Shown here: one piece after another, positions 1 through 64,000 of the stretch
How the letters are laid out: each line of letters opens with the position of its first letter
How positions within the stretch are numbered: position 1 is the first letter of the stretch
Origin: Streptomyces viridochromogenes DSM 40736
GTDB lineage: Bacteria > Actinomycetota > Actinomycetes > Streptomycetales > Streptomycetaceae
NCBI RefSeq assembly: GCF_000158955.1
Contig: NZ_GG657757.1
Span: 3,151,866 to 3,215,865, forward strand
DNA: 64,000 nucleotides
Reading direction: 5' to 3'
Position numbers and translations under genes: made by a program
The notes under the pieces: generated by a model
What the model was told of the DNA's origin: nothing
Databases searched by the model: none
The model's input: the letters and a program-made list of their open reading frames with translations, nothing else

Positions 1-463
1 CGTCGAACGGGTTGTGGCTGTCCTGGTAGAAGGTGGACAGCGCCGAGACGACCGAGGACAGCATGGCCATCGGGTGGGCGTCGCGCGGGAACCCCTTGTA
101 GAAGTTCTTGACGTCCTCGTGCAGCAGGGTGTGCTGCGTGATGTCGTTCTTGAACGTCGAGAGCTCGTCGACGCTCGGCAGCTCGCCGTTGATCAGCAGG
201 TAGGCGACCTCCAGGAAGGTGGAGCGCTCGGCCAGCTGCTCGATCGGGTAGCCGCGGTAGCGCAGGATGCCCGCTTCGCCGTCCAGATAGGTGACGCCGG
301 ATTTGTAAGCGGCGGTGTTGCCGTAACCGCTGTCCAGCGTCACCAGACCGGTCTGGGCGCGGAGCTTGCCGATGTCGAAGCCCTTGTCACCGACGGTGCT
401 GTCGATCACTGGGTAGGTGTACTCGTTGCCGTCGTACCGCAGTACTACAGAGTTGTCGCTCAC
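1..463 (-). CDS. gltA: Citrate synthase, N-terminal part (runs off the window)
   Basis: Condenses acetyl-CoA with oxaloacetate in the cytoplasm as the entry step of the TCA cycle. About 154 N-terminal residues are present; the catalytic His/Asp region lies outside the window. The product begins MSDNSVVLRYDGNEYTYPV and carries typical type II citrate synthase sequence, including the GILRYRGYPIEQLAE stretch and an HPMAMLSS segment. A GTG start is chosen because GAGGGAAGAC lies just upstream as a ribosome binding site. The gene stands alone, reading out of the left edge, with a 178-base gap to the recD2 stop on the same strand. The family assignment is firm; only completeness is unknown. Confidence 0.93.
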   Translation of the reverse strand, partial: MSDNSVVLRYDGNEYTYPVIDSTVGDKGFDIGKLRAQTGLVTLDSGYGNTAAYKSGVTYLDGEAGILRYRGYPIEQLAERSTFLEVAYLLINGELPSVDELSTFKNDITQHTLLHEDVKNFYKGFPRDAHPMAMLSSVVSALSTFYQDSHNPFD

Positions 464-641
464 GTCTTCCCTCACCGACGTTGTGCCTCATCTTCGAGGT
501 GCCCTGACTGTCTCTACCATCCCCCACTCGGCTCAGGAGAGTGCACTCGGGGTCGACCATCGGGCCTATCGGCGGCACTGAGTGCCGTCAACTTGCTCAT
601 CCTGCCCCCTGTGTTCCCCATCTGGAAGTGCCTTGTGACCT

Positions 642-2924
642 TCACGACTCATTTGATCGATCATTTTTCTGCGAGGTGAGCCGGAAGTCGAGTGCCGTGC
701 ACCGACGGCCCGCCGACACCGTCCGCACCGCCTGGCCGATCGCCTTGCGCGAACCGACGAGGACGACCAGCTGTTTGGCCCGGGTGACGGCCGTGTACAG
801 CAGGTTCCGCTGGAGCATCATCCAGGCGCCCGTGGTGACCGGGATGACGACCGCCGGGTACTCGCTGCCCTGGGAGCGGTGGATGGTCACGGCGTACGCG
901 TGAGCCAGCTCGTCGAGCTCGTCGAACTCGTAGGGGACCTCCTCGTCCTCGTCCGTCAGCACCGTCAGGCGCTGGTCGACCGGGTCGAGCGAGGTGACCA
1001 CGCCGACGGTGCCGTTGAAGACACCGTTCTTGCCCTTCTCGTAATTGTTGCGAATCTGGGTGACCTTGTCGCCGACCCGGAAAACCCGTCCGCCGAATCT
1101 CTTCTCGGGCAGGTCGGGCCGGCCCGGGGTGACGGCCTGTTGCAACAGGCCGTTGAGGGTGCCCGCGCCCGCCGGGCCCCGGTGCATGGGGGCGAGGACC
1201 TGCACGTCCCGGCGCGGGTCGAGGCCGAACCTTGCCGGGATACGACGGGCGGCCACGTCCACGGTGAGCCGGCCGGCCTCCTCGGTGTCGTCCTCGACGA
1301 ACAGGAAGAAGTCCTTCATGCCGTCGGTGACCGGGTGCTGACCGGCGTTGATCCGGTGCGCGTTGGTCACCACGCCCGACTGCTGGGCCTGGCGGAAGAC
1401 CCGGGTGAGACGCACGGCGGGAACGGGGCTGCCGTCGGCCAGGAGGTCGCGGAGGACCTCGCCCGCGCCCACGCTCGGCAGCTGGTCCACGTCACCGACG
1501 AAGAGCAGGTGAGCGCCCGGGGGCACCGCCTTGACCAGCTTGTTGGCGAGGAGCAGGTCCAGCATGGAGGCCTCGTCGACCACCACCAGGTCGGCGTCGA
1601 GCGGGTGGTCCCGGTCGTAGGCCGCGTCGCCGCCGGGCTTCAGCTCCAGCAGGCGGTGCACGGTGGAGGCCTCGGCGCCGGTGAGCTCGGAGAGCCGCTT
1701 GGCGGCCCGGCCGGTCGGGGCGGCGAGCACGACCTTGGCCTTCTTGGCGCGGGCCAGCTCCACGATCGAGCGGACGGTGAAGGACTTGCCGCAGCCGGGG
1801 CCGCCCGTGAGGACGGCGACCTTCTCGGTCAGCGCGAGCTGGACGGCGGCCTGTTGCTCGGGCGCGAGGTCGGCGCCCGTGCGCGTTCTGAGCCAGCCGA
1901 GGGCCTTGTCCCAGGCCACCGTCCCGAAGCCCGGCATCCGGTCCTCCCCGGTGCGCAGGAGGCGCAGCAGCTGGGCGGAGAGGGAGAGTTCGGCGCGGTG
2001 GAAGGGGACGAGGTAGATCGCGGTGACGGGCTCCCCGCCGTCCGGTCCCGGGACCTTCTCCCGCACCACCCCGGGGTCCTCGCCGTCCTCCGGGGGCTCG
2101 GCCAGCTCGGCGAGGCACTCGATGACCAGGCCGGTGTCGACCTGGAGGAGTTTCACCGCGTCCTTGATCAGCTGCTCCTCGGGGAGGAAGCAGTGGCCCT
2201 GGTCGGTGGACTGCGACAGCGCGTACTGCAGGCCGGCCTTGACCCGCTCGGGACTGTCGTGCGGGATGCCCACGCTCTGGGCGATCTTGTCGGCGGTGAG
2301 GAAGCCGATGCCCCAGACGTCGGCGGCGAGCCGGTAGGGCTGGTTCTTCACGACGGAGATGGAGGCGTCGCCGTACTTCTTGTAGATGCGCACCGCGATG
2401 GACGTGGACACCTCGACCGTCTGGAGGAAGAGCATGACCTCCTTGATGGCCTTCTGTTCCTCCCAGGCGTCGGCGATCTTCTTCGTCCGCTTGGGACCGA
2501 GGCCGGGGACCTCGATGAGCCGCTTGGGCTCCTCCTCGATGATCCGCAGCGTGTCCAGGCCGAAGTGCTGGGTGACGCGGTCGGCGAAGACCGGGCCGAT
2601 GCCCTTGACCAGGCCGGAGCCGAGGTAGCGGCGGATGCCCTGGACGGTGGCCGGGAGGACGGTCGTGTAGTTCTCCACGTGGAACTGCTTGCCGTACTGG
2701 GGGTGGGACCCCCAGCGGCCCTCCATGCGCAGGGACTCCCCCACCTGCGCGCCGAGCAGCGCCCCGACGACCGTGAGCAGGTCGCCCCCGCCTCTGCCGG
2801 TGTCCACCCGGGCGACCGTGTAGCCGTTCTCCTCGTTGGCGTACGTGATCCGCTCGAGAACGCCTTCGAGCACGGCGAGCCGCCGCGGCTCTTCGGCGGA
2901 GGGGTTCGCCATGTGGTTGGGCAT
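642..2924 (-). CDS. recD2: RecD2-type ATP-dependent DNA helicase
   Basis: A 760-residue SF1B 5'-3' DNA helicase of the RecD2/RecD-TraA group, expected in DNA repair without RecBC. It has an N-terminal OB-like region, then helix-hairpin-helix motifs (GIGPVFADRV near residue 110; VPGLGPKRTKKIADAW near 145), Walker A GGPGCGKSFT near residue 375, Walker B VVVDEASMLD near 450, and a C-terminal UvrD_C_2 region with TIHRSQGSEYP and YTAVTRAK near 685-720. No good Shine-Dalgarno precedes the ATG, but a -10-like TACCGT ends six bases before it, so a leaderless transcript is likely and supports this start over the ATG four codons inside. Length is normal for RecD2. Confidence 0.93.
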   Translation of the reverse strand: MPNHMANPSAEEPRRLAVLEGVLERITYANEENGYTVARVDTGRGGGDLLTVVGALLGAQVGESLRMEGRWGSHPQYGKQFHVENYTTVLPATVQGIRRYLGSGLVKGIGPVFADRVTQHFGLDTLRIIEEEPKRLIEVPGLGPKRTKKIADAWEEQKAIKEVMLFLQTVEVSTSIAVRIYKKYGDASISVVKNQPYRLAADVWGIGFLTADKIAQSVGIPHDSPERVKAGLQYALSQSTDQGHCFLPEEQLIKDAVKLLQVDTGLVIECLAELAEPPEDGEDPGVVREKVPGPDGGEPVTAIYLVPFHRAELSLSAQLLRLLRTGEDRMPGFGTVAWDKALGWLRTRTGADLAPEQQAAVQLALTEKVAVLTGGPGCGKSFTVRSIVELARAKKAKVVLAAPTGRAAKRLSELTGAEASTVHRLLELKPGGDAAYDRDHPLDADLVVVDEASMLDLLLANKLVKAVPPGAHLLFVGDVDQLPSVGAGEVLRDLLADGSPVPAVRLTRVFRQAQQSGVVTNAHRINAGQHPVTDGMKDFFLFVEDDTEEAGRLTVDVAARRIPARFGLDPRRDVQVLAPMHRGPAGAGTLNGLLQQAVTPGRPDLPEKRFGGRVFRVGDKVTQIRNNYEKGKNGVFNGTVGVVTSLDPVDQRLTVLTDEDEEVPYEFDELDELAHAYAVTIHRSQGSEYPAVVIPVTTGAWMMLQRNLLYTAVTRAKQLVVLVGSRKAIGQAVRTVSAGRRCTALDFRLTSQKNDRSNES

Positions 2925-2930
2925 GATCCG

Positions 2931-2936
2931 ACGGTA
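2931..2936 (-). promoter_or_regulatory. Putative -10 box for leaderless recD2 mRNA
   Basis: On the minus strand TACCGT is followed by CGGATC and then the recD2 ATG. A -10 element six bases before the start codon, with no Shine-Dalgarno, is the usual arrangement of leaderless actinomycete genes. No convincing -35 is visible. This is an inference from spacing. Confidence 0.4.
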
Positions 2937-2958
2937 CCGGTGGGGTAGGACACTCCGG

Positions 2959-3165
2959 TCAGCCCTTGATGTGGCCTTCCTTGACCGCGGTCACGAACAC
3001 GGCCCAGCCACTTGTGGAGAACGCCAGGGTCGGACCGCCGGGGGTTTTGCTGTCGCGGACGGGGACGGCCGTGTGGCCGTGGGCTACTTCGACGCACTCC
3101 GCTTGGTCGCCGCCGCTGTAGCTGGACTTGTGCCAGCCGGCGATGCCGCTTTCAGTGGTGGCCAT
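2959..3165 (-). CDS. DUF397 domain protein
   Basis: A 68-residue DUF397 protein. Family features are visible: W-K-S-S-Y-S-G near residue 11, a Cys-Val-Glu-Val segment near 23, VPVRDSK near 35, and a C-terminal W-x-x-F-V. DUF397 proteins in Streptomyces usually sit next to an XRE/DUF5753 regulator, as here, and related pairs (WhiJ-like clusters) affect development; the small protein is thought to act with its regulator. GGAGGAA sits before the ATG. The start overlaps the end of the upstream regulator gene by 14 bases, so the two are almost certainly co-translated. Its exact role is not known from sequence. Confidence 0.9.
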   Translation of the reverse strand: MATTESGIAGWHKSSYSGGDQAECVEVAHGHTAVPVRDSKTPGGPTLAFSTSGWAVFVTAVKEGHIKG

Positions 3166-3970
3166 GCGCGTGTTCCTCCGCTGCCGCTCTGACGAGGGCC
3201 AGTGACTCCTGCTGCGACAACGCGTCGCTCAGGGCCAGAGAGTAAGCGGTCTGGCAGGCACTGACCAGGGCGGGATCGTCCATCAGGTTCCCGGTCTGGA
3301 AGCCCTCGACGTAGGCCACCGGAGCCGAGTCCTCGAAGGCCATGAGCGTGAGCAGACTCTGCATGAGCGCGTGCGCCCCGACCCCGTAGGGAACAACGTG
3401 CATGCGCAGCCGTCCCGATTCGGCCATGTCCGCAACCCGGTGCAACTGCTCTGCCATGACCTGCGGCCCGCCGACGCAACGCCGAAGAACCGCCTCGTCG
3501 AGCAGGGTCCAGACCACAGGCTTGGCGTCGAGGATCCGACGGCGCTCTGTTCGGATGACAACGAGCTCGTCAAGTTCCTCGGTCGTGTAGTTCGGGCGGT
3601 ACGCGCTGAAGAGGGCGCGAGCGTAGTCGTCGGTCTGAAGCACCCCGGGTACCAGCGAGAGTGCGAACTGCTGGATCAACACCGCCAGTTGCTCCAGCTC
3701 AGCCACTGCCGCGAAGTGATCCGCGTACTTCGACTCCAGATCCTCCAGCCAGCGCGCGAAGAACCCGTCCGTCCCCAGGGCCCGGTCGATGCGCTGTGCG
3801 TCGTCCGGCTTGGGAAGCCGCCGCCCGGCCTCGAAGTGGCTGATCAACGTCGGCGAGCACACGACCTGTTCGCCCAGTTCCTCCTGGGTGAGGCGGGCGG
3901 CCGTCCGCCGGAGGCGAAGCTCCTCCCCGTACTTCTGGCGGGGTGTTCGAAGCGCGCGGCGTTCGTCCAT
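3152..3970 (-). CDS. XRE-family regulator with DUF5753 domain (WhiJ-like)
   Basis: A 272-residue cytoplasmic DNA-binding protein. A helix-turn-helix of the XRE type occupies roughly residues 10-65 (RTAARLTQEELGEQV, then PTLISHFEAGRRLP). The rest is the DUF5753 region, with LVPGVLQTDDYARALF and the RRRILD / LLDEAVLRR segments seen in WhiJ/Scr1-like proteins. The frame is open upstream, but MDERRALRTP is the likely start because AGGAAGAGGAG lies just before it. It forms a unit with the overlapping DUF397 gene downstream and faces away from a pair of small-protein genes, which could be a regulatory target (inference). Confidence 0.9.
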   Translation of the reverse strand: MDERRALRTPRQKYGEELRLRRTAARLTQEELGEQVVCSPTLISHFEAGRRLPKPDDAQRIDRALGTDGFFARWLEDLESKYADHFAAVAELEQLAVLIQQFALSLVPGVLQTDDYARALFSAYRPNYTTEELDELVVIRTERRRILDAKPVVWTLLDEAVLRRCVGGPQVMAEQLHRVADMAESGRLRMHVVPYGVGAHALMQSLLTLMAFEDSAPVAYVEGFQTGNLMDDPALVSACQTAYSLALSDALSQQESLALVRAAAEEHAHGHH

Positions 3971-4100
3971 GCGGCCAACTCCTCTTCCTGACAGGCGCGA
4001 TGTCAAGCTCCAGCCCCTGGCAGCGTAGCCAGCGCCGACCCCACTCTGTGAGTGATTCAGCACAGAACGCAGTCACCGCAGGTGAGAACGGCAGGCAGAA

Positions 4101-4301
4101 GTGACAGACCGCATCGCCCGGCTCCTTGAGCCGATCCTCCGCATCCTGTTCCCTCCCCGGGGACGCCGACGGCGATCGCCGGCCCCACCACCGTGCCCAC
4201 ACACGTGCCCGGCTGCGGCCCGCCGTCCCGAGGAGCGCCCCCTGCGCGGCGAGGACAACAGGCTGGTCCGCCCGTACGTGCCGACGGAGGCGTGGGCATG
4301 A
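4101..4301 (+). CDS. Small Arg/Pro-rich hypothetical protein
   Basis: A 66-residue protein starting with GTG (MTDRIARLLEPILRI). An amphipathic N-terminal helix is followed by an Arg- and Pro-rich tail ending in VRPYVPTEAWA. It overlaps the next gene by four bases (ATGA), so the pair is translationally coupled, and it is divergent from the XRE/DUF397 pair. I recognise this as a type of small protein seen beside such regulators in Streptomyces but know no function for it. No signal peptide or metal site is visible. Coding is supported mainly by the coupling and by codon bias. Confidence 0.6.
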   Translation: MTDRIARLLEPILRILFPPRGRRRRSPAPPPCPHTCPAAARRPEERPLRGEDNRLVRPYVPTEAWA

Positions 4302-4582
4302 CCGACGGAGGGCGCCTCCTGCCGTGGGCCGGCCCGGAGGGCAAGCCCTGTTACCTCGTGGGCGACGGGACGGGCTACGTCTCGCGTCTCGCGGACGACA
4401 TCGAGGACCTGCAGCTCGGCATGGCGGGCGACCTGCTCGGCCATGCCGCCGAACTCCTCGCGGAACGCCGGGTGACGAGCGCCGAGCTGCGTTACCTGGC
4501 TCTGCGGCTCACCGAGTCGTTGCGGGATGTCACGCGGGTCGCGGAGAGCAGAGGGGCGCGGCTCAGAGCAGGAAGTCACTGA
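4298..4582 (+). CDS. Small conserved hypothetical protein
   Basis: A 94-residue acidic-to-neutral protein. It begins MTDGGRLLPWAGPEGKPCYL, then contains a helical stretch (LADDIEDLQLGMAGDLLGHA, AELRYLALRLTESLRDVTRV) that could mediate protein-protein contact. The ATG overlaps the TGA of the preceding gene (ATGA), which decides the start over the longer open frame upstream. Its 3' end overlaps the convergent hydrolase gene by 20 bases. I cannot assign a function. The location opposite an XRE/DUF397 pair suggests a link to that regulator, which is inference only. Confidence 0.68.
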   Translation: MTDGGRLLPWAGPEGKPCYLVGDGTGYVSRLADDIEDLQLGMAGDLLGHAAELLAERRVTSAELRYLALRLTESLRDVTRVAESRGARLRAGSH

Positions 4583-5423
4583 TGCGGCGGCTCGTTCCGT
4601 CCGGGGCCGCGTGCGGCAGGGCGTGGTGGGAGACGTTCGGCAGGGTGGCCGTGGTGACGTGGGGCAGCAGTGTCCCGGCGCGGGCGGCCACCCTGGCGGG
4701 GTCGTGGGTCCGGCTGCGTTCGGCGAGGAGGACGAGGACCGGCAGGTCCAGGGCGCGCAGCGCACCCTGCTTGGGGCGCGGTCCCACCACCGGCCGCACG
4801 GCGGGGAAACCGGCGGCGGCCTCCTGGAGGGCGAGCCAGTCGGGGTCGAGGGGTGCGCCCCCGGTCTCCCACTCCAGGAAGGTCCTCACCTTGCGGGGCG
4901 TGGGCCGCATCAGCATCCGCACGGCGTGCAGCCCGTAGGTCGTCTTCAGCTTGGCGAAGCACTGGGTCGGGTCGAGCAGGACCAGGCGGCGTACCCGGTG
5001 GGGGGCGCGCAGGGCGTACTGGAGCGCGATCCAGGCGCCGTACGAGTGCCCGCCCAGGTCGGTCTCCGCGAGGCCGAGGCCCTTGAGGAGGGCGTCCAGC
5101 CAGGTCACGAGGTCGGCCGTGGTGCGGGGGTGGCGGCCGGGGGCCGGGGTGCTGCGGCCCGGGGCGCCGATCAGGTCGACGGCGTACAGCCGGTGGGCGT
5201 GGGACAGTTCGGCGGCCTGCCGGTACCAGGACGCGGAGGTGGGGCTTCCGCCGCCCGGCAGCAGGAGGAGCGGGGGTCCGTCGGCCGGGCCGCAGATGTT
5301 GACGTGCGTCGCGCCGAAGGGCGTGGGCACGGTCGCGGTCTCCCGCGTTGTCGGCCACTTGGCCATGACCCTGTCGTAGGCGGCCAGGAAGCCGTCCATG
5401 TCGTACGTGTCGCGAGCGCTCAT
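4563..5423 (-). CDS. Alpha/beta-fold hydrolase
   Basis: A 286-residue cytoplasmic serine hydrolase of the alpha/beta fold. The oxyanion-hole segment LLLLPGGGSPTSASWY is near residue 55, the nucleophile elbow GHSYGAW near 124, and the terminal catalytic His is probably in PNVSHHALPHAAP near 262. The substrate is unknown; many relatives are esterases or epoxide/lactone hydrolases. It is divergent from a MarR gene, with a 33-base imperfect palindrome between the two, so repression by that MarR with relief by a small molecule is the natural reading. Confidence 0.88.
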   Translation of the reverse strand: MSARDTYDMDGFLAAYDRVMAKWPTTRETATVPTPFGATHVNICGPADGPPLLLLPGGGSPTSASWYRQAAELSHAHRLYAVDLIGAPGRSTPAPGRHPRTTADLVTWLDALLKGLGLAETDLGGHSYGAWIALQYALRAPHRVRRLVLLDPTQCFAKLKTTYGLHAVRMLMRPTPRKVRTFLEWETGGAPLDPDWLALQEAAAGFPAVRPVVGPRPKQGALRALDLPVLVLLAERSRTHDPARVAARAGTLLPHVTTATLPNVSHHALPHAAPDGTSRRISDFLL

Positions 5424-5440
5424 GAACCAGGACCTCTATT

Positions 5441-5473
5441 ATCTCGGCCAGCAAGATACTTGTTGAGCGAGAT
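5441..5473. promoter_or_regulatory. Probable MarR operator between hydrolase and MarR genes
   Basis: An imperfect 33-base palindrome sits in the 67-base divergent spacer. Outer arms are ATCTCG and CGAGAT; inner arms are CAAG and CTTG around the centre, with matched CA/TG pairs between. Size and position fit a MarR-dimer site that could control both genes. Which promoter it overlaps cannot be told from sequence. Confidence 0.6.
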
Positions 5474-5490
5474 GCTAGGGGAGGCGCCCC

Positions 5491-5979
5491 GTGTCCGACC
5501 AGGAGTACGAAGAGGCCGGGCAGGGGCCCGAGATGGAGATCGTCCATCTGCTGCGCGCGGTGGTCGTCGACCTGGGCCGGCACAGCGCCCGGTTCGCCCA
5601 GCGCAACGGCATGCACCCCACCGACGTGCGGGCGCTGATCGTCCTGATGGACGCCGCCCGCGCGGGGAAGGACACCAGCGCCGGGCAACTCGGTGCCGCG
5701 CTCGGGCTGAACTCGGCGGGGACCACGGCGTTGGTCGACCGGCTGGAGCGGGCCGGGCACGTGCGGCGGGTGCGGAGCGAGCGGGACCGTCGCAAGGTCA
5801 CCATCGAGGTGGACGAGCGCGCGATCGCCCTCGGCCTGCAGCACTTCGGCCCGTTGATCGACCGGGCAGTGGGTCTGTTGCGCGAGTACGACGAACGCGA
5901 ACTGGCCGCGATCAAAGGCTTTCTGACGGGAATGCAGGAAGCCGCGACCCAGGAGGGCGAGCGGGCGGACGGCCATTGA
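5491..5979 (+). CDS. MarR-family transcriptional regulator
   Basis: A 162-residue winged-helix regulator. The dimerisation helix (EMEIVHLLRAVVVDLGRHSA) is followed by the DNA-binding region with GQLGAALGLNSAGTTALVDR as recognition helices and RVRSERDRRKVTIEV as the wing, then C-terminal helices closing the dimer. The start is GTG, set by the shape of the family. The gene is divergent from the alpha/beta hydrolase and probably regulates both through the palindrome between them. The ligand is unknown. Confidence 0.9.
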   Translation: MSDQEYEEAGQGPEMEIVHLLRAVVVDLGRHSARFAQRNGMHPTDVRALIVLMDAARAGKDTSAGQLGAALGLNSAGTTALVDRLERAGHVRRVRSERDRRKVTIEVDERAIALGLQHFGPLIDRAVGLLREYDERELAAIKGFLTGMQEAATQEGERADGH

Positions 5980-6010
5980 TCAACGCGAGCGGTCTTCGTA
6001 CCCTCTCCCG

Positions 6011-6214
6011 GTGGAACATGACGACCTTCCGGCTCTCGAACTCGCCTTTCCCGGTCCGGAGCGCGATCGTGGCGTCGCGGCGATCCTGAACGGCCGCAAG
6101 ACCGCGCTCACGGGTCTGCTGGAGATCTACGAGCACGCCGGGGAGGCCGTGCCGCGTCTCGTCGTCGCCGAGCGCTTTCGGGTGGTCGAGCGGGACGACC
6201 CGCGCAGCCGGTGA
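6011..6214 (+). pseudogene. ASCH-domain protein remnant with central deletion
   Basis: The 67-residue product looks like the two ends of an ASCH protein joined together. The first 48 residues match the family start (LELAFPGPERDRGVAAILNGRKTA is typical, with GLLEIYEHAGEAVP following), and the last residues (LVVAERFRVVER) match the usual C-terminus of ASCH proteins. About 60-90 middle residues, including most of the beta-barrel, are absent. ASCH domains are predicted RNA-binding or nucleotide-handling folds. The frame is kept across the join, so a short product may still be made, but it cannot form the normal fold. Its GTGA stop/start overlap couples it to the membrane protein downstream. Recognition of both ends is from memory of the family. 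Confidence 0.6.
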
Positions 6215-7206
6215 TCATGTCGGAGGCGCTGGCCGTCCTGCGGCGCCACCGCCGGGCGCTGGGCGGCTTCACGCTCGTCGTGTCCGCGCTGACGGCCGTG
6301 CTCGGCTGCGCGATCGTGGGCGGGGGATTCGCGGCGACCTGGGACGCCTTCGAGGCTGTCCGGGAGTATGCGGACCGCAACATCGCCAACGAGGACTCCT
6401 ACGTGGCCTACGCCGACGGCGGCCTGGACCCGTTGGTGCGGGTCGGTGCCGTGGTGATGCTGCTGCTGTTCGTCCTGGCCCTCCTCGTCGTCTCCGTCCT
6501 GCACACCGCGTACGCCGTCGCCGACTCCCACGCCGGGCGCGACGACGGACCGCTGACCACCCGCGAGTTGTGGCGGCGCACCCGCCCGCGTCTTCCCGCC
6601 GCCCTCGCGGTCAACGCGCTGACCGGGCTCGCCGTGGGCGCCGTGGAGCTCGCGGCCCTGGTGTGGTGGAGCCTCGTCGAGGGCCACATGGTGCCCGGTG
6701 TCGAGCCCACGCCAGTGGGCGGGACCGCGTCCCCGCAGTACACGCTGGTGGGATGGGTGCTGCCGATCGCCGTCGGGTGCCTCGGCCCGCTGCTGTACTT
6801 CCGCCTCTCGGGGGCCACCGCCGAGTCGGTGCTGGAGCGACGTTCCCCGTTCGTGGCGTTGCACCGCTCCTGGGTGCTGACCCGCCGGGCACGCCAGCGC
6901 ACGTTCGGCGTGGGCACGCTGGTCACGGTGGGCGCGGTGCTCGTCTTCTGGCTCGCCCGGTACGCGGCGGCTCCCCTGGCGCACTACGCCGGGCTCGGCA
7001 TGCTGTGGCTCAGCGACGACAACGTGTGGATCACGGGCGTGCTGGTGAAGATCCTGCCGACCGCCGTGGCCCTGCTTCTGCTGCCCCCGGTGGTCATGCC
7101 GCTGGTGTGCGCGGTGGTCGCCCGCCTTCACGGGGACCTCAGAGAACAACAGCCGGCCGGACCGACCACGGCTGACACCCCGACAGGAGCGGAGCGGAGC
7201 CGATGA
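6211..7206 (+). CDS. Multi-pass membrane protein, function unknown
   Basis: A 331-residue integral membrane protein with about six hydrophobic segments: near residues 18-40 (GGFTLVVSALTAVLGCAIVG), 77-100, 130-155, 180-200, 230-252 and 275-305. An extracytoplasmic or loop segment lies between the first two. I recognise no enzyme motif. It resembles the broad class of actinomycete membrane proteins of the glycerophosphoryl diester phosphodiesterase membrane-region type, but I would not assign it there firmly. The start overlaps the ASCH remnant (GTGA) and its end overlaps the deaminase start (ATGA), so the three are read as one unit. An ATG two codons inside is an alternative start. Confidence 0.75.
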   Translation: MIMSEALAVLRRHRRALGGFTLVVSALTAVLGCAIVGGGFAATWDAFEAVREYADRNIANEDSYVAYADGGLDPLVRVGAVVMLLLFVLALLVVSVLHTAYAVADSHAGRDDGPLTTRELWRRTRPRLPAALAVNALTGLAVGAVELAALVWWSLVEGHMVPGVEPTPVGGTASPQYTLVGWVLPIAVGCLGPLLYFRLSGATAESVLERRSPFVALHRSWVLTRRARQRTFGVGTLVTVGAVLVFWLARYAAAPLAHYAGLGMLWLSDDNVWITGVLVKILPTAVALLLLPPVVMPLVCAVVARLHGDLREQQPAGPTTADTPTGAERSR

Positions 7207-7613
7207 CCGCGCAGCACCACCCCGTCGACCACGAACTCATCCAGGCCGCCACGCACGTCGCCGAGACCCGCTGCCGGGGCGACCACCACACCGTGGCGGC
7301 CGCGGCCCGTGCCCGGGACGGGCGGATCGTCACCGCGGTGAACGTCTACCACTTCACGGGAGGGCCCTGCGCCGAGCTGGCCCTCATCGGCGCGGTGGCC
7401 GCCCAGGGCGTGTACGAACTGGACACGATCGTCGCCGTGGGCGACCGGGGCCGCGGGGTCGTCCCGCCGTGCGGCCGCTGCCGGCAGGTCCTCCTGGACT
7501 ACTTCCCGGACGTCAAGGTCATCGTCGGCACGGACGGCCGTCCCCGTACGGTGCCCATCACGGAACTGCTGCCCGTGAGTTACGTCTGGGGGGACCACGC
7601 CGCGACCGAATGA
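7203..7613 (+). CDS. Cytidine/blasticidin-S deaminase-like enzyme
   Basis: A 136-residue zinc-dependent cytidine deaminase-fold protein. The catalytic signature is complete: GGPCAELALIGA near residue 56 supplies a Cys ligand and the proton-shuttling Glu, and PPCGRCRQVL near residue 90 supplies the other two Cys ligands. The three-Cys arrangement is that of small tetrameric CDA and blasticidin-S deaminase. The substrate may be free cytidine or another nucleoside analogue; sequence does not separate these. The ATG overlaps the stop of the membrane-protein gene (ATGA). It ends nine bases from the convergent reductase gene. Confidence 0.88.
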   Translation: MTAQHHPVDHELIQAATHVAETRCRGDHHTVAAAARARDGRIVTAVNVYHFTGGPCAELALIGAVAAQGVYELDTIVAVGDRGRGVVPPCGRCRQVLLDYFPDVKVIVGTDGRPRTVPITELLPVSYVWGDHAATE

Positions 7614-7622
7614 CCGGCAGCC

Positions 7623-8270
7623 TCACTTCCTCCAGAACAGGTGGTGCGTCACCCCGCTCGGGCTGGGCACCACATCGCGATGGAAGCGGTCGAGCAGGTC
7701 CTCGGGCGACTCCCAGAGCCGTGAACCGGACCCGAGCTTCACCCCCGGCGAGACCGCCACGTGCAGTGTGTCGACCAGGTCGGCGTCGAGGAACTGCCGG
7801 ATGACGGTGGCACCGCCGCCGAGCCGTACGTCCTTGCCCTGCGCGGCCTCCCGTGCCAGTGCCAGGACCTCGGCCGGGGTGCCGCCGACGAAGTGGAACG
7901 TGGTGTCGGAGAGGGTGAACGACGGACGCTCGTGGTGGGTCATGACGAACACCGGCGTGTGGAACGGGGGCTCGTCGCCCCACCAGCCCTGCCACTCGTG
8001 GTCCTGCCAGGGGCCGCGCTGGGGGCTGAACTTGTTGCGGCCCATGATCTCGGCGCCGATGTTGTGGTGGAAGTCGCGCACCAGGTAGTCGTCGAGGCCG
8101 CGGCTCCCGCCCGGGTCGGTGCGGTTGGGCCAGCTCGCCGTGGCCCCGGCCCACGCGAACATCGTCGCGGGGTCGGCGTGGCCGAACGGCCGCTCCAGGC
8201 TCTGGCCCTCACCGGCACCGAATCCGTCACTCGAGACGTTGAAGTTCTGCACGCGCAGTAGCTGGGGCAC
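7623..8270 (-). CDS. Dihydrofolate reductase-like (RibD C-terminal) protein
   Basis: A 215-residue protein of the RibD-C/DHFR-like fold, a family of NADPH-linked reductases of mostly unknown substrate. Visible markers are IGAEIMGRNKF near residue 72, PVFVMTHHERP near 105, a GGGATVIRQFLDADLVDTLHV segment near 150 that binds the nucleotide, and a final hydrophobic strand. It is a little longer than the typical 180-190 residues because of an insertion after the first strand. The GTG start is preceded by AGGAGGAA. The cupin gene lies 85 bases upstream in the same direction. Confidence 0.88.
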   Translation of the reverse strand: MPQLLRVQNFNVSSDGFGAGEGQSLERPFGHADPATMFAWAGATASWPNRTDPGGSRGLDDYLVRDFHHNIGAEIMGRNKFSPQRGPWQDHEWQGWWGDEPPFHTPVFVMTHHERPSFTLSDTTFHFVGGTPAEVLALAREAAQGKDVRLGGGATVIRQFLDADLVDTLHVAVSPGVKLGSGSRLWESPEDLLDRFHRDVVPSPSGVTHHLFWRK

Positions 8271-8355
8271 GGGGTTCCTCCTGTGGTCGATGAGGGGTAG
8301 GACCGCTCCGGGCGGCAGAACTCATCGGCGTCCCGGGCATCCCGTCGCCGACGGC

Positions 8356-8724
8356 TCAGCGGGCCTGGGCCGCCACGACGTGGTCGAGCACCTGCCGGAA
8401 GTCCCCGGTCTGCGAGAACTCCACGAACTCGCTGTCCTCCAGGGCCACCGGGACATGACCGGGCGCCCAGTAGTAGGCCTGCCCCGCCTCGTACTCCTCC
8501 TCGCCGGAGGGCGTCCGCATCCTGATCCGGCCCTTCAGCAGACAGCCCCAGTGCGGGCACGGGCACGCGTCGTCGGGCAGGCCCTTGAGGGCCGGGCCCA
8601 TGTCCGTGCCCTGGGGCAGGCTGATGTAGCTGACCGACATACCATCGCCGATCGGCATGTTGCGCACCTCTACGCCGTCGCCTCCGAGTGCGACGGGTAC
8701 GTCGTCACGGGTCGCCGCCGTCAT
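8356..8724 (-). CDS. Cupin-domain protein
   Basis: A 122-residue single-domain cupin. Barrel features include DMGPALKGLPDDACPCPHWGCLLKG-type sequence near residue 45-65, a GxIRMRTPSGEEEYEAGQAYYW stretch, and a closing APGHVPVALED. The metal-binding histidines of the first cupin motif are partly replaced by Cys-rich sequence (ACPCPHWGC), so a metal role is uncertain. Start chosen at MTAATRDDV because GGAGGAGCC lies just before it; the frame continues open upstream without a ribosome binding site. Function unknown; small cupins of this type are often binding or sensor proteins. Confidence 0.8.
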   Translation of the reverse strand: MTAATRDDVPVALGGDGVEVRNMPIGDGMSVSYISLPQGTDMGPALKGLPDDACPCPHWGCLLKGRIRMRTPSGEEEYEAGQAYYWAPGHVPVALEDSEFVEFSQTGDFRQVLDHVVAAQAR

Positions 8725-8853
8725 GGCTCCTCCACTCGCCCGGGAAACCGCCCGCCGAAACGGACCTCCTCCTTCCACCGTGGACCGCCGGGGAGCCCCC
8801 CGCGACATCACGATCCGGTTTCGAGGTGCCGCCGGGGTCTTGATTTACCGCCG

Positions 8854-8893
8854 TGTAATCGATTCCATCCACCCGTCGATGTAATCGATTCCA
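8854..8893. promoter_or_regulatory. Two tandem LacI-type operators upstream of the ribose operon
   Basis: Two identical copies of TGTAATCGATTCCA start 26 bases apart. Each is a pseudo-palindrome centred on AATCGATT with a central CG, as LacI-family dimers prefer. The second copy lies about 80 bases before the start of the LacI gene that heads the operon, so autoregulation together with the transport genes is likely. The 26-base spacing would put the two sites about two and a half helical turns apart. Confidence 0.65.
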
Positions 8894-8956
8894 CGGAGTC
8901 CGGGACGGGCTCCGGTTCCGCAAGACGGAGTCCGGGACGGGCTCCGTTTCCACAAG
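8893..8956 (+). repeat. Tandem 32-base direct repeat in the leader of the ribose operon
   Basis: Two adjacent 32-base units beginning ACGGAGTCCGGGACGGGCTC differ at about three positions. The second unit runs straight into the AAGGAGG ribosome binding site of the LacI gene. The unit itself can form a hairpin (GGAGTCC ... GGGCTCC). It may be a simple duplication or have a role in the leader RNA. Confidence 0.7.
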
Positions 8957-8970
8957 GAGGTGGAGCGGCG

Positions 8971-9990
8971 ATGGCGAGCATCAAGGACGTCGCTGCCGAG
9001 GCGGGCGTCTCCGTCGCCACGGTCTCGCGCGTCCTGAACGACCACCCGTCGGTCAGCGCCGAGGCACGCGCACGCGTGCTGGCCGCCGTCGAGGCCCTGG
9101 GCTACCGCCCGAACGCCGTCGCCCGCTCCCTGCGCACCGACCAGACCCACACCCTCGGCCTGGTCATCAGCGACGTGCTGAACCCGTACTTCACCGAACT
9201 GGCCCGCTCCGTCGAGGAGGAGGCCCGCGCGCTCGGCTACAGCGTGATCATCGGCAACGCCGACGAGCGGCCCGACCTCCAGGACCACCACGTACGGAAC
9301 CTGCTGGACCGGCGGATCGACGGGCTGCTCGTCTCCCCCACGGACGGCGGCTCGCCGCTGATGCTGGACGCCGCGCGGGCCGGGACGCCCATGGTGTTCG
9401 TGGACCGGTGGATCCCGGGTGTGGACGTGCCCGTGGTGCGGTCGGACGGGCGGGCCGCCGTGCGGGACCTCGTGGCGCACCTGCACGGGCTCGGGCACCG
9501 GCGGGTCGCGATCATCGCCGGGCCGGCGGCGACCACGACCGGCCGGGAGCGTGTGGACGCCTTCCGGGACGCGCTCGCCGCGTTCGGACTCGAACTGCCC
9601 GACGTCTACATAGGGCAGGGCGACTTCCAGGCCGAGAGCGGGCGACGGGTCACCGAGGGGTTCCTCGACCTGGCCGAGCCGCCCGAGGCCGTGTTCGCCG
9701 CCGACAACCTGATGGCGCTCGGCGCGCTGGACGCCGTACGCGCGCGTGGCCTGCGCGTGCCGGACGACATCGCGCTGGCCGCGTTCGACGACATCCCGTG
9801 GTTCGTGCACACCGATCCGCCGGTCACCGCGATCGCCCAGCCGACGGGCGAGCTGGGGCGGGCCGCCGTGCGCGCGCTGGTCGACCGGATCGAAGGGCGG
9901 CCCGGCGAGTCCGTCACCCTCCCCGCCCGGCTCGTCGTACGCCGCTCGTGCGGCGAGAACCCCACCCAAGTGCAAAGGAGCACGACGTGA
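8971..9990 (+). CDS. LacI-family regulator of the ribose-type operon
   Basis: A 339-residue repressor. The N-terminal HTH is textbook LacI (MASIKDVAAEAGVSVATVSR, then VLNDHPSVSAEARARV and the hinge LGYRPNAVARSLRT). The rest is a periplasmic-binding-protein fold with LGLVISDVLNPYFTEL near residue 65, the LDRRIDGLLVSPT effector region, and AFDDIPWFVHTDPP near 270. AAGGAGG ten bases before the ATG fixes the start, although the frame is open far upstream. It is the first gene of the cluster and its stop overlaps the RbsA start (GTGA). It probably senses ribose or a related sugar and binds the two tandem sites upstream. Confidence 0.92.
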   Translation: MASIKDVAAEAGVSVATVSRVLNDHPSVSAEARARVLAAVEALGYRPNAVARSLRTDQTHTLGLVISDVLNPYFTELARSVEEEARALGYSVIIGNADERPDLQDHHVRNLLDRRIDGLLVSPTDGGSPLMLDAARAGTPMVFVDRWIPGVDVPVVRSDGRAAVRDLVAHLHGLGHRRVAIIAGPAATTTGRERVDAFRDALAAFGLELPDVYIGQGDFQAESGRRVTEGFLDLAEPPEAVFAADNLMALGALDAVRARGLRVPDDIALAAFDDIPWFVHTDPPVTAIAQPTGELGRAAVRALVDRIEGRPGESVTLPARLVVRRSCGENPTQVQRSTT

Positions 9991-11507
9991 GCAACGCGGA
10001 CGAGTTGCTGCGCATCGAGGGCATACGGAAGACCTTCCCGGGCGTGGTCGCGCTGGACGGCGTCGACTTCGACCTGCGCCGGGGCGAGGTGCACGTCCTG
10101 CTCGGTGAGAACGGTGCCGGCAAGAGCACGCTGATCAAGATGCTCTCCGGCGCCTACACGCCCGATGCCGGGCGGATCCTGGTGGGCGGCGAGGAGACGC
10201 GCATCCAGGGTGCGCAGGACTCCGAGCGGCTCGGGATCGCCACCATCTACCAGGAGTTCAACCTGGTGCCCGATCTGACGGTCGCCGAGAACATCTTCCT
10301 CGGGCGGCAGCCGCGCCGCTTCGGCATGATCGACCGCAAGCGGATGGAGGCCGACGCCGAGGTCCTGCTGAAGCGGGTCGGTGTGAACGTGTCGCCCCGC
10401 GCGCGGGTCCGGGAACTCGGCATCGCGCGTCTGCAGATGGTCGAGATCGCCAAGGCGCTCAGCCTCGACGCGCGCGTGCTGATCATGGACGAGCCGACCG
10501 CCGTGCTGACCTCCGAGGAGATCGAGAAGCTCTTCGCGATCGTGCGCACGCTGCGCGAGGACGGCGTCGGGATCGTGTTCATCACCCATCACCTGGATGA
10601 GATCGCCGCCCTGGGCGACCGGGTGACGGTCATCCGGGACGGCAGGAGCGTCGGACAGGTCCCGGCCTCCACCTCCGAGGACGAGCTCGTACGGCTCATG
10701 GTGGGGCGGTCGATCGAGCAGCAGTACCCGCGCGAACGGGCCGACCGGGGCGCCGCGTTGCTCACCGTCGAAGGGCTGACCCGGGACGGTGTCTTCCACG
10801 ACGTCGGCTTCGAGGTGCACGCCGGTGAGGTCGTCGGCATCGCGGGGCTGGTCGGCGCGGGCCGTACCGAGGTCGTACGGGCCGTGTTCGGGGCGGACCC
10901 CTACGACAAGGGGGCCGTGAAGGTCTCCGGCGCCCCGGTCGCCAAGCACGACGTCAACGCGGCGATGACCGCGGGCATCGGCCTCATCCCCGAGGACCGC
11001 AAGGGCCAGGGCCTGGTGCTGGACGCGTCGGTCGAGGAGAACCTCGGGCTGGTGACGCTGCGCTCGGCCACCCGCGCGGGGCTCGTCGACCTCAAGGGCC
11101 GGCGCGAGGCCGCCGAGCGGATCGCGCGGCAGCTGGGCGTGCGGATGGCGGGCCTCGGCCAGCATGTGCGCACCCTGTCCGGCGGCAACCAGCAGAAGGT
11201 CGTCATCGGCAAGTGGCTGCTCGCCGACACCAAGGTGCTGATCCTCGACGAGCCGACGCGCGGGATCGACGTCGGCGCCAAGGTCGAGATCTACCAGCTC
11301 ATCAACGAACTCACCGCGGCCGGCGCCGCCGTCCTGATGATCTCCAGCGATCTGCCCGAGGTGCTCGGCATGAGCGACCGGGTGCTGGTGATGGCCCAGG
11401 GGCGGATCGCGGGCGAACTCTCCGCCGACGAGGCGACCCAGGACGCCGTGATGGCGCTCGCCGTAAGCAACCCCAGCACTGACAAGGAGGCCTCCCGTGG
11501 CCACTGA
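9987..11507 (+). CDS. rbsA: Ribose-type ABC transporter ATP-binding protein
   Basis: A 506-residue cytoplasmic ATPase made of two ABC domains, as in RbsA/MglA/XylG. The first domain has Walker [10 protein letters not shown] near residue 40, and [15 protein letters not shown] as Walker B. The second domain has [11 protein letters not shown] in place of a normal Walker A, the LSGGNQQKV signature near residue 400, and [15 protein letters not shown]. The degenerate second P-loop is normal for this family. It overlaps the LacI stop by four bases and the permease start by 11, so all three are coupled. Substrate inferred from rbsK and rbsD downstream. Confidence 0.94.
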
Positions 11508-13449
11508 CACGCTCAAGAGCACGACGGGCGCGGGAGCCGCCTCAGGGGGCCTGCGCCGCCTGCTGCTCGACAACGGAGCGCTCACCGCGCTCATCGTCCT
11601 CGTCGTCGCGATGTCGGTGCTGTCCGGCGACTTCCTGACGACCGACAACCTCCTCAACGTCGGCGTGCAGGCGGCCGTCACCGCCGTCCTCGCCTTCGGC
11701 GTCACCTTCGTGATCGTCTCGGCGGGCATCGACCTGTCGGTCGGCTCGGTCGCCGCGCTGTCGGCCACCGTGCTCGCGTGGAGCGCCACGTCGGCGGGTG
11801 TCCCGGTGTTCGCCGCGGTCCTGCTGGCGATAGCGACCGGCGTCGCGTGCGGCCTGATCAACGGCATCCTGATCTCCTACGGCAAGCTGCCGCCGTTCAT
11901 CGCGACGCTGGCCATGCTGTCCGTCGCGCGCGGTCTGTCCCTGGTGATCTCGGAGGGCTCGCCGATCGCCCTGCCCGGCTCGGTCTCGCACCTCGGGGAC
12001 ACGCTCGGCGGCTGGCTGCCGGTGCCGGTGCTCGTGATGATCGTGATGGGGCTCATCGCCGCGTTCGTGCTCGGCCGGACCTACATCGGCCGCTCGATGT
12101 ACGCGATCGGCGGCAACGAGGAGGCCGCACGGCTGTCCGGCCTGCGCGTCAAGCGGCAGAAGCTCGCCATCTACGCCTTCTCCGGCGTCTTCGCCGCCGT
12201 CGCGGGTGTCGTGCTCGCCGCCCGCCTCTCCTCCGCGCAGCCCCAGGCCGCCGACGGCTACGAGCTGGACGCGATCGCCGCGGTCGTCATCGGCGGGGCG
12301 TCCCTGGCCGGCGGTACCGGCAAGGCGTCCGGCACCCTGATCGGCGCGCTGATCCTGGCCGTGCTGCGCAACGGGCTGAACCTGCTGAACGTGTCGGCGT
12401 TCTGGCAGCAGGTCGTCATCGGTGTCGTCATCGCGCTGGCGGTGCTGTTCGACACGCTGCGGCGCAAGGCGGGGGCGACCCCGGGGGCCGCCGGGGCTTC
12501 TCAGGGGGGCAAGGGCAGGCAGGCGGCGACCTACGGGCTCGCGGCCGTCGTCACCGTCGCGATCGTGGGCGCCACGTCGTTCCTGCACAACGGTTCCTCC
12601 GCCACGAGCAGCCCGAAGATGGGCCTGTCGCTGTCCACCCTCAACAACCCCTTCTTCGTGCAGATCCGGGCGGGCGCCCAGGCCGAGGCGAAGAAGCTGG
12701 GCGTGGACCTGACCGTCACGGACGCCCAGAACGACGCCTCCCAGCAGGCCAACCAGCTGCAGAACTTCACCACCTCCGGCCTCGGCGCGATCATCGTCAA
12801 CCCGGTCGACTCGGACGCCGCGAGCAACTCGGTGAAGGCCGCCGGCAAGGCGGACATCCCGGTCGTCGCCGTGGACCGTGTCGTCAACAACGCCAAGCTG
12901 GACACGCTGGTCGCCTCCGACAACGTCGCCGGCGGCGAGCTCGCCGCGAAGTCGATCGCCGAGAAGCTCGGCGGCAAGGGCGAGATCGTGATCCTCCAGG
13001 GCCAGGCGGGCACCTCCGCGGCCCGGGAGCGCGCGCAGGGCTTCGCGAACGGCCTCAAGGCCTACCCGGGCATCAAGGTCGTGGCCCAGCAGCCCGCGGA
13101 CTTCGACCGCACCAAGGGCCTCGACGTGATGTCGAACCTGCTCCAGGCCCACCCGGACGTGCGGGGTGTCATCGCCGCCAACGACGAGATGGCGCTCGGC
13201 GCGATCAAGGCCCTGGGTTCCAAGGCGGGGAAGTCGGTCCCGGTGGTCGGCTTCGACGGCACGCCTGACGGACTGAAGGCGGTCGAGGGCGGCACGCTGT
13301 ACGCGTCGGTGGCGCAGCAGCCGTCCCAGCTCGGGAAGATCGCCGTGGACAACGCGCTGCGGGCGCTGCAGGGCAAGAAGGTCGAGGAGACCGTGAAGGT
13401 GCCGGTGAAGGTGGTCACCAAGGAGAACGTGGCCGGCTTCAGCGGCTGA
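11497..13449 (+). CDS. Fused ribose ABC permease and substrate-binding protein (RbsC-RbsB)
   Basis: A 650-residue fusion. Residues 1 to about 335 are an RbsC-type permease with about ten membrane segments, including [19 protein letters not shown] near residue 65 and the [15 protein letters not shown] coupling loop near 210. Residues about 345-364 ([17 protein letters not shown]) form an extra membrane span. From about 373 the protein is an RbsB-type binding protein ([20 protein letters not shown]) with the usual [21 protein letters not shown] and [10 protein letters not shown] elements. The extra span would carry the binding domain outside without a separate signal peptide. AAGGAGG precedes the GTG start. 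I see no frameshift or internal stop, so this is one gene, not a sequencing join. Confidence 0.93.
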
Positions 13450-13460
13450 CATCGGGGAAC

Positions 13461-13499
13461 GGCCGGGCGGTCACACACAGCCGGTGGGACCGCCCGGCC
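13461..13499 (+). other. Intercistronic hairpin between rbsCB and rbsK
   Basis: GGCCGGGCGGTC pairs perfectly with GACCGCCCGGCC across a 15-base loop. No U-run follows, and rbsK starts 27 bases later, so it looks more like an RNA stabilising or partial-termination element that could lower expression of rbsK and rbsD relative to the transporter than a full terminator. Confidence 0.6.
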
Positions 13500-13525
13500 A
13501 TGTCACTCACGTGGGGAGACAACTC

Positions 13526-14428
13526 ATGTACGACTACGACCTCCTGGTCGTGGGGTCGGCCAACGCCGACCTGGTGATCGGTGTCGAGCGCCGGCCCGGT
13601 GCCGGCGAGACCGTGCTCGGCTCCGACCTGGCCGTCCACCCGGGCGGCAAGGGCGCCAACCAGGCGGTCGCGGCCGCCCGGCTCGGGGCCCGTACGGCAC
13701 TGCTGGCGCGGGTCGGCGACGACGCGCACGGCAGGCTGCTGCTGGACTCGCAGCGGGAGTCCGGCGTGGACACGGTGGGTGTCCTGGTGGGCGGTGCGCC
13801 GACCGGGGTCGCGCTGATCACGGTCGACCCGTCCGGGGACAACAGCATCGTGGTCTCGCCGGGTGCGAACGGCCGGCTGGCCCCGGAGGACGTGAGCGCG
13901 GCCGCGTGCCTGTTCCAGAGCTCCCGGGTGGTCTCGGCGCAGCTGGAGATCCCGCTGGAGACGGTGGTGGAGGTCGTGCGGACCCTGGCGCCGGACAGCC
14001 GCTTCGTCCTGAACCCCTCGCCGCCGCGGCCCCTGCCCGGGGAGGTGCTGGCGGCCTGCGACCCGCTGATCGTCAACGAGCACGAGGCGAAGGTGATCCT
14101 CGGCGCGTCGGCCGTGGGGGACAGCCCCGAGGACTGGGCGCGCATACTGCTCGCGAAGGGCCCTCGGTCCGTGGTGGTGACCCTGGGCGGGGAGGGCGCG
14201 CTGGTGGCCTCCGCGGAGGGGGTCTCCCGGGTTCCGTCGGTGAAGGTGGACGCCGTGGACACGACCGGCGCGGGCGACGCGTTCACCGCCGCGCTGGCCT
14301 TCCGGCTGGGGGCGGGCGAGTCCCTGGCGGAGGCGGCCGCGTACGCGTCGCGGGTCGGGGCGGTGACCGTGACGAAGGAGGGCGCGCAGGCGTCCTTCCC
14401 TACGGCGGCGGAGGTCGCCGAGGCATGA
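13526..14428 (+). CDS. rbsK: Ribokinase
   Basis: A 300-residue PfkB-family sugar kinase that phosphorylates D-ribose to ribose 5-phosphate in the cytoplasm. The N-terminal family signature HPGGKGANQAVAAARLG is near residue 35 and the C-terminal ATP-site signature DTTGAGDAFTAAL with its catalytic Asp near 250. The N-E-H-E-A segment near residue 188 is also typical. The start at MYDYDLLVVGSAN follows GGGGAG. The length is normal. It follows the fused transporter gene after a 76-base spacer holding a hairpin, and its stop overlaps rbsD (ATGA). Confidence 0.93.
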   Translation: MYDYDLLVVGSANADLVIGVERRPGAGETVLGSDLAVHPGGKGANQAVAAARLGARTALLARVGDDAHGRLLLDSQRESGVDTVGVLVGGAPTGVALITVDPSGDNSIVVSPGANGRLAPEDVSAAACLFQSSRVVSAQLEIPLETVVEVVRTLAPDSRFVLNPSPPRPLPGEVLAACDPLIVNEHEAKVILGASAVGDSPEDWARILLAKGPRSVVVTLGGEGALVASAEGVSRVPSVKVDAVDTTGAGDAFTAALAFRLGAGESLAEAAAYASRVGAVTVTKEGAQASFPTAAEVAEA

Positions 14429-14814
14429 AGAGGACCGGAATACTGAACCGTCATCTCGCCGGTGCGCTGGCCGAACTCGGCCACGGGGACAGGGTGCTGG
14501 TGTGCGACGCGGGCATGCCCATCCCCGACGGGCCCCGGGTGGTGGACCTGGCCTTCCGGGCCGGGGTGCCGGCGTTCGCCGAGGTGCTGGACGGGCTGCT
14601 GGCCGAGCTGGTGGTCGAGGGGGCGACGGCGGCGGCCGAGGTGCAGGAGGCCAATCCGGAGGCGTCGGAGCTGCTGAAGGCGCATTTCCCCGGGGTGGAC
14701 CTCGTCCCGCACGAGCGGCTCAAGGAGCTGTCGGCCGGGGCCCGGCTGGTGGTCCGCACGGGCGAGGCACGGCCGTACGCGAACGTGCTGCTCAGGTGCG
14801 GGGTCTTCTTCTGA
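14425..14814 (+). CDS. rbsD: D-ribose pyranase
   Basis: A 129-residue RbsD protein that interconverts the pyranose and furanose forms of ribose before phosphorylation. The diagnostic start MKRTGILNRHLAGALAELGHGD with its catalytic His, the CDAGMPIP motif near residue 29, and the terminal RTGEARPYANVLLRCGV are all present. The ATG overlaps the ribokinase stop (ATGA). It closes the operon and is followed directly by a strong terminator. Its presence is the best evidence that the operon handles ribose. Confidence 0.95.
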   Translation: MKRTGILNRHLAGALAELGHGDRVLVCDAGMPIPDGPRVVDLAFRAGVPAFAEVLDGLLAELVVEGATAAAEVQEANPEASELLKAHFPGVDLVPHERLKELSAGARLVVRTGEARPYANVLLRCGVFF

Positions 14815-14830
14815 TCCCCTGAACGGTTTC

Positions 14831-14862
14831 GAGGGGGCCCGGTCCGTCGACCGGGCCCCCTC
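14831..14862 (+). terminator. Rho-independent terminator of the ribose operon
   Basis: A perfect 14-base stem (GAGGGGGCCCGGTC / GACCGGGCCCCCTC) with a four-base CGTC loop starts 17 bases after the rbsD stop and is followed by GGCTTTTCCCC. The U-run is short, as is common in Streptomyces. Confidence 0.85.
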
Positions 14863-15006
14863 GGCTTTTCCCCTCCCGTCAAGAACTCCCCGCGATCCCC
14901 CCAGATCCCCTCCCAGAAGTCCTGACACCCACTACGACCCTCAGGGGACGGAAAGGGTTGCACGGTGGCGTAAGAAATTCTTGCGGAGCCCCGTCCTGCG
15001 GCGGCG

Positions 15007-15012
15007 TACGCT
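15007..15012 (+). promoter_or_regulatory. Putative -10 box for a leaderless start
   Basis: TACGCT followed by GAGTTTC and the ATG of the Pro-rich membrane protein gene. No Shine-Dalgarno is present, so a transcript starting at or near the ATG is likely. The -35 is unclear. Confidence 0.4.
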
Positions 15013-15019
15013 GAGTTTC

Positions 15020-15700
15020 ATGGTGCTTTATCAGGCCAAGAACGGACATACAGGGCAGGAAACTCCGAAGGATCCGAGCCTCCCCGTGTTCGTCGACTCC
15101 ACCGGTCGCCGTGCTCGGAACCTGCGGCGCATCGGCTACGGGCTGGCCGCCTGCGCAGCCACGTACATGGCGGTCCTGGGGCTGAGTCTGATGGGAGCGA
15201 CACCCTTCGCGCCGGGGGCGCTCCTGCCCGGCGACATGGCCGGGCCCGCCGCACCGGGCCCCCGCATCCCGGGCGGGACGCCCCAGGCACCTGGCCCGCC
15301 ACCGGCGTCGAACGGCTCGGAGCCCGGTCATCCTTCGGCGGGCGGTCCCAGCTCCCTGATCGGTCCGCCCCTCGTCTCCTCCCTGGTGCCGGGAAACCCA
15401 CCGGCGGGTGCACCGGCCTCCCCCGGCCCGCCGGAACCAGGGGCACCGGCGTCCCAGGCCCCGCCCTCACCGGCGCAGCCCCCGGCCTCCGACGCCCCTG
15501 CCGCTCCCGCACCCGGCACAGGCACACCTCCTGCCTCGCCTCCGCCCACCAGCGCCCCGTCCACCCCGCCGGCGCCTGAACCCCCGGCGCAGACGCCGCC
15601 ACCCGCCCCCCAGCCCTCAGGGCCGGCGAGCGGCCCCTCGGGTTCCGGTGCCGCGACCACGCCCCCGTCCTCCGCCCCTTCGGTGGTCGAGGCTCCCTGA
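15020..15700 (+). CDS. Pro-rich single-pass membrane protein
   Basis: A 226-residue protein with a short basic cytoplasmic N-terminus, one membrane span near residues 38-59 (YGLAACAATYMAVLGLSLMG), and a long low-complexity exterior tail rich in Pro, Ala, Gly and Ser. I see no enzymatic motif. Such tails commonly cross or anchor in the cell wall. The stop overlaps the start of the deacetylase/glycosyltransferase gene (TGATG), so the two are coupled and this protein may be a partner or wall-spanning guide for the polysaccharide made by that enzyme (inference). The start is chosen at MVLYQAKNGH, where a -10-like box suggests a leaderless mRNA; an upstream TTG in frame is an alternative. Confidence 0.75.
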   Translation: MVLYQAKNGHTGQETPKDPSLPVFVDSTGRRARNLRRIGYGLAACAATYMAVLGLSLMGATPFAPGALLPGDMAGPAAPGPRIPGGTPQAPGPPPASNGSEPGHPSAGGPSSLIGPPLVSSLVPGNPPAGAPASPGPPEPGAPASQAPPSPAQPPASDAPAAPAPGTGTPPASPPPTSAPSTPPAPEPPAQTPPPAPQPSGPASGPSGSGAATTPPSSAPSVVEAP

Positions 15701-17886
15701 TGCGGCGCCGCCCTCCCCGGTCAACCGACCGCTCGCCGAGGCCGCCCGGTCCGCGGCGGACGCGAGCACCCCTGTCGGCGCGGCACCGCTTCCGCCTCCT
15801 CGTCCCACTCGTCCTGCTGGCCTTCGTCGCCTCGGTCCTCCTCGTCGAGGGGTACACCACCCGGGGCTTCGCCGGGGACCAGGAAGGGCGCGGCGGACGA
15901 CCGGCCACCGACGTCCCCCGCAGGGTCGTCGACGGCGGCCCGATCGTCGACACCACCGGCGATCACCTGCGGAGCTTCCGCACCCCGGACAAGACCGTGG
16001 TCCTGACCTTCGACGACGGCCCCGACCCGACCTGGACGCCCCGCGTCCGGGCCGTACTCGACCGCTACCGGACGCCCGGCACCTTCTTCGTCACCGGGCA
16101 GCAGACCGCCCGGCACCCGGGCATCCTGCGCAGCCTGATCCGCTCCGGCCACGAGATCGGCGTGCACACCTTCTCCCATCCGGACCTGGCCGAGCGGTCC
16201 GCGAGCGACATCGACCGCGAACTGGCGCTGACCCAACTCGCCCTGGCGGGAGCCGCGGGCGTCAACACGTCGCTGATGCGGATGCCCTACTCCTCGACCA
16301 CCACCGCCCTCGACGACGCGTCGTGGTCCGTGGCCCGGCGCCTCGGCGACAAGGGCTACGTCACGGCGTTCATCGACCAGGACACCAACGACTGGCGGAA
16401 GCCCGGCGCCCGGGCGATCGCCGACGCGGCCACTCCGCACCCGCCGGGCAGGGGCGCGGTCGTCCTGCTGCACGACGCGGGCGGAGACCGGTCGCAGACC
16501 GTCGAAGCCCTCGAGATCCTGATCCCCCGGCTCAAGGCCCAGGGCTATCGCTTCGCCACCGTCGCCGATGTCGTCGGCTCCGACCGTCTCACCAGCCCCG
16601 TCGGCACGGCGCGTCTGTGGCAGGGCCGCGTCTTCGTGACCGCCGTCGCCGTGTCGGGGGCGGCGGTGTCGGTCGTCAGCGTGCTGCTGCTGGTGGTGGG
16701 GTCGCTCGTCCTCGCACGGTGCGTGGTCCTGATCGTCCTGGCCCGCCGGCACGCCCGCCGCCACCGGCGCCGCGAGACCGGCCCCCGCCGGACCGTCACC
16801 CGGCCCGTCAGCGTCGTCGTACCGGCCTACAACGAGAGGCTGTGCATCCCCAAGACGCTCCGCTCCCTCGCCGCGAGCGACCATCCCGTCGAGATCATCG
16901 TGGTGGACGACGGATCCCAGGACGACACCGCCGACCTCGCGGAGTCACTGGCCCTGGAGAACGTCACCGTCGTCCGCCGGCCCAACGGCGGCAAACCCTC
17001 CGCCCTCAACACCGGCGTCCTGCGCGCCTCCCACGACCTCGTCGTCATGCTGGACGCCGACACCGTCTTCGCCCCCTCCACGGTCGGCCGCCTCGTGCAG
17101 CCGTTCGCCGACCCCCGGGTCGGTGCCGTCGCGGGCAACGCCAAGGTCGGCAACCGCCGGGGTCTGCTCGGCCGGTGGCAGCACATCGAGTACGTCATGG
17201 GCTTCAACCTCGACCGCCGCATGTACGACCTGCTGCACTGCCTGCCCACCATCCCCGGTGCCGTGGGGGCGTTCCGCGTCGAGGCGCTGCGGGACGCCGG
17301 GATGATGAGCGCGGACACCCTCGCCGAGGACACCGACATCACCATGGCCCTGCACCGGGCCGGGTGGGAGATCAGCTACGCGCCGGACGCCCTCGCCTGG
17401 ACCGAGGCACCGGCCTCGCTGCGGGAACTGTGGCGCCAGCGCTACCGGTGGAGCTACGGCACGATCCAGGCCGCGTGGAAGCACCGTCACGCGCTGCTCG
17501 AACGTGGCCCGGCGGGCCGCTTCGGCCGCGTCGGCCTGCCCCTGCTGGCCGTGTTCCAGATCCTCACGCCCCTGCTCGCCCCGCTGATCGACATACTGGC
17601 CGTCTACGGCCTGGTGTTCGGCAACCCGCTCACCACCGTGCTGGCGTGGAGCGGGGTGCTGGCGGTGCAGGCCCTCTGCGCCGCGTACGCCTTCCACCTC
17701 GACGGCGAGAGCCTGCGGCCCCTGTGGGCGCTCCCCTTCCAGCAGATCGTCTACCGCCAGGTGATGTACCTGGTCCTCGTCCAGGCGTGCCTGACCGCGA
17801 TCAACGGCTACCGGCTGCCCTGGCAGCGGCTCAAGCGCAGCGGGGACGTGGTGCTGCCGCCCCAGCCCTCCACACGCCGGACGTGA
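15700..17886 (+). CDS. Bifunctional polysaccharide deacetylase / family 2 glycosyltransferase
   Basis: A 728-residue membrane enzyme. An N-terminal span (near residues 30-50) leads to an exterior NodB-type deacetylase domain with TFDDGPDP near residue 103 (metal and catalytic Asp) and HTFSHPDL near 155 (HxxxH metal site). Further spans near 311-345 return the chain to the cytoplasm, where a GT2 synthase domain has VVPAYNE near 370, VVDDGS near 403, the DAD of MLDADT near 450, EDTDI near 545 and the processive-synthase QRYRW near 579. C-terminal spans probably form the export channel. The layout suggests synthesis, export and de-N-acetylation of a GlcNAc-type exopolysaccharide in one chain, like PgaC plus PgaB. 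The polymer is inferred. Confidence 0.92.
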   Translation: MRRRPPRSTDRSPRPPGPRRTRAPLSARHRFRLLVPLVLLAFVASVLLVEGYTTRGFAGDQEGRGGRPATDVPRRVVDGGPIVDTTGDHLRSFRTPDKTVVLTFDDGPDPTWTPRVRAVLDRYRTPGTFFVTGQQTARHPGILRSLIRSGHEIGVHTFSHPDLAERSASDIDRELALTQLALAGAAGVNTSLMRMPYSSTTTALDDASWSVARRLGDKGYVTAFIDQDTNDWRKPGARAIADAATPHPPGRGAVVLLHDAGGDRSQTVEALEILIPRLKAQGYRFATVADVVGSDRLTSPVGTARLWQGRVFVTAVAVSGAAVSVVSVLLLVVGSLVLARCVVLIVLARRHARRHRRRETGPRRTVTRPVSVVVPAYNERLCIPKTLRSLAASDHPVEIIVVDDGSQDDTADLAESLALENVTVVRRPNGGKPSALNTGVLRASHDLVVMLDADTVFAPSTVGRLVQPFADPRVGAVAGNAKVGNRRGLLGRWQHIEYVMGFNLDRRMYDLLHCLPTIPGAVGAFRVEALRDAGMMSADTLAEDTDITMALHRAGWEISYAPDALAWTEAPASLRELWRQRYRWSYGTIQAAWKHRHALLERGPAGRFGRVGLPLLAVFQILTPLLAPLIDILAVYGLVFGNPLTTVLAWSGVLAVQALCAAYAFHLDGESLRPLWALPFQQIVYRQVMYLVLVQACLTAINGYRLPWQRLKRSGDVVLPPQPSTRRT

Positions 17887-17979
17887 GCGAGCCGCGGTCG
17901 ATCGTACGAACGGGTTGAGTTGCCTGCTCAAGGGCCCGTCGGCCTTCCTCCTGGGCGGTTTTCCACTCACGCTGTGATC

Positions 17980-18315
17980 ATGAAAACTCCACGATTGCAC
18001 TCTATGCACCGATCCGTCGCGCACTCGGCCGGTGCGGCCCTCATCATCCTCGGAGCGGTCCTGACCTCCGCCGCGCCCGTCGCCGCCCAGACCGCCCCGG
18101 GTGCGGACCTGCACGACGGCAAGGCTTCTTCGTGCCAGACGAGCCGCACGGAGCGGCAGGGCCTCGATGACATCGTCTGGTCTCTGCTGCTCGGGCCGCA
18201 GAGCGCCACGACGGTCGAGACCCGGTGCGAGGACGCGGTGACGGTGCAGCAGGACGCGGTGACGACGCAGCCGGACGGGGCGCGAGGCGTTCTCGGTCCC
18301 GTGTTGGGCCCCTGA
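17980..18315 (+). CDS. Small secreted hypothetical protein
   Basis: An 111-residue protein with a Sec signal peptide (basic start, hydrophobic GAALIILGAVLTSAAP, cleavage likely after PVAAQ-A). The mature part is about 75 residues with two cysteines near residues 48 and 86 that could form a disulfide. No known domain is recognised. A second ATG eight codons inside (MHRSVAHSAG) is an alternative start; the first is preferred because CACGCT lies six bases before it, consistent with a leaderless mRNA. It follows the polysaccharide synthase but is probably expressed separately. Confidence 0.65.
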   Translation: MKTPRLHSMHRSVAHSAGAALIILGAVLTSAAPVAAQTAPGADLHDGKASSCQTSRTERQGLDDIVWSLLLGPQSATTVETRCEDAVTVQQDAVTTQPDGARGVLGPVLGP

Positions 18316-18322
18316 CCTCAGC

Positions 18323-18907
18323 TCACCGGGCAGGCCAGGGCGCCGGACGCCGGGCGTTCTGGTCGCCCGGCCGTTTTCCCCCTGATCCCTGGACGCGGCG
18401 GGTCAGCACACGCGTGACACCGCCGTCGTCCTCCACGACGTCCCGGACGTGCTCGAACCCGGTCCTGCCCAGCAGGCGCAGCGACGCGGTGTTCCGCGCG
18501 TCCACGGTGGCGTGCACCTCGGTGAGCGCGAGCGCCTTGAAGCCGTAGGCCACGAGCGCCTCCGCCAGCTCCGTACCGAGCCCGCCGCCCCAGGCCTCGG
18601 GCGCCAGCGCGTAGACGATCTCGTGACCGTCCACCGTGTCGGTCCGCTTGATCTCCGCGTGCCCGACCAGGAGCCCGCCGCGCCGGACCGCCCACACCTC
18701 GAACAGCTCCCGCGCGTACACCTTGCTGAAGATCCGCCCGAACAGGGCCCGGTCCTCCGCCTCGGAAGCCGTCCCGGTCCCCATCCACCGGGACACCCTC
18801 GGGTCCTGGAAGAGCGCGACGAAGTCCTCCTCGTCCGCCGGGGTGTAGGCGTCCAGGAGCAGGCGCGGGGTGCGCAGAGTCGGGGGCACGCCGGGGACGC
18901 TACCCAT
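18323..18907 (-). CDS. GNAT-family N-acetyltransferase (RimJ/RimL-like)
   Basis: A 194-residue GNAT protein. The start of the fold (LRTPRLLLDAYTPADEEDF) is typical of RimJ/RimL-type acetyltransferases. The acetyl-CoA loop is in APEAWGGGLGTELAEAL near residue 105, and LTEVHATVDARNTASLRLLGRTGFEH near 135-160 is the usual C-terminal region. The substrate is unknown. The start at MGSVPGVPPTLRTPR fits the family; no clear Shine-Dalgarno is present and the frame stays open upstream, so the start is less certain. It converges with the small secreted protein gene, with seven bases between stops. Confidence 0.85.
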   Translation of the reverse strand: MGSVPGVPPTLRTPRLLLDAYTPADEEDFVALFQDPRVSRWMGTGTASEAEDRALFGRIFSKVYARELFEVWAVRRGGLLVGHAEIKRTDTVDGHEIVYALAPEAWGGGLGTELAEALVAYGFKALALTEVHATVDARNTASLRLLGRTGFEHVRDVVEDDGGVTRVLTRRVQGSGGKRPGDQNARRPAPWPAR

Positions 18908-19055
18908 GGGGGGCCCGGGCGGCAATCGACTTCCGGGCAGCCTCCGCACCGTCGAGGACTTCACCGACGTGCACGCCGCCGCGGACCTCTTCCGCGTGAT
19001 CTGACCGCACCGGGAGGGGGCGTCGGCACGCACCGGGCCGCCGCCCCGCTCCCCG

Positions 19056-19859
19056 TCACGCCGACTCGGTGAGCAACCGGCTCAGATGCTCCCGCCCCGG
19101 CCCCAGCAGTTCGGGCAGTTCCGCCGCCGACTCGTACCACCGCTTCTCGTACTCCCAGCACAGCCAGCCGTCCCAGCCGTGCCGGGAGAGGACCTCCACG
19201 CACTCGGCCAGGGGCAGGACGCCCGCGCCGAGCGGCAGCGGGGTGGTGTCCTCGGCGGAGGCGATGTCCTTGACCTGGACGTAGCCCAGGTGCGGAGAGA
19301 GCGCCGCGTAGGACTCCGAGGGCTGCTCGCCGCCCAGCCAGGTGTGCATCACGTCCCACAGCGCGCCGACCTGGCGGTGGCCGACGAGCCCGAGGACGCG
19401 CATCGCGTCGGCGGCGGTGCGGTGGGAGTCGTGGGTCTCCAGGAGGATGCGGACACCCAGGTCGTTCGCGTACTCGGCGGCGGTGCCGAGCCGCCGGGCG
19501 GCCGTCGCGTCGGCCTCCTCGGGGGTCTGGACGTCGAGGTCGCCGCCGGGGAAGACGCGGATGTACGGGGCGCCGAGGTCACGGGCCAGGTCGATGAGGG
19601 AACGGATCTCGGCCAGGACGGGTTCGTCGTCGCCCGGCGCGGCGACCCGCGCGTATCCCGCGAGGCCCAGGATCTCTACGCCCGAGCCCTTGAACTCGGC
19701 CGCGACGTCCGCCCGTTCGGCGGGGCCGAGGCCGGGGTGGACCGGTTCCTCCGGGTGAGCGCGCAGTTCCACGCCGTGGTAGCCGTGCGTGGTCGCGAGC
19801 CGCAGGACGTCGGGCAGGGGCAGGCCGGGGACACCGAGGGTGGAGAACGCCAGCTTCAT
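19056..19859 (-). CDS. Sugar phosphate isomerase/epimerase family protein
   Basis: A 267-residue TIM-barrel protein of the xylose isomerase-like (AP endonuclease 2) superfamily. It starts MKLAFSTLGVPGLPLPDVLR and shows GYHGVELRAHPE near residue 30, LLETHDSH near 140, GALWDVMHTWLGGE near 167 and YVQVKDIAS near 195, the positions where metal-binding residues sit in this fold. The reaction is unknown; relatives isomerise or epimerise sugars or inositols. A TAGAGT box eight bases before the ATG and no Shine-Dalgarno suggest a leaderless transcript. It lies between the acetyltransferase and the MarR-GNAT gene on the same strand. Confidence 0.87.
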   Translation of the reverse strand: MKLAFSTLGVPGLPLPDVLRLATTHGYHGVELRAHPEEPVHPGLGPAERADVAAEFKGSGVEILGLAGYARVAAPGDDEPVLAEIRSLIDLARDLGAPYIRVFPGGDLDVQTPEEADATAARRLGTAAEYANDLGVRILLETHDSHRTAADAMRVLGLVGHRQVGALWDVMHTWLGGEQPSESYAALSPHLGYVQVKDIASAEDTTPLPLGAGVLPLAECVEVLSRHGWDGWLCWEYEKRWYESAAELPELLGPGREHLSRLLTESA

Positions 19860-19867
19860 ATGGACGG

Positions 19868-19873
19868 ACTCTA
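19868..19873 (-). promoter_or_regulatory. Putative -10 box for leaderless isomerase mRNA
   Basis: Minus-strand TAGAGT followed by CCGTCCAT and then ATG. The spacing and the lack of a Shine-Dalgarno suggest transcription from the start codon itself. Confidence 0.4.
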
Positions 19874-19902
19874 CCCAGCGCTTCGCCGACGACTCCCCTT
19901 CG

Positions 19903-20835
19903 TCACTCGGGTGTTGCGTGAAGATCCAGTCGCCAGTCCTGGCCGTTCAGGTCCTGGCCGAAGGAGCGGTGCGGCTTCTCCGCGACCAGCTCGAAGCCGT
20001 GGCGCTGGTAGATACGGCGGGCGGCGGCCAGGATGTCGTTGGTCCACAGGACGATCTCCCGGTAGCCGACCTCGCGCGCGAAGTCGACGAGCGTCCCCAC
20101 CAGGCGGTCTCCGATTCCCAGGCCGCGCGCGTCCGGCTCGACGAGCAGCAGCCGGAGCCGGGCGGCGCCCGGCGCGTCGTCCCGCACACACATGACGCAC
20201 CCCACCCGCCGGCCGTCGAGCTCGGCGATCCAGGTCCGCTCCAGTCGCGGGTCGTGGCCCTCGGCGTAGTCGGCGACGATCCGGGCGACCAGGCCCTCGT
20301 AGTCGAGGCTGAAGCCGTACTCGGCGGCGTACAGCGCGGCGTTGCGCTCCACGATCCAGCCGAGGTCGCCGGGGACGGGCTCGCGCAGGATCACGTCCTC
20401 GGGGCGAGGGGCCCGGCCGTCGCCGAGGAGCGTCCGGACGGTCAGCAGCGCCTCCCCCAGCCGGGGCCGGTCCTCGGCCCGCACGGTGTCCAGCATCGCC
20501 CCGACCGTCTCCCGCGCACGTTCGTCGAGCAGCGCGGCGGCCTCCCGGCCGGGCGCGGTGAGCGTGATCCGGCGGCGGCGCGGATCCTTCTCGGACGGAC
20601 CGCGCTCGACCAGTCCGTCCTCCTCGAACTTGTTCAGGATGCGGCTCAGGTATCCGGCGTCGAGGTGCAGCTGGGCCCGCAGGTCGGCGGCGTCGGTGCG
20701 CGGGGCGTGGGCGAGCTCGTAGAGCACGCGGGACTCGGTGAGGGTGTACGGGGCGTACATGTGGCGGCCGTAGTCGAGAGCGCCGATGACGTTCGTGTAG
20801 AAGCGGTTGAAGGAGCGGATGTCCTGGACGGTCAT
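19903..20835 (-). CDS. Fused MarR regulator and GNAT acetyltransferase
   Basis: A 310-residue two-domain protein. Residues 1 to about 145 are a MarR winged helix (LTESRVLYELAHAPRTDAADL, LDAGYLSRILNKFEEDGLVER, then the wing KDPRRRRITLT). Residues about 150-310 are a GNAT domain with the acetyl-CoA loop VEPDARGLGIGDRLVGTLVDF near 230 and ILAAARRIYQRHGFELVAEK near 270. The fusion is a known family in which the enzyme and DNA-binding parts are thought to sense or acetylate the same small molecule. A 13-base perfect palindrome 18 bases before its start is a likely operator. The gene is divergent from a DHFR-like reductase. Confidence 0.92.
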   Translation of the reverse strand: MTVQDIRSFNRFYTNVIGALDYGRHMYAPYTLTESRVLYELAHAPRTDAADLRAQLHLDAGYLSRILNKFEEDGLVERGPSEKDPRRRRITLTAPGREAAALLDERARETVGAMLDTVRAEDRPRLGEALLTVRTLLGDGRAPRPEDVILREPVPGDLGWIVERNAALYAAEYGFSLDYEGLVARIVADYAEGHDPRLERTWIAELDGRRVGCVMCVRDDAPGAARLRLLLVEPDARGLGIGDRLVGTLVDFAREVGYREIVLWTNDILAAARRIYQRHGFELVAEKPHRSFGQDLNGQDWRLDLHATPE

Positions 20836-20853
20836 GGCCTCGACCCCCGATGT

Positions 20854-20866
20854 CTGACTCAGTCAG
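20854..20866. promoter_or_regulatory. Palindromic operator upstream of MarR-GNAT gene
   Basis: CTGACTCAGTCAG is a perfect palindrome (odd centre) in the divergent spacer between the MarR-GNAT gene and the DHFR-like gene. Its place close to the MarR start suggests autoregulation; it could also control the reductase. Confidence 0.5.
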
Positions 20867-21004
20867 TGATTGTGGGTCGAGCCTAGCCGTCCAGGACATC
20901 CAGGACCAGATACTTGTGCGACGGCCGATGAGTTTTCGCGTGATCCGCAGTCAGAAGGATGCAGAACCCGCCGAGAACCGGACACGAGAACCGAGGAACC
21001 CCAG

Positions 21005-21577
21005 ATGCGCACCCTGATCAGCACCGCATTCGTCTCGCTCGACGGCGTCGTGGAGGCCCCGGGCGGCGAGCCCGGCTACCGGAACGCCGGGTGGACCTTC
21101 AAGGACGTGGAGTTCCTCCCCGAGGCCTTCGAGATCAAGGGCCGGGAGCAGAAGGAAGCCACCGCGATGCTGCTGGGCCGGACCAGCTACGAGGCGTTCA
21201 GTCCGGTGTGGCCCGACATGGAGGACTTCGCCGACTACAAGGTGATGCCGAAGTACGTCGTCTCCACCACCCTCACCGAGGACGACCTGGTGTCGAACTG
21301 GGGCGAGACGACGATTCTGCGCTCGCTCGACGACGTCGCCGCACTGAAGGAGACCGAGGGCGGCCCGATCATCGTCCACGGCAGCGCCTCCCTGAACCAG
21401 GGGCTGTCAGACGCCGGCCTGATCGACCGCTACCACCTGCTCGTCTTCCCGCTCCTGCTCGGTGCGGGCAAGCGCCTCTTCAGCACCACGGACAAGGACA
21501 CCCAGAAGCTGAGACTCGTCGAGCACGAGGCCTACGCCAACGGCCTGCAGAAGAACGTCTTCGACGTCGTCCACTGA
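21005..21577 (+). CDS. Dihydrofolate reductase-like (RibD C-terminal) protein
   Basis: A 190-residue RibD-C/DHFR-like reductase of normal length. The family start STAFVSLDGVVEAPGG is followed by MLLGRTSYEAFSPVWP near residue 57, KYVVSTTL near 85, GGPIIVHGSASLNQGL near 118 (nucleotide binding) and LLVFPLLLGAGKRLF near 145. The physiological substrate of such proteins is mostly unknown. The start follows CGAGGAACCCC. It is divergent from the MarR-GNAT gene, which may regulate it. It is distinct in sequence from the other DHFR-like protein near 8 kb. Confidence 0.9.
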   Translation: MRTLISTAFVSLDGVVEAPGGEPGYRNAGWTFKDVEFLPEAFEIKGREQKEATAMLLGRTSYEAFSPVWPDMEDFADYKVMPKYVVSTTLTEDDLVSNWGETTILRSLDDVAALKETEGGPIIVHGSASLNQGLSDAGLIDRYHLLVFPLLLGAGKRLFSTTDKDTQKLRLVEHEAYANGLQKNVFDVVH

Positions 21578-21735
21578 CGACGCCGCTCAGCCATAGTCCC
21601 GTCCGGCGCGCACGCCAAAGACGCCGCTCAGCCACAACTCAGCCCGTCCGGCGCTTGAGGACGAGGCCGTTCAGGCCGAAGCGGGGGCCTGGGGGCGGCA
21701 GCCCCCAGCACGGCCAGGGCGGCAACCCCCAGGAC
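21578..21735. repeat. Intergenic region with Streptomyces-type dispersed repeats
   Basis: No gene fits between the two convergent stops. The stretch holds two related copies of a CCGTCCGGCGC unit (near 21599 and 21649), the second continuing as CGCTTGAGGACGAGG, and then GGGGGCCTGGGGGCGGCAGC with CCCC, which folds as a GC-rich hairpin. I know the CGTCCGGCGCTTGAGGACGA sequence as a common dispersed repeat at gene ends in Streptomyces. It probably acts as a terminator for both genes. Confidence 0.6.
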
Positions 21736-22785
21736 CTAGGAAACCCGCGGCACCCCGGAGGACCCCCGCACCATCAACTCCCCCCGCACCGAGGCGATAC
21801 CCCCCGGAGGGGCCTCCTCCCGCCCCATGGCGATCCGCCCTGCCCGCGCCCCGGCCTCCGCCAACGGCAACCGCACCGTCGTGAGCGAAGGCACCGCGTC
21901 GATGCTGAACGGCAGATCGTCGAACCCGGCCACCGACACGTCCTCGGGAATCCGCAGCCCCGAGTCCCGCAGCGCCGCGCACGCCCCCAGCGCGACGGAG
22001 TCGTTCGCCGCGACGACCGCCGTGAGCGACGGGTCGCGCCGCAGCAGCTCCAGCGTCGCCTCGTAGCCGGACCGGCGGTCGTACCGCCCGTGCACCGTCC
22101 ACCGAGGGTCCTCCTCGATGCCGTGCGCGGCCAGCGCGGCCCGGTGGCCCTCAAGACGGTGCCGCGTGGTCGTCCGCTCCTCCGGTCCCGCGATGTAGCC
22201 GAGCCGCCGGTGACCGAGCCCGATCAGGTGCTCGGTGAGTTCCTGCCCGCCCCCGCGGTTGTCGAAGGTCAGCGCGATCGCCCCGGTCTCCGGCGCCGGC
22301 GGGCGCCCGCACAGCACCACCCGCGTCCCGGCGTCCGTCAGCTTGCGCACCTTCGTGTCCATGGCCGCCTTGTGCGCCGCGTCCTCGATCGCCCCGCCGG
22401 TCAGCACCACGGCCGCCGCCCGCTGCCGCTGCAACAGGGTGAGGTACGTCAGCTCGCGCTCGGGGGACGCGCCGGTGTTGCAGACCACCGCGAGCCGCTC
22501 GCCGCCCGCGCGGCCGCCCGGTCCGCCGATCTCGGACTGGATCGCGCTCGCCATGATCCCGAAGAACGGGTCGGCGATGTCGTTCACCAGGATTCCGACC
22601 AGGTCGGAGGTGGCGGCGGCCAGGGCGCTCGCGGGCCCGTTGAGCACGTAGTCCAGCTCGTCCACGGCCTTCAGTACCCGCTCCCGGGTGGACGCGGCCA
22701 CGGGGTAGTTCCCGTTCAGCACGCGCGACACCGTCGCGGGCGAGACCTGCGCGCGGGCCGCCACGTCCGCCAGGGTCACCGTCAT
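21736..22785 (-). CDS. LacI-family transcriptional regulator
   Basis: A 349-residue LacI repressor. The HTH and hinge are clear (TLADVAARAQVSPATVSRVL, LDYVLNGPASALAA), followed by the sugar-binding fold with LVGILVNDIADPFFGIMASA near residue 58, LIGLGHRRLGYIAGPEE near 170, and SVAGFDDLPFSIDAVPSLTTV near 275. The start MTVTLADV follows GGAGGA; the frame is open for 15 more codons upstream. It is divergent from the oxidoreductase operon and probably represses it through the AAGCGCTT site in front of that operon. The inducer is unknown. Confidence 0.92.
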   Translation of the reverse strand: MTVTLADVAARAQVSPATVSRVLNGNYPVAASTRERVLKAVDELDYVLNGPASALAAATSDLVGILVNDIADPFFGIMASAIQSEIGGPGGRAGGERLAVVCNTGASPERELTYLTLLQRQRAAAVVLTGGAIEDAAHKAAMDTKVRKLTDAGTRVVLCGRPPAPETGAIALTFDNRGGGQELTEHLIGLGHRRLGYIAGPEERTTTRHRLEGHRAALAAHGIEEDPRWTVHGRYDRRSGYEATLELLRRDPSLTAVVAANDSVALGACAALRDSGLRIPEDVSVAGFDDLPFSIDAVPSLTTVRLPLAEAGARAGRIAMGREEAPPGGIASVRGELMVRGSSGVPRVS

Positions 22786-22887
22786 CTCGTCGTCCTCCGG
22801 TCGCGCATCTCGTCGTCCGCCCTCGTACACATCCAGACCTGCGGCCTCGGTTCCTGTGGATCCGACGGACCCGAATGGTCCGTGGAC

Positions 22888-22914
22888 CCGATGGATCCGA
22901 TGGAGCCGATGGAC
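22888..22914 (+). repeat. Three tandem copies of a 9-base unit
   Basis: CCGATGGAN occurs three times in a row inside the 388-base spacer between the LacI gene and the oxidoreductase operon, with degenerate copies on both sides. No coding sense is apparent. The rest of the spacer holds the operon promoter region and no gene that I can see. Confidence 0.6.
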
Positions 22915-23105
22915 CCAAGGCCCTCTTCCCTATGGCCCCATGGCCCTGGTACCGACAGACCCATGGCCCTGACCCGTTCGAGTCATGGCCATGGTTCCGA
23001 GCAGACCTTAAGCCCCCGACCCCCTGTTGTTCGCCCCCTCGAACAACTCGTCCTGGTCACGGTCTTGTCCGGACCATGGTTCAGAGGCTAGCTTCTCTCT
23101 GTATA

Positions 23106-23117
23106 GAAAGCGCTTGC
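23106..23117. promoter_or_regulatory. LacI-family operator before the oxidoreductase operon
   Basis: GAAAGCGCTTGC contains the perfect palindrome AAGCGCTT with the central CG typical of LacI-family sites. It lies 57 bases before the first gene and just downstream of a plausible promoter (TTGTCC at 23065, TAGCTT at 23089, 18 bases apart), a position suited to repression by the divergent LacI protein. Confidence 0.6.
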
Positions 23118-23173
23118 TGCAACGCTCACCAGTGGGCGTACGCGGCGCGACGACCGCGTACGAAGGGAACGAC

Positions 23174-24325
23174 GTGACACGCAAGACGGTGCGTATCGCC
23201 ATGAACGGCGTGACCGGGCGCATGGGCTACCGCCAGCACCTGGTCCGCTCCATCCTCGCCCTCCGTGAGCAGGGCGGCCTCGACCTCGGCGACGGCACCG
23301 TGCTGTGGCCCGAGCCGATCCTGGTCGGCCGCCGTGAGCACGCGCTGAAGGCGCTGGCCGAGCAGCACGGGCTGGAGCACGTCTCGACCGACCTGGACGC
23401 CGTCCTCGCCGACGAGACCGTGGACATCTACTTCGACGCCCAGGTCACCTCCGCTCGTGAGGAGGCCCTGAAGAAGGCCATCGCCGCCGGCAAGCACATC
23501 TACACCGAGAAGCCCACCGCGACCGGCCTCGACGGCGCCCTGGGCCTCGCCCGGCTGGCGGACGAGGCCGGCATCAAGCACGGCGTCGTCCAGGACAAGC
23601 TGTTCCTGCCCGGCCTGCTGAAGCTGAAGCGCCTCATCGACGGCGGCTTCTTCGGCCGGATCCTGTCCGTGCGCGGCGAGTTCGGCTACTGGGTCTTCGA
23701 GGGCGACTGGCAGGACGCCCAGCGCCCGTCCTGGAACTACCGTGCCGAGGACGGCGGCGGCATCGTCGTCGACATGTTCCCGCACTGGGAGTACGTCCTG
23801 CACGAGCTGTTCGGCCGCGTGAAGTCGGTCCAGGCCATCGCCACCACCCACATCCCGCAGCGCTGGGACGAGAACGGCAAGCCCTACGACGCCACCGCCG
23901 ACGACGCCGCGTACGGCGTCTTCGAGCTCGACGGCGGCGCCATCGCGCAGATCAACTCCTCCTGGGCCGTCCGCGTCAACCGCGACGAGCTGGTGGAGTT
24001 CCAGGTCGACGGCACGGAGGGCTCCGCGGTCGCGGGCCTGCGCAACTGCCGCGTCCAGCACCGCTCGGCCACCCCCAAGCCGGTCTGGAACCCGGACATC
24101 CCCGCCACGGAGGTCTTCCGCGACCAGTGGCAGGAGGTCCCGGACAACGCCGAGTTCGACAACGGCTTCAAGGCCCAGTGGGAGCTGTTCCTCAGGCACG
24201 TCTACGCCGACGCCCCCTACCACTGGGACCTGCTGGCCGGGGCCCGCGGCGTCCAGCTCGCCGAGCTGGGCCTCAAGTCCTCGGCCGAGGGCCGCCGTCT
24301 CGACGTCCCGGAGATCCAGCTGTGA
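23174..24325 (+). CDS. Gfo/Idh/MocA-family oxidoreductase
   Basis: A 383-residue NAD(P)-dependent sugar or polyol dehydrogenase. The nucleotide fold starts at VRIAMNGVTGRMGYRQHLVRS, an unusual form of the GxGxxG region. The EKP motif is present in GKHIYTEKPTATGL near residue 112, and the second domain has LKRLIDGGFFGRILSVRGEFGYWVFEGDW near 155 and GGGIVVDMFPHWEYVLHELFG near 190, with the likely catalytic Asp/His. GGGA precedes the GTG. First gene of a three-gene operon whose members overlap by four bases, so one pathway is likely: oxidation here, then isomerisation and carbon-carbon cleavage. The sugar is not known. Confidence 0.9.
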   Translation: MTRKTVRIAMNGVTGRMGYRQHLVRSILALREQGGLDLGDGTVLWPEPILVGRREHALKALAEQHGLEHVSTDLDAVLADETVDIYFDAQVTSAREEALKKAIAAGKHIYTEKPTATGLDGALGLARLADEAGIKHGVVQDKLFLPGLLKLKRLIDGGFFGRILSVRGEFGYWVFEGDWQDAQRPSWNYRAEDGGGIVVDMFPHWEYVLHELFGRVKSVQAIATTHIPQRWDENGKPYDATADDAAYGVFELDGGAIAQINSSWAVRVNRDELVEFQVDGTEGSAVAGLRNCRVQHRSATPKPVWNPDIPATEVFRDQWQEVPDNAEFDNGFKAQWELFLRHVYADAPYHWDLLAGARGVQLAELGLKSSAEGRRLDVPEIQL

Positions 24326-25491
24326 CCATCCGCCTCCCGGGGAGCGACGGGACGCTGCGGGCCTACGAGCCCCGCACCGCCCCGCTCGTGGTGACGCCCG
24401 GCACGCCCTTCACCTCCCGCACGGTCTTCTCGGCGGCGCACGTCGTCGCCGACCCGTACGCGGACGTCTCCCCCGACTCGCCCGCCGCGGTCGACTGGGA
24501 CGCCACCCTCGCCTTCCGCCGCCACCTGTGGTCGCACGGGCTGGGTGTCGCCGAGGCGATGGACACCGCCCAGCGCGGGATGGGCCTGGACTGGGCGGGC
24601 GCGGCCGAGCTGATCCGCCGCAGCGCGGCCGAGGCCAAGGCGGTCGGCGGTCTGATCGCCTGCGGCGTGGGCACGGACCAGCTGTCCGCGACCGAGACCG
24701 GCCACCCGTACAGCCTGGCGGAGATCCGCGCCGCGTACGAGGAGCAGCTCGCCGTCGTCGAGGAGTCGGGCGCGCGGGCGATCCTGATGGCCTCGCGGGC
24801 CCTGGCGGCGGTCGCCAAGGGGCCGGAGGACTATCTGGAGGTCTACGGGCACCTGCTCCGCCAGGCGTCCGAGCCGGTCGTGCTGCACTGGCTGGGCCCG
24901 ATGTTCGACCCCGCGCTGGAGGGCTACTGGGGCGCCACCGACCTCGACGCCGCCACGCGGACGTTCCTGGACGTCATCGCCGCGCATCCGGACAAGGTCG
25001 ACGGCATCAAGGTCTCCCTGCTGGACGCGCGGCGCGAGATCGACATCCGCCGCCGGCTACCGCGGGGCGTCCGCTGCTACACGGGCGACGACTTCAACTA
25101 CCCCGAGCTGATCGCGGGCGACGAACAGGGCTTCAGCCACGCCCTGCTGGGCATCTTCGACCCGCTGGGCCCGCTGGCGGCGCAGGCGGTGCGAGTGCTC
25201 GACACGGGTGACGTGAAGGGCTTCCGGGAGCTGCTGGACCCGACGGTCGAGCTGTCCCGGCACCTCTTCCAGACCCCCACCCGCTTCTACAAGACCGGCG
25301 TGGTCTTCCTGGCCTGGCTGGCCGGGCACCAGTCCCACTTCACGATGGTCGGCGGCCAGCAGTCGTCCCGCTCGCTGCCGCACCTCGCGAAGGCGTACGA
25401 ACTCGCCGACGGACTCGGCCTGTTCCCGGACCCCAAGCTGGCGCAGGAGCGCATGAGGAGCCTGCTGAGCGTGTACGGAGTGGACCAGTGA
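24322..25491 (+). CDS. DUF993 / dihydrodipicolinate synthase-like protein
   Basis: A 389-residue TIM-barrel protein of the DUF993 family, distantly related to dihydrodipicolinate synthase-type lyases. Segments include GLDWAGAAELIRRSAAEAKA near residue 90, IACGVGTDQLSATETGHPYS near 112, VVLHWLGPMFDPALEGYWG near 195, and VDGIKVSLLDARREIDIRRR near 230, where the Lys of GIKVS is the expected Schiff-base residue in such a fold. A retro-aldol or keto-acid cleavage is plausible but unproven. GTGA overlaps join it to the dehydrogenase before it and the isomerase after it. Confidence 0.85.
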   Translation: MTIRLPGSDGTLRAYEPRTAPLVVTPGTPFTSRTVFSAAHVVADPYADVSPDSPAAVDWDATLAFRRHLWSHGLGVAEAMDTAQRGMGLDWAGAAELIRRSAAEAKAVGGLIACGVGTDQLSATETGHPYSLAEIRAAYEEQLAVVEESGARAILMASRALAAVAKGPEDYLEVYGHLLRQASEPVVLHWLGPMFDPALEGYWGATDLDAATRTFLDVIAAHPDKVDGIKVSLLDARREIDIRRRLPRGVRCYTGDDFNYPELIAGDEQGFSHALLGIFDPLGPLAAQAVRVLDTGDVKGFRELLDPTVELSRHLFQTPTRFYKTGVVFLAWLAGHQSHFTMVGGQQSSRSLPHLAKAYELADGLGLFPDPKLAQERMRSLLSVYGVDQ

Positions 25492-26324
25492 ACCCTGCGG
25501 AGCTGGAGCGCTTCTCCATCAACCAGATGACGGTGAAGCAGCTGTCGATGCCGGAACTGGTCGACGCCTGCGGTCAGTCGGGCATCCGCAACGTCGGCCT
25601 GTGGCGCGAGCCCGTCCAGTCGTACGGCCTGGAGGCCACGGCGAAGCTGGTGCGGGACGCGGGGCTCACCGTGACAACGTTGTGCCGGGGCGGCTTCTTC
25701 ACGGCGATCGACCCGCGAGAGCGTGCCGGGGCACTGGCCGACAACCGGCGGGCGATCGACGAGGCGGCGACGCTGGGCACGGACACCCTGGTCCTGGTCT
25801 CGGGGGGTCTCCCGGCCGGCTCCAAGGACCTGCACGGCGCCCGGGAGCGCATCGCGGACGCCCTGGCGGAGCTCGGCCCCTACGCCGAGCGGCACGGCGT
25901 ACGCCTGGCCATCGAGCCGCTGCACCCGATGTACGCCTCCGACCGCTGCGTGGTGTCGACCCTGGCCCAGGCCCTGGACCTGGCCGAACGCTTCCCGGCC
26001 CACCAGGTCGGCGTCACCGTCGACACGTACCACATCTGGTGGGACGACACCGCCCCCGCACAGATCGCCCGCGCGGGCGCGTCCGGGCGCATCCACACCT
26101 TCCAGCTCGCCGACTGGACGACCCCCCTCCCGGAGGGCGTACTGACCGGCCGCGGCCAGATCGGCGACGGCTCGATCGACATGCGGGAGTGGAAGGCGTA
26201 CGTGGAGGCGGCCGGCTACACCGGTGCCATCGAGGTCGAGCTGTTCAACGACGGCTTGTGGGCACGGGACGGGCGGGAGGTGCTGGCGGAGACGGCGGCG
26301 AGGTTCGTCGAGCACGCCGCGTGA
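25488..26324 (+). CDS. Sugar phosphate isomerase/epimerase family protein
   Basis: A 278-residue xylose isomerase-like TIM barrel. It starts with GTG (MNPAELERFSINQMTVKQLS) in a four-base overlap with the DUF993 gene. Metal-site regions of the fold are visible: LAIEPLHPMYASDRC near residue 140, VGVTVDTYHIWWDD near 172, HTFQLADW near 203, and AIEVELFND near 247. It completes the dehydrogenase/lyase-like/isomerase trio, which looks like a catabolic route for a cyclic polyol or modified sugar under LacI control. A bulged GC-rich hairpin lies 29 bases after its stop. Confidence 0.88.
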   Translation: MNPAELERFSINQMTVKQLSMPELVDACGQSGIRNVGLWREPVQSYGLEATAKLVRDAGLTVTTLCRGGFFTAIDPRERAGALADNRRAIDEAATLGTDTLVLVSGGLPAGSKDLHGARERIADALAELGPYAERHGVRLAIEPLHPMYASDRCVVSTLAQALDLAERFPAHQVGVTVDTYHIWWDDTAPAQIARAGASGRIHTFQLADWTTPLPEGVLTGRGQIGDGSIDMREWKAYVEAAGYTGAIEVELFNDGLWARDGREVLAETAARFVEHAA

Positions 26325-26352
26325 TCCATCCCTGAGCCACGCTCGCTGCCCT

Positions 26353-26376
26353 GCCCCGTCTCCATGGGAGCGGGGC
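26353..26376 (+). terminator. Probable terminator of the sugar-oxidation operon
   Basis: GCCCCGTCTCC pairs with GGAGCGGGGC around an ATG loop with one bulged base. There is no U-run, so termination is plausible rather than certain. Confidence 0.45.
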
Positions 26377-26884
26377 GGCGCCGGGTCAGGTCACCTCGCA
26401 CGGGCCGGGTCGCCCGGGGAAGCCGTCGGCCGGGCCGTCGCGCACGACTGGGACGTCGCGCCGCCGGACGGCGGGAGGAACCGGGCGGCGAGCCATGGAT
26501 CCGGCGCTCGCCGCCCGTGTCGCGGCCGGCCGGGGCGGAGAAGGCGCCGCGCGCTCCTCGTGCCGGTGCGGCGGCTGTACGCGCTGCGGCGGGCGGGGGC
26601 GGCTGACGTCCGGCCACCGCCGAAGCCGTCGGCTCACAGGCCCCGTCGGACCCTGGGGCATCCCCCGTACCGACTTGCGGAATTCCGCCGCGAGCCGGGA
26701 ACCCGGGGCGGACCCCGGCCGTCCAAACGCAGGCCGCCGGAGAGTCACCTCGGTACGGTGTCGGCCCTCGCTGCTGGCTGCGATCGCTGACCACCCTCTC
26801 CGCCGTACCGCGGCCGGCGGCACCCGCCGCCATCGGCGCGCCCCCTCCTATCGCGCCGGTGGCGGCCCCTGGTGCGGTTAGTGT
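26377..26884. other. Gene-less stretch
   Basis: No reading frame here has a ribosome binding site, a recognisable domain or consistent codon bias. The open frames on both strands give Arg/Pro/Gly-rich low-complexity products, as is usual for non-coding DNA of this GC content. It could be a decayed gene, but I cannot name an ancestor. Confidence 0.5.
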
Positions 26885-26951
26885 GCGTTCCCTTGAGCGT
26901 TCCCTTGACTGGCAGAAACTTCCCGGTTATTGGTGACCTTCTGGAAGTTTC
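26885..26951 (+). promoter_or_regulatory. Repeats and inverted repeat before the GH3 gene
   Basis: GCGTTCCCTTGA occurs twice in tandem without a gap (26885 and 26897). A TTGACT at the end of the second copy could be a -35. GAAACTTCC (26915) and GGAAGTTTC (26943) form an inverted repeat with 19 bases between arms, ending 42 bases before the GTG of the glycosidase gene. GAAAC/GTTTC-type sites are frequent in front of Streptomyces glycosidase genes. A regulator binding here is likely but unnamed. Confidence 0.5.
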
Positions 26952-26992
26952 CTTCAGCGGATCCGAGCGGATCACCTCCGGAAGGAGCGCAC

Positions 26993-28828
26993 GTGCACGA
27001 CACCGGCACGGGAAGCACGGGAAGCACCGCACAGCCCTCCAGACGTACCGTCCTCGCCGCCACGGCCGGCGTCACCACCGCCCTCGTGGCAGCCGGGCCC
27101 GCGTACGCCGCCGACGCCCCGGACGACAAGAGGCTGCGCGCCCTCGTCTCGCGTATGACGCTGGAGGAGAAGGTCGGCCAGCTCTTCGTGATGCGGGTCT
27201 ACGGCCACTCCGCCACCAGCCCCGACCAGGCCGACATCGACGCCAACCTGAAGGAGATCGGGGTCCGTACGGCCGCCGAGCTCGTCGCGAAGTACCGGGT
27301 CGGCGGCATCATCTACTTCGCCTGGGCGCACAACACCCGCGAGCCGCACCAGATCGCCGAGCTGTCCGACGGCATCCAGAAGGCCTCCCTGGAGCTGCCG
27401 CGCGGGCTGCCCGTGCTCATCTCCACCGACCAGGAGCACGGGATCGTGGCGCGGGTGGGCAGGCCGGCGACGCTGTTCCCGGGGGCCATGGCCGTCGGCG
27501 CGGGCGGGTCGAGGTCCGACGCGCGCACCCTCGGCCGGATCGCGGGCGCCGAGTTGCGCGCGATGGGCATCCGGCAGGACTACTCCCCCGTGGCCGACGT
27601 GAACGTCAACCCGGCCAATCCGGTCATCGGCGTACGGTCCTTCGGTGCCGACCCGCGGGCCGTGGCCGCGCTGGTGGCCGCCGAGGTCGCCGGGTACCAG
27701 GGGTCCGGGGTCGCCGCGACCGCCAAGCACTTCCCCGGGCACGGGGACACCAACGTCGACAGCCACACCGGGTTCCCCACCATCACGCACAGCCGGGAGC
27801 TGTGGGAGAGGCTCGACGCCCCGCCGTTCCGGGCGGCGATCGCCGCGGGCATCGACTCGATCATGACCGCGCACCTGATGGTCCCGGCCCTCGACGACTC
27901 CGGCGACCCGGCCACCCTCTCCCGCCCCATCCTCACCGGCATCCTGCGCGAACGGCTCGGCTACGACGGTGTCGTGGTCACCGACTCGCTCGGTATGGAG
28001 GGCGTACGGACCAAGTACGGGGACGCACGGGTGCCGGTGCTGGCGCTCAAGGCGGGCGTGGACCAGCTCCTCAACCCGCCCGACCTGGACCTCGCCTGGA
28101 ACGCGGTCCGCACGGCCGTACGGGACGGGGAGCTGACCGAGGCCCGGCTCGATGAATCGATCCTGCGGATCCTGCGGCTGAAGACCAGGCTCGGCTTGTT
28201 CCGCGCGCCGTACGTCGGTCAGGGCGGCGTCGACCGGACCGTCGGCACCCGCGCCCATCTGAAGGCGGCCGACCGGATCGCCGAACGGACCACCACCCTG
28301 CTCGTCAACGAGGGGCGGCTGCTGCCGCTGTCCCGGCGCCGGTATCCCAAGGTGCTGGTGGTCGGGGCGGATCCGGCCTCGCCGTCGGGGACCACCGGGC
28401 CGCCGACCGGTGTGCTCGCCGCCGCACTGACCGAACTGGGCTTCACCGCCACCGCCCTGTCCACCGGCACGGCACCCTCGGCGGCGACGATCGCCCGGGC
28501 GGTCGCGGCGGCACGGGACGCGGACGCGGTGGTGGCCGCCACGTACAACGTCACCGCGGGCAGCGGCCAGAAGACGCTGGTGGAGCAGCTCGTGGCGACC
28601 GGGCGGCCGGTGGTGGCGGTCGCCGTCCGCAATCCCTACGACGTGGCACAGCTGACCTCCGTCCCTGCCTGTCTGGCCACCTACTCCTGGACCGACGTCG
28701 AACTGGAGGCCGCCGCACGGGTGATCGCGGGGCGGGTGAAACCGCGCGGGAAGCTGCCGGTGCCGGTGCAGCGGGCGGATGATCCCGCGCAGGTGCTGTA
28801 CCGGATCGGCCACGGGCTGTCGTACTAG
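26993..28828 (+). CDS. Exported glycoside hydrolase family 3 (beta-N-acetylhexosaminidase type)
   Basis: A 611-residue exported enzyme. The N-terminus has a Tat-like signal (SRRTVLAATAGVTTALVAAG, cleavage near AYAADA). The GH3 barrel carries KHFPGHGDTNVDSHTGFP near residue 244, the His/Asp loop that marks NagZ-type N-acetylglucosaminidases, and VVTDSLGMEG near 327 with the nucleophile Asp. A second alpha/beta domain (from about 430) ends in KLPVPVQ. Such enzymes remove terminal GlcNAc from wall fragments or chitin oligomers. GGAAGGAG before the GTG fixes the start. It stands alone; repeats upstream suggest dedicated control. Confidence 0.9.
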   Translation: MHDTGTGSTGSTAQPSRRTVLAATAGVTTALVAAGPAYAADAPDDKRLRALVSRMTLEEKVGQLFVMRVYGHSATSPDQADIDANLKEIGVRTAAELVAKYRVGGIIYFAWAHNTREPHQIAELSDGIQKASLELPRGLPVLISTDQEHGIVARVGRPATLFPGAMAVGAGGSRSDARTLGRIAGAELRAMGIRQDYSPVADVNVNPANPVIGVRSFGADPRAVAALVAAEVAGYQGSGVAATAKHFPGHGDTNVDSHTGFPTITHSRELWERLDAPPFRAAIAAGIDSIMTAHLMVPALDDSGDPATLSRPILTGILRERLGYDGVVVTDSLGMEGVRTKYGDARVPVLALKAGVDQLLNPPDLDLAWNAVRTAVRDGELTEARLDESILRILRLKTRLGLFRAPYVGQGGVDRTVGTRAHLKAADRIAERTTTLLVNEGRLLPLSRRRYPKVLVVGADPASPSGTTGPPTGVLAAALTELGFTATALSTGTAPSAATIARAVAAARDADAVVAATYNVTAGSGQKTLVEQLVATGRPVVAVAVRNPYDVAQLTSVPACLATYSWTDVELEAAARVIAGRVKPRGKLPVPVQRADDPAQVLYRIGHGLSY

Positions 28829-28940
28829 ACGTACGCCACGGACCGGGCGCACCACCCCCAACGTGCGCAAACCGTCCCATGTGCCTGCGTGCGCCCGCCG
28901 CCGCGGGCCACGCTGGGCCAGGGCACTCAGAGGGACGGCG

Positions 28941-29600
28941 ATGCGCACGAGAAGTACGGCGGGGGTCATGTGGGGACTGCTGGCACTGCTCGGCGCGTTG
29001 CTGACCGGGTGCCAGAGTCCCTCGGCGGGCGTCGCGGAGGACGGCCGGCTGGGCGAGCCCGCACCGGGCACGACGACCGCCACCGTCTCACCGACGCCGA
29101 CCCGGCCCTCCGGCTACGGGGCGGTGTTCCTCGCGGTCGGCGAATGCAGTTCGTTCGGCACGACGAGCTTCACCGAGGTGCCCTGCGCCGGTGAACGGGC
29201 CGCGGCCCGGGTCGTGGCCCGGCACGACGGCGCGGCGCGGGACGGGCCGCGCTGCCCGGCGACCACGGACTTCGTGCTGCACATCAGCGAGCAGCGGCCC
29301 GCGTCCGACGAGGACGGCGACGGGGCGGTGCCGCGGGGCTACGCCTGTATGCGCAACCTCCAGCCCCCGCACCCCGGGGACCCGGGCGGCGGAGGCGGCC
29401 CCCGTACCGTCGTCGGCGACTGCGTCTACGGTTCCGGCGACGGGCAGGTCCGTGAGACGGCGTGCGACGGGGAGGGCGAACACGAGCCGGAGTACGAGGT
29501 GACCCGGGCGGTGGACCGGCGTGCCGACTGCCCGGCCTCGACGGCCCTGTACGTCCGGCTCGGCGGTGACCGGCCCGTGGGGTGCGCCCGGCCGCTGTGA
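28941..29600 (+). CDS. Putative lipoprotein
   Basis: A 219-residue protein with a lipoprotein signal: positively charged start, hydrophobic GLLALLGALL and the lipobox LTGC with Cys near residue 22. A Pro/Thr-rich linker leads to a body with eight further cysteines in spaced pairs (GECSSF, VPCAGE, PRCPAT, YACMRN, GDCVYG, ETACDG, ADCPAS, VGCARP), which suggests several disulfides and two copies of a small Cys-paired fold, as in septum-formation-like exterior domains. No enzyme motif is seen. AGAGGGACGG precedes the ATG. It converges with the S37 peptidase gene. Confidence 0.82.
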   Translation: MRTRSTAGVMWGLLALLGALLTGCQSPSAGVAEDGRLGEPAPGTTTATVSPTPTRPSGYGAVFLAVGECSSFGTTSFTEVPCAGERAAARVVARHDGAARDGPRCPATTDFVLHISEQRPASDEDGDGAVPRGYACMRNLQPPHPGDPGGGGGPRTVVGDCVYGSGDGQVRETACDGEGEHEPEYEVTRAVDRRADCPASTALYVRLGGDRPVGCARPL

Positions 29601-29630
29601 GCGACGGCCGGGCGCGGTACACGTTCGGTT

Positions 29631-31073
29631 CTACGGACGCAGCGTCATCTCCCGCTGGACGTCCCGCTTGTCCAGCTTGGCGTCGAACGTCGCGAGCGGC
29701 TTCGCCGCCTGCGGGTCGGACCGCACCGCGCTGGACGCGACGCCGGCCCAGTCGAGGATGCGGGCGGTGGCGAGGGCCTTCTGCTCGGGCACGAGGCCCG
29801 CGACGTTGGCCCCGTGGTTCATGCCGGGGGCGGTCATGACGTAGGAGTCCTTCGCGCCCTTGCCGACGCGGAACGGCTCGGCGCCCCACGGGTCGTTCTG
29901 GCCGTAGACGAAGAGCATCTGCCGGGCGTTGTGCCGGACCCAGGTGTCGACGTCCCGCATGGCCGACGGCTGGAACTTCATCGGGATGTCGCGCGGGACG
30001 AAGTTCCGGGGCGGCTGGTAGCCGTAGCGGACGTAACTCTTCTCGATGTGCGGGAAGTGGATGGTCGGCGCGCCGAGCTGCGTGCCGGCCTGGTAGTAGT
30101 ACGGCGTGTAGGTCGTAAGGCCCTGGTCGGCGTAGGCGGAGAAGCCGGAGATCGTGTCGACGGAGTTCCAGATGTCGTCGTCGGTGGCGTTCTTCGCGTC
30201 GGCCGGGATCTGGTCGCAGTCCTTCAGCAGGCTGTACTGCCAGTAGCCCCACACGTAGTCGAGGACGGTCGCCTCGTAGGCCTTGTCCAGGCTGCCGATG
30301 GTCTTGAAGGTGAGGCCGTTCTCCTCGGCGTAGGCCGCGTACTTCTTCTCCAGCGGCTCGCGCCGCACCAGCGCCTCGCGCTGCACGGCGTTCAGCCGGT
30401 CGCGGCACTCCTTCGTGCCGACGCGGGCGAAGAAGCGGTCGTAGGCCGAGTCCTCCTTGTTCACCACGTCGTTGGGGGCGACGTAGGCGACGACGCCGTC
30501 CATGTCGCGCGGGTAGAAGCGCTCGTAGTAGGTGGCGGTCATGCCGCCCTTCGAACCGCCCGTGGAGATCCAGTTCTCGCCGTAGACGCTCTTCAGGGCC
30601 TTGAAGACGCGGTGCTGGTCGCTGGCGGCCTGCCAGATGTCCAGCTTGGTCCAGTCGGCAGGGGCGGGCCGGGACGGGGTGAAGAAGCGGTACTCCAGGG
30701 AGACCTGGTTGCCGTCCACGATCTGGGTCGGCTCGCTGCGGCGGGGCGTCGTGGAGACGTTGTAGCCGCTGGTGAAGAACACCGTCGGGCGGGAGACGTC
30801 CTTGTGCAGCACGGTGATGCGCTGCTGGAACGTGCCCTTGGCCGGATTGCGGTGGTCGACGGGCTGCGTGTAGTTCAGGACGAAGAAGCGGTAACCGGTG
30901 TACGGCTTCTCCTCGACCAGACTCATGCCCGGTATGGAGAGCAGTCTCTCCTTGATGTCAGTGGTGCTGTCGGTGCCGGTGGCCCCCGGCTCGGCGGCGG
31001 TGGCCGCTGTCGCCGTGCCCAGTGTGCCTATGAGCACCGTGAGCGCCAGCAGCCATCTGAGCGCCTTGCGCAT
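29631..31073 (-). CDS. Secreted peptidase of family S37 (tripeptidyl aminopeptidase type)
   Basis: A 480-residue secreted serine peptidase. A Sec signal (WLLALTVLIGTLGTATAATA-A) is followed by the S37/PS-10 start FFVLNYTQPVDHRNPAKGTF. The nucleophile lies in STGGSKGGMTATYYERF near residue 165, with YVAPND after it; an Asp in YGQNDPWGAEPF near 390 and the His of APGMNHGANV near 413 complete the triad. Family members release N-terminal peptides from proteins outside the cell. The ATG start at MRKALRW has GGGGAG six bases upstream, better than the GTG two codons earlier. Length is normal. Confidence 0.9.
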   Translation of the reverse strand: MRKALRWLLALTVLIGTLGTATAATAAEPGATGTDSTTDIKERLLSIPGMSLVEEKPYTGYRFFVLNYTQPVDHRNPAKGTFQQRITVLHKDVSRPTVFFTSGYNVSTTPRRSEPTQIVDGNQVSLEYRFFTPSRPAPADWTKLDIWQAASDQHRVFKALKSVYGENWISTGGSKGGMTATYYERFYPRDMDGVVAYVAPNDVVNKEDSAYDRFFARVGTKECRDRLNAVQREALVRREPLEKKYAAYAEENGLTFKTIGSLDKAYEATVLDYVWGYWQYSLLKDCDQIPADAKNATDDDIWNSVDTISGFSAYADQGLTTYTPYYYQAGTQLGAPTIHFPHIEKSYVRYGYQPPRNFVPRDIPMKFQPSAMRDVDTWVRHNARQMLFVYGQNDPWGAEPFRVGKGAKDSYVMTAPGMNHGANVAGLVPEQKALATARILDWAGVASSAVRSDPQAAKPLATFDAKLDKRDVQREMTLRP

Positions 31074-31171
31074 GCGCACTCCCCTGTGAGACAGATGTGC
31101 GCCGGAAGCTAGCGGACCAACTCACCGGAGCACCAGGGGACATAGGGAAAACCCTGTGCGCGGGGACGGCT

Positions 31172-31564
31172 TCAGCAGAGGATCCAGCCGGAGCTGTACG
31201 ACCCCCGGCCCACCGTGCCCTTCAGCCATACGCAGCGGCGCCCGGCGTGCACCGTCACCGGACCCGCCAGATAGGCGTACTTGCCCTGGTCGACGACCGG
31301 GCGGTTGCCGCGCGCCTGCACGCTCACCGACATCTTGCGCTTCACGCCGGGCTTCTTGGTCACGGTCACGGCGCAGACGTAGCCGCCGCGCTTGTAGACG
31401 AGCACGGTGCCGGTGGAGAACGGCAGGGTGCGGACCTTGCGGCCGGGGCAGGGCGCGGCGGTGGCGGCCTGCGCCTCGCCGGGTGCGGCGACCGCCAGCA
31501 AGCCGGAGGCGGTCAGCACGGCCAGGCCGAGCGCGAGCCGCCGGCGTATCGCTCCACTGTCCAC
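31172..31564 (-). CDS. Small secreted SH3-like protein
   Basis: A 130-residue secreted protein with a clear signal peptide (RRRLALGLAVLTASGLLAVAA, cleavage near AQA-A). The mature domain of about 95 residues is beta-rich and has four cysteines (APCPG, YVCAV, RRCVW and the terminal Cys), probably two disulfides. It resembles small actinomycete exported proteins of unknown role. The GTG start is preceded by GGGAGG. It stands between the S37 peptidase and ABC exporter genes, all on the same strand, without evident coupling. Confidence 0.75.
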   Translation of the reverse strand: MDSGAIRRRLALGLAVLTASGLLAVAAPGEAQAATAAPCPGRKVRTLPFSTGTVLVYKRGGYVCAVTVTKKPGVKRKMSVSVQARGNRPVVDQGKYAYLAGPVTVHAGRRCVWLKGTVGRGSYSSGWILC

Positions 31565-31672
31565 TGTCGTCCTCCCGTACCGCGTCGTCCGCGTCCTTCG
31601 GCGTACTGCTGTACGGACGCACGGCGTATGTCGAACGGTTGCACGGCCGTCACGATCGCACCGCGCGCCCCG

Positions 31673-34600
31673 TCAGCGGGTGGCGCCGACCGGCTCCTCC
31701 GGCTCGGCGGTGCCGATGAACGTCCGCCACAGCTCGGCGTAGCGCCCGCCGCGCGCGAGCAGCTCGTCGTGCGTGCCGTCCTCGACGACCTTGCCGTGGT
31801 CCATCACGACGACCCGGTCGGCACGGGCGGCGGTGGTGAGGCGGTGGGCGACGACGAGGGTCGTACGGCGGCCCGCGAGGCGGTCGGTGGCCTGGTTGAC
31901 CTGGGCCTCGGTGGCCAGGTCCAGCGCGGCCGTCGCCTCGTCGAGCAGCAGCACGTCCGGGTCGACCAGCTCGGCACGGGCCAGGGCGATCAGCTGCCGC
32001 TGCCCTGCGGAGAGGTTGCGGCCGCGCTCGGCGACCTCGTGGAGGTAGCCGCCCTCCAGCGTGGCGATCATCTCGTGGGCGCCGACCGCCCTTGCCGCCG
32101 CCTCGACCTGGGCGTCGGTGGCGTCCGGGCGGCCGTAGGCGATGGCGTCGCGGACGGTGCCCTGGAAGAGGTACGCCTCCTGCGGGACGACCCCCAGACG
32201 GTGCCGGTACGAGGTGAGGTCCAGGGCCCGCAGATCGGTGCCGTCGACCGTGACCCGGCCGGTGGTGGGGTCGTAGAAGCGGGCCACGAGCTTGACGAGG
32301 GTCGACTTGCCGGCGCCGGTCTCGCCGACGAACGCGACGGTCTGCCCGGCCGGGATGCGCAGGTCGACCCCGCCGAGCGCCTCTTCGTCGTCACCGTAGG
32401 CGAAGTGCACGTCCTCGAAGGCGATGTCCCCGCGCAGGGACGGCACGTCGAGGGGTTCCTCGGCGGACTTCGTCGACGTCGGCTCCCGCAGCAGCTCCTG
32501 GATGCGGCCCAGGGACACCGTCGCCTGCTGGTATCCGTCGAAGACCTGGGACAGCTGCTGCACGGGGGCGAAGAACAGGTCGATGTAGAGCAGGTACGCC
32601 ACCAGCGAGCCGATCGCCAGCGTCCCGTCGTCGACCCGCGCGCCGCCCACGATCAGCACGGCCGCCGCGGCCACCGACGACAGGAACTGCACGAAGGGGA
32701 AGTACACGGAGATCAGCCACTGGCCCCGGATGCGGGCCTGCCGGTAGCTCTCGCTGCGCCCGGCGAACCGCCGCCCGCCGTCCCGCTCGCGCCGGAAGGC
32801 CTGCACGATCCGCAGCCCCGACACCGACTCCTGGAGGTCGGCGTTGACCACCGACACGCGTTCACGGGCCAGCTCGTACGCCTTCACGCTCGCCCGGCGG
32901 AAGAAGAACGTGGCGACGATCAGCGGCGGCAGCGTCGCGAAGACGACCAGCGCGAGCTGCACGTCGAGCACCAGCAGGGCGACCATGATGCCGAAGAAGG
33001 TGACGACCGAGACGAAGGCCGTGACCAGGCCCGTCTGGAGGAACGTCGACAGCGCGTCGACGTCGGTCGTCATCCGGGTCATGATCCGGCCGGTCAGCTC
33101 GCGCTCGTAGTAGTCGAGCCCGAGGCGCTGGAGCTGGGCGAAGATCTTCAGCCGCAGGGAGTAGAGCACCCGTTCGCCGGTGCGTCCGGTCATCCGGGTC
33201 TCGCCGATCTGGGCCGCCCACTGCACGACCACCGTCAGCAGCGCGAGCAGGGACGCCGCCCACACGGCGCCGAGCGCGATCTTCGTCACGCCGGAGTCGA
33301 TGCCGTGCCGGATCATGATCGGCAGCAGCAGGCCCATGCCGGCGTCGACGGCGACCAGGAGGAGGCTGACCAGCAGCGGCAGCCCGAAGCCGCTCAGCAG
33401 CCGGCGCAGGCCGTAGGACTCCTCCGGCTGGACGGCGCGCCTCTCGTCCACGTCGGGCACGTCGGTGGCCGGGGGCAGCGCCTCGACCTGGGCGAGCAGC
33501 TCGGGGGTGGCGGGGCTCTCGGCGAGGGCCAGGTCCTTGCGCTCGCGGTCGCCGGTCCACAGCCGCGGGGTGACCCCGCGCTCGGCGTCGAACTCGGCGT
33601 CCAGCTCCTCCCGTACGGAAACGTCCTCCTGGGGGCAGGCCGGCTGGATGTGGCCCGGGGAGACCGCGCCCAGCTCGTCGGGGTCGGTGAGCAGCCGCCG
33701 GTACAGGGCGGAACGCCGCTGGAGCTCGTCGTGGGTGCCGATGTCGGCGAGCCGGCCGCCGTCCAGCACGGCGATGCGGTCGGCGAGGTTCAGGGTGGAG
33801 CGGCGGTGGGCGATCAGCAGAGTGGTGCGGCCCCGCATGACGCCCTTCAGGGCCTCGTGGATCTCGTGCTCGACCCGGGCGTCCACGGCGGAGGTGGCGT
33901 CGTCCAGGACCAGCAGACGCGGGTCGGTGAGGATCGCGCGGGCGAGGGCGACACGCTGGCGCTGGCCGCCGGAGAGGGTGAGTCCGTGCTCGCCGACGGT
34001 GGTGTCGTAGCCGTCGGGCAGCGCTGTGATGAAACGGTCCGCCTGGGCGGCGCGGGCGGCCTTCTCGATCTCCTCCTGGGTGGCGTCCGGCCGGCCGTAG
34101 GCGATGTTGTTGCGGACCGTGTCGGAGAAGAGGAAGGAGTCCTCCGGGACCAGGCCGATCGCCGCCCGCAGCGACTCCAGGGACAGTTCCCGCACGTCGT
34201 GGCCGCCGACGAGCACGGCACCCCGGGTGACGTCGTAGAAGCGCGGCAGGAGCAGGGAGACCGTGGACTTGCCGGAGCCGGAGGAGCCGACGACGGCGAG
34301 GGTCTCGCCGGGGCGGATCTCGAAGGAGAGCCCGTCGAGGACCGGGCTGGTCTTGCCGTGGGCACCGTCGTAGCCGAAGGCGACGTCGTCGAACTCGACG
34401 GTCGCGGGAGCGTCGGCGGGGAGCTCCTTGTGGCCGTCCTGGAGCGAGGGCTCGGTGTCGATCAGCTCCAGGACACGCTCGGTGCCCGCGCGGGCCTGCT
34501 GGCCGACGGTGAGGACCACGGCCAGCATGCGGACCGGGCCGACGAGCTGCGCGAGGTAGGTCGAGAACGCCACGAACGTGCCGAGCGTGATGTGCCCGCG

Positions 34601-35404
34601 CACCGCCAGCCAGCCGCCGAGCGCCAGCATCGCGACCTGGCCGAGGGCGGGGACGGCCTGGAGGGCCGGGGTGTAGACCGAGTTCAGCCGGATGGTGCGC
34701 AGCCGTCCCGCGAAGAGCCTGCGGCTGACGTCCCGGAGCTTCCCGGTCTCCTGCTCCTCCTGCCCGAAGCCCTTCACCACACGGACACCGCTGACGGAGC
34801 CGTCGACCACCCCGGCGACGGCGGCGGCCTGGGCCTGGGCGTACCAGGTCGAGGGGTGCAGCCGGGTGCGGCTGCGCTTCGCGATCCAGGCCAGGGCGGG
34901 GGCGACGGCCACGGCGACGAGGGTGAGCGGCCATGACAGCGACGCCATGATCACCAGGGAGATCAGGAAGAGCAGGACGTTCCCGATGGTCATCGGGAGC
35001 ATGAAGAGCAGGCCCTGGATCAGCTGGAGGTCGCTGGTGGCCCGGCCGACGACCTGGCCGGTGGACAGCTCGTCCTGGCGGCGGCCGTCGAGGCGGGTGA
35101 TCGTGCCGTACATCTCCGTCCGCAGGTCGTGCTGGACGTCGAGGGCGAGGCGTCCGCCGTAGTAGCGGCGGACGTAGGTGAGGACGTAGACGACCAGGGC
35201 GGCGGCGATGAGCAGGCCGGCCCAGGTGGTCATGTCCCTGGTGTGGTCACTGATGACGTCGTCGATGATCACCTTGGTGATCAAGGGGACGAGGGCCATG
35301 ACGGCCATGCCGGCGAGGGAGGAGCCGAGGGCGAGGACGACGTCCTTGGGGTGACGCCATGCGTATCCCCACAGTCGGCCCGCCCATCCCCGTTTTGAAC
35401 CCAC
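31673..35404 (-). CDS. Tandem ABC exporter (two TMD-NBD halves in one chain)
   Basis: A 1243-residue ABCB-type exporter with two full halves. Half 1: six spans, Walker [10 protein letters not shown] near residue 371, signature LSGGQRQRV, Walker [13 protein letters not shown] near 496. Half 2: a second six-span region from about 660, Walker [10 protein letters not shown] near 1026, signature LSAGQRQLI, Walker [12 protein letters not shown] near 1151. The catalytic Glu after Walker B is Asp in half 1 but Glu in half 2, so only one ATP site is fully catalytic, as in asymmetric heterodimeric exporters such as TM287/288. The GTG start ([12 protein letters not shown]) follows GGAGGG. Substrate unknown: lipids or drugs are typical. 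Confidence 0.93.
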
Positions 35405-35521
35405 GCCGGTGCCCTCCGATCGTCCTTCTCCTGCCGAAAGGCACCAACACGGTGGCAACCGGATTTCATCCCGCCGTAACAATTTCTGTTCGTCGTCGGG
35501 TGCGGCAGTGAGGGGGCTGAC

Positions 35522-35542
35522 CGCGCAGTTCCCCGCGCCCCT
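35522..35542. repeat. Dispersed repeat, copy 1
   Basis: GCGCAGTTCCCCGCGCCCCT plus one flanking base is identical to a stretch between desE and desF. I know this as a frequent short intergenic repeat in Streptomyces. It lies in the 184-base spacer before the ABC exporter gene. Confidence 0.7.
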
Positions 35543-35588
35543 GGAGAAGGGCGTTGCCCTTACCCGCAAGTAGCCGCGCGGGGAAGCG

Positions 35589-36440
35589 TCAGCTCGCGGC
35601 CAGGTCCCTGTGGATGACCTTGGCCACGGCCTGGATGGTGGCGATGCCGTAGTTCATGGTGCTGTTGCCGTGGGTGAGCACGGTCATCACGTAGTCGTGG
35701 CCACCGCCCTTGAACGCGCCGACGCTGTGCACGCGCCAGCCGTTCGTGGAGCGTTGCAGCCAGCCGTTCTTGACGGCCACGGTCACGCCGGAGGGCACTC
35801 CGTACGGCGTGCCCCAGCGCTGGGACGAGACGACCTGGCCCATCAGCTTGAGGACGTAGGCGCGGGCGTTGTCGCTCAGGACGGCGTTCTTGGCGGTGAG
35901 GATCTTCAGCAGCTTCTGCTCGTCGGTGACGGTGATCTGGGTCAGGCCCCAGTAGCCGTTGGCGCCGGGCTTGGTCTGGGTCATGCCGGCGGCGGCGAGG
36001 AAGCCCTTGATCTTCGTCATGCCGAGCTGCTTCCACAGGGTGGAGGTCGCGGCGTTGTCCGACTTGGTGATCATGGCCTTGGCGAGGGTGGTCTCGCGGT
36101 CGGTGAGATACCGGTTCGACTTCTTCGCGTCCCACAGCAGTGCGGCGAGGACGGTGACCTTGACGACACTGGCCGAGTCGTAGGCGGAACTCGCGCGCAG
36201 GGTGCAGGTCGTGTTGGTGCTGCGGTCGTGGAGGCCGACGGCGACGGTGCCCTTGCGGGTGGCGAGGGCGGCGGTGATGTCCTTCTGCAGCTTGGTGGCG
36301 AGGCCGGCCTTGGCCGACGTGCAGGTCACGGCCGGCGGCGCGGCGGCGGCGGGCGTGGCGGAGGCGACGAGCGGCACGAGTACGCCCGTGCCCACGGCCA
36401 CCGCCAGCACTCTCGCGCGGCGGGATATCCCAGGATTCAT
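35589..36440 (-). CDS. Exported serine hydrolase, class A beta-lactamase-like fold
   Basis: A 283-residue exported protein with a signal peptide (RVLAVAVGTGVLVPLVASATPAAA). The fold is that of class A beta-lactamases and D-Ala-D-Ala peptidases: S-V-V-K in DSASVVKV near residue 90 supplies the nucleophile Ser and Lys, and K-S-D-N near 127 is the SDN loop. The third motif, normally KTG, reads VKNGW near 228. A class A Glu166 equivalent is not evident. These deviations make true penicillinase activity doubtful; a peptidase-like or altered-specificity enzyme is more likely. Only a 145-base spacer separates it from the divergent GT39 gene. Confidence 0.87.
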   Translation of the reverse strand: MNPGISRRARVLAVAVGTGVLVPLVASATPAAAAPPAVTCTSAKAGLATKLQKDITAALATRKGTVAVGLHDRSTNTTCTLRASSAYDSASVVKVTVLAALLWDAKKSNRYLTDRETTLAKAMITKSDNAATSTLWKQLGMTKIKGFLAAAGMTQTKPGANGYWGLTQITVTDEQKLLKILTAKNAVLSDNARAYVLKLMGQVVSSQRWGTPYGVPSGVTVAVKNGWLQRSTNGWRVHSVGAFKGGGHDYVMTVLTHGNSTMNYGIATIQAVAKVIHRDLAAS

Positions 36441-36573
36441 GCACCCCTTGACTCACGGACGAGGGGCAAAGGTTGTAGGCGTTGACGAAGGCTTGTGCGA
36501 GTCGTTACCGGGCGCTGTGCGGTTTCACAGGCGCGGGCCAGCTTCGGCACAGCGGCCACCCAACAGGGCTGTC

Positions 36574-36579
36574 CACCAT
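36574..36579 (+). promoter_or_regulatory. Putative -10 box for leaderless GT39 mRNA
   Basis: CACCAT, then GCTCGG, then the GTG start, with no Shine-Dalgarno. The spacing matches other leaderless candidates in the window. Confidence 0.35.
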
Positions 36580-36585
36580 GCTCGG

Positions 36586-38814
36586 GTGACATCTGCCACC
36601 GAACCCCAGCTCCGCACCGCCGAGCCCCCTCCGGTTACGCCCCGGGCCGACGCCGTTCCGCGCTGGTCGCTGCCCGCGCTGCTCGCGATCCTCGCCCTGG
36701 CCGCGGTGCTCTACTCCTGGAACCTCTCCGGCTCCAGCCTCAACAGCTTCTACAGCGCGGCCGTGCTGAGCGGCACGCAGAGCTGGAAGGCGTGGTTCTT
36801 CGGCTCGTTGGACGCCGGGAACTTCCTCACCGTCGACAAGCCGCCGCTCGCGCTGATGGTCATGGGCCTGTCGTGCCGCCTGTTCGGGTACGGCACCTGG
36901 CAGATGATGGCGCCGATGGTCGTGGCGGCACTGGCCACGATCTGGATCCTGCACGCCTGCGTGAAGCGGGTGTTCGGGCACGCGGCGGCGGCCGTCGCCG
37001 CCCTCGTCCTGGCCCTCACCCCGATCACGGTCGCCATCAACCGGGACAACAACCCCGACACGCTGCTGGTGTTCCTGATGGTGGCGGGCGCGGCCCTCGC
37101 CCTGCGGGCGGCGCGCGACGGGCGGCTGCTGCCACTGCTCGGCTCGGCGGCCTGCTTCGGGCTCGCCTTCAACACCAAGATGCTCCAGGGGTACATCGCG
37201 CTGCCGGCGGTTGTCGCGGTGTACCTGTACGCCGCGAAACCGGCGTTCGTGAAGCGGGTCGTCAACCTGCTCCTCGCGGGTGTGGTGCTGGTCGTGTCCA
37301 GCTTCTGGTGGGCGGCCGCCGTGTCGCTGGTCCCGGCCTCCTCGCGGCCGTACATCGGCGGTTCGACGGACGGCACCGCCTGGAACCTGATCACGGGCTA
37401 CAACGGCCTCGGCCGGATCCTCGGCGGCGAGGGCAACGGCGGAGGCGGGGGCGGCGGAGGCGGCGGTTTCTCCGGCACCGCCGGTCTGGGCCGGATGTTC
37501 AACGACATCCTCGGCGGCCAGATCTCCTGGCTGATCCCCTTCGCTGGTGTCGCGCTCGTCGGTGGCCTGGTCCGGTGCGGCCGCGCCCCGCGAACCGACC
37601 TGACCCGGGCCGCGCTCGTGCTGTGGGGCGGCTGGACGGTCCTGCACTACCTGACGTTCGCGCTGGCCGAGGGCACGATGCACCCGTACTACACGACCGC
37701 GCTCGCCCCGGGCGTCGCGGCGCTGTGCGGAGGCGGCGGGGTCCTGCTGCTGCGCGCCTTCCGGGCGGACCGGCGGTGGGTGTGGGTGCTGCCCCTCGGG
37801 CTGGGCGTCACGGCCGTGTGGGCCGCGGTGCTGCTGCGGCGGGCCTCCGGCTGGAACACCTGGCTGTGGCCTTCGATCCTGGTCGTCATGGCGCTGGCCC
37901 TCGTGGGGCTGTTCGTCTTCCGGTCCGGTGTCTCGGGGCTGCGGCTGCGGTTGCTCGCGGTGTCCGTCGCGGCGGCTGTGGTCGCGGCGGTGGCGGGACC
38001 GGCCGCGTACGCCTGGTCGGTGCCGTCCGGGTCGGGCGGTGGCGGTGGCATGGGCGGTACGAACCCGACCGCCGGGCCGACCACGGGCAGCGGCTTCGGC
38101 GGGCCCGGGGGCCGGGACGGAGGCGGCCGGGGGTTCCCGGGCGGTGGCTCGGGCGGTCCCGGCGGGGCTCAGCAGGGCGGGAACGCCCAGGCCGGCGCGG
38201 GCTTCCCGGGGGGCGGGACGCCACCCGGCGGCCAGAGCGGACAGGGCGGGCAGGACGGGCAGAGCGGGCAGGTGCCCGGCGGTGCGCCCCCGAACGGCAC
38301 GAGCGGTGGCCGGTCGGGCGAAGCGAGCTCGCAGCCCGGCCGTACGGGTGGCGGCATGGGCGGCGGCCTGGGCGGTGGCCCCGGCGGCGTGGGCGGCGCG
38401 AGCAGTGAACTGATCGCCTACCTCAAGAAACACCAGGACGGCGCCGAGTGGCTCCTGGCCGTGTCCAGTTCGCAGAGCGCCGCCCAGCTCATCGTGAGCA
38501 GCGGGGAGCCCGTCATCTCGATGTGGGGCTGGTCCGGCAGCGACAAGGCGATGACCCTCGCCAAGCTCAAGGAACTCGTGAAGAAGGGCGAACTGCACTA
38601 CATCCAGGTCGGCGGTGGCGGCATGGGCGGCGGCCCCGGCGGCGGCAGCACCGTCAGCTCCGAGGTCACGGCGTGGGTGCAGAAGCACGGCACGGCGGTG
38701 AAGGAGAGCGACTACGGCAAGAGCACCAGCTCCAGCTCCTCGTCGCAGTCGAACCAGTCGAACCAGTCGAACCAGTCGACGATCTACCGCCTGGACCCGT
38801 CCGACATCAGCTGA
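36586..38814 (+). CDS. Membrane glycosyltransferase family 39 (ArnT/YkcB-like)
   Basis: A 742-residue polytopic membrane protein. The GT39 hallmark DKPPLALMVMG is near residue 84, after the first span and the exterior catalytic loop with Asp; about 12 spans follow to about residue 475. Family members move sugars from polyprenyl phosphate to exterior acceptors. Two long Gly-rich runs (near residue 285 and 485-605) flank conserved parts. The C-terminal 110 residues (SELIAYLKKHQDGAEWLLAV to ELHYIQVGGG) form an exterior domain common in actinomycete relatives, and a Ser/Gln/Asn repeat (SNQSNQSNQS) ends the chain. The GTG start lacks a Shine-Dalgarno and is probably leaderless. Confidence 0.88.
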   Translation: MTSATEPQLRTAEPPPVTPRADAVPRWSLPALLAILALAAVLYSWNLSGSSLNSFYSAAVLSGTQSWKAWFFGSLDAGNFLTVDKPPLALMVMGLSCRLFGYGTWQMMAPMVVAALATIWILHACVKRVFGHAAAAVAALVLALTPITVAINRDNNPDTLLVFLMVAGAALALRAARDGRLLPLLGSAACFGLAFNTKMLQGYIALPAVVAVYLYAAKPAFVKRVVNLLLAGVVLVVSSFWWAAAVSLVPASSRPYIGGSTDGTAWNLITGYNGLGRILGGEGNGGGGGGGGGGFSGTAGLGRMFNDILGGQISWLIPFAGVALVGGLVRCGRAPRTDLTRAALVLWGGWTVLHYLTFALAEGTMHPYYTTALAPGVAALCGGGGVLLLRAFRADRRWVWVLPLGLGVTAVWAAVLLRRASGWNTWLWPSILVVMALALVGLFVFRSGVSGLRLRLLAVSVAAAVVAAVAGPAAYAWSVPSGSGGGGGMGGTNPTAGPTTGSGFGGPGGRDGGGRGFPGGGSGGPGGAQQGGNAQAGAGFPGGGTPPGGQSGQGGQDGQSGQVPGGAPPNGTSGGRSGEASSQPGRTGGGMGGGLGGGPGGVGGASSELIAYLKKHQDGAEWLLAVSSSQSAAQLIVSSGEPVISMWGWSGSDKAMTLAKLKELVKKGELHYIQVGGGGMGGGPGGGSTVSSEVTAWVQKHGTAVKESDYGKSTSSSSSSQSNQSNQSNQSTIYRLDPSDIS

Positions 38815-38837
38815 TCCCCCACCACCGCACACGCCGG

Positions 38838-38872
38838 AACGGCCCCTGACCACCCCTCGGTCGGGGGCCGTT
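38838..38872 (+). terminator. Terminator of the GT39 gene
   Basis: AACGGCCCCTGACC pairs with GGTCGGGGGCCGTT across a seven-base loop with one G-U pair, followed by TTCC. It starts 24 bases after the stop. Confidence 0.75.
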
Positions 38873-39057
38873 TCCGTGCGCGGTGTTCTGCGAGAACTCT
38901 TGACGCCTTCTTTCCCGTCGGGATACTTGCGGTCGGCAGCGCACCAACTACCGCTTCAGCAAAGGCAGTTGGGTCCGTCTGTCCGGGATCCCGAACATCG
39001 TGCGAAGTTTCGCCCCCCACACGTCACGACCACCCCCCCCCCACAGGAGAACCCACC

Positions 39058-39684
39058 ATGAGTCCACGCAAGGCAGTCATAGCCACCCTGACGGCCGCGC
39101 TCCTGATCGGCCCCGGCGTCGCCCAGGCCGCCACCCCCCAGGGCATGGCCACCCCCCAGGCCACGGCCGCCCCCGCCCCGGCCCGCGACCACGCCACGGC
39201 GGCCACCATCTCCTGGTCCCTCGTCCGCGCGAGCAACCCGACCGAGGACCAGCGCACGGCCTACGACCTCATCACCAGGGCCATGAACGCGGCGGTGGCC
39301 CGCTACAACAACCTCAGCGACCTGGGCAAGACCATCACCGTCCGATACGAGCCAGGTGTGCCCACCGCCGACGGCAACATCAACGGCACCATCCGCTTCG
39401 GCAGCAACCGCGGCTACATGAACGAGCGGACGGCCCTGCACGAGATCGCCCACACCATCGGCGTGGGCACCAGCGCGGGCTGGTCCCGGCTCGGCGGCAG
39501 CGGCACCTGGACCGGCGCGCAGGCCACCGCGCTCGTCAAACAGTACGACGGCTCCGGGGCGAAGATCTCCACCGGCGGCGGCCACTTCTGGCCCTACGGC
39601 CTGAACTACGACAACGAGTGGTCGACCACGGCGGCCGACCGCCACGTCCACATCGTCGCCGCGATGGTCCGCGACGGCCTCTAG
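39058..39684 (+). CDS. Secreted HExxH protein (putative zinc metalloprotease)
   Basis: A 208-residue secreted protein with a Sec signal (KAVIATLTAALLIGPGVAQA-A). The zinc motif is in LHEIAHTIGVGT near residue 127. In metzincins a third ligand His or Asp follows at a fixed distance (HExxHxxGxxH/D); here that position is Thr, so the third ligand must be elsewhere, perhaps the His of GGGHFWPYG near 178, or the site differs. A Pro/Ala/Gln-rich linker follows the signal. The catalytic role is therefore likely but unproven. The 242-base spacer before it holds a terminator and no other gene; the C-rich stretch before AGGAGAA is close to the start. Confidence 0.8.
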   Translation: MSPRKAVIATLTAALLIGPGVAQAATPQGMATPQATAAPAPARDHATAATISWSLVRASNPTEDQRTAYDLITRAMNAAVARYNNLSDLGKTITVRYEPGVPTADGNINGTIRFGSNRGYMNERTALHEIAHTIGVGTSAGWSRLGGSGTWTGAQATALVKQYDGSGAKISTGGGHFWPYGLNYDNEWSTTAADRHVHIVAAMVRDGL

Positions 39685-39785
39685 CCGTGTCCGGAACCGG
39701 CGCCCTCAGGTCTGTCGCTGCGGGCGCCGGGTACCCGGATCACGTACGAGCTGCTGTGTGGTCGAAGAAACGGGAGGTCGGGGCA

Positions 39786-40190
39786 GTGGCGGTGAAGGCG
39801 ATGGGGTGGGCGCACTCGTTCCCCATGTCCGAGAGTGTCCGGGCCGGGCGGCAGTGGACACGCAAGCGTCTCGAGACCCTGCCCTGGGCCGAGACCGAGC
39901 CGGACACGGTGGACGCCGTCGTGCTGGCCGTGTCCGAGCTGATCACCAATGCCCACGTCCACGCGCACAGCGACGCGCACCTGGTCCTCACGTGGGACGG
40001 TGACTGCCTCCATGTGAGCGTCCACGACGAGGACCCGACGCTGCCGCGCGGACGTGAAGCGGAACCGGGGGACGTCGGCGGCCGTGGCGTGGCCATCGTG
40101 CAGAAACTCGCCGACGAGTGGGGGATGCGGTGCCAGCGGCACGGCAAGACGGTGACGGCGTGTTTCCGCCCCGCCGATGCCGGTGAATGA
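39786..40190 (+). CDS. ATP-binding anti-sigma-factor-like protein (HATPase_c)
   Basis: A 134-residue GHKL-type ATPase of the RsbW/SpoIIAB group. The N box is VLAVSELITNAHVHA near residue 43, the G1 region is HDEDPTLP near 80, and the G2 region is DVGGRGVAIVQKLADEWG near 97. These proteins bind or phosphorylate anti-anti-sigma factors, and many orphan copies occur in Streptomyces. No anti-anti-sigma or sigma gene is beside it, so the partner is unknown. The GTG start (MAVKAMGWAHSFPMS) is set by GGGAGG eight bases upstream. The last codons run into a tandem DNA repeat that follows the gene. Confidence 0.87.
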   Translation: MAVKAMGWAHSFPMSESVRAGRQWTRKRLETLPWAETEPDTVDAVVLAVSELITNAHVHAHSDAHLVLTWDGDCLHVSVHDEDPTLPRGREAEPGDVGGRGVAIVQKLADEWGMRCQRHGKTVTACFRPADAGE

Positions 40191-40249
40191 AAATGCCGGT
40201 GAATGAAGAAGGTGCCGGTGAATGAAGAAGATGCCGGTGAATGAATGAG
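40176..40249 (+). repeat. Tandem repeat of about 19 bases, four copies
   Basis: The unit (consensus ATGCCGGTGAATGAAGAAG) occurs about four times; the first copy holds the last codons and stop of the ATPase gene and the rest fill the gap to the convergent ppk2 stop. Copies differ by small changes in the GAAGA part. Slippage during replication is the simplest origin. Confidence 0.85.
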
Positions 40250-40251
40250 TG

Positions 40252-41208
40252 TCAGTCGGTCCCGGGATGCTTGCCGGGCCCGTCGGCGCCGGGGGACAGC
40301 GGAGTGGGTGACAGTGTGGTGTCCTCCTCACCGGGCTCCAGGAGAGTGTCGGCGGCGCCGACGATGAGGGGGTCGGGGACGCCGACCGCCTCGGGGTCCT
40401 TGCTGGCGTAGTCGATGCGGGACAGCAGACTGCGCATGGTCTCCAGCCGGGCGCGCCGCTTGTCGTTGCTCTTGACGACCGTCCAGGGGGCGTGTGCGGT
40501 GTCCGTGGCGCGGAACATGTCGACCTTCGCCTCGGTGTAGTCGTCCCAGAGGTCCAGCGAGGCCAGGTCCGTGGGTGAGAGCTTCCACTGGCGCACCGGG
40601 TCGACCTGCCGGATCGCGAAGCGCGTGCGCTGCTCGGAGCGGGACACGGAGAACCAGAACTTCACCAGCAGGATGCCGTCGTCGACCAGCATCCTCTCGA
40701 AGGTCGGGCACTGGTCCAGGAACAGCTCGTACTCGTCCTTGGAGCAGAATCCCATCACGCGCTCCACGCCGGCCCGGTTGTACCAGGAGCGGTCGAACAG
40801 GACGATCTCCCCGGCCGTCGGCAGGTGCGCGATGTACCGCTGGAAGTACCACTGGCCCGCCTCGCGTTCGGTGGGCTTGTCCAGGGCGACCACGCGTGCG
40901 CCACGCGGGTTGAGCCGCTCGGTCAGCCGCTGGATCGTGCCGCCCTTGCCCGCCGCGTCCCGTCCCTCGCACACGACGACCACGCGGGCCCCGGTGTCCT
41001 TGACCCACCGCTGGAGCTTGAGCAGCTCGATCTGCAGGACGCGCTTGGCCCGCTCGTACTCCTTGCGGCCCACCTTGTGGTCGTACGGATGGTTCTCCCG
41101 CCAGGTCCGGATGGGCCGCCCGTCCCCGTCCAGCACGATCGGGCGCTCCCGCCGGCTGGCGTCCACGGTCAGCCCGTCCAGCAGTCTGTCGGCGTCTTCG
41201 GCGTTCAT
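40252..41208 (-). CDS. ppk2: Polyphosphate kinase 2 family protein
   Basis: A 318-residue PPK2-type enzyme that transfers phosphate between polyphosphate and nucleotides. The Walker A site is in VVVCEGRDAAGKGGTIQRLTE near residue 78, followed by ERLNPRGARVVALDKPTERE, the QWYFQRYIAHLPTAGE lid region, and LFDRSWYNRAGVERVMGF with the Walker B Asp. WKLSPTDLASLDLWDDYTEA near 215 is also typical. Whether it prefers NDP, NMP or GDP is not evident. The start MNAEDADRLL follows GGGAGCCTGGAG; the frame stays open far upstream. It ends just beside a convergent repeat array. Confidence 0.92.
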   Translation of the reverse strand: MNAEDADRLLDGLTVDASRRERPIVLDGDGRPIRTWRENHPYDHKVGRKEYERAKRVLQIELLKLQRWVKDTGARVVVVCEGRDAAGKGGTIQRLTERLNPRGARVVALDKPTEREAGQWYFQRYIAHLPTAGEIVLFDRSWYNRAGVERVMGFCSKDEYELFLDQCPTFERMLVDDGILLVKFWFSVSRSEQRTRFAIRQVDPVRQWKLSPTDLASLDLWDDYTEAKVDMFRATDTAHAPWTVVKSNDKRRARLETMRSLLSRIDYASKDPEAVGVPDPLIVGAADTLLEPGEEDTTLSPTPLSPGADGPGKHPGTD

Positions 41209-41243
41209 CTCCAGGCTCCCGGTCGTTCTGCCCGCACCGTCGC

Positions 41244-41486
41244 TCAGAAGGGCATGCGGCCGCGGGTGCGGCGACCTGCCGAACCGCTGCGGCTCACCGC
41301 GCGGGAACTGGTGTGGAAGGGCTTGCTGAAGAGCCGGCCCAGTATTCCGGGCGCCTTGCCCCCGGCCCGCGCCCCGGCACCGAGCGTACGTTGCGTGCCG
41401 CGTTCGGGGTGGCGGGACAGGCGGGGGACGAGGAAGGCCAGGACGGCCAGGACCACACACACGGCGATGACCGCGACGACTACCAT
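41244..41486 (-). CDS. Small membrane protein with basic tail
   Basis: An 80-residue protein with one N-terminal membrane span (VVVAVIAVCVVLAVLAFLVP) and a basic, Ser/Gly/Arg-rich cytoplasmic tail (SRHPERGTQRTLGAGARAGG and SAGRRTRGRMPF). I recall similar small Streptomyces proteins grouped as DUF6411, but the function is unknown. The ATG at MVVVAVIAV follows GGGAGCC. It precedes ppk2 on the same strand by 35 bases, so co-transcription with ppk2 is likely. Confidence 0.75.
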   Translation of the reverse strand: MVVVAVIAVCVVLAVLAFLVPRLSRHPERGTQRTLGAGARAGGKAPGILGRLFSKPFHTSSRAVSRSGSAGRRTRGRMPF

Positions 41487-41593
41487 GATCGGCTCCCTTC
41501 GCTGGTGGACTGAAGCACAGGTGCCCAGTCCTGCCGCGCCCATGTGAGGCGCGAGGAACCCGGCCCGGCCGGCTCGGCCGGACCGGCCGCCGC

Positions 41594-43279
41594 TCAGCCC
41601 AGGTGCGTCGGCGCGAACATCCGCAGCACGGCGGGGAGCAGGACCACGGAGGGCCCGGGTGTCTCCAGCGCCTTCGCGAGGTCCCGCTCCAGCGTCTCCG
41701 GGGTCGTCCGGACCCCGGGGACGCCGAAGGACTCCGCCAGTGCCACGTAGTCCGGCCGGGTCAGTTCCGTCGCGGTCGCCTCGCCGAACGCGTCGTTCAT
41801 GTACTCGCGCAGGATGCCGTAGCCGCCGTCGTCGACGATCAGCCAGGTGACGTTCAGGTCGTACTGGCGGGCAGTCGCCAGCTCGGCGATCGAGTACAGG
41901 GCGCCGCCGTCCCCGGAGACGGCGAGGACCGGCCGGGTCGGATCGGCCGCCGCGGCGCCGAGGGCCGCCGGGAAGGCGTAGCCGAGGCCGCCCGCGCCCT
42001 GCGCGGAGTGCATGTGGTTGGGGCCCTTGGCGTCGAAGGCCGACCAGGCCCAGTAGGCGAGGATCGTCATGTCCCAGAAGGACGGGGAGTCGGCGGGCAG
42101 CGCCCCGCGCACGGACGCCAGGACGTCCTGCTCCAGGGTGAGTTCCTGGGCGGCGATGCGCTCGGTGACCTTGGCGAGCACCTCCAGGACGCGCTCCGGA
42201 GCCGCCGGGTCCTGTCGTTCGGACACCGTCTCCAGCAGCGCCTGCAACGCGAGCCGGGCGTCGGCGTGGATGCCCAGCGCCGGGTGGTTGGACTCCAGTT
42301 TGCCGAGGTCCGCCTCGATCTGGACGACCCGGCCGCGCGGCTTGAACGTGTGGTAGTTCGAGGAGAGTTCACCGAGTCCCGAGCCGACCACCAGGAGGAC
42401 GTCCGCGTCCTCCAGGAAGTCCGTGGTGTGCCGGTCCTCGATCCAGGACTGGAGCGACAGCGGGTGCTTCCAGGGGAAGGCGCCCTTGCCGCCGGGGGTC
42501 GTGACGACCGGGGCCGCGAGCAGCTCCGCCAGCTGCCTCAGCTTGCCCGAGGCGTCCGCCCGTACCACTCCGCCGCCCGCGATGATCGCCGGGCGTTCGG
42601 CATGAGACAGCAAGTGGGCGGCCAGGGCGGTCAGTTCGGGGCGCGGCGGCAGCTCCTCGGGGAAGGCGTCGCCGCCGGTCACGACCGGGATCGCCGTCGG
42701 CGCGAGCAGCACGTCCTGCGGGATCTCGACCCACACCGGGCCGTGCGGGGCGGTCAGTGCCGACTTCCAGGCCGCCTCGATCGCGGAGGGGATCTGCGAC
42801 TGGGTGCGGACGGTGTGGACCGACTTCACCACGCCCCGGAACGAGGCCGCCTGGTCGGGCAGTTCGTGGAGGTAGCCGTGCCGGCCGCCGCCGAGCCCCG
42901 CCGTCGGGATCTGGCTGCTGATCGCCAGCACGGGCGCGGAGGCGGCCGCCGCCTCCTGGAGAGCGGCCAGGGAGGTCAGGGCGCCCGGCCCGGTCGACAG
43001 CAGCAGGGGCGCGGCCTCGCCGGTGATCCGGCCGTAGGCGTCCGCCGCGAACCCGGCGTTGTTCTCCACCCGCAGGCCGACGTACCTCAGGGCCGAGCGG
43101 CGCAGGGCGTCGAACATGCCGAGCGCGTGCTGGCCGGGCAGACCGAAGACGGTCGTGGCGCCCAGCCCGGCCAGCGTCTCCACGACCAGGTCCCCGCCGC
43201 TCCGGCCGGGTGGAGGGTTGAGGGCGGCCTCCGTCTGGGCGGGCGTCGGGCGGAGTACCAGGTCGTGGTCGTGAGTCAC
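41594..43279 (-). CDS. Thiamine diphosphate-dependent enzyme (acetolactate synthase-like; AruI candidate)
   Basis: A 561-residue ThDP enzyme of the acetolactate synthase/decarboxylase fold. The N-terminal domain has [14 protein letters not shown] near residue 47 and the cofactor-activating Glu in [15 protein letters not shown] near 72. The C-terminal domain has the ThDP motif [15 protein letters not shown] near 455 to [13 protein letters not shown] near 485. No ALS regulatory partner is present. Its start overlaps the ureohydrolase stop (GTGA). In Pseudomonas a similar enzyme, AruI, decarboxylates 2-ketoarginine to 4-guanidinobutyraldehyde, which leads to the ureohydrolase substrate; the same role is a reasonable guess here, not proof. 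Confidence 0.88.
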
Positions 43280-44259
43280 TTCGCTTCCGAGTCCTTCCGG
43301 GCCGCGGCGATCTGGCGCGACATGATCGTGGTCAGTTCGTACGCGGTGTGGGAGGCCGCCACCGACGTGATCTCCGCGTGGTCGTACGCGGGGGCCACCT
43401 CGACGACGTCGGCCGACACCAGGTTGCAGGATGCCAGGCCGCGCAGGATCTCCAGCAGCTCGCGCGAGGTCATGCCACCGGCCTCGGGCGTGCCGGTGCC
43501 GGGCGCGTGGGCCGGGTCGAGGCAGTCGATGTCGATGGAGATGTACAGCGGGCGGTCGCCGATGCGCTGGCGGAGCTGGTCGGCGACCTCGTCGGCGCCG
43601 CGCCGGTAGACGTCGGCCGAGGTGACGATGCCGAAGCCCATCTTCTCGTCGTCGGTGAGGTCCTGCTTGCCGTAGAGCGGGCCGCGGGTGCCGACGTGGG
43701 ACAGGGCGGAGGTGTCGAGGATGCCCTCCTCCACCGCGCGGCGGAACGGGGTGCCGTGCGTGTACTCGGCGCCGAAGTAGGTGTCCCAGGTGTCGAGGTG
43801 GGCGTCGAAGTGGAGCAGGGCCACCGGGCCGTGCTTCTTCGCCACCGACCGCAGCAGGGGCAGCGCGATGGTGTGGTCGCCGCCGAGGGTCATCAGCCGG
43901 GCGCCGGTGCCGAGCAGGTCGTCCGCGGCGGCCTCGACGGTCTCGACGGCCTCGTTGATGTTGAACGGGTTGACGGCGATGTCGCCGCCGTCCGCGACCT
44001 GGGCGAGGGCGAACGGGGAGGCGTCCTGCGCCGGGTTGTACGGGCGCAGCAGCCGGGACGCCTCGCGGATCGCGTTGCCGCCGAAGCGGGCGCCCGGCCG
44101 GTACGAGACACCCGAGTCGAACGGCACGCCGACCACGGCGACATCGGCCCGTCCGCCGACCTCGTCGAGCCGGGGAAGCCGGGCGAAGGTCGCGGGTCCG
44201 GCGTACCGAGGGACGCGGGAGGAGTCGACGGGCCCGCGGGGAGTCTCGTTGCTGCTCAT
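43276..44259 (-). CDS. speB: Ureohydrolase (agmatinase/guanidinobutyrase type)
   Basis: A 327-residue binuclear manganese hydrolase of the arginase family. Metal ligands are seen in [12 protein letters not shown] near residue 125, [14 protein letters not shown] near 148, and [19 protein letters not shown] near 233. GTPE and the TSRELLEIL region are shared by agmatinases and 4-guanidinobutyrases; the sequence alone does not settle which guanidino compound is cut. Products would be urea and an amine or amino acid. It is flanked by a symporter and a ThDP enzyme on the same strand and controlled presumably by the divergent PucR protein. The symbol follows common annotation and does not imply proven agmatine use. 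Confidence 0.88.
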
Positions 44260-44315
44260 GAAGAAATGCCTTCTTTCCTACGCTTCATCGCGTATGTACT
44301 GCTTGCCTTATGACC

Positions 44316-45797
44316 TTACCGGGGAGCCGCGGCCGGTTCGGACGCGAGTTCGGACTCGGGTCCGGGTGCCCGTCCCGCGAGCCGCTCGCGCCAGGCGGCG
44401 AGGACGGCGGCGTCGGTGGCGGGGGTGGCCAGGGAGACGACCAGATAGGCGGCGAGCGAGGCCAGCAGCCCGTAGTAGACGGGCTCGTTGGCGAGGATGC
44501 CGTACGTCGCCATCAGGACGATGACCGCGAGCCCGCCGACCACGACGGAGGCGAGGGCGCCGTAGACCGTGCCCCGCTTCCACAGCAGCCCGCCGAGGAT
44601 CGGCACGAGCAGTCCGCCGACGAGGAGGTTGTAGGCGACGGTCAGTGCCTCCACGACGTTGTCGATCGCGATGGCCGTGCAGATGACCGCGAGGCCCATG
44701 ATCAGGATGAAGAGACGGTTGCCCTTCACCTCGTCGTGCTCCTCCTGGCCTTCGGCCGGCGCCTTGACGATCCCCCGCAGCCGGGACCAGATGTCGTTGT
44801 TGGCGACGGTGGCACAGGCGATCAGCGCGCCGGAGGACGTCGACATCACGGCGGCGAGGGCGGCGGCCAGCACCAAGCCGCGCACACCGACGGGCAGTTC
44901 CTCCTTCACGATGGTCGCGAAGGCGTCGTCCGGGCTGCCGAGCTTCGGGTACAGCACCTTGGCCGCCGTGCCGATGACGGCACCGGCGAGGGCGTACGCG
45001 AGGCAGTAGGTGCCGGCGACGGTCCCGCCCCACTTGGCGGTGGTGTCGCTGCGGGCGGTGAACACGCGCTGCCAGATGTCCTGCCCGATGAGCATGCCGA
45101 AGGTGTAGATCAGCACGTAGGTGAAGATCGTCTCGCCGCCGATGCCCAGCGGGTCGAAGTACTCGGTGGGCAGCTGGGCCTTCATCTCGCTGAACCCGCC
45201 CGCCTTCACGACGGCGATCGGCAGCAGCAGGAGCAGCACGCCGATGGTCTTCACGACGAACTGCACCATGTCCGTCAGGGTGATCGACCACATCCCGCCG
45301 AGGGTGGAGTACGCGACGACGATCGAGCCGCCGAGGACGATCGCGAGCGTGCGGTTCATGTCGAACAGGACGTCGAAGATCGTGGCGTACGCGATGGTCG
45401 AGGTCACCGCGAGCATCAGGGTGTACGCCCACATGACGAGACCGGAGATGACTCCGGCCCGGCCGCCGTAGCGCAGGTCGAGCATCTCGGAGACGGTGTA
45501 GACCTTCAGCCGGGCGATGCGGGCGGAGAAGAAGACGGACAGGGCGAGCAGGCCGAGGCCGATGGTGAAGACCATCCAGGCACCGGACAGGCCGTACTGG
45601 TAGCCCAGCCCCACACCGCCGATGGTGGAGGCGCCGCCGAGGACGATCGCCGCCATGGTGCCGGAGTACATGGCCGGGCCGAGGCGGCGGCCGGCCACGA
45701 GGAACTCGCTCTTGGAGCGGGCGCGGCGCATGCCCCACCAGCCCATGGCCAGCATTCCGGCCAGATAGGCGACGATCACGAGATAGTCGACGGCCAT
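44316..45797 (-). CDS. Sodium:solute symporter
   Basis: A 493-residue membrane carrier of the SSS family with about 13 spans. Family features include FLVAGRRLGPAMYSGTMAA near residue 32, GGASTIGGVGLGYQYGLSGAW near 53, GGMWSITLTDMVQF near 165, and ALAAVMSTSSGALIACATVANNDIW near 305, where Ser residues form the sodium site. The substrate is likely an amino acid derivative, polyamine or guanidino compound given the ureohydrolase 57 bases downstream. AAGGAGGTCCTC before the ATG decides the start; the frame is open for about 950 more codons upstream antisense to other genes and should not be joined. It is divergent from the PucR gene. Confidence 0.92.
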   Translation of the reverse strand: MAVDYLVIVAYLAGMLAMGWWGMRRARSKSEFLVAGRRLGPAMYSGTMAAIVLGGASTIGGVGLGYQYGLSGAWMVFTIGLGLLALSVFFSARIARLKVYTVSEMLDLRYGGRAGVISGLVMWAYTLMLAVTSTIAYATIFDVLFDMNRTLAIVLGGSIVVAYSTLGGMWSITLTDMVQFVVKTIGVLLLLLPIAVVKAGGFSEMKAQLPTEYFDPLGIGGETIFTYVLIYTFGMLIGQDIWQRVFTARSDTTAKWGGTVAGTYCLAYALAGAVIGTAAKVLYPKLGSPDDAFATIVKEELPVGVRGLVLAAALAAVMSTSSGALIACATVANNDIWSRLRGIVKAPAEGQEEHDEVKGNRLFILIMGLAVICTAIAIDNVVEALTVAYNLLVGGLLVPILGGLLWKRGTVYGALASVVVGGLAVIVLMATYGILANEPVYYGLLASLAAYLVVSLATPATDAAVLAAWRERLAGRAPGPESELASEPAAAPR

Positions 45798-45929
45798 GAG
45801 GACCTCCTTCGCACACGCTGAGTGGCGGGAGACGAGGTTGACGAGCACTGACACTAGGTGGCCGGAAAGCGACTGCGAAGTGTACGTTTCATCCATTCGA
45901 GCCGGTGCCGGGTGGAGGGAACGCACATC

Positions 45930-47450
45930 ATGCCGGACCCCGCTGTCCCGCCCACGCCCCCTGTACGGCTCTCCGCCCTGCTGGCCCGCGAGGACCTGGC
46001 CCTGCGCCGGATCGCCGGCCCGGACGACCCCGCCGCCGTCGTCCACTGGGTGCACACCTCGGAGATGGCGGATCCGTATCCGTATCTGCTGGGCGGGGAG
46101 CTGCTGCTCACGGCGGGCGTGCACATCCCGGACGCGGCGGGGTCGGATGGGGGTCCCCCCTGCTCGAGCGAAGCCGAGAGCTTGGGGGACTACTTCGACG
46201 ACTACGTGGCCAGGATCGTCGCCGCGGGCGGTGCGGCCCTCGGCTTCGGTGTGGCGCCGGTGCACGACACGGTGCCGAGGGCACTGGTCGCGGCCTGCGA
46301 GACCCACGGTCTGCCGCTGCTCGAGGTGCCGCCGCAGACCACCTTCTCGGGCGTGGCCCGCGCGGTCTGGCAGCTGATGGCCCAAGCCCGCCTGGCGGAA
46401 CTCCGCCGCGTCACGGAGGCCCAGCGGAGCCTCACCGCCGCCGCCTCCCGCCCCGACCCGGTCCCGTCGGTCCTCCGGCAGCTCGCCCAGCGCCTCGGCG
46501 GCCGGGCGGTGCTGTACGGGCCGGAGGGGGCGGAGATCGCGGGTGCGGGCCGGAACCCCGGGGAGGAGGCGAGCTCGGCACTGGCGGGGCTGGCCGGGGT
46601 GGTGCGGCCGACGGGCGACGGGCCCGCGGGGCCTCCCCACCCGACCTCCGCCACCGACACCGTCGCCGGCACCCATCTCGCCGCCTACGCCCTCGGCGCC
46701 GGGCACGGCTTCGTGCTCGGGGTCGCCACCCCGGAGCGCGCGCCGGGGGACCACACCGTCGCCTCCGTCGCGGCCGTGCTGCTCTCCCTCCTCACCGGCG
46801 AGCAGCAGAGCGGCACCGGCACCGCCCGTTCCTCCGCGCTCGTGCGGCTGCTGCTCGGGGCTCCGCCCGAGGAGGTCGCGCCGCTGCTCGGCGGCCGGCG
46901 GTGGGTCGTGGTGCACGCCCGGCCCGACGGGCAGGGCCCCGCGGACGCCGTCGCGGCCTCCGCGCTGGGCGCCGCGCTCGGCTCCGCCCTGGTCGACCCG
47001 GCGGGCGACGTCGTACGGGTCCTGGTCCCGGCCGAGCGGGCACCGGCCCCGCTGCCCGGCTGGACCCTGGGCGTCAGCGCAGCCGCGGCCCCGGAGGACT
47101 GGCCCGCCGCCGACACCCAGGCGGCCCGCGCCCTGGCCCGGGCCCGCGCGACCCGGACCCCGCTGCTGCGGCACGGCCCGCGCCCCGCCCTGGCCGACCT
47201 GGTCCCGCCCGGCGAGGCGGCGGCCCACGCCCGCGCGCTCCTCTCCCCCGTCACGGCACACCCCGCGCTCACCGAGACCCTGCGCACCTGGCTGTCCCTG
47301 CACGGCAGTTGGGACCGCACGGCCGTCGCCCTGTCCGTGCACCGCAACACGGTGCGGCAGCGCATCACCCGGTGCGCGACGCTGCTGGAGACGGACCTGG
47401 AGGACCCGGACGTCCGCATGGAACTCTGGTTCGCGCTGCGGCACATCTGA
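45930..47450 (+). CDS. PucR-family transcriptional regulator
   Basis: A 506-residue regulator. The N-terminal PucR domain includes LLGGELLLTAGVHIPDA near residue 52 and GFGVAPVHDTVPRALVAACE near 105. The C-terminal HTH_30 is clear (LTETLRTWLSLHGSWDRTAVAL, then SVHRNTVRQRITRCATLLETDLEDPDVR near 465-495). GGAGGGA precedes the ATG. PucR proteins usually activate purine, amino-acid or amine catabolism; the divergent symporter/ureohydrolase/ThDP operon is its likely target. Residues 73-87 (DGGPPCSSEAESLGD) are encoded by a palindromic dispersed repeat and look like an insertion in the N-terminal domain. Confidence 0.92.
   Translation: MPDPAVPPTPPVRLSALLAREDLALRRIAGPDDPAAVVHWVHTSEMADPYPYLLGGELLLTAGVHIPDAAGSDGGPPCSSEAESLGDYFDDYVARIVAAGGAALGFGVAPVHDTVPRALVAACETHGLPLLEVPPQTTFSGVARAVWQLMAQARLAELRRVTEAQRSLTAAASRPDPVPSVLRQLAQRLGGRAVLYGPEGAEIAGAGRNPGEEASSALAGLAGVVRPTGDGPAGPPHPTSATDTVAGTHLAAYALGAGHGFVLGVATPERAPGDHTVASVAAVLLSLLTGEQQSGTGTARSSALVRLLLGAPPEEVAPLLGGRRWVVVHARPDGQGPADAVAASALGAALGSALVDPAGDVVRVLVPAERAPAPLPGWTLGVSAAAAPEDWPAADTQAARALARARATRTPLLRHGPRPALADLVPPGEAAAHARALLSPVTAHPALTETLRTWLSLHGSWDRTAVALSVHRNTVRQRITRCATLLETDLEDPDVRMELWFALRHI
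46148..46189 (+). repeat. Dispersed palindromic repeat inside the PucR gene
   Basis: A 42-base element with end arms TCCCCC and GGGGGA and a centre CTGCTCGAGCGAAGCCGAGA, as in a well-known intergenic repeat of Streptomyces. Its length is a multiple of three and it keeps the frame, adding about 14 residues. The neighbouring protein sequence (HIPDAAGS before, YFDDYVARI after) looks like normal PucR on each side. Confidence 0.75.
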
Positions 47451-47530
47451 GTATGTGAGCGGCATCCTTCTGAGTACGTGACGCACATCCCAGGGTCCGA
47501 TACGCCAGGGACTCCCACAGGGGGCTGCCT

Positions 47531-47536
47531 CACAAT
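47531..47536 (+). promoter_or_regulatory. Putative -10 box for leaderless phosphatase mRNA
   Basis: CACAAT, then GGGTGGC, then ATG. There is no Shine-Dalgarno at a usual distance. Confidence 0.4.
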
Positions 47537-47543
47537 GGGTGGC

Positions 47544-48332
47544 ATGCCGATACCCGGGACACCCAGCCGCGCCGAACTCGTCGACCACCTCGTCAGGACG
47601 CGCATCGCGGGCGACGTCGCCACCCCCCGCGAGAACAACCTCTCCCACTACCGCAAGCTGGCGAACGGCGACCGCCACTACTGGCTGGGACTGGAACTCG
47701 GCGACCGCTGGAGCGACGAGCAGGACGTCCTCGCGGTGATGGCGGAACGGGTCGGCGTGAACGACGACCCCGAGCACCGGTACGGCCAGGACACCATCGA
47801 CCCCGAGCTGACGGTCGCGGCCCTGGACCGGCTCGCCGGGCGGCTGCGCAAGGCCGCCGACGGCGGGCAGCGGGTCCTCTTCGCCACCGGCCACCCCGGC
47901 GGCCTGCTCGACGTCCACCGCGCGACCGCGTCCGCGCTGCGCGCGGCGGGCTGCGAGATCGTCGTCATCCCGGACGGCCTGACGACGGACGAGGGCTATG
48001 TGATGCAGTTCGCGGACGTGGCGGTGCTGGAGCACGGCGCCACCTTGTGGCACACCCACTCGGGCGAACCGATGAAGGCCATCCTGACCGCCCTGGAGCG
48101 CGCGGGCCGCCCGCTGCCCGACCTGGTCGTCGCCGACCACGGCTGGGCGGGGTACGCGGGACAGCACGGCGTGGACTCCGTCGGCTACGCCGACTGCAAC
48201 GACCCGGCTCTCTTCGTCGCCGAGGCCGAGGGCACCGTGCAGGTGACGGTGCCCCTCGACGACCACGTCATCAGCCCGCGCCACTACGACCCGATGACGG
48301 CGTACCTGCTGGCGGAGGCGGGCCTGAGCTAG
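47544..48332 (+). CDS. Phosphatase-like protein (Streptomyces 'phosphatase' family)
   Basis: A 262-residue cytoplasmic protein that matches a conserved actinomycete family annotated as phosphatase (Pfam PF15698, by memory). Characteristic stretches are NNLSHYRKLANGDRHYWLG near residue 32, FATGHPGGLLDVHRATASAL near 115, EHGATLWHTHSGEPM near 165 and VVADHGWAGYAGQHG near 195, with His and Asp residues that could bind metal. The substrate is unknown. The start MPIPGTPSRAELV follows a -10-like box by seven bases; an ATG three codons earlier is possible. Its stop overlaps the convergent tesB stop by four bases. Confidence 0.75.
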   Translation: MPIPGTPSRAELVDHLVRTRIAGDVATPRENNLSHYRKLANGDRHYWLGLELGDRWSDEQDVLAVMAERVGVNDDPEHRYGQDTIDPELTVAALDRLAGRLRKAADGGQRVLFATGHPGGLLDVHRATASALRAAGCEIVVIPDGLTTDEGYVMQFADVAVLEHGATLWHTHSGEPMKAILTALERAGRPLPDLVVADHGWAGYAGQHGVDSVGYADCNDPALFVAEAEGTVQVTVPLDDHVISPRHYDPMTAYLLAEAGLS

Positions 48333-49210
48333 AGGGCGTCCGCGTCGCGCGGGACGCGGACCACGCCCTCCTGGATGACCGAGATGGCCAGCTGCCCGTC
48401 CTGCGTGTAGATCCGGGCCTGTCCCAGTCCCCGGCCGCCGTACGCGGACGGGGACTCCTGGTCGTAGAGCAGCCACTCGTCGGCGCGGAACGGCCGGTGG
48501 AACCACATGGCGTGGTCCAGGGAGGCCCCGACGACGTCCCCGACGGCCCAGCCGCCGCGTCCGTGCGCGAGCAGCACGGAGTCGAGCAGTGTCATGTCGG
48601 AGACGTAGGTGGCGAGGACGACGTGCAGCAGCGGGTCGTCGGCCAGCTTCCCGTTCGTGCGGAACCACACCTGGCTGTGCGGCTCGCGCGGCTCGCCGAA
48701 CTTCCCGTACGGCGGCTCGTCGACGTACCGCAGGTCGACGGCGGCCCGTGCCTCGATGAACCTCTCCACGACCACGGGGTCGAGATGGCCGTACCCGCGC
48801 AGCCGCTCCTCCCCGGTGGGCAGCGTGGCGGGATCGGGCGAGGCGGGCATCGGCGCCTGGTGGTCCAGCCCGTCCTCGTACGCCTGGAACGACGCCGAGA
48901 GGTGGAAGATCGGTTTGCCGTGCTGGACGGCGACCACCCGGCGGGTGGTGAAGGAGCGGCCGTCGCGGATCCGGTCCACGGTGTAGACGATGGGCGCGCC
49001 GGGATCACCGGGGCGCAGGAAGTACGCGTGGAGGGAGTGTGCGTGCCGGTCCGCGGGGACCGTCCGCCCGGCGGCGACGAGCGCCTGCGCCGCGACCTGC
49101 CCGCCGAAGACCCGTGGCACGACGGCGGACCGGGACCGGCCGCGGAATATGTCCTCCTCGATCTGCTCGAGGTCGAGCAGATCGAGGAGGTCCTGGAGTG
49201 CATTGCTCAT
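48329..49210 (-). CDS. tesB: Acyl-CoA thioesterase II
   Basis: A 293-residue double-hotdog thioesterase that cleaves acyl-CoA to free acid and CoA. The N-terminal hotdog has RVFGGQVAAQALVAAGRTV near residue 33 and HSLHAYFLRPGDP near 60. The active-site set of TesB is present: Asp in GASLDHAMWFHRP near 212, Ser in DQESPSAYGGRGL near 235, and Gln in ISVIQEGVVR near 280. The ATG of MSNALQDLL has TACAAC seven bases before it and no Shine-Dalgarno, so a leaderless mRNA is likely; an in-frame GTG/ATG upstream is less fitting. It lies just after the acyl-CoA dehydrogenase gene. Confidence 0.92.
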   Translation of the reverse strand: MSNALQDLLDLLDLEQIEEDIFRGRSRSAVVPRVFGGQVAAQALVAAGRTVPADRHAHSLHAYFLRPGDPGAPIVYTVDRIRDGRSFTTRRVVAVQHGKPIFHLSASFQAYEDGLDHQAPMPASPDPATLPTGEERLRGYGHLDPVVVERFIEARAAVDLRYVDEPPYGKFGEPREPHSQVWFRTNGKLADDPLLHVVLATYVSDMTLLDSVLLAHGRGGWAVGDVVGASLDHAMWFHRPFRADEWLLYDQESPSAYGGRGLGQARIYTQDGQLAISVIQEGVVRVPRDADAL

Positions 49211-49217
49211 GGCAACT

Positions 49218-49223
49218 GTTGTA
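49218..49223 (-). promoter_or_regulatory. Putative -10 box for leaderless tesB mRNA
   Basis: Minus-strand TACAAC, then AGTTGCC, then the tesB ATG, with no Shine-Dalgarno. Confidence 0.4.
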
Positions 49224-49245
49224 CCGGCCACTGACTGCGGTCGGA

Positions 49246-50403
49246 TTACAGCCCCATGTCCTTCGCGATGATCGACTTCATGATCTCGCTGGTGCCGCCG
49301 TAGATGCGGTTGACGCGGTTGTCCGCGTACAGGCGGGCGATCGGGTACTCGTTCATGTAGCCGTAGCCGCCGTGCAGCTGGAGGCAGCGGTCGATGACGC
49401 GGTGCGCGACCTCGGTGCAGAACAGCTTGGCGCTCGCGGCCTCGGCGGGGGTCAGCTCACCGGCGTCCAGGGCCTCGGTCGCGCGGTCGGCGACGGCCTC
49501 GGCGGCGTCCACCTCGGCCTGGCAGGCGGCCAGCTCGAACTTGGTGTTCTGGAAGTGGGAGACCGGCTTGCCGAAGACGGTGCGCTCCTGCACGTACTGC
49601 TTGGCGAACCGGACGGCGGCCTTGGCCTGGGCGTAGGCGCCGAAGGCGATGCCCCAGCGCTCGGAGGCCAGGTTGTGGCCGAGGTAGTAGAAGCCCTTGT
49701 TCTCCTCGCCGAGGAGGTCCTCGACGGGGACCTTCACGTCGACGAACGCGAGCTCGGCGGTGTCGGAGGTCTTCAGGCCGAGCTTGTCGAGCTTGCGGCC
49801 GACGGAGTAGCCCTCGGACTTGGTGTCGACGGCGAAGAGGGAGATGCCGTGGCGGCGGTCCTCGGCGGTCGGGGCGGCGGTCCGGGCGCAGACGATCACG
49901 CGGTCGGCGTGCACGCCGCCGGTGATGAAGGTCTTGGCGCCGTTGAGGACGTAGTGCGTCCCGTCCTCACTCAGCTTGGCGGTGCTCTTCATGCCCGCGA
50001 GGTCGGAACCGGTGCCCGGCTCCGTCATCGCGATGGCCCACATCTCCTCGCCGCTGACGAACTTCGGCAGGTAGCGCTTCTTCTGCTCGTCGGTGGCGAG
50101 CATCTTGATGTAGGGCAGGGCGAGCAGCACGTGCACGCCGGAGCCGCCGAACTGGACGCCGGCGCGGGCGGTCTCCTCGTACAGCACGGCCTCGAACTTG
50201 TGGCTCTCCAGTCCCGCGCCACCGAACTCCTCGGGGACGTTGATACCGAAGATGCCCAGCTCACCGAGCTTGTAGTAGAAGTCCCGGGGGGCCTGACCCG
50301 CTGCGAACCACTCGTCGTACACGGGTACGACCTCGGCCTCGATGAAGGCGCGGATGGTCTCCCGGAACGCCTCGTGATCCTCGTTGAACACCGTACGGCG
50401 CAC
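49246..50403 (-). CDS. Acyl-CoA dehydrogenase (long-chain/LCAD-like active site)
   Basis: A 385-residue FAD-dependent acyl-CoA dehydrogenase. FAD and substrate motifs are AMTEPGTGSDLAGMKSTA near residue 128, VLNGAKTFITGG near 155 and HGGYGYMNEYPIARLYAD near 345. The C-terminal base position reads YGGTSE rather than YEGT, while Glu is found in NLASERWG near 248, the arrangement of long-chain and isovaleryl-type enzymes. Chain-length preference cannot be fixed further. The gene is followed by tesB on the same strand and preceded by the frameshifted TetR gene with a repeat-filled spacer between. Confidence 0.92.
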   Translation of the reverse strand: MRRTVFNEDHEAFRETIRAFIEAEVVPVYDEWFAAGQAPRDFYYKLGELGIFGINVPEEFGGAGLESHKFEAVLYEETARAGVQFGGSGVHVLLALPYIKMLATDEQKKRYLPKFVSGEEMWAIAMTEPGTGSDLAGMKSTAKLSEDGTHYVLNGAKTFITGGVHADRVIVCARTAAPTAEDRRHGISLFAVDTKSEGYSVGRKLDKLGLKTSDTAELAFVDVKVPVEDLLGEENKGFYYLGHNLASERWGIAFGAYAQAKAAVRFAKQYVQERTVFGKPVSHFQNTKFELAACQAEVDAAEAVADRATEALDAGELTPAEAASAKLFCTEVAHRVIDRCLQLHGGYGYMNEYPIARLYADNRVNRIYGGTSEIMKSIIAKDMGL

Positions 50404-50559
50404 GCCGCCACCTCCACGGACCTCTGCTGTCTAAGCGCTTGCTCATATCAAGATACCGGCGAGTATCAACGACCGTCCAGGGTGGGGGTGGGGTAACGCT
50501 CGTCACGCTGGGGGACGGGGGTGGGCGCAGGGAAGACTGAGGGAGGGGCGCACGCCGGG

Positions 50560-50782
50560 GCGCGGGGCGAAGCCACCGCGGGGGCGCGGGGTGCGGGGGG
50601 GGCGAAGCCCCCGCCGGGACGCGGGGGTGCCGGGGCAAAGGCCCCCGGCACCGCGGGGCGCAGGGGGCAAAGCCCCCGCCGGGGACGCGGAATGCAAGGG
50701 GCCCCGAAGCCCCCTCCGGGGCGCGGGGCGCAGGGGGCGGAACCCCCCGCCGGGGTGCAGGGGGCGGAGCCCCCGACGTGCC
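50560..50782. repeat. Array of GC-rich hairpin repeats
   Basis: About seven copies of a 30-35 base unit fill most of the 433-base gap between the TetR and acyl-CoA dehydrogenase genes. The core is GGGGGCAAAGCCCCC with variants (CGAAG, CGGAG, CCCGAAG), each flanked by CGCAG or CGCCGGGG. Each unit folds into a stable hairpin. The remainder of the gap holds no gene that I can support. Confidence 0.85.
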
Positions 50783-50836
50783 CGGGCCCGCCTGGCCGAC
50801 TGTGTCGGGCGGGTGGGTGGGCAAAGGCAAAGGCCG

Positions 50837-51432
50837 TCAGACCCCCGCCGCCGCGAACGCCCCCCGCGCCATCCGGTGCAGCAACTCCGCCGTAGCCCCC
50901 CGCCCGGGCAACACCCACCCCTCCCCAGATGCGGCGTCGAGTTCAGCAACCCGAACACGGAGTGCACGGCAGACCGCGCCGCCGGCTCCCCGAGCGCCGG
51001 GTACACCTCCCGCACCACCCCCACCCACAGCTCCACGTACTGCCGCTGAAGCTGCCGCACCATCTTCCGGTCACTGTCCCGGAGGCGATCCAGCTCCCGG
51101 TCGTGCAGGGTGATCAGAGGCCGGTCGTCGAGCGCGAAGTCGATATGCCCCTCGATCAGCGAGTCGAGGACCGCCTCAGCGCCCACCTGCCCGTCCGCCT
51201 CCGCCAACCTCCGCTTCGCCCCGGTCAGCAACTGCCCGCTGATCCCCACCAGCAGCTCCGCGAGCATCGCGTCCTTGCCCGCGAAGTGCCGGTACAACCC
51301 GGGTCCGCTGATCCCCACCGCGGCGCCTATCTCGTCGACCCCGACCCCGTGGAAGCCCCGCTCGGCGAAGAGCCGCGCGGCCTCCTTGAGGATCTGTTCA
51401 CGGCGGGTGGGTGCGTCGGTTCTGGTGGCCAT
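50837..51432 (-). pseudogene. TetR-family regulator with a 3' frameshift
   Basis: A TetR regulator whose N-terminal HTH is intact (RREQILKEAARLFAERGFHG, then DEIGAAVGISGPGLYRHFAGKD near residue 30-55). The ligand-binding domain follows to about residue 168 (HSVFGLLNSTPHL). There the frame changes: the natural ending, EGWVLPGRGATAELLHRMARG and FAAAGV-stop, is found in another frame. One base is missing in the G-run at 50921-50926. If read as is, the product runs on into the repeat array to 50503 and gains about 140 meaningless residues. It could be a real mutation or a sequencing slip. It is divergent from the leucine-catabolism operon and probably its repressor. Confidence 0.8.
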
Positions 51433-51454
51433 GAAATCAATTCTAGACAGGGAG

Positions 51455-51499
51455 GTTAGCGGTCGTTAACCTGAAGGAAATGCGTTAACGCTCATTAAC
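51455..51499. promoter_or_regulatory. Two TetR-type operators before the leucine-catabolism operon
   Basis: GTTAGCGGTCGTTAAC (51455) and GTTAACGCTCATTAAC (51484) are two copies of the 16-base palindrome GTTARCGNNCRTTAAC, 29 bases apart, in the spacer between the divergent TetR gene and the carboxyltransferase gene. Position and symmetry suit a TetR dimer acting on both promoters. Confidence 0.75.
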
Positions 51500-51518
51500 A
51501 AGTGAGGGGACCCGCAGG

Positions 51519-53135
51519 ATGCACGAGGCACCGGAGCTCACGAGCGCGGCAGACCCCGCGTCGGAGGCCTTTCGGGCCAACGAGGAGGCGCACCACGCCC
51601 TCGTCGAGGAGCTGCGCACCAAGCTGGCCGCGGCCGCCCGGGGCGGCGGCGAGAAGGCCCGCGCCCGCCACACCGCGCGCGGCAAGCTGCTCCCCCGCGA
51701 CCGCGTCGACACCCTCCTCGACCCGGGCTCGCCCTTCCTGGAGCTGGCCCCGCTCGCGGCCGACGGGATGTACGAGGGACAGGCCCCGGCCGCCGGCGTC
51801 ATCGCCGGCATCGGCCGGGTCAGCGGCCGCGAGACCGTGATCATCGCCAACGACGCCACGGTCAAGGGCGGCACGTACTACCCGATGACGGTCAAGAAGC
51901 ACCTCCGCGCCCAGGAGGTCGCCCTCGACAACCGCCTCCCCTGCGTCTACCTGGTCGACTCCGGCGGCGCCTTCCTCCCCATGCAGGACGAGGTCTTCCC
52001 CGACCGCGACCACTTCGGCCGGATCTTCTACAACCAGGCCCGTATGTCCGGCGCCGGCATCCCCCAGATCGCCGCGGTCCTCGGTTCCTGCACGGCCGGC
52101 GGGGCGTACGTCCCGGCGATGAGCGACGAGGCGGTGATCGTCCGCAACCAGGGCACGATCTTCCTGGGCGGCCCACCCCTGGTGAAGGCGGCCACCGGCG
52201 AGGTCGTCACGGCGGAGGAGCTGGGCGGCGGCGAGGTCCACTCGCGGATCTCGGGCGTCACCGACCACCTCGCGGAGAACGACGCGCACGCGCTGCGCAT
52301 CGTCCGCACGATCGTCTCCATCCTCCCCACCCGGGGACCGCTCCCCTGGGAGGTCACGGAGGCGACGGAACCCAAGGTCGACCCCCACGGCCTCTACGGC
52401 GCGGTCCCGGTCGACTCCCGCACGCCGTACGACGTGCGGGAGATCATCGCCCGGGTCGTCGACGGCTCCCGCTTCGCCGAGTTCAAGTCCGAGTTCGGCC
52501 AGACCCTCGTCACCGGCTTCGCCCGGATCCACGGCCACCCGGTGGGCATCGTCGCCAACAACGGCATCCTGTTCTCCGAGTCCGCCCAGAAGGGCGCCCA
52601 CTTCATCGAACTGTGCGACCAGCGCGGCATCCCCCTGGTCTTCCTCCAGAACATCTCCGGGTTCATGGTCGGCCGGGACTACGAGGCGGGCGGCATCGCC
52701 AAGCACGGCGCCAAGATGGTCACGGCGGTCGCCTGCACCCGCGTACCGAAGCTGACGGTCGTGGTGGGCGGCTCCTACGGCGCGGGCAACTACTCCATGT
52801 GCGGCAGGGCGTACTCCCCCCGCTTCCTGTGGATGTGGCCGAACGCCAAGATCTCGGTGATGGGCGGCGAGCAGGCCGCCTCGGTCCTCGCGACCGTCAA
52901 GCGGGACCAGCTGGAGGGCCGTGGCGAAGCCTGGTCCGCGGAGGAGGAGGACGCCTTCAAGGCGCCGATCCGCGCCCAGTACGAGCACCAGGGCAACGCC
53001 TATTACGCGACGGCCCGCCTCTGGGACGACGGTGTGATCGACCCGGCGGACACCCGGCAGGTCCTGGGACTGGCCCTGACCGCGTGCGCCAACGCGCCCC
53101 TGGGTGACCCCCAGTTCGGCGTCTTCCGGATGTGA
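51519..53135 (+). CDS. Acyl-CoA carboxylase carboxyltransferase (methylcrotonyl-CoA carboxylase beta-like)
   Basis: A 538-residue carboxyltransferase with two crotonase-fold halves. Typical sequence includes [17 protein letters not shown] near residue 64, [33 protein letters not shown]-type region near 146-178 ([10 protein letters not shown]), [21 protein letters not shown] near 190 and [19 protein letters not shown] near 422. This form is nearest to methylcrotonyl-CoA or related short-chain carboxylases, with the biotin subunit encoded next. CGCAGG weakly serves as the ribosome site. First gene of a four-gene leucine/branched-chain catabolic operon. Confidence 0.92.
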
Positions 53136-53149
53136 GGGGACGGACGACG

Positions 53150-55066
53150 ATGTTCGAGACAGTGCTGGTGGCCAACCGCGGCGAGATCGCCGTACGGGTG
53201 ATCCGTACGCTGCGGTCGATGGGCGTGCGCTCGGTGGCCGTCTTCTCCGACGCGGACGCCGACGCCCGGCATGTCCGCGAGGCGGACACAGCGGTCCGGA
53301 TCGGACCGCCCCCGGCCTCCGAGAGCTACCTCTCGGTGGAGCGCCTGCTGGAGGCGGCGGCGCGCACCGGCGCCCAGGCCGTCCACCCCGGCTACGGCTT
53401 CCTCGCCGAGAACGCGGCCTTCGCGCGCGCCTGCGCCGAGGCGGGCCTGGTCTTCATCGGCCCCCCGGCTGAGGCGATCGCCCTCATGGGGGACAAGATC
53501 CGCGCCAAGGAGACGGTGCGGGAGGCCGGAGTGCCCGTGGTCCCCGGCGGACGCGACCCCGACCTGGCCGAGGCGGCCCGCGAACTGGGCGCTCCCGTGC
53601 TGCTGAAGCCCAGCGCGGGCGGCGGTGGCAAGGGCATGCGCCTGGTGCGGGACCTGACCCGGCTGGAGGAGGAGATCGCCTCGGCCCGCCGCGAGGCCCG
53701 CGCCTCCTTCGGCGACGACACGCTGCTCGTGGAGCGCTGGATCGACCGCCCCCGCCACATCGAGATCCAGGTCCTGGCCGACGGCCACGGGAACGTGGTC
53801 CACCTCGGGGAGCGCGAGTGCTCCCTCCAGCGCCGCCACCAGAAGATCATCGAGGAGGCGCCCAGCGTGCTCCTCGATGAGAAGACCCGCTCCGCGATGG
53901 GCGAGGCGGCGGTCCAGGCGGCCCGTTCCTGCGGCTACCGGGGCGCGGGCACGGTGGAGTTCATCGTCCCCGGCGGGGACCCGTCCTCGTACTACTTCAT
54001 GGAGATGAACACCCGCCTCCAGGTGGAACACCCGGTGACGGAGCTGATCACCGGCCTGGACCTGGTCGAGTGGCAGCTGCGGGTCGCGGCGGGCGAGCCT
54101 CTCGGCTTCACGCAGGAGGACGTACGGCTGACGGGTCACGCCGTGGAGGCCCGTATCTGCGCCGAGGACCCGGCCCGCGGCTTCCTGCCCTCCGGGGGCA
54201 CGGTCCTGAAGCTCCGCGAGCCGCAGGGAGACGGCATCCGCACCGACTCGGGCCTCACCGAGGGCACGGAGGTCGGCAGCCTCTACGACCCGATGCTCTC
54301 CAAGGTCATCGCCTACGGCCCCGACCGTGCGACGGCCCTGCGCAAGCTCCGCGCGGCCCTGGCGGAGACGGTCACGCTCGGGGTGCAGACGAACGCCGGG
54401 TTCCTGCGCCGGCTGCTCGCCCACCCGGCGGTGGTCTCCGGCGACATGGACACCGGCCTGGTCGAGCGCGAGGTGGAGGGACTGGTCCCGACGGACGTAC
54501 CGGAGGAGGTGTACGAGGCGGCGGCCGCCGTACGCCTGGAAGGGCTGAGGCCCGAGCCGGGCGGCTGGACGGACCCCTTCTCGGTGCCGAGCGGCTGGCG
54601 ACTCGGCGGTGAGCGGAAGCCCGCCGCCTTCCACCTGAGGGTGCGGGACCCGCTGGATCACACCCCGCGCGGCACCGCCACGGTCTCCGGCGACCGGGTC
54701 TCGGTGACCCTGGACGGCGTCCGCCACACCTTCCACCGCGCCGCCGACTGGCTCGGCCGCGACGGCGACGCCTGGCACGTGCGCGACCACGACCCGGTGG
54801 CCGCGTCCCTGACCCGCGCGGCCCACGCGGGCGCCGACTCGCTCACGGCACCCATGCCCGGCACGGTCACGGTCGTCAAGGTCGCGGTCGGCGACGAGGT
54901 GACCGCCGGTCAGAGCCTGCTGGTGGTGGAGGCGATGAAGATGGAGCACGTCATCTCCGCCCCGCACGCCGGCAAGGTCACCGAACTGGACGTGACACCG
55001 GGCTCGACGGTCGCCATGGACCAGGTCCTGGCGGTCATCGCGCCCGACGAGGAGGTGGAGGCATGA
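53150..55066 (+). CDS. Acyl-CoA carboxylase biotin carboxylase/biotin carrier subunit
   Basis: A 638-residue alpha subunit. The biotin carboxylase part starts [19 protein letters not shown] and has the ATP-grasp loop [14 protein letters not shown] near residue 157, [17 protein letters not shown] near 223 and [16 protein letters not shown] near 284. The biotin carrier domain is C-terminal, with biotin on the Lys of VEAMKMEHV near residue 596. The subunit carboxylates biotin for the carboxyltransferase encoded just before it; the substrate is probably 3-methylcrotonyl-CoA judging from the HMG-CoA lyase that follows. Its stop overlaps the next start (ATGA). Confidence 0.94.
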
Positions 55067-56013
55067 CGACGACCGGGCTTCCCATGGTGGTCCCGACCAC
55101 GGACCTCCCCACCCGCGTCCGCATCCACGAGGTGGGCGCACGCGACGGCCTGCAGAACGAGAAGGCGACGGTCCCCACGGAGGTCAAGGCGCACTTCATC
55201 CGCCGCCTGGCCGAAGCGGGCCTGACGACGATCGAGGCGACGAGCTTCGTCCACCCCAAGTGGGTCCCCCAACTGGCGGACGCGGAGCAGCTGTTCCCCA
55301 TGGTCGACGACCTCCCCGTCGCGCTCCCGGTCCTGGTCCCGAACGAACGCGGCCTGGACCGCGCCCTGGCGCTCGGTGCCCGCCGGGTCGCCGTCTTCGC
55401 CAGTGCCACGGAGTCCTTCGCCAAGGCCAACCTCAACCGCACGGTGGACGAGGCCCTGGCGATGTTCGAGCCGGTCGTGACCCGCGCGAAGGCGGCGGAC
55501 GTCCATGTCCGCGGCTACCTCTCCATGTGCTTCGGCGACCCGTGGGAGGGCGAGGTCCCGATCCCCCAGGTGGTCCGGGTCTGCCGGGCCCTGCTGGACA
55601 TGGGCTGTGACGAGCTGAGCCTGGGCGACACGATCGGCGTGGCGACTCCGGGCCACGTGGTCGCGCTCCTCGCGGCCCTGGACGAGGCGGGAGTTGCGCC
55701 GTCCGCCCTCGGCGTCCACTTCCACGACACCTACGGCCAGGCCCTCTCCAACACCCTCGCGGCGCTTCAGCAGGGCGTCACCACCGTCGACGCCTCCGCG
55801 GGCGGCCTGGGCGGCTGCCCGTACGCGAAGTCGGCGACCGGCAACCTGGCCACCGAAGACCTCGTGTGGATGCTGCGGGGCCTCGGCATCGACACCGGAA
55901 TCGACCTCGGCCGCCTCGTCGCCACGAGCACGTGGATGGCCGCCCACCTGGGCCGACCCAGCCCGTCCCGCACCGTCCGAGCTCTGTCCCACGAGGGCAC
56001 CGAGGAGCAGTGA
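55063..56013 (+). CDS. Hydroxymethylglutaryl-CoA lyase
   Basis: A 316-residue TIM-barrel lyase that cleaves HMG-CoA to acetoacetate and acetyl-CoA, the last step of leucine breakdown. It has [16 protein letters not shown] near residue 18 (catalytic Arg-Asp), [16 protein letters not shown] near 55, [15 protein letters not shown] near 210 (metal His residues), and the signature [15 protein letters not shown] near 245 with the catalytic Cys. The ATGA overlap with the biotin subunit gene couples them. Its presence makes leucine the most likely substrate of the cluster. Confidence 0.94.
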
Positions 56014-56018
56014 TCACC

Positions 56019-57179
56019 ATGGACTACCGTCTCTCCCCCGAACTGGAGGAACTCCGCCGCACGGTCGAGGAGTTCGCGCACGAGGTGGTGGCGCCGAAGA
56101 TCGGCGACTTCTACGAGCGGCACGAGTTCCCGTACGAGATCGTCCGGGAGATGGGCCGCATGGGCCTGTTCGGGCTGCCGTTCCCCGAGGAGTACGGCGG
56201 CATGGGCGGCGACTACCTGGCGCTGGGCGTGGCCCTGGAGGAACTGGCACGGGTCGACTCCTCGGTCGCCATCACACTGGAAGCCGGCGTCTCCCTCGGC
56301 GCGATGCCCGTCTACCGCTACGGCACGGAGGCGCAAAAACGCGAATGGCTCCCCCGCCTCTGCTCCGGCGAACTCCTGGGCGCTTTCGGCCTGACGGAGC
56401 CGGACGGCGGCAGCGACGCGGGCGCGACCCGTACGACGGCCCGGCTGGACGAGTCGACGAACGAGTGGGTGATCAACGGCACGAAGTGCTTCATCACCAA
56501 CTCGGGCACGGACATCACGGGCCTGGTCACGGTCACGGCGGTGACGGGCCGCTCGGCGGACGGCAAGCCGTTGATCTCCTCGATCATCGTCCCCTCCACC
56601 ACCCCCGGCTTCACGGTCGCGGCCCCGTACTCGAAGGTCGGCTGGAACGCCTCGGACACCCGCGAACTGTCCTTCACCGACGTCCGGGTCCCGGCGGCGA
56701 ACCTCCTCGGTGAGGAGGGCCGCGGCTACGCCCAGTTCCTCCGCATCCTCGACGAGGGCCGCATCGCGATCGCGGCGCTGGCGACGGGCCTCGCACAGGG
56801 CTGCGTCGACGAATCGGTCAAGTACTCCAAGGAACGCCACGCCTTCGGCAAGCCCATCGCCGCCAACCAGGCCATCCAGTTCAAGATCGCCGACATGGAG
56901 ATGAAGGCCCACACGGCCCGCCTGGCCTGGCGCGACGCCGCGGTCCGCCTGGTGTCAGGCGCCCCCTTCAAGAAGGAGGCGGCCCTCGCCAAGCTCCACT
57001 CCTCCACCGTCGCCGTCGACAACGCCCGCGAGGCCACCCAGATCCACGGCGGCTACGGCTTCATGAACGAGTACCCGGTCGCCCGCATGTGGCGCGACTC
57101 CAAGATCCTCGAGATCGGCGAGGGCACCAGCGAGGTCCAGCGCATGCTGATCGCCCGCGAACTGGGCCTGGTGAGCTGA
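56019..57179 (+). CDS. acdH: Acyl-CoA dehydrogenase of branched-chain catabolism
   Basis: A 386-residue FAD-dependent acyl-CoA dehydrogenase. FAD/substrate motifs are FGLTEPDGGSDAGATRTTA near residue 122, WVINGTKCFITNSG near 150, and IHGGYGFMNEYPVARMWRD near 342. The catalytic Glu is in EIGEGTSEVQRMLIAREL near 365, the short-chain/branched-chain arrangement. It oxidises isovaleryl-CoA or a related short acyl-CoA. AcdH of S. coelicolor, required for branched-chain amino acid use, lies in a comparable cluster; I use that name with caution. The ATG is preferred; a GTG three codons earlier overlaps the lyase stop (GTGA) but has its purine-rich site too close. Confidence 0.9.
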   Translation: MDYRLSPELEELRRTVEEFAHEVVAPKIGDFYERHEFPYEIVREMGRMGLFGLPFPEEYGGMGGDYLALGVALEELARVDSSVAITLEAGVSLGAMPVYRYGTEAQKREWLPRLCSGELLGAFGLTEPDGGSDAGATRTTARLDESTNEWVINGTKCFITNSGTDITGLVTVTAVTGRSADGKPLISSIIVPSTTPGFTVAAPYSKVGWNASDTRELSFTDVRVPAANLLGEEGRGYAQFLRILDEGRIAIAALATGLAQGCVDESVKYSKERHAFGKPIAANQAIQFKIADMEMKAHTARLAWRDAAVRLVSGAPFKKEAALAKLHSSTVAVDNAREATQIHGGYGFMNEYPVARMWRDSKILEIGEGTSEVQRMLIARELGLVS

Positions 57180-57235
57180 TCCCCCGACGGGGGCCCGCAC
57201 CAGCGATGACGCAGGCCCCCACGCCTTCCCCTGCG

Positions 57236-57241
57236 TACCCT
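57236..57241 (+). promoter_or_regulatory. Putative -10 box for leaderless Uma2 mRNA
   Basis: TACCCT, then TGGACC, then ATG. No Shine-Dalgarno is present at this ATG. Confidence 0.4.
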
Positions 57242-57247
57242 TGGACC

Positions 57248-57817
57248 ATGGACTACGCGAGGATGCGCGCACTCGCCAAAGAGCTCGGAGCCTATGCCGA
57301 GCACCTTGAAGGTGCCTGGAGCGTGGAGATCGGCCCGTCGGGTCCGATACTGGCCATGATGTGCCCCTCGAAGCGTCACGAGGGCACGATCCGCCGCATC
57401 TGCAAACAGCTGGACGAGCAGCTCCTCAGCACCCACCCCGGCTACATCTGCGCGAACGGCCCCGAGATCGAACACCCGGCGATCGGCCGCATGCGCCGCC
57501 CCGACGCGGTCGTCATCCCCGAGTCCGTACTCGACGAGGAAGGCCTCGCCGTCGACGCCACGCAGGTCCTCGCGGTCATCGAGATCGTCTCACCGTCCAA
57601 CCCCGGCAACGACTACGGCGAGAAGCTCAGCGAATACCCCGCCATGGGCATCCCGCACTACCTGATCGTCGACCCCCGCACCGGCACCATCGAGGTCCAC
57701 TCAGACCCGTGCAAGAACCGCTACAGCCGCAAGGAACCGTACATCTTCGGGGATTGCGTACCGTTCGGCCCCTGGTCCGTGGAGACCTCGGAATTCCGCC
57801 GCTACAGCCAGCCCTGA
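57248..57817 (+). CDS. Uma2-family (DUF820) endonuclease-like protein
   Basis: A 189-residue protein of the Uma2 family, which has a PD-(D/E)xK nuclease core. Catalytic-type residues are in HEGTIRRICKQLDEQL (helix), RRPDAVVIPE near residue 85 (Asp), VLAVIEIVSPSNPGNDYGEK near 108 (Glu and x-K), then GIPHYLIVDPRTGTIEV. Whether it cuts DNA in the cell is not known; many copies occur in actinomycete and cyanobacterial genomes. The ATG chosen has a -10-like box six bases before it; an in-frame ATG 14 codons upstream is an alternative. It converges with a secreted-protein gene across a strong palindrome. Confidence 0.85.
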   Translation: MDYARMRALAKELGAYAEHLEGAWSVEIGPSGPILAMMCPSKRHEGTIRRICKQLDEQLLSTHPGYICANGPEIEHPAIGRMRRPDAVVIPESVLDEEGLAVDATQVLAVIEIVSPSNPGNDYGEKLSEYPAMGIPHYLIVDPRTGTIEVHSDPCKNRYSRKEPYIFGDCVPFGPWSVETSEFRRYSQP

Positions 57818-57839
57818 CGGCCCGTGGAAGAGAGGCGGA

Positions 57840-57871
57840 CCGGGTCCTGAGCACCGGTGCTCAGGACCCGG
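57840..57871. terminator. Bidirectional terminator
   Basis: A perfect 32-base palindrome (CCGGGTCCTGAGCACC / GGTGCTCAGGACCCGG) lies between the two convergent stops, 23 bases after one and 14 bases from the other. It has no loop mismatch and no clear U-run. Confidence 0.8.
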
Positions 57872-57884
57872 CGGGGCGCGGATG

Positions 57885-58406
57885 TCAGCCGTGGATCAGG
57901 GGCGAACCGAGGGTTTCCTTGGTGATGGCGCCCTTGCCGTCACCTTCGATGTCGTAGACGATCGTCGCGTCCGTCGACCAGTACACCTCACCGTCGTACA
58001 CGGCGGACGGCGCGACGCAGGTGTTCGCGGGCTCCACCTGGAACCACGAGTAGTTGTCGTTGACGAGCTTGGTCAGGTCGCACGTCTTCGACGTGACGAC
58101 GTGGTCCTCGCTGGTCTTGGTCAGCCGCTCCTCGATGCGCGTCGTTATCTTGAAGCTGGTGAACCGCTTGGAGTTGTCGACGACCTGGTCGTCGATGATC
58201 TGCCAGCTCATGACCGACTTGCCGGTCATGCTGCCCGACACGGTCCCGGTGTTCTGGACGTAGTACGTGGTCTGCGGCTTCTGACCCGGGAAGACCACAT
58301 CGAACTGCGAGTCGGCGGTGCCGGCCGAGGCCGGCGCCGCGGCCAGGGCGACGAGCGCGAGAGCGGCGGCGCCGCCCGCGACGGTGGTGGACAGAAGCTT
58401 CCTCAT
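57885..58406 (-). CDS. Secreted hypothetical protein
   Basis: A 173-residue secreted protein with a Sec signal peptide (STTVAGGAAALALVALAAAPASA-G). The mature chain is beta-rich and has two cysteines (SKTCDLTK and ANTCVAPSA). Segments such as VVFPGQKPQTTYYVQNTGTV near residue 37 and NDNYSWFQVEPANT near 118 look like an exterior binding domain, but I do not recognise the family. AAGGGA nine bases upstream supports the ATG at MRKLLSTTV; the frame is open for 62 more codons without a better start. It is divergent from the siderophore gene desE. Confidence 0.7.
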   Translation of the reverse strand: MRKLLSTTVAGGAAALALVALAAAPASAGTADSQFDVVFPGQKPQTTYYVQNTGTVSGSMTGKSVMSWQIIDDQVVDNSKRFTSFKITTRIEERLTKTSEDHVVTSKTCDLTKLVNDNYSWFQVEPANTCVAPSAVYDGEVYWSTDATIVYDIEGDGKGAITKETLGSPLIHG

Positions 58407-58716
58407 GATGGTGTCCCTTCCGGGGAGCGCTCCAGGAAGTCGGCGTCCTTGCCCGCGAGGCAGCAAAGGTGACGCGCAGGGCGGCGCAGGACATGGCGCA
58501 GCATTCCCCCGTGAAAGCGCGCATGGAGAACCGGTGTTCGGTTCGGTGGTCACCCGGAACGTATCAGCCGACCACAGCGCTCGCCACACCAAATCTTCAC
58601 GTCGAACTCACCGTCACCGCACAGCCGCACGCGCCTCGGTGACCCGGATCACCGCCTCGTCACGCATCCCCGCCGCACCCCCCGGGCACAGCTACCAGGG
58701 CCCCCTGGACACATCT
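58407..58716. other. Spacer before desE
   Basis: Between the secreted-protein gene and the iron box I see no gene. It must hold the promoter of the secreted-protein gene, but no clear motif is visible. Confidence 0.4.
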
Positions 58717-58735
58717 TGAGGTTAGGCTAACCTAA
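58717..58735. promoter_or_regulatory. Iron box (DmdR1/IdeR site) upstream of desE
   Basis: TGAGGTTAGGCTAACCTAA matches the actinomycete iron-box consensus TTAGGTTAGGCTAACCTAA at 18 of 19 positions. It lies 70 bases before the desE start. Fe-loaded DmdR1-type repressors bind such sites and shut off siderophore genes when iron is plentiful. Confidence 0.9.
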
Positions 58736-58805
58736 GCTTGATTCCAGCCAAGCGGCTCTCGGCCGTGCCCGCAGTGTCTCCGTACGCATGAAAGCAGACC
58801 CAGCC

Positions 58806-59849
58806 ATGTCGAACGCCAGAACCGCCCGCTTCTCCCGCCGCGGCATCCTCGCCGCCGGTGGTGCCCTCGGACTCGGCGCCCTCATGACCGCGTGTGGCGG
58901 CGAAGACTCCAAGGACGGCGGCTCGGAGTCGAAGGCGGCCGCCAAGTCCGGCCCGTGGTCCTTCAAGGACGACCGCGGCAAGACCGTGCAGCTCGACAAG
59001 GTCCCCGCGAACATCGTCGCCTTCACCGGCGTCGCCGCCGCCCTCCACGACTACGGCGTCTCCGTCAAGGGCGTCTTCGGCCCGACCAAGACACAGGACG
59101 GCAAGCCCGACGTCCAGGCCGGCGACATGGACATCAGCAAGGTGACCATCCTCGGCAACGCCTGGGACCAGTTCAGCATCGAGAAGTACGCCGCCCTCGC
59201 CCCGGACGTGCTGATCAGCACGATGTTCGACGACGCCGGCACCCTCTGGTACGTCCCCGAGGACTCCAAGGACAAGATCGCCAAGCTGGCCCCGAGCGTC
59301 GGCATCTCCGTGTACGACCGTCAGCTCACCGCCCCGCTGCAGCGGATGTGGGAGCTGGCCGAGTCCCTCGGCGGCGACATGAAGGCCGCGAAGGCCATCG
59401 ACGCGAAGAAGCGGTTCGAGGAGGCGTCCGAGCGGCTGCGCAAGGCCGCCAAGGCGCACCCCGACATCAAGGTGATGGCCGGTTCCGCGAGCCAGGAGCT
59501 CTTCTACGTCTCCGGTACCGACCTCTCCGTCGACCTGGAGTACTTCAAGGCCCTCGGCGTGAACTTCGTCGAGCCGCCGGAGAAGGCCAAGGCCCAGGGC
59601 GGCGGCTGGTTCGAGAGCCTGAGCTGGGAGAACGTCGACAAGTACGCGGCGGACATCATCATGATGGACGACCGGTCCTCGGCGATCCAGCCGGCGAACA
59701 TCACCGAGGCGACGTGGAAGAAGCTGCCCGCGGTGAAGGCCGGGCAGGTCATCTCGCGGTCGGCCGAGCCGATTCTGTCGTACGACAAGTGTGTGCCGTT
59801 GGTGGAGAACCTGGCGAAGGCCATCGAGAGCGCCAAGAAGGTCGCCTGA
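58806..59849 (+). CDS. desE: Ferrioxamine-binding lipoprotein
   Basis: A 347-residue exterior siderophore-binding lipoprotein of the FepB/FhuD-like cluster A-II fold. A twin-arginine-like signal (SRRGILAAGGALGLGALMTAC) ends in the lipobox LMTAC, with the lipid Cys near residue 32. Two lobes are joined by a long helix (about 185-215). Sequences such as VVAFTGVAAALHDYGVSVKGVF near 74 and YAALAPDVLISTMFDD near 128 are typical. It captures ferrioxamines and passes them to an ABC importer encoded elsewhere. The iron box upstream and desF downstream support the name. An ATG six codons earlier is an alternative start. Confidence 0.92.
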   Translation: MSNARTARFSRRGILAAGGALGLGALMTACGGEDSKDGGSESKAAAKSGPWSFKDDRGKTVQLDKVPANIVAFTGVAAALHDYGVSVKGVFGPTKTQDGKPDVQAGDMDISKVTILGNAWDQFSIEKYAALAPDVLISTMFDDAGTLWYVPEDSKDKIAKLAPSVGISVYDRQLTAPLQRMWELAESLGGDMKAAKAIDAKKRFEEASERLRKAAKAHPDIKVMAGSASQELFYVSGTDLSVDLEYFKALGVNFVEPPEKAKAQGGGWFESLSWENVDKYAADIIMMDDRSSAIQPANITEATWKKLPAVKAGQVISRSAEPILSYDKCVPLVENLAKAIESAKKVA

Positions 59850-59908
59850 CGCCCTCTGAAGGGGGTGCTTGAGCAGCGATTGGCGGCCACGGGCCGTGCA
59901 TGGCTGAT

Positions 59909-59929
59909 CGCGCAGTTCCCCGCGCCCCT
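59909..59929. repeat. Dispersed repeat, copy 2
   Basis: The same 21-base sequence (core GCGCAGTTCCCCGCGCCCCT) as the copy upstream of the ABC exporter gene, in the 130-base spacer between desE and desF, in the same orientation. Confidence 0.7.
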
Positions 59930-59979
59930 TGGTCGGCCACCCACCCCCTCTTGTCCCTGACTCCAATTCAGGAGCCCTC

Positions 59980-60837
59980 ATGACCACCGCCGTAGCCGCC
60001 CCGTTCCGTTTCTTCTCGCTCCAGGTCGTGCGGACGAGGCGGCTCGGTCCGTCTCTGGTCCGGGTCACCTTCGGTGGGCCCGATCTGCACGCCTTCCACT
60101 CCGACGGGTGCGACCAGTCGCTGTCGCTGTTCCTGCCCCACCCCGGGCAGCCCGAGCCGGTCGTGCCGCTCGAGCTCGGGGACGGATGGTGGCAGGGGTG
60201 GCGTGAACTCCCGGACGACGTACGGGCCGTGATGCGGTCGTACACCCTGCGCGCACTGCGCCGCGAACCGGACGAGATCGACATCGACTTCGCCCTGCAC
60301 GGCATCGAGCCGGGCGCCCCGGTCCAGGCCGGCCCCGCCTCCCGCTGGGCCGCCGCGGCCACCGCCGGGGACCGGGTCCTGCTGCTCGGCCCGGCCGTCG
60401 CCGACAACCGGGCGATCCGCTTCCGGCCGCCGGAGGACACCGACCTCGTGGTCGTCTGGGGCGACGAGACCGCCGTACCGGCCGCCTCGGCCATCGTCGA
60501 GTCGCTCCCGGCCGGCACCCGCGCCCGGGTCTGGCTGGAGGTGCCGCACGCCGGGGACGTCCAGGACCTCGTGACCGAGGCGGACGCCGAGATCACCTGG
60601 CTGGTACGGGAGGAGAAGAGGAGCGCCGAGGGCTCCCCGCTGGCCCTCGACATCCTCCGCGACGCCCGACTCCCGCACAGCGAGAACCCGTACGTATGGA
60701 TCGCGGGCGAGTCCGGCTGTGTGAAGCGGCTGCGACGGCACTTCGTGCAGGAGCGCGGGATCGACCGCCGCCGGGTCACGTTCGTCGGCTACTGGCGCCA
60801 CGGCGTGAGCGAGGAGCAGCTGCGGACCGAGGGCTAG
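59980..60837 (+). CDS. desF: Siderophore-interacting ferric reductase
   Basis: A 285-residue flavin-dependent ferric-siderophore reductase of the SIP/ViuB family that releases iron from imported ferrioxamine in the cytoplasm. The FAD domain has VVRTRRLGPSLVRVTFGGPDL near residue 14 and RSYTLRALRREPDEIDIDFALHG near 87 (the RxYT/S FAD motif). The NAD(P)H part includes VVVWGDETAVPAASAIVE near 162 and YVWIAGESGCVKRLRRHF near 235, and the chain ends in VTFVGYWRHGVSEE, the family's typical finish. CAGGAG before the ATG fixes the start. It follows desE in the same direction. Confidence 0.93.
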   Translation: MTTAVAAPFRFFSLQVVRTRRLGPSLVRVTFGGPDLHAFHSDGCDQSLSLFLPHPGQPEPVVPLELGDGWWQGWRELPDDVRAVMRSYTLRALRREPDEIDIDFALHGIEPGAPVQAGPASRWAAAATAGDRVLLLGPAVADNRAIRFRPPEDTDLVVVWGDETAVPAASAIVESLPAGTRARVWLEVPHAGDVQDLVTEADAEITWLVREEKRSAEGSPLALDILRDARLPHSENPYVWIAGESGCVKRLRRHFVQERGIDRRRVTFVGYWRHGVSEEQLRTEG

Positions 60838-60911
60838 CCGGCCCGCCGGCGACGGAAGACGAAACCTGAGTGATCACGGTCACGGCAGGGCACGGTTTCC
60901 CGCCAAACAAC

Positions 60912-60930
60912 TTAGGTTAGGCTTACCTAA
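60912..60930. promoter_or_regulatory. Iron box (DmdR1/IdeR site) upstream of desA
   Basis: TTAGGTTAGGCTTACCTAA differs from the 19-base consensus at one position. It is 62 bases before the desA start, placing the biosynthetic genes under the same iron control as desE. Confidence 0.92.
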
Positions 60931-60992
60931 GTTGAACCGGCGGTTCAGCCGCCCTGTCCCGCACCGGACTGTCCCCACCGGAGGACCCCCAC

Positions 60993-62435
60993 ATGCGCTC
61001 GCACCTGCTCAACGACACCACCGCGGAGCAGTACCGCCGTTCCGTGACCGAAGGAGTCGAGCGGGTGGCCGCCAAACTCGCCGCCACCGACAGGCCGTTC
61101 ACCGGCGTCAGCGTCGACGCCCTCGCTCCCCGCATCGACGAGATCGACCTCGACCAGCCGCTGCACGACACCACGGCGGTGCTCGACGAACTGGAGGAGG
61201 TCTACCTCCGGGACGCCGTCTACTTCCACCACCCCCGCTACCTGGCCCACCTCAACTGCCCGGTCGTCATCCCTGCCGTGCTCGGCGAGGCCGTCCTGTC
61301 CGCCGTGAACTCCTCCCTGGACACCTGGGACCAGTCGGCCGGCGGCACGCTCATCGAGCGGAAACTGATCGACTGGACGACCGAGCGCATCGGCCTCGGC
61401 CCGGCCGCCGACGGCGTGTTCACCTCCGGCGGCACCCAGTCCAACCTCCAGGCACTCCTGCTGGCGAGGGAAGAGGCCAAGAGCGACAGCCTCGCCAAAC
61501 TGCGCATCTTCGCCTCCGAGGTCAGCCACTTCAGCGTGAAGAAGTCCGCGAAGCTCCTCGGGCTCGGCCAGGACGCCGTGGTCTGCGTCCCCGTCGACCA
61601 CGACAAGCGCATGCGGACCGTCGCCCTCGCCCGCGAGCTGGAGCGCTGCGCGAAGGACGGCCTCGTCCCCATGGCCGTCGTCGCCACCGCCGGCACCACC
61701 GACTTCGGCTCCATCGACCCGCTGCCCGAGATCGCCGAACTCTGCGAGCAGTTCGGCACCTGGATGCACGTCGACGCCGCCTACGGCTGCGGACTGCTCG
61801 CCTCCCTGAAGCACCGGGACCGCATCGACGGCATCGAGCGCGCCGACTCGGTCACCGTCGACTACCACAAGTCCTTCTTCCAGCCGGTCAGTTCCTCTGC
61901 CGTCCTCGTACGGGACGCGGCGACGCTCCGCCACGCCACCTACCACGCCGAGTACCTGAACCCGCGCCGCATGGTGCAGGAACGTATCCCCAATCAGGTG
62001 GACAAGTCCCTGCAGACCACCCGCCGCTTCGACGCCCTCAAACTGTGGATGACGCTGCGGACCATGGGCGCCGACGGCATCGGGCAGCTCTTCGACGAGG
62101 TGTGCGAGCTGGCCCGGGAGGGCTGGAGGCTGCTGGCCGCCGACCCGCGCTTCGACGTGGTCGTGGAGCCGAGCCTGTCCACGCTGGTCTTCCGCCACAT
62201 CCCGGCGAACGTCACCGACCCCGCCGAGATCGACCGCGCCAACCTCTACGCCCGCAAGGCCCTGTTCGCCTCCGGTGACGCCATCGTCGCGGGCACCAAG
62301 GTCGCCGGCCGTCACTACCTGAAGTTCACCCTGCTCAACCCCGAGACGCAGGCGTCCGACATCGCCGCCGTCCTCGACCTGATCGCCGGCCACGCCGAGC
62401 AGTACCTGGGAGAGTCCCTTGACCGCGCGTCCTGA
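60993..62435 (+). CDS. desA: Lysine decarboxylase of desferrioxamine biosynthesis
   Basis: A 480-residue PLP enzyme of the group II decarboxylase family that makes cadaverine from lysine, the first step to desferrioxamines. Motifs are [20 protein letters not shown] near residue 145, [16 protein letters not shown] near 228, [14 protein letters not shown] near 257 and the Schiff-base Lys in DYHKSFFQP near 293. The start [17 protein letters not shown] is fixed by GGAGGA. It follows an iron box, and desB starts inside its 3' end with a 17-base overlap. Family and gene order make the assignment firm. Confidence 0.95.
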
Positions 62436-63696
62436 AAACCCGACCAGAACCCATGACTTCGTGGGCATCGGGCTCGGCCCCTTCAACCTCGGCCTTGCCT
62501 GCCTGACCGAGCCCATCGCTCAGCTCGACGGCGTCTTCCTGGAGTCGAAGCCGGACTTCGAGTGGCACGCGGGGATGTTCCTCGACGGCGCCCACCTCCA
62601 GACCCCGTTCATGTCGGACCTGGTCACGCTCGCCGACCCGACGTCCCCGTACTCCTTCCTGAACTACCTGAAGGAGAAGGGCCGGCTGTACTCGTTCTAC
62701 ATCCGGGAGAACTTCTACCCGCTGCGCGTCGAGTACGACGACTACTGCCGCTGGGCCGCCGGCAAACTGAGCACCATCCGCTTCGGCACGACGGTGAAGG
62801 AAGTTCGCTACGAGGACGGCCTCTACGTCGTGCACACCGAGGCCAATGACGTGTTCCGCGCCCGCCACCTCGTCCTCGGCACCGGCACCCCGCCCTACGT
62901 CCCCGAGGCCTGCCAGGGCCTGGGCGGCGACTTCGTCCACAACAGCCGGTACCTGAGCGCCAAGGCGGAGCTGCAGAAGAAGGACTCGATCACGCTGGTC
63001 GGGTCCGGGCAGTCCGCCGCCGAGATCTACTACGACCTGCTCAGCGAGATCGACGTCCACGGCTACCGCCTGAACTGGGTCACCCGCTCCCCGCGCTTCT
63101 TCCCGCTGGAGTACACCAAGCTCACGCTGGAGATGACGTCCCCGGAGTACGTCGACTACTTCCGCGAGCTGCCGGAGGCCACCCGCTACCGCCTCACGGC
63201 CGAGCAGAAGGGCCTGTTCAAGGGCATCGACGGCGACCTGATCAACGAGATCTTCGACCTGCTCTACCAGAAGAACCTCGGCGGTCCGGTGCCCACGCGC
63301 CTGCTCACCAACTCCTCGCTGCACAGCGCGGAGTACGAGAACGGCACGTACACGCTGGGCTTCCGCCAGGAGGAGCAGGAGAAGGACTTCGAGCTGACCT
63401 CCGAGGGCCTGGTCCTGGCCACGGGCTACAAGTACGCGGAGCCGGAGTTCCTGAAGCCCGTGCGGGACCGCCTGGTCTACGACTCCCGGGGCAACTTCGA
63501 CGTCGCCCGCAACTACGCCGTCGACGTCACCGGCCGCGGGATCTTCCTCCAGAACGCCGGCGTCCACACCCACAGCATCACCAGCCCGGACCTGGGCATG
63601 GGCCCCTACCGGAACGCGTACATCATCCGCGAACTGCTCGGCACCGAGTACTACCCGGTCGAGAAGACGATCGCGTTCCAGGAGTTCTCCGTATGA
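62419..63696 (+). CDS. desB: Cadaverine N-monooxygenase of desferrioxamine biosynthesis
   Basis: A 425-residue FAD/NADPH-dependent N-hydroxylating monooxygenase of the IucD/PvdA type that converts cadaverine to N-hydroxycadaverine. It has [19 protein letters not shown] near residue 15 (FAD), the substrate/FAD segment [20 protein letters not shown] near 50, [15 protein letters not shown] near 194 (NADPH) and [12 protein letters not shown] near 333. The start is TTG, the only start giving the family N-terminus after GGGAG; it lies 17 bases inside desA. Its stop overlaps desC (ATGA). Confidence 0.95.
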
Positions 63697-64000
63697 GCAT
63701 CGCTACCCTCACCGTCCGCGCCCTGGACCCGCTCAGGGACGCCGAACTGCTGCACGGCTGGGTCACCCACCCCAAGGCGGCCTACTGGATGATGCAGGAC
63801 GCGAAACTCCAGGACGTCGAGCGCGAGTACATGCGGATCGCGGCCCACGAGCACCACCACGCCTTCATCGGTCTGCACGACGGCGAGCCGGCCTTCCTGA
63901 TGGAGACGTACGACCCCCGGTACGTCGAGCTGGTCGGGCTGTACGAGCCGGAGCCCGGCGATGTCGGCATGCACTTCCTGGTCGCGCCGACCGACCGGCC
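63693..64000 (+). CDS. desC: N-acyltransferase of desferrioxamine biosynthesis, N-terminal part
   Basis: About 102 residues of an acyl-CoA-dependent N-acyltransferase related to IucB/RhbD that acylates N-hydroxycadaverine with succinyl- or acetyl-CoA. It begins [20 protein letters not shown], followed by [18 protein letters not shown] near residue 22 and [20 protein letters not shown] near 53, with the GNAT-like core continuing past the window end. The ATGA overlap with desB and the gene order desA-desB-desC fix the identity. The desD gene would be expected just outside. Confidence 0.93.

Follow-up and report, generated by a model that had tools for sequence, protein, structure and literature searches.

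How does a palindromic repeat that is scattered over a Streptomyces genome come to lie inside the reading frame of a regulator without interrupting it, and does the manner of its insertion have a part in this? The locus belongs to a window of 64,000 nucleotides from Streptomyces viridochromogenes DSM 40736, the whole stretch analysed here, in which the gene for a PucR-family regulator contains a short hairpin-forming block (Table 1). A sequence-only reading of the window had placed a 42-base element at 46148-46189 and credited it with an in-frame addition of about 14 residues. The element is present, but its left end had been set one base short: the unit spans 46147-46189, is 43 nt long and translates as GGPPCSSEAESLG in the pucR frame. 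With ungapped anchoring on both flanks, this insert replaces 4 nt of the empty orthologues (GCAC in L063, GGAC in L065; L numbers denote loci and G numbers genomes). The addition is indeed in frame, but since about four target bases are missing it amounts to 39 nt, or 13 residues net, and the comparison with homologues shows a clean gap of 13 rather than 14-15 residues. In the closest orthologues (90-91% identical) the loop reads IPEAAGSGTYFDD, against IPDAAGSDGGPPCSSEAESLGDYFDD in the PucR of DSM 40736, and its usual form among the orthologues examined is AAGSGTYFDD. An origin of the extra residues as conserved PucR domain sequence was rejected because they are absent from the nearest orthologues, which leaves the first reading intact on this point. 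It was also right that the open reading frame runs through the insert with no stop and that an ordinary PucR lies on either side, the PucR and HTH_30 domains both being recognised by Pfam, with PF07905 reported as two stretches.

Table 1. Features of the pucR locus (positions of the window)
Feature	Position	Strand	Basis
PucR-family regulator gene, 506 aa (PF07905 N-terminal domain, PF13556 helix-turn-helix)	45930..47450	+	ORF, Pfam, orthologues
Inserted unit, putatively mobile, 43 nt, ATGGGGG...GGGGGA	46147..46189	+	anchored ungapped to empty orthologues
44-nt block with identical copies elsewhere in the genome	46146..46189	+	genome similarity search
Hairpin inside the unit, TCCCCCC..apex CTCGAGCGAAGCCGAG..GGGGGA	46154..46189	+	fold; arm limits by reading
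Best PF07905 PucR domain stretch, residues 89-148, downstream of the insert	46194..46373	+	Pfam
HTH_30 C-terminal helix-turn-helix, residues 447-504	47268..47441	+	Pfam

The sequence at 46148-46192 folds at -24.4 kcal/mol (z -2.3), a value that is modest by shuffling, with 8 of 200 shuffles equally good. A structured RNA family was considered and rejected, as the Rfam search of 45900-46500 gave no family up to E=1. In the AlphaFold model of PucR with the insert, pLDDT is below 50 over residues 42-89, and in that of an insert-free orthologue it is below 50 over residues 25-56 and about 50 at the loop; because values around the loop are low in both models, surface exposure of the insert stays putative. 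A search for a solved PucR structure returned a single weak helix-turn-helix match (E 0.038). Close to pucR lie an arginase-family gene and a TPP enzyme (window 41594-49231), and the divergent gene beside it is one that we take to encode a sodium:solute symporter. Judging by this neighbourhood, the signal of PucR may be a guanidino or purine compound.

The element had been described as an abundant dispersed repeat, and the genome bears this out. With a sequence model derived from 22 copies, 44 copies are found in the 8.65-Mb genome at E <1e-6, so that the element is by no means unique to pucR; the strict core pattern matches 33 times, its reversed control 0 times. In a search with 40 of 213 candidates scored, the 44-nt block at 46146-46189 recurs at 100% identity in at least 8 other places. 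Within the window the element is single, with one exact core match; allowing up to 3 mismatches to the core gives 3 matches against 1.10 expected, a number that 8 of 100 shuffles also attain. All 44 copies were retrieved in 42 loci, each with flanks of about 4 kb, and a codon model that had been trained on the window served to call genes. At one locus (L132, around position 4000), a variant resembling the right half of the unit faces its own inverted copy (TCCCCCAAGCTC...GAGCTTGGGGGA).

No fewer than 11 of the 44 copies are genic; they occur on both strands and are read in several frames. The earlier expectation of a repeat that is normally intergenic thus holds for the larger part, the other 33 copies having no demonstrated genic location, but with about a quarter of the copies in genes the one in pucR is no lone stray. 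For ten of them the coding signal is positive on both sides in the gene, the weakest being L102 (1.7 downstream), which was kept; the eleventh, L125, lies in a small open reading frame that the gene caller missed and was added through reading of the frame and its homologues. Matches of the gene caller with a negative or absent coding signal on one side were left out (L106, L107, L119 with masked bases, L121 and L129, as well as L140 in G040). By Pfam, the host families are PucR, FAD oxidase/Fe-S protein, acyl-CoA dehydrogenase, MaoC hydratase, AMP-binding synthetase, DUF3418 helicase, mannosyltransferase, TetR, FAA hydrolase and L-rhamnose mutarotase, and the host of L125 is a small Cys-containing protein (MSEDDYCLIDAPRPPRAEGPPY...). 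In a second Streptomyces genome, G040, 3 genic copies were found among 15 examined, in phytase-like, DoxX and MFS genes; these 15 were hand-picked from 51 matches and are non-random, and 3 of 15 is not a rate. Pfam domains were found in 13 of the 14 genic hosts of the two genomes, L125 having been outside this search. As the same gene caller scores 87% of the window as coding, a share of 11 in 44 means a strong depletion from genes, if the window is typical. The small gene of L125 is also filled, at the identical position, in G009 (L338) and G007 (L333) and is empty in G022, G001, G020 and G016; judging by this distribution, the insertion may have been kept or gained repeatedly.

Relatives without the insert were found, by queries joining the two flanks, for all 11 genic copies of DSM 40736 and all 3 of G040. 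Measured against one relative or more, 13 of the 14 genic copies have a net gain of 36 or 39 nt by script, and L102 has one by eye. Units of 40 nt give a net gain of 36 and units of 43 nt a net gain of 39, with about 4 target bases lost. No target duplication is visible at the anchored genic sites, where the unit exceeds the net gain in length. For L102, which fell outside the ungapped anchoring, the raw nets of 40, 40 and 37 are read as 36, with 40 nt standing against GAGA between aligned protein stretches of equal length. For both L095 and L110 one of the relatives gives a net of 33, and L146 in G040, which has weak flanks, gives 39, 45 and 39. In L092, L120 and L118 the variant is one base longer, and either 5 bases are replaced or, if the unit starts at T, 4. 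The well-anchored genic sites, then, lose 4 (or 5) nt.

The commonest unit is 40 or 43 nt long (ATGGGGG, hairpin, GGGGGA), and with four bases lost either length adds whole codons (40-4=36, 43-4=39). Since the consensus units of both lengths are also free of stops in all six frames, the usual outcome of an insertion into a gene is a gain of 12 or 13 residues and not the destruction of the gene. Other lengths do occur. Measured by script over DSM 40736 and G040, 10 of 13 genic copies are 40 or 43 nt long against 28 of 45 other copies, with 16 of these 45 being G040 and weak copies and 4 further copies outside the measurement; the remaining lengths are 39, 41, 42, 44, 45, 47 and 49 nt, some of them due to the crude boundary rule of the script. 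Because unit length varies, frame neutrality is not assured for every copy, and many intergenic copies would, by their age or their origin, shift a reading frame.

Where no reading frame is at stake, the number of bases lost speaks more directly to the insertion reaction. The comparison with empty sites covers 12 of the 33 non-genic copies, and the nested pair L105/L106 was read in addition. Many intergenic copies in DSM 40736 sit within a different, larger repeat. This repeat, of about 80 nt or more (CTGCGGGCAGTCGTGCCGCTGGGGCGGCACGGGTGGGCG...), has dozens of copies (L285-L314) and is a frequent landing place, as in the composites L117 and L107. It also occurs empty: the best 30 of 47 listed matches run across both of its sites, and two of the empty copies (L285, L288) were aligned. 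Within it the unit replaces GCAC (L117, L101, L111, L124 and L115) or CAGC (L107). Against both empty copies the net is 39 for L117, L124 and L107; L111 gives 36 and 39, L101 39 and 44, and L115 39 and 47, a scatter that we put down to alignment at the ends of the stretches. Both sites are filled in L104 and L113, and the nets of 19-32 in L096, L098 and L122 match neither single site, so that these three look like recombinants between the two.

The unit has also inserted into itself, at the hairpin apex TC|GAGC|GAAG with loss of GAGC, both in the larger repeat between genes (L105/L106) and in pucR (L217 and L220). L105 and L106 (around 3980-4070) have different outer flanks and the same three-level nest of large repeat, unit, and unit in unit, as if the nested form had spread itself or been copied by gene conversion. 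Among the other intergenic sites, L108 has a net of 39 against 4 of 6 relatives, with one other filled and one at 38. The net of L118 is 39 against G009 only, where the unit replaces 5 bases, or 4 if the alternative boundary is used; its other relatives give 42, 55, 31, 47 and 35. L128, an intergenic variant of 44 nt, has a net of 40 by eye (raw values 45, 42 and 19), and nets not divisible by three are therefore possible outside genes. The intergenic sample is small, comprising two sites in the large repeat, one self-insertion, L108, L118 and L128, but a loss of about 4 nt at sites with no frame to keep would make frame neutrality partly a property of the reaction, beside selection.

The loop of PucR is also occupied in other species. 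By reading, 9 of 110 PucR orthologues (30 loci plus 80 from a second search) have the element or a remnant of it at this loop, namely DSM 40736, L217, L220, L222, L225, L209, L262 and the strongly decayed L250 and L241; L275 and other loops of odd length possibly conceal more decayed copies. The junction is the same in the clearer occupied orthologues, and the copies there are different sequence variants. In one close comparison, L220 is filled and its sister L226, 92% identical, is empty. As loop length also varies in orthologues without the element, this is a permissive place in the protein.

Across the genus, the strict pattern was found in 58 of 101 Streptomyces genomes in one draw; a second draw had it in 114 of 181, a count derived from a tally plus individual rows. 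A sister genus, represented by one genome, has the pattern too, and 15 further genomes of the order have 0 matches. Of the 11 copies listed for G095, 7 are no more than 80 nt from a contig start; a repeat that breaks short-read assemblies would be expected at such starts, and counts from draft genomes may therefore be lower bounds. Plasmid matches come from 18 records, all of Streptomyces, with 33 places. Among those listed, with the best place for each record, one lies beneath a transposase gene (H7) and four are in records without annotation; the regions H7, H1 and H9 were inspected for annotation only. Carriage by phages was rejected, the phage collection giving no match at E 1e-5. A description of the element in Streptomyces was not found in the open-access literature among the matches listed, which is weak evidence of absence, and the exact 18-nt core string had no match there. 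Short transcripts from palindromes of S. coelicolor, in the part of the source that was available, concern a different element (PMC4681348).

These comparisons very probably describe a very small, non-autonomous palindromic mobile element, nearly restricted to Streptomyces (this genus and one close relative), that would insert by target replacement with no visible duplication; we infer its mobility from differences between species. In the process that we propose, a trans-acting enzyme or the machinery of replication or repair would copy the hairpin into targets. Genes would tolerate the insert in a permissive loop, such as that of the PucR N-terminal domain, and selection would remove most other genic insertions as harmful. 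The effect on PucR itself is probably slight and near-neutral. We also advance, tentatively and as a possibility, that the insertion reaction is itself frame-neutral: units of 3n+1 nt would replace exactly four target bases, and such a unit would nest at its own apex and strike the same pucR codon junction across species. The converse, that frame neutrality is not built in and that selection retains the in-frame products of many deletion and unit lengths, seems to us unlikely but deserving of some weight. It is favoured by all 14 genic cases being in frame, by the depletion of genic copies and the more variable lengths of non-genic ones, and by the intergenic position of L128, the clearest net not divisible by three. 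Yet selection would allow losses of 1, 4, 7 or 10 nt, and what is seen at the well-anchored genic sites is 4 (or 5), with the same loss of 4 in the intergenic insertions of the large repeat and in the L105/L106 copy.

If a dedicated enzyme is involved, one candidate is a RAYT, an HUH tyrosine transposase of the IS200 type, which would make the element a REP. Size, a hairpin with an unpaired 5′ foot, and dispersed, mostly extragenic copies all suit this, and 28 of 101 Streptomyces genomes have a match to the Y1/RAYT-type family PF01797, among them the high-copy G040 and G073. The Pfam family search, however, gave no PF01797 match in DSM 40736, nor in G009 and G026, despite 33, 17 and 26 strict-pattern copies respectively; neither a GTAG nor a CGTC foot was found in the aligned copies, which by eye start ATGGGGG-like and end GGGGGA-like; and about 4 target nt are lost, all of which leaves a REP origin improbable. 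We give equally little probability to a single ancestral insertion in PucR followed by many losses. The common junction would agree with it, L222 and L262 are sisters on the PucR tree and may share one event, and parsimony does not orient the changes on that tree, whose count does not distinguish gain from loss. Nonetheless, the tree, built without the loop columns by a quick method and with many weak branches, has 8 changes for 9 occupied rows among 110. Losses would have had to restore the GSGTYFDD-like form again and again, the occupied copies differ in sequence variant, and the DSM 40736 copy is identical to present-day copies of its own genome. An adaptive modification of PucR, through the loop peptide or through an mRNA hairpin that tunes expression, appears very improbable: the repeated occupation of this loop in other species and the strength of the hairpin in the message speak for it, whereas the loop also varies in length with no element present, the pucR copy matches 8 other places over 44 nt and so has undergone no refinement, and unrelated genes are struck in several frames.

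Were the frame-neutral reaction true, it would be an undescribed mechanism of target replacement, perhaps one without a dedicated transposase, and would raise the question of what exchanges 4 nt for a hairpin of 40 or 43 nt. The four-base rule would then amount to a natural system for in-frame peptide insertion in a biotechnologically important genus. It would show one way in which selfish DNA lives within the genes of a gene-dense chromosome, and could explain recurrent indels of 12-13 residues in Streptomyces proteins. The filled, empty, nested and double sites collected here make the rule testable.

Several known systems come close to the proposed element. It is like MITEs in being small, non-autonomous mobile DNA, and unlike them in having no visible target-site duplication and no parent identified, PF01797 being the family searched. 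The very small mobile repeated elements of cyanobacteria that Elhai et al. in 2008 reportedly described are of similarly tiny size and nested in other repeats, and differ in sequence, host and insertion rule. The Streptomyces element also resembles Rickettsia palindromic elements (RPEs) and intragenic REPs, while fully matching the definition of neither. RPEs, according to the portion of the source available, are elements of about 150 bp in Rickettsia that have a conserved peptide and occur in frame in many unrelated genes (PMC10969869). The Streptomyces element is likewise a dispersed palindrome that adds a peptide in frame to unrelated genes, but its unit is mostly 40 or 43 nt, is read in several frames on both strands and replaces about 4 target bases. 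With REPs and REPINs, as far as the available extracts describe them, it shares a short palindrome that is mostly extragenic and sometimes genic (PMC3733652, PMC3116915); it differs in its lack of a GTAG/CGTC tag, in the absence of a PF01797 match from DSM 40736 and in the replacement of target bases. The SMRs of the archaeon Haloquadratum walsbyi, in the accessible part of their description, also have no transposase and no target duplication, insert into other mobile elements and are mobilised in a way that is unexplained (PMC3119063). Insertion into other elements, a criterion for SMRs, has its counterpart in the insertion of the Streptomyces unit into the larger repeat, whose own mobility is putative, and into itself; by the same partial account, SMRs are 80-110 bp long and have inverted terminal repeats, in contrast to the unit of 40 or 43 nt in Streptomyces.
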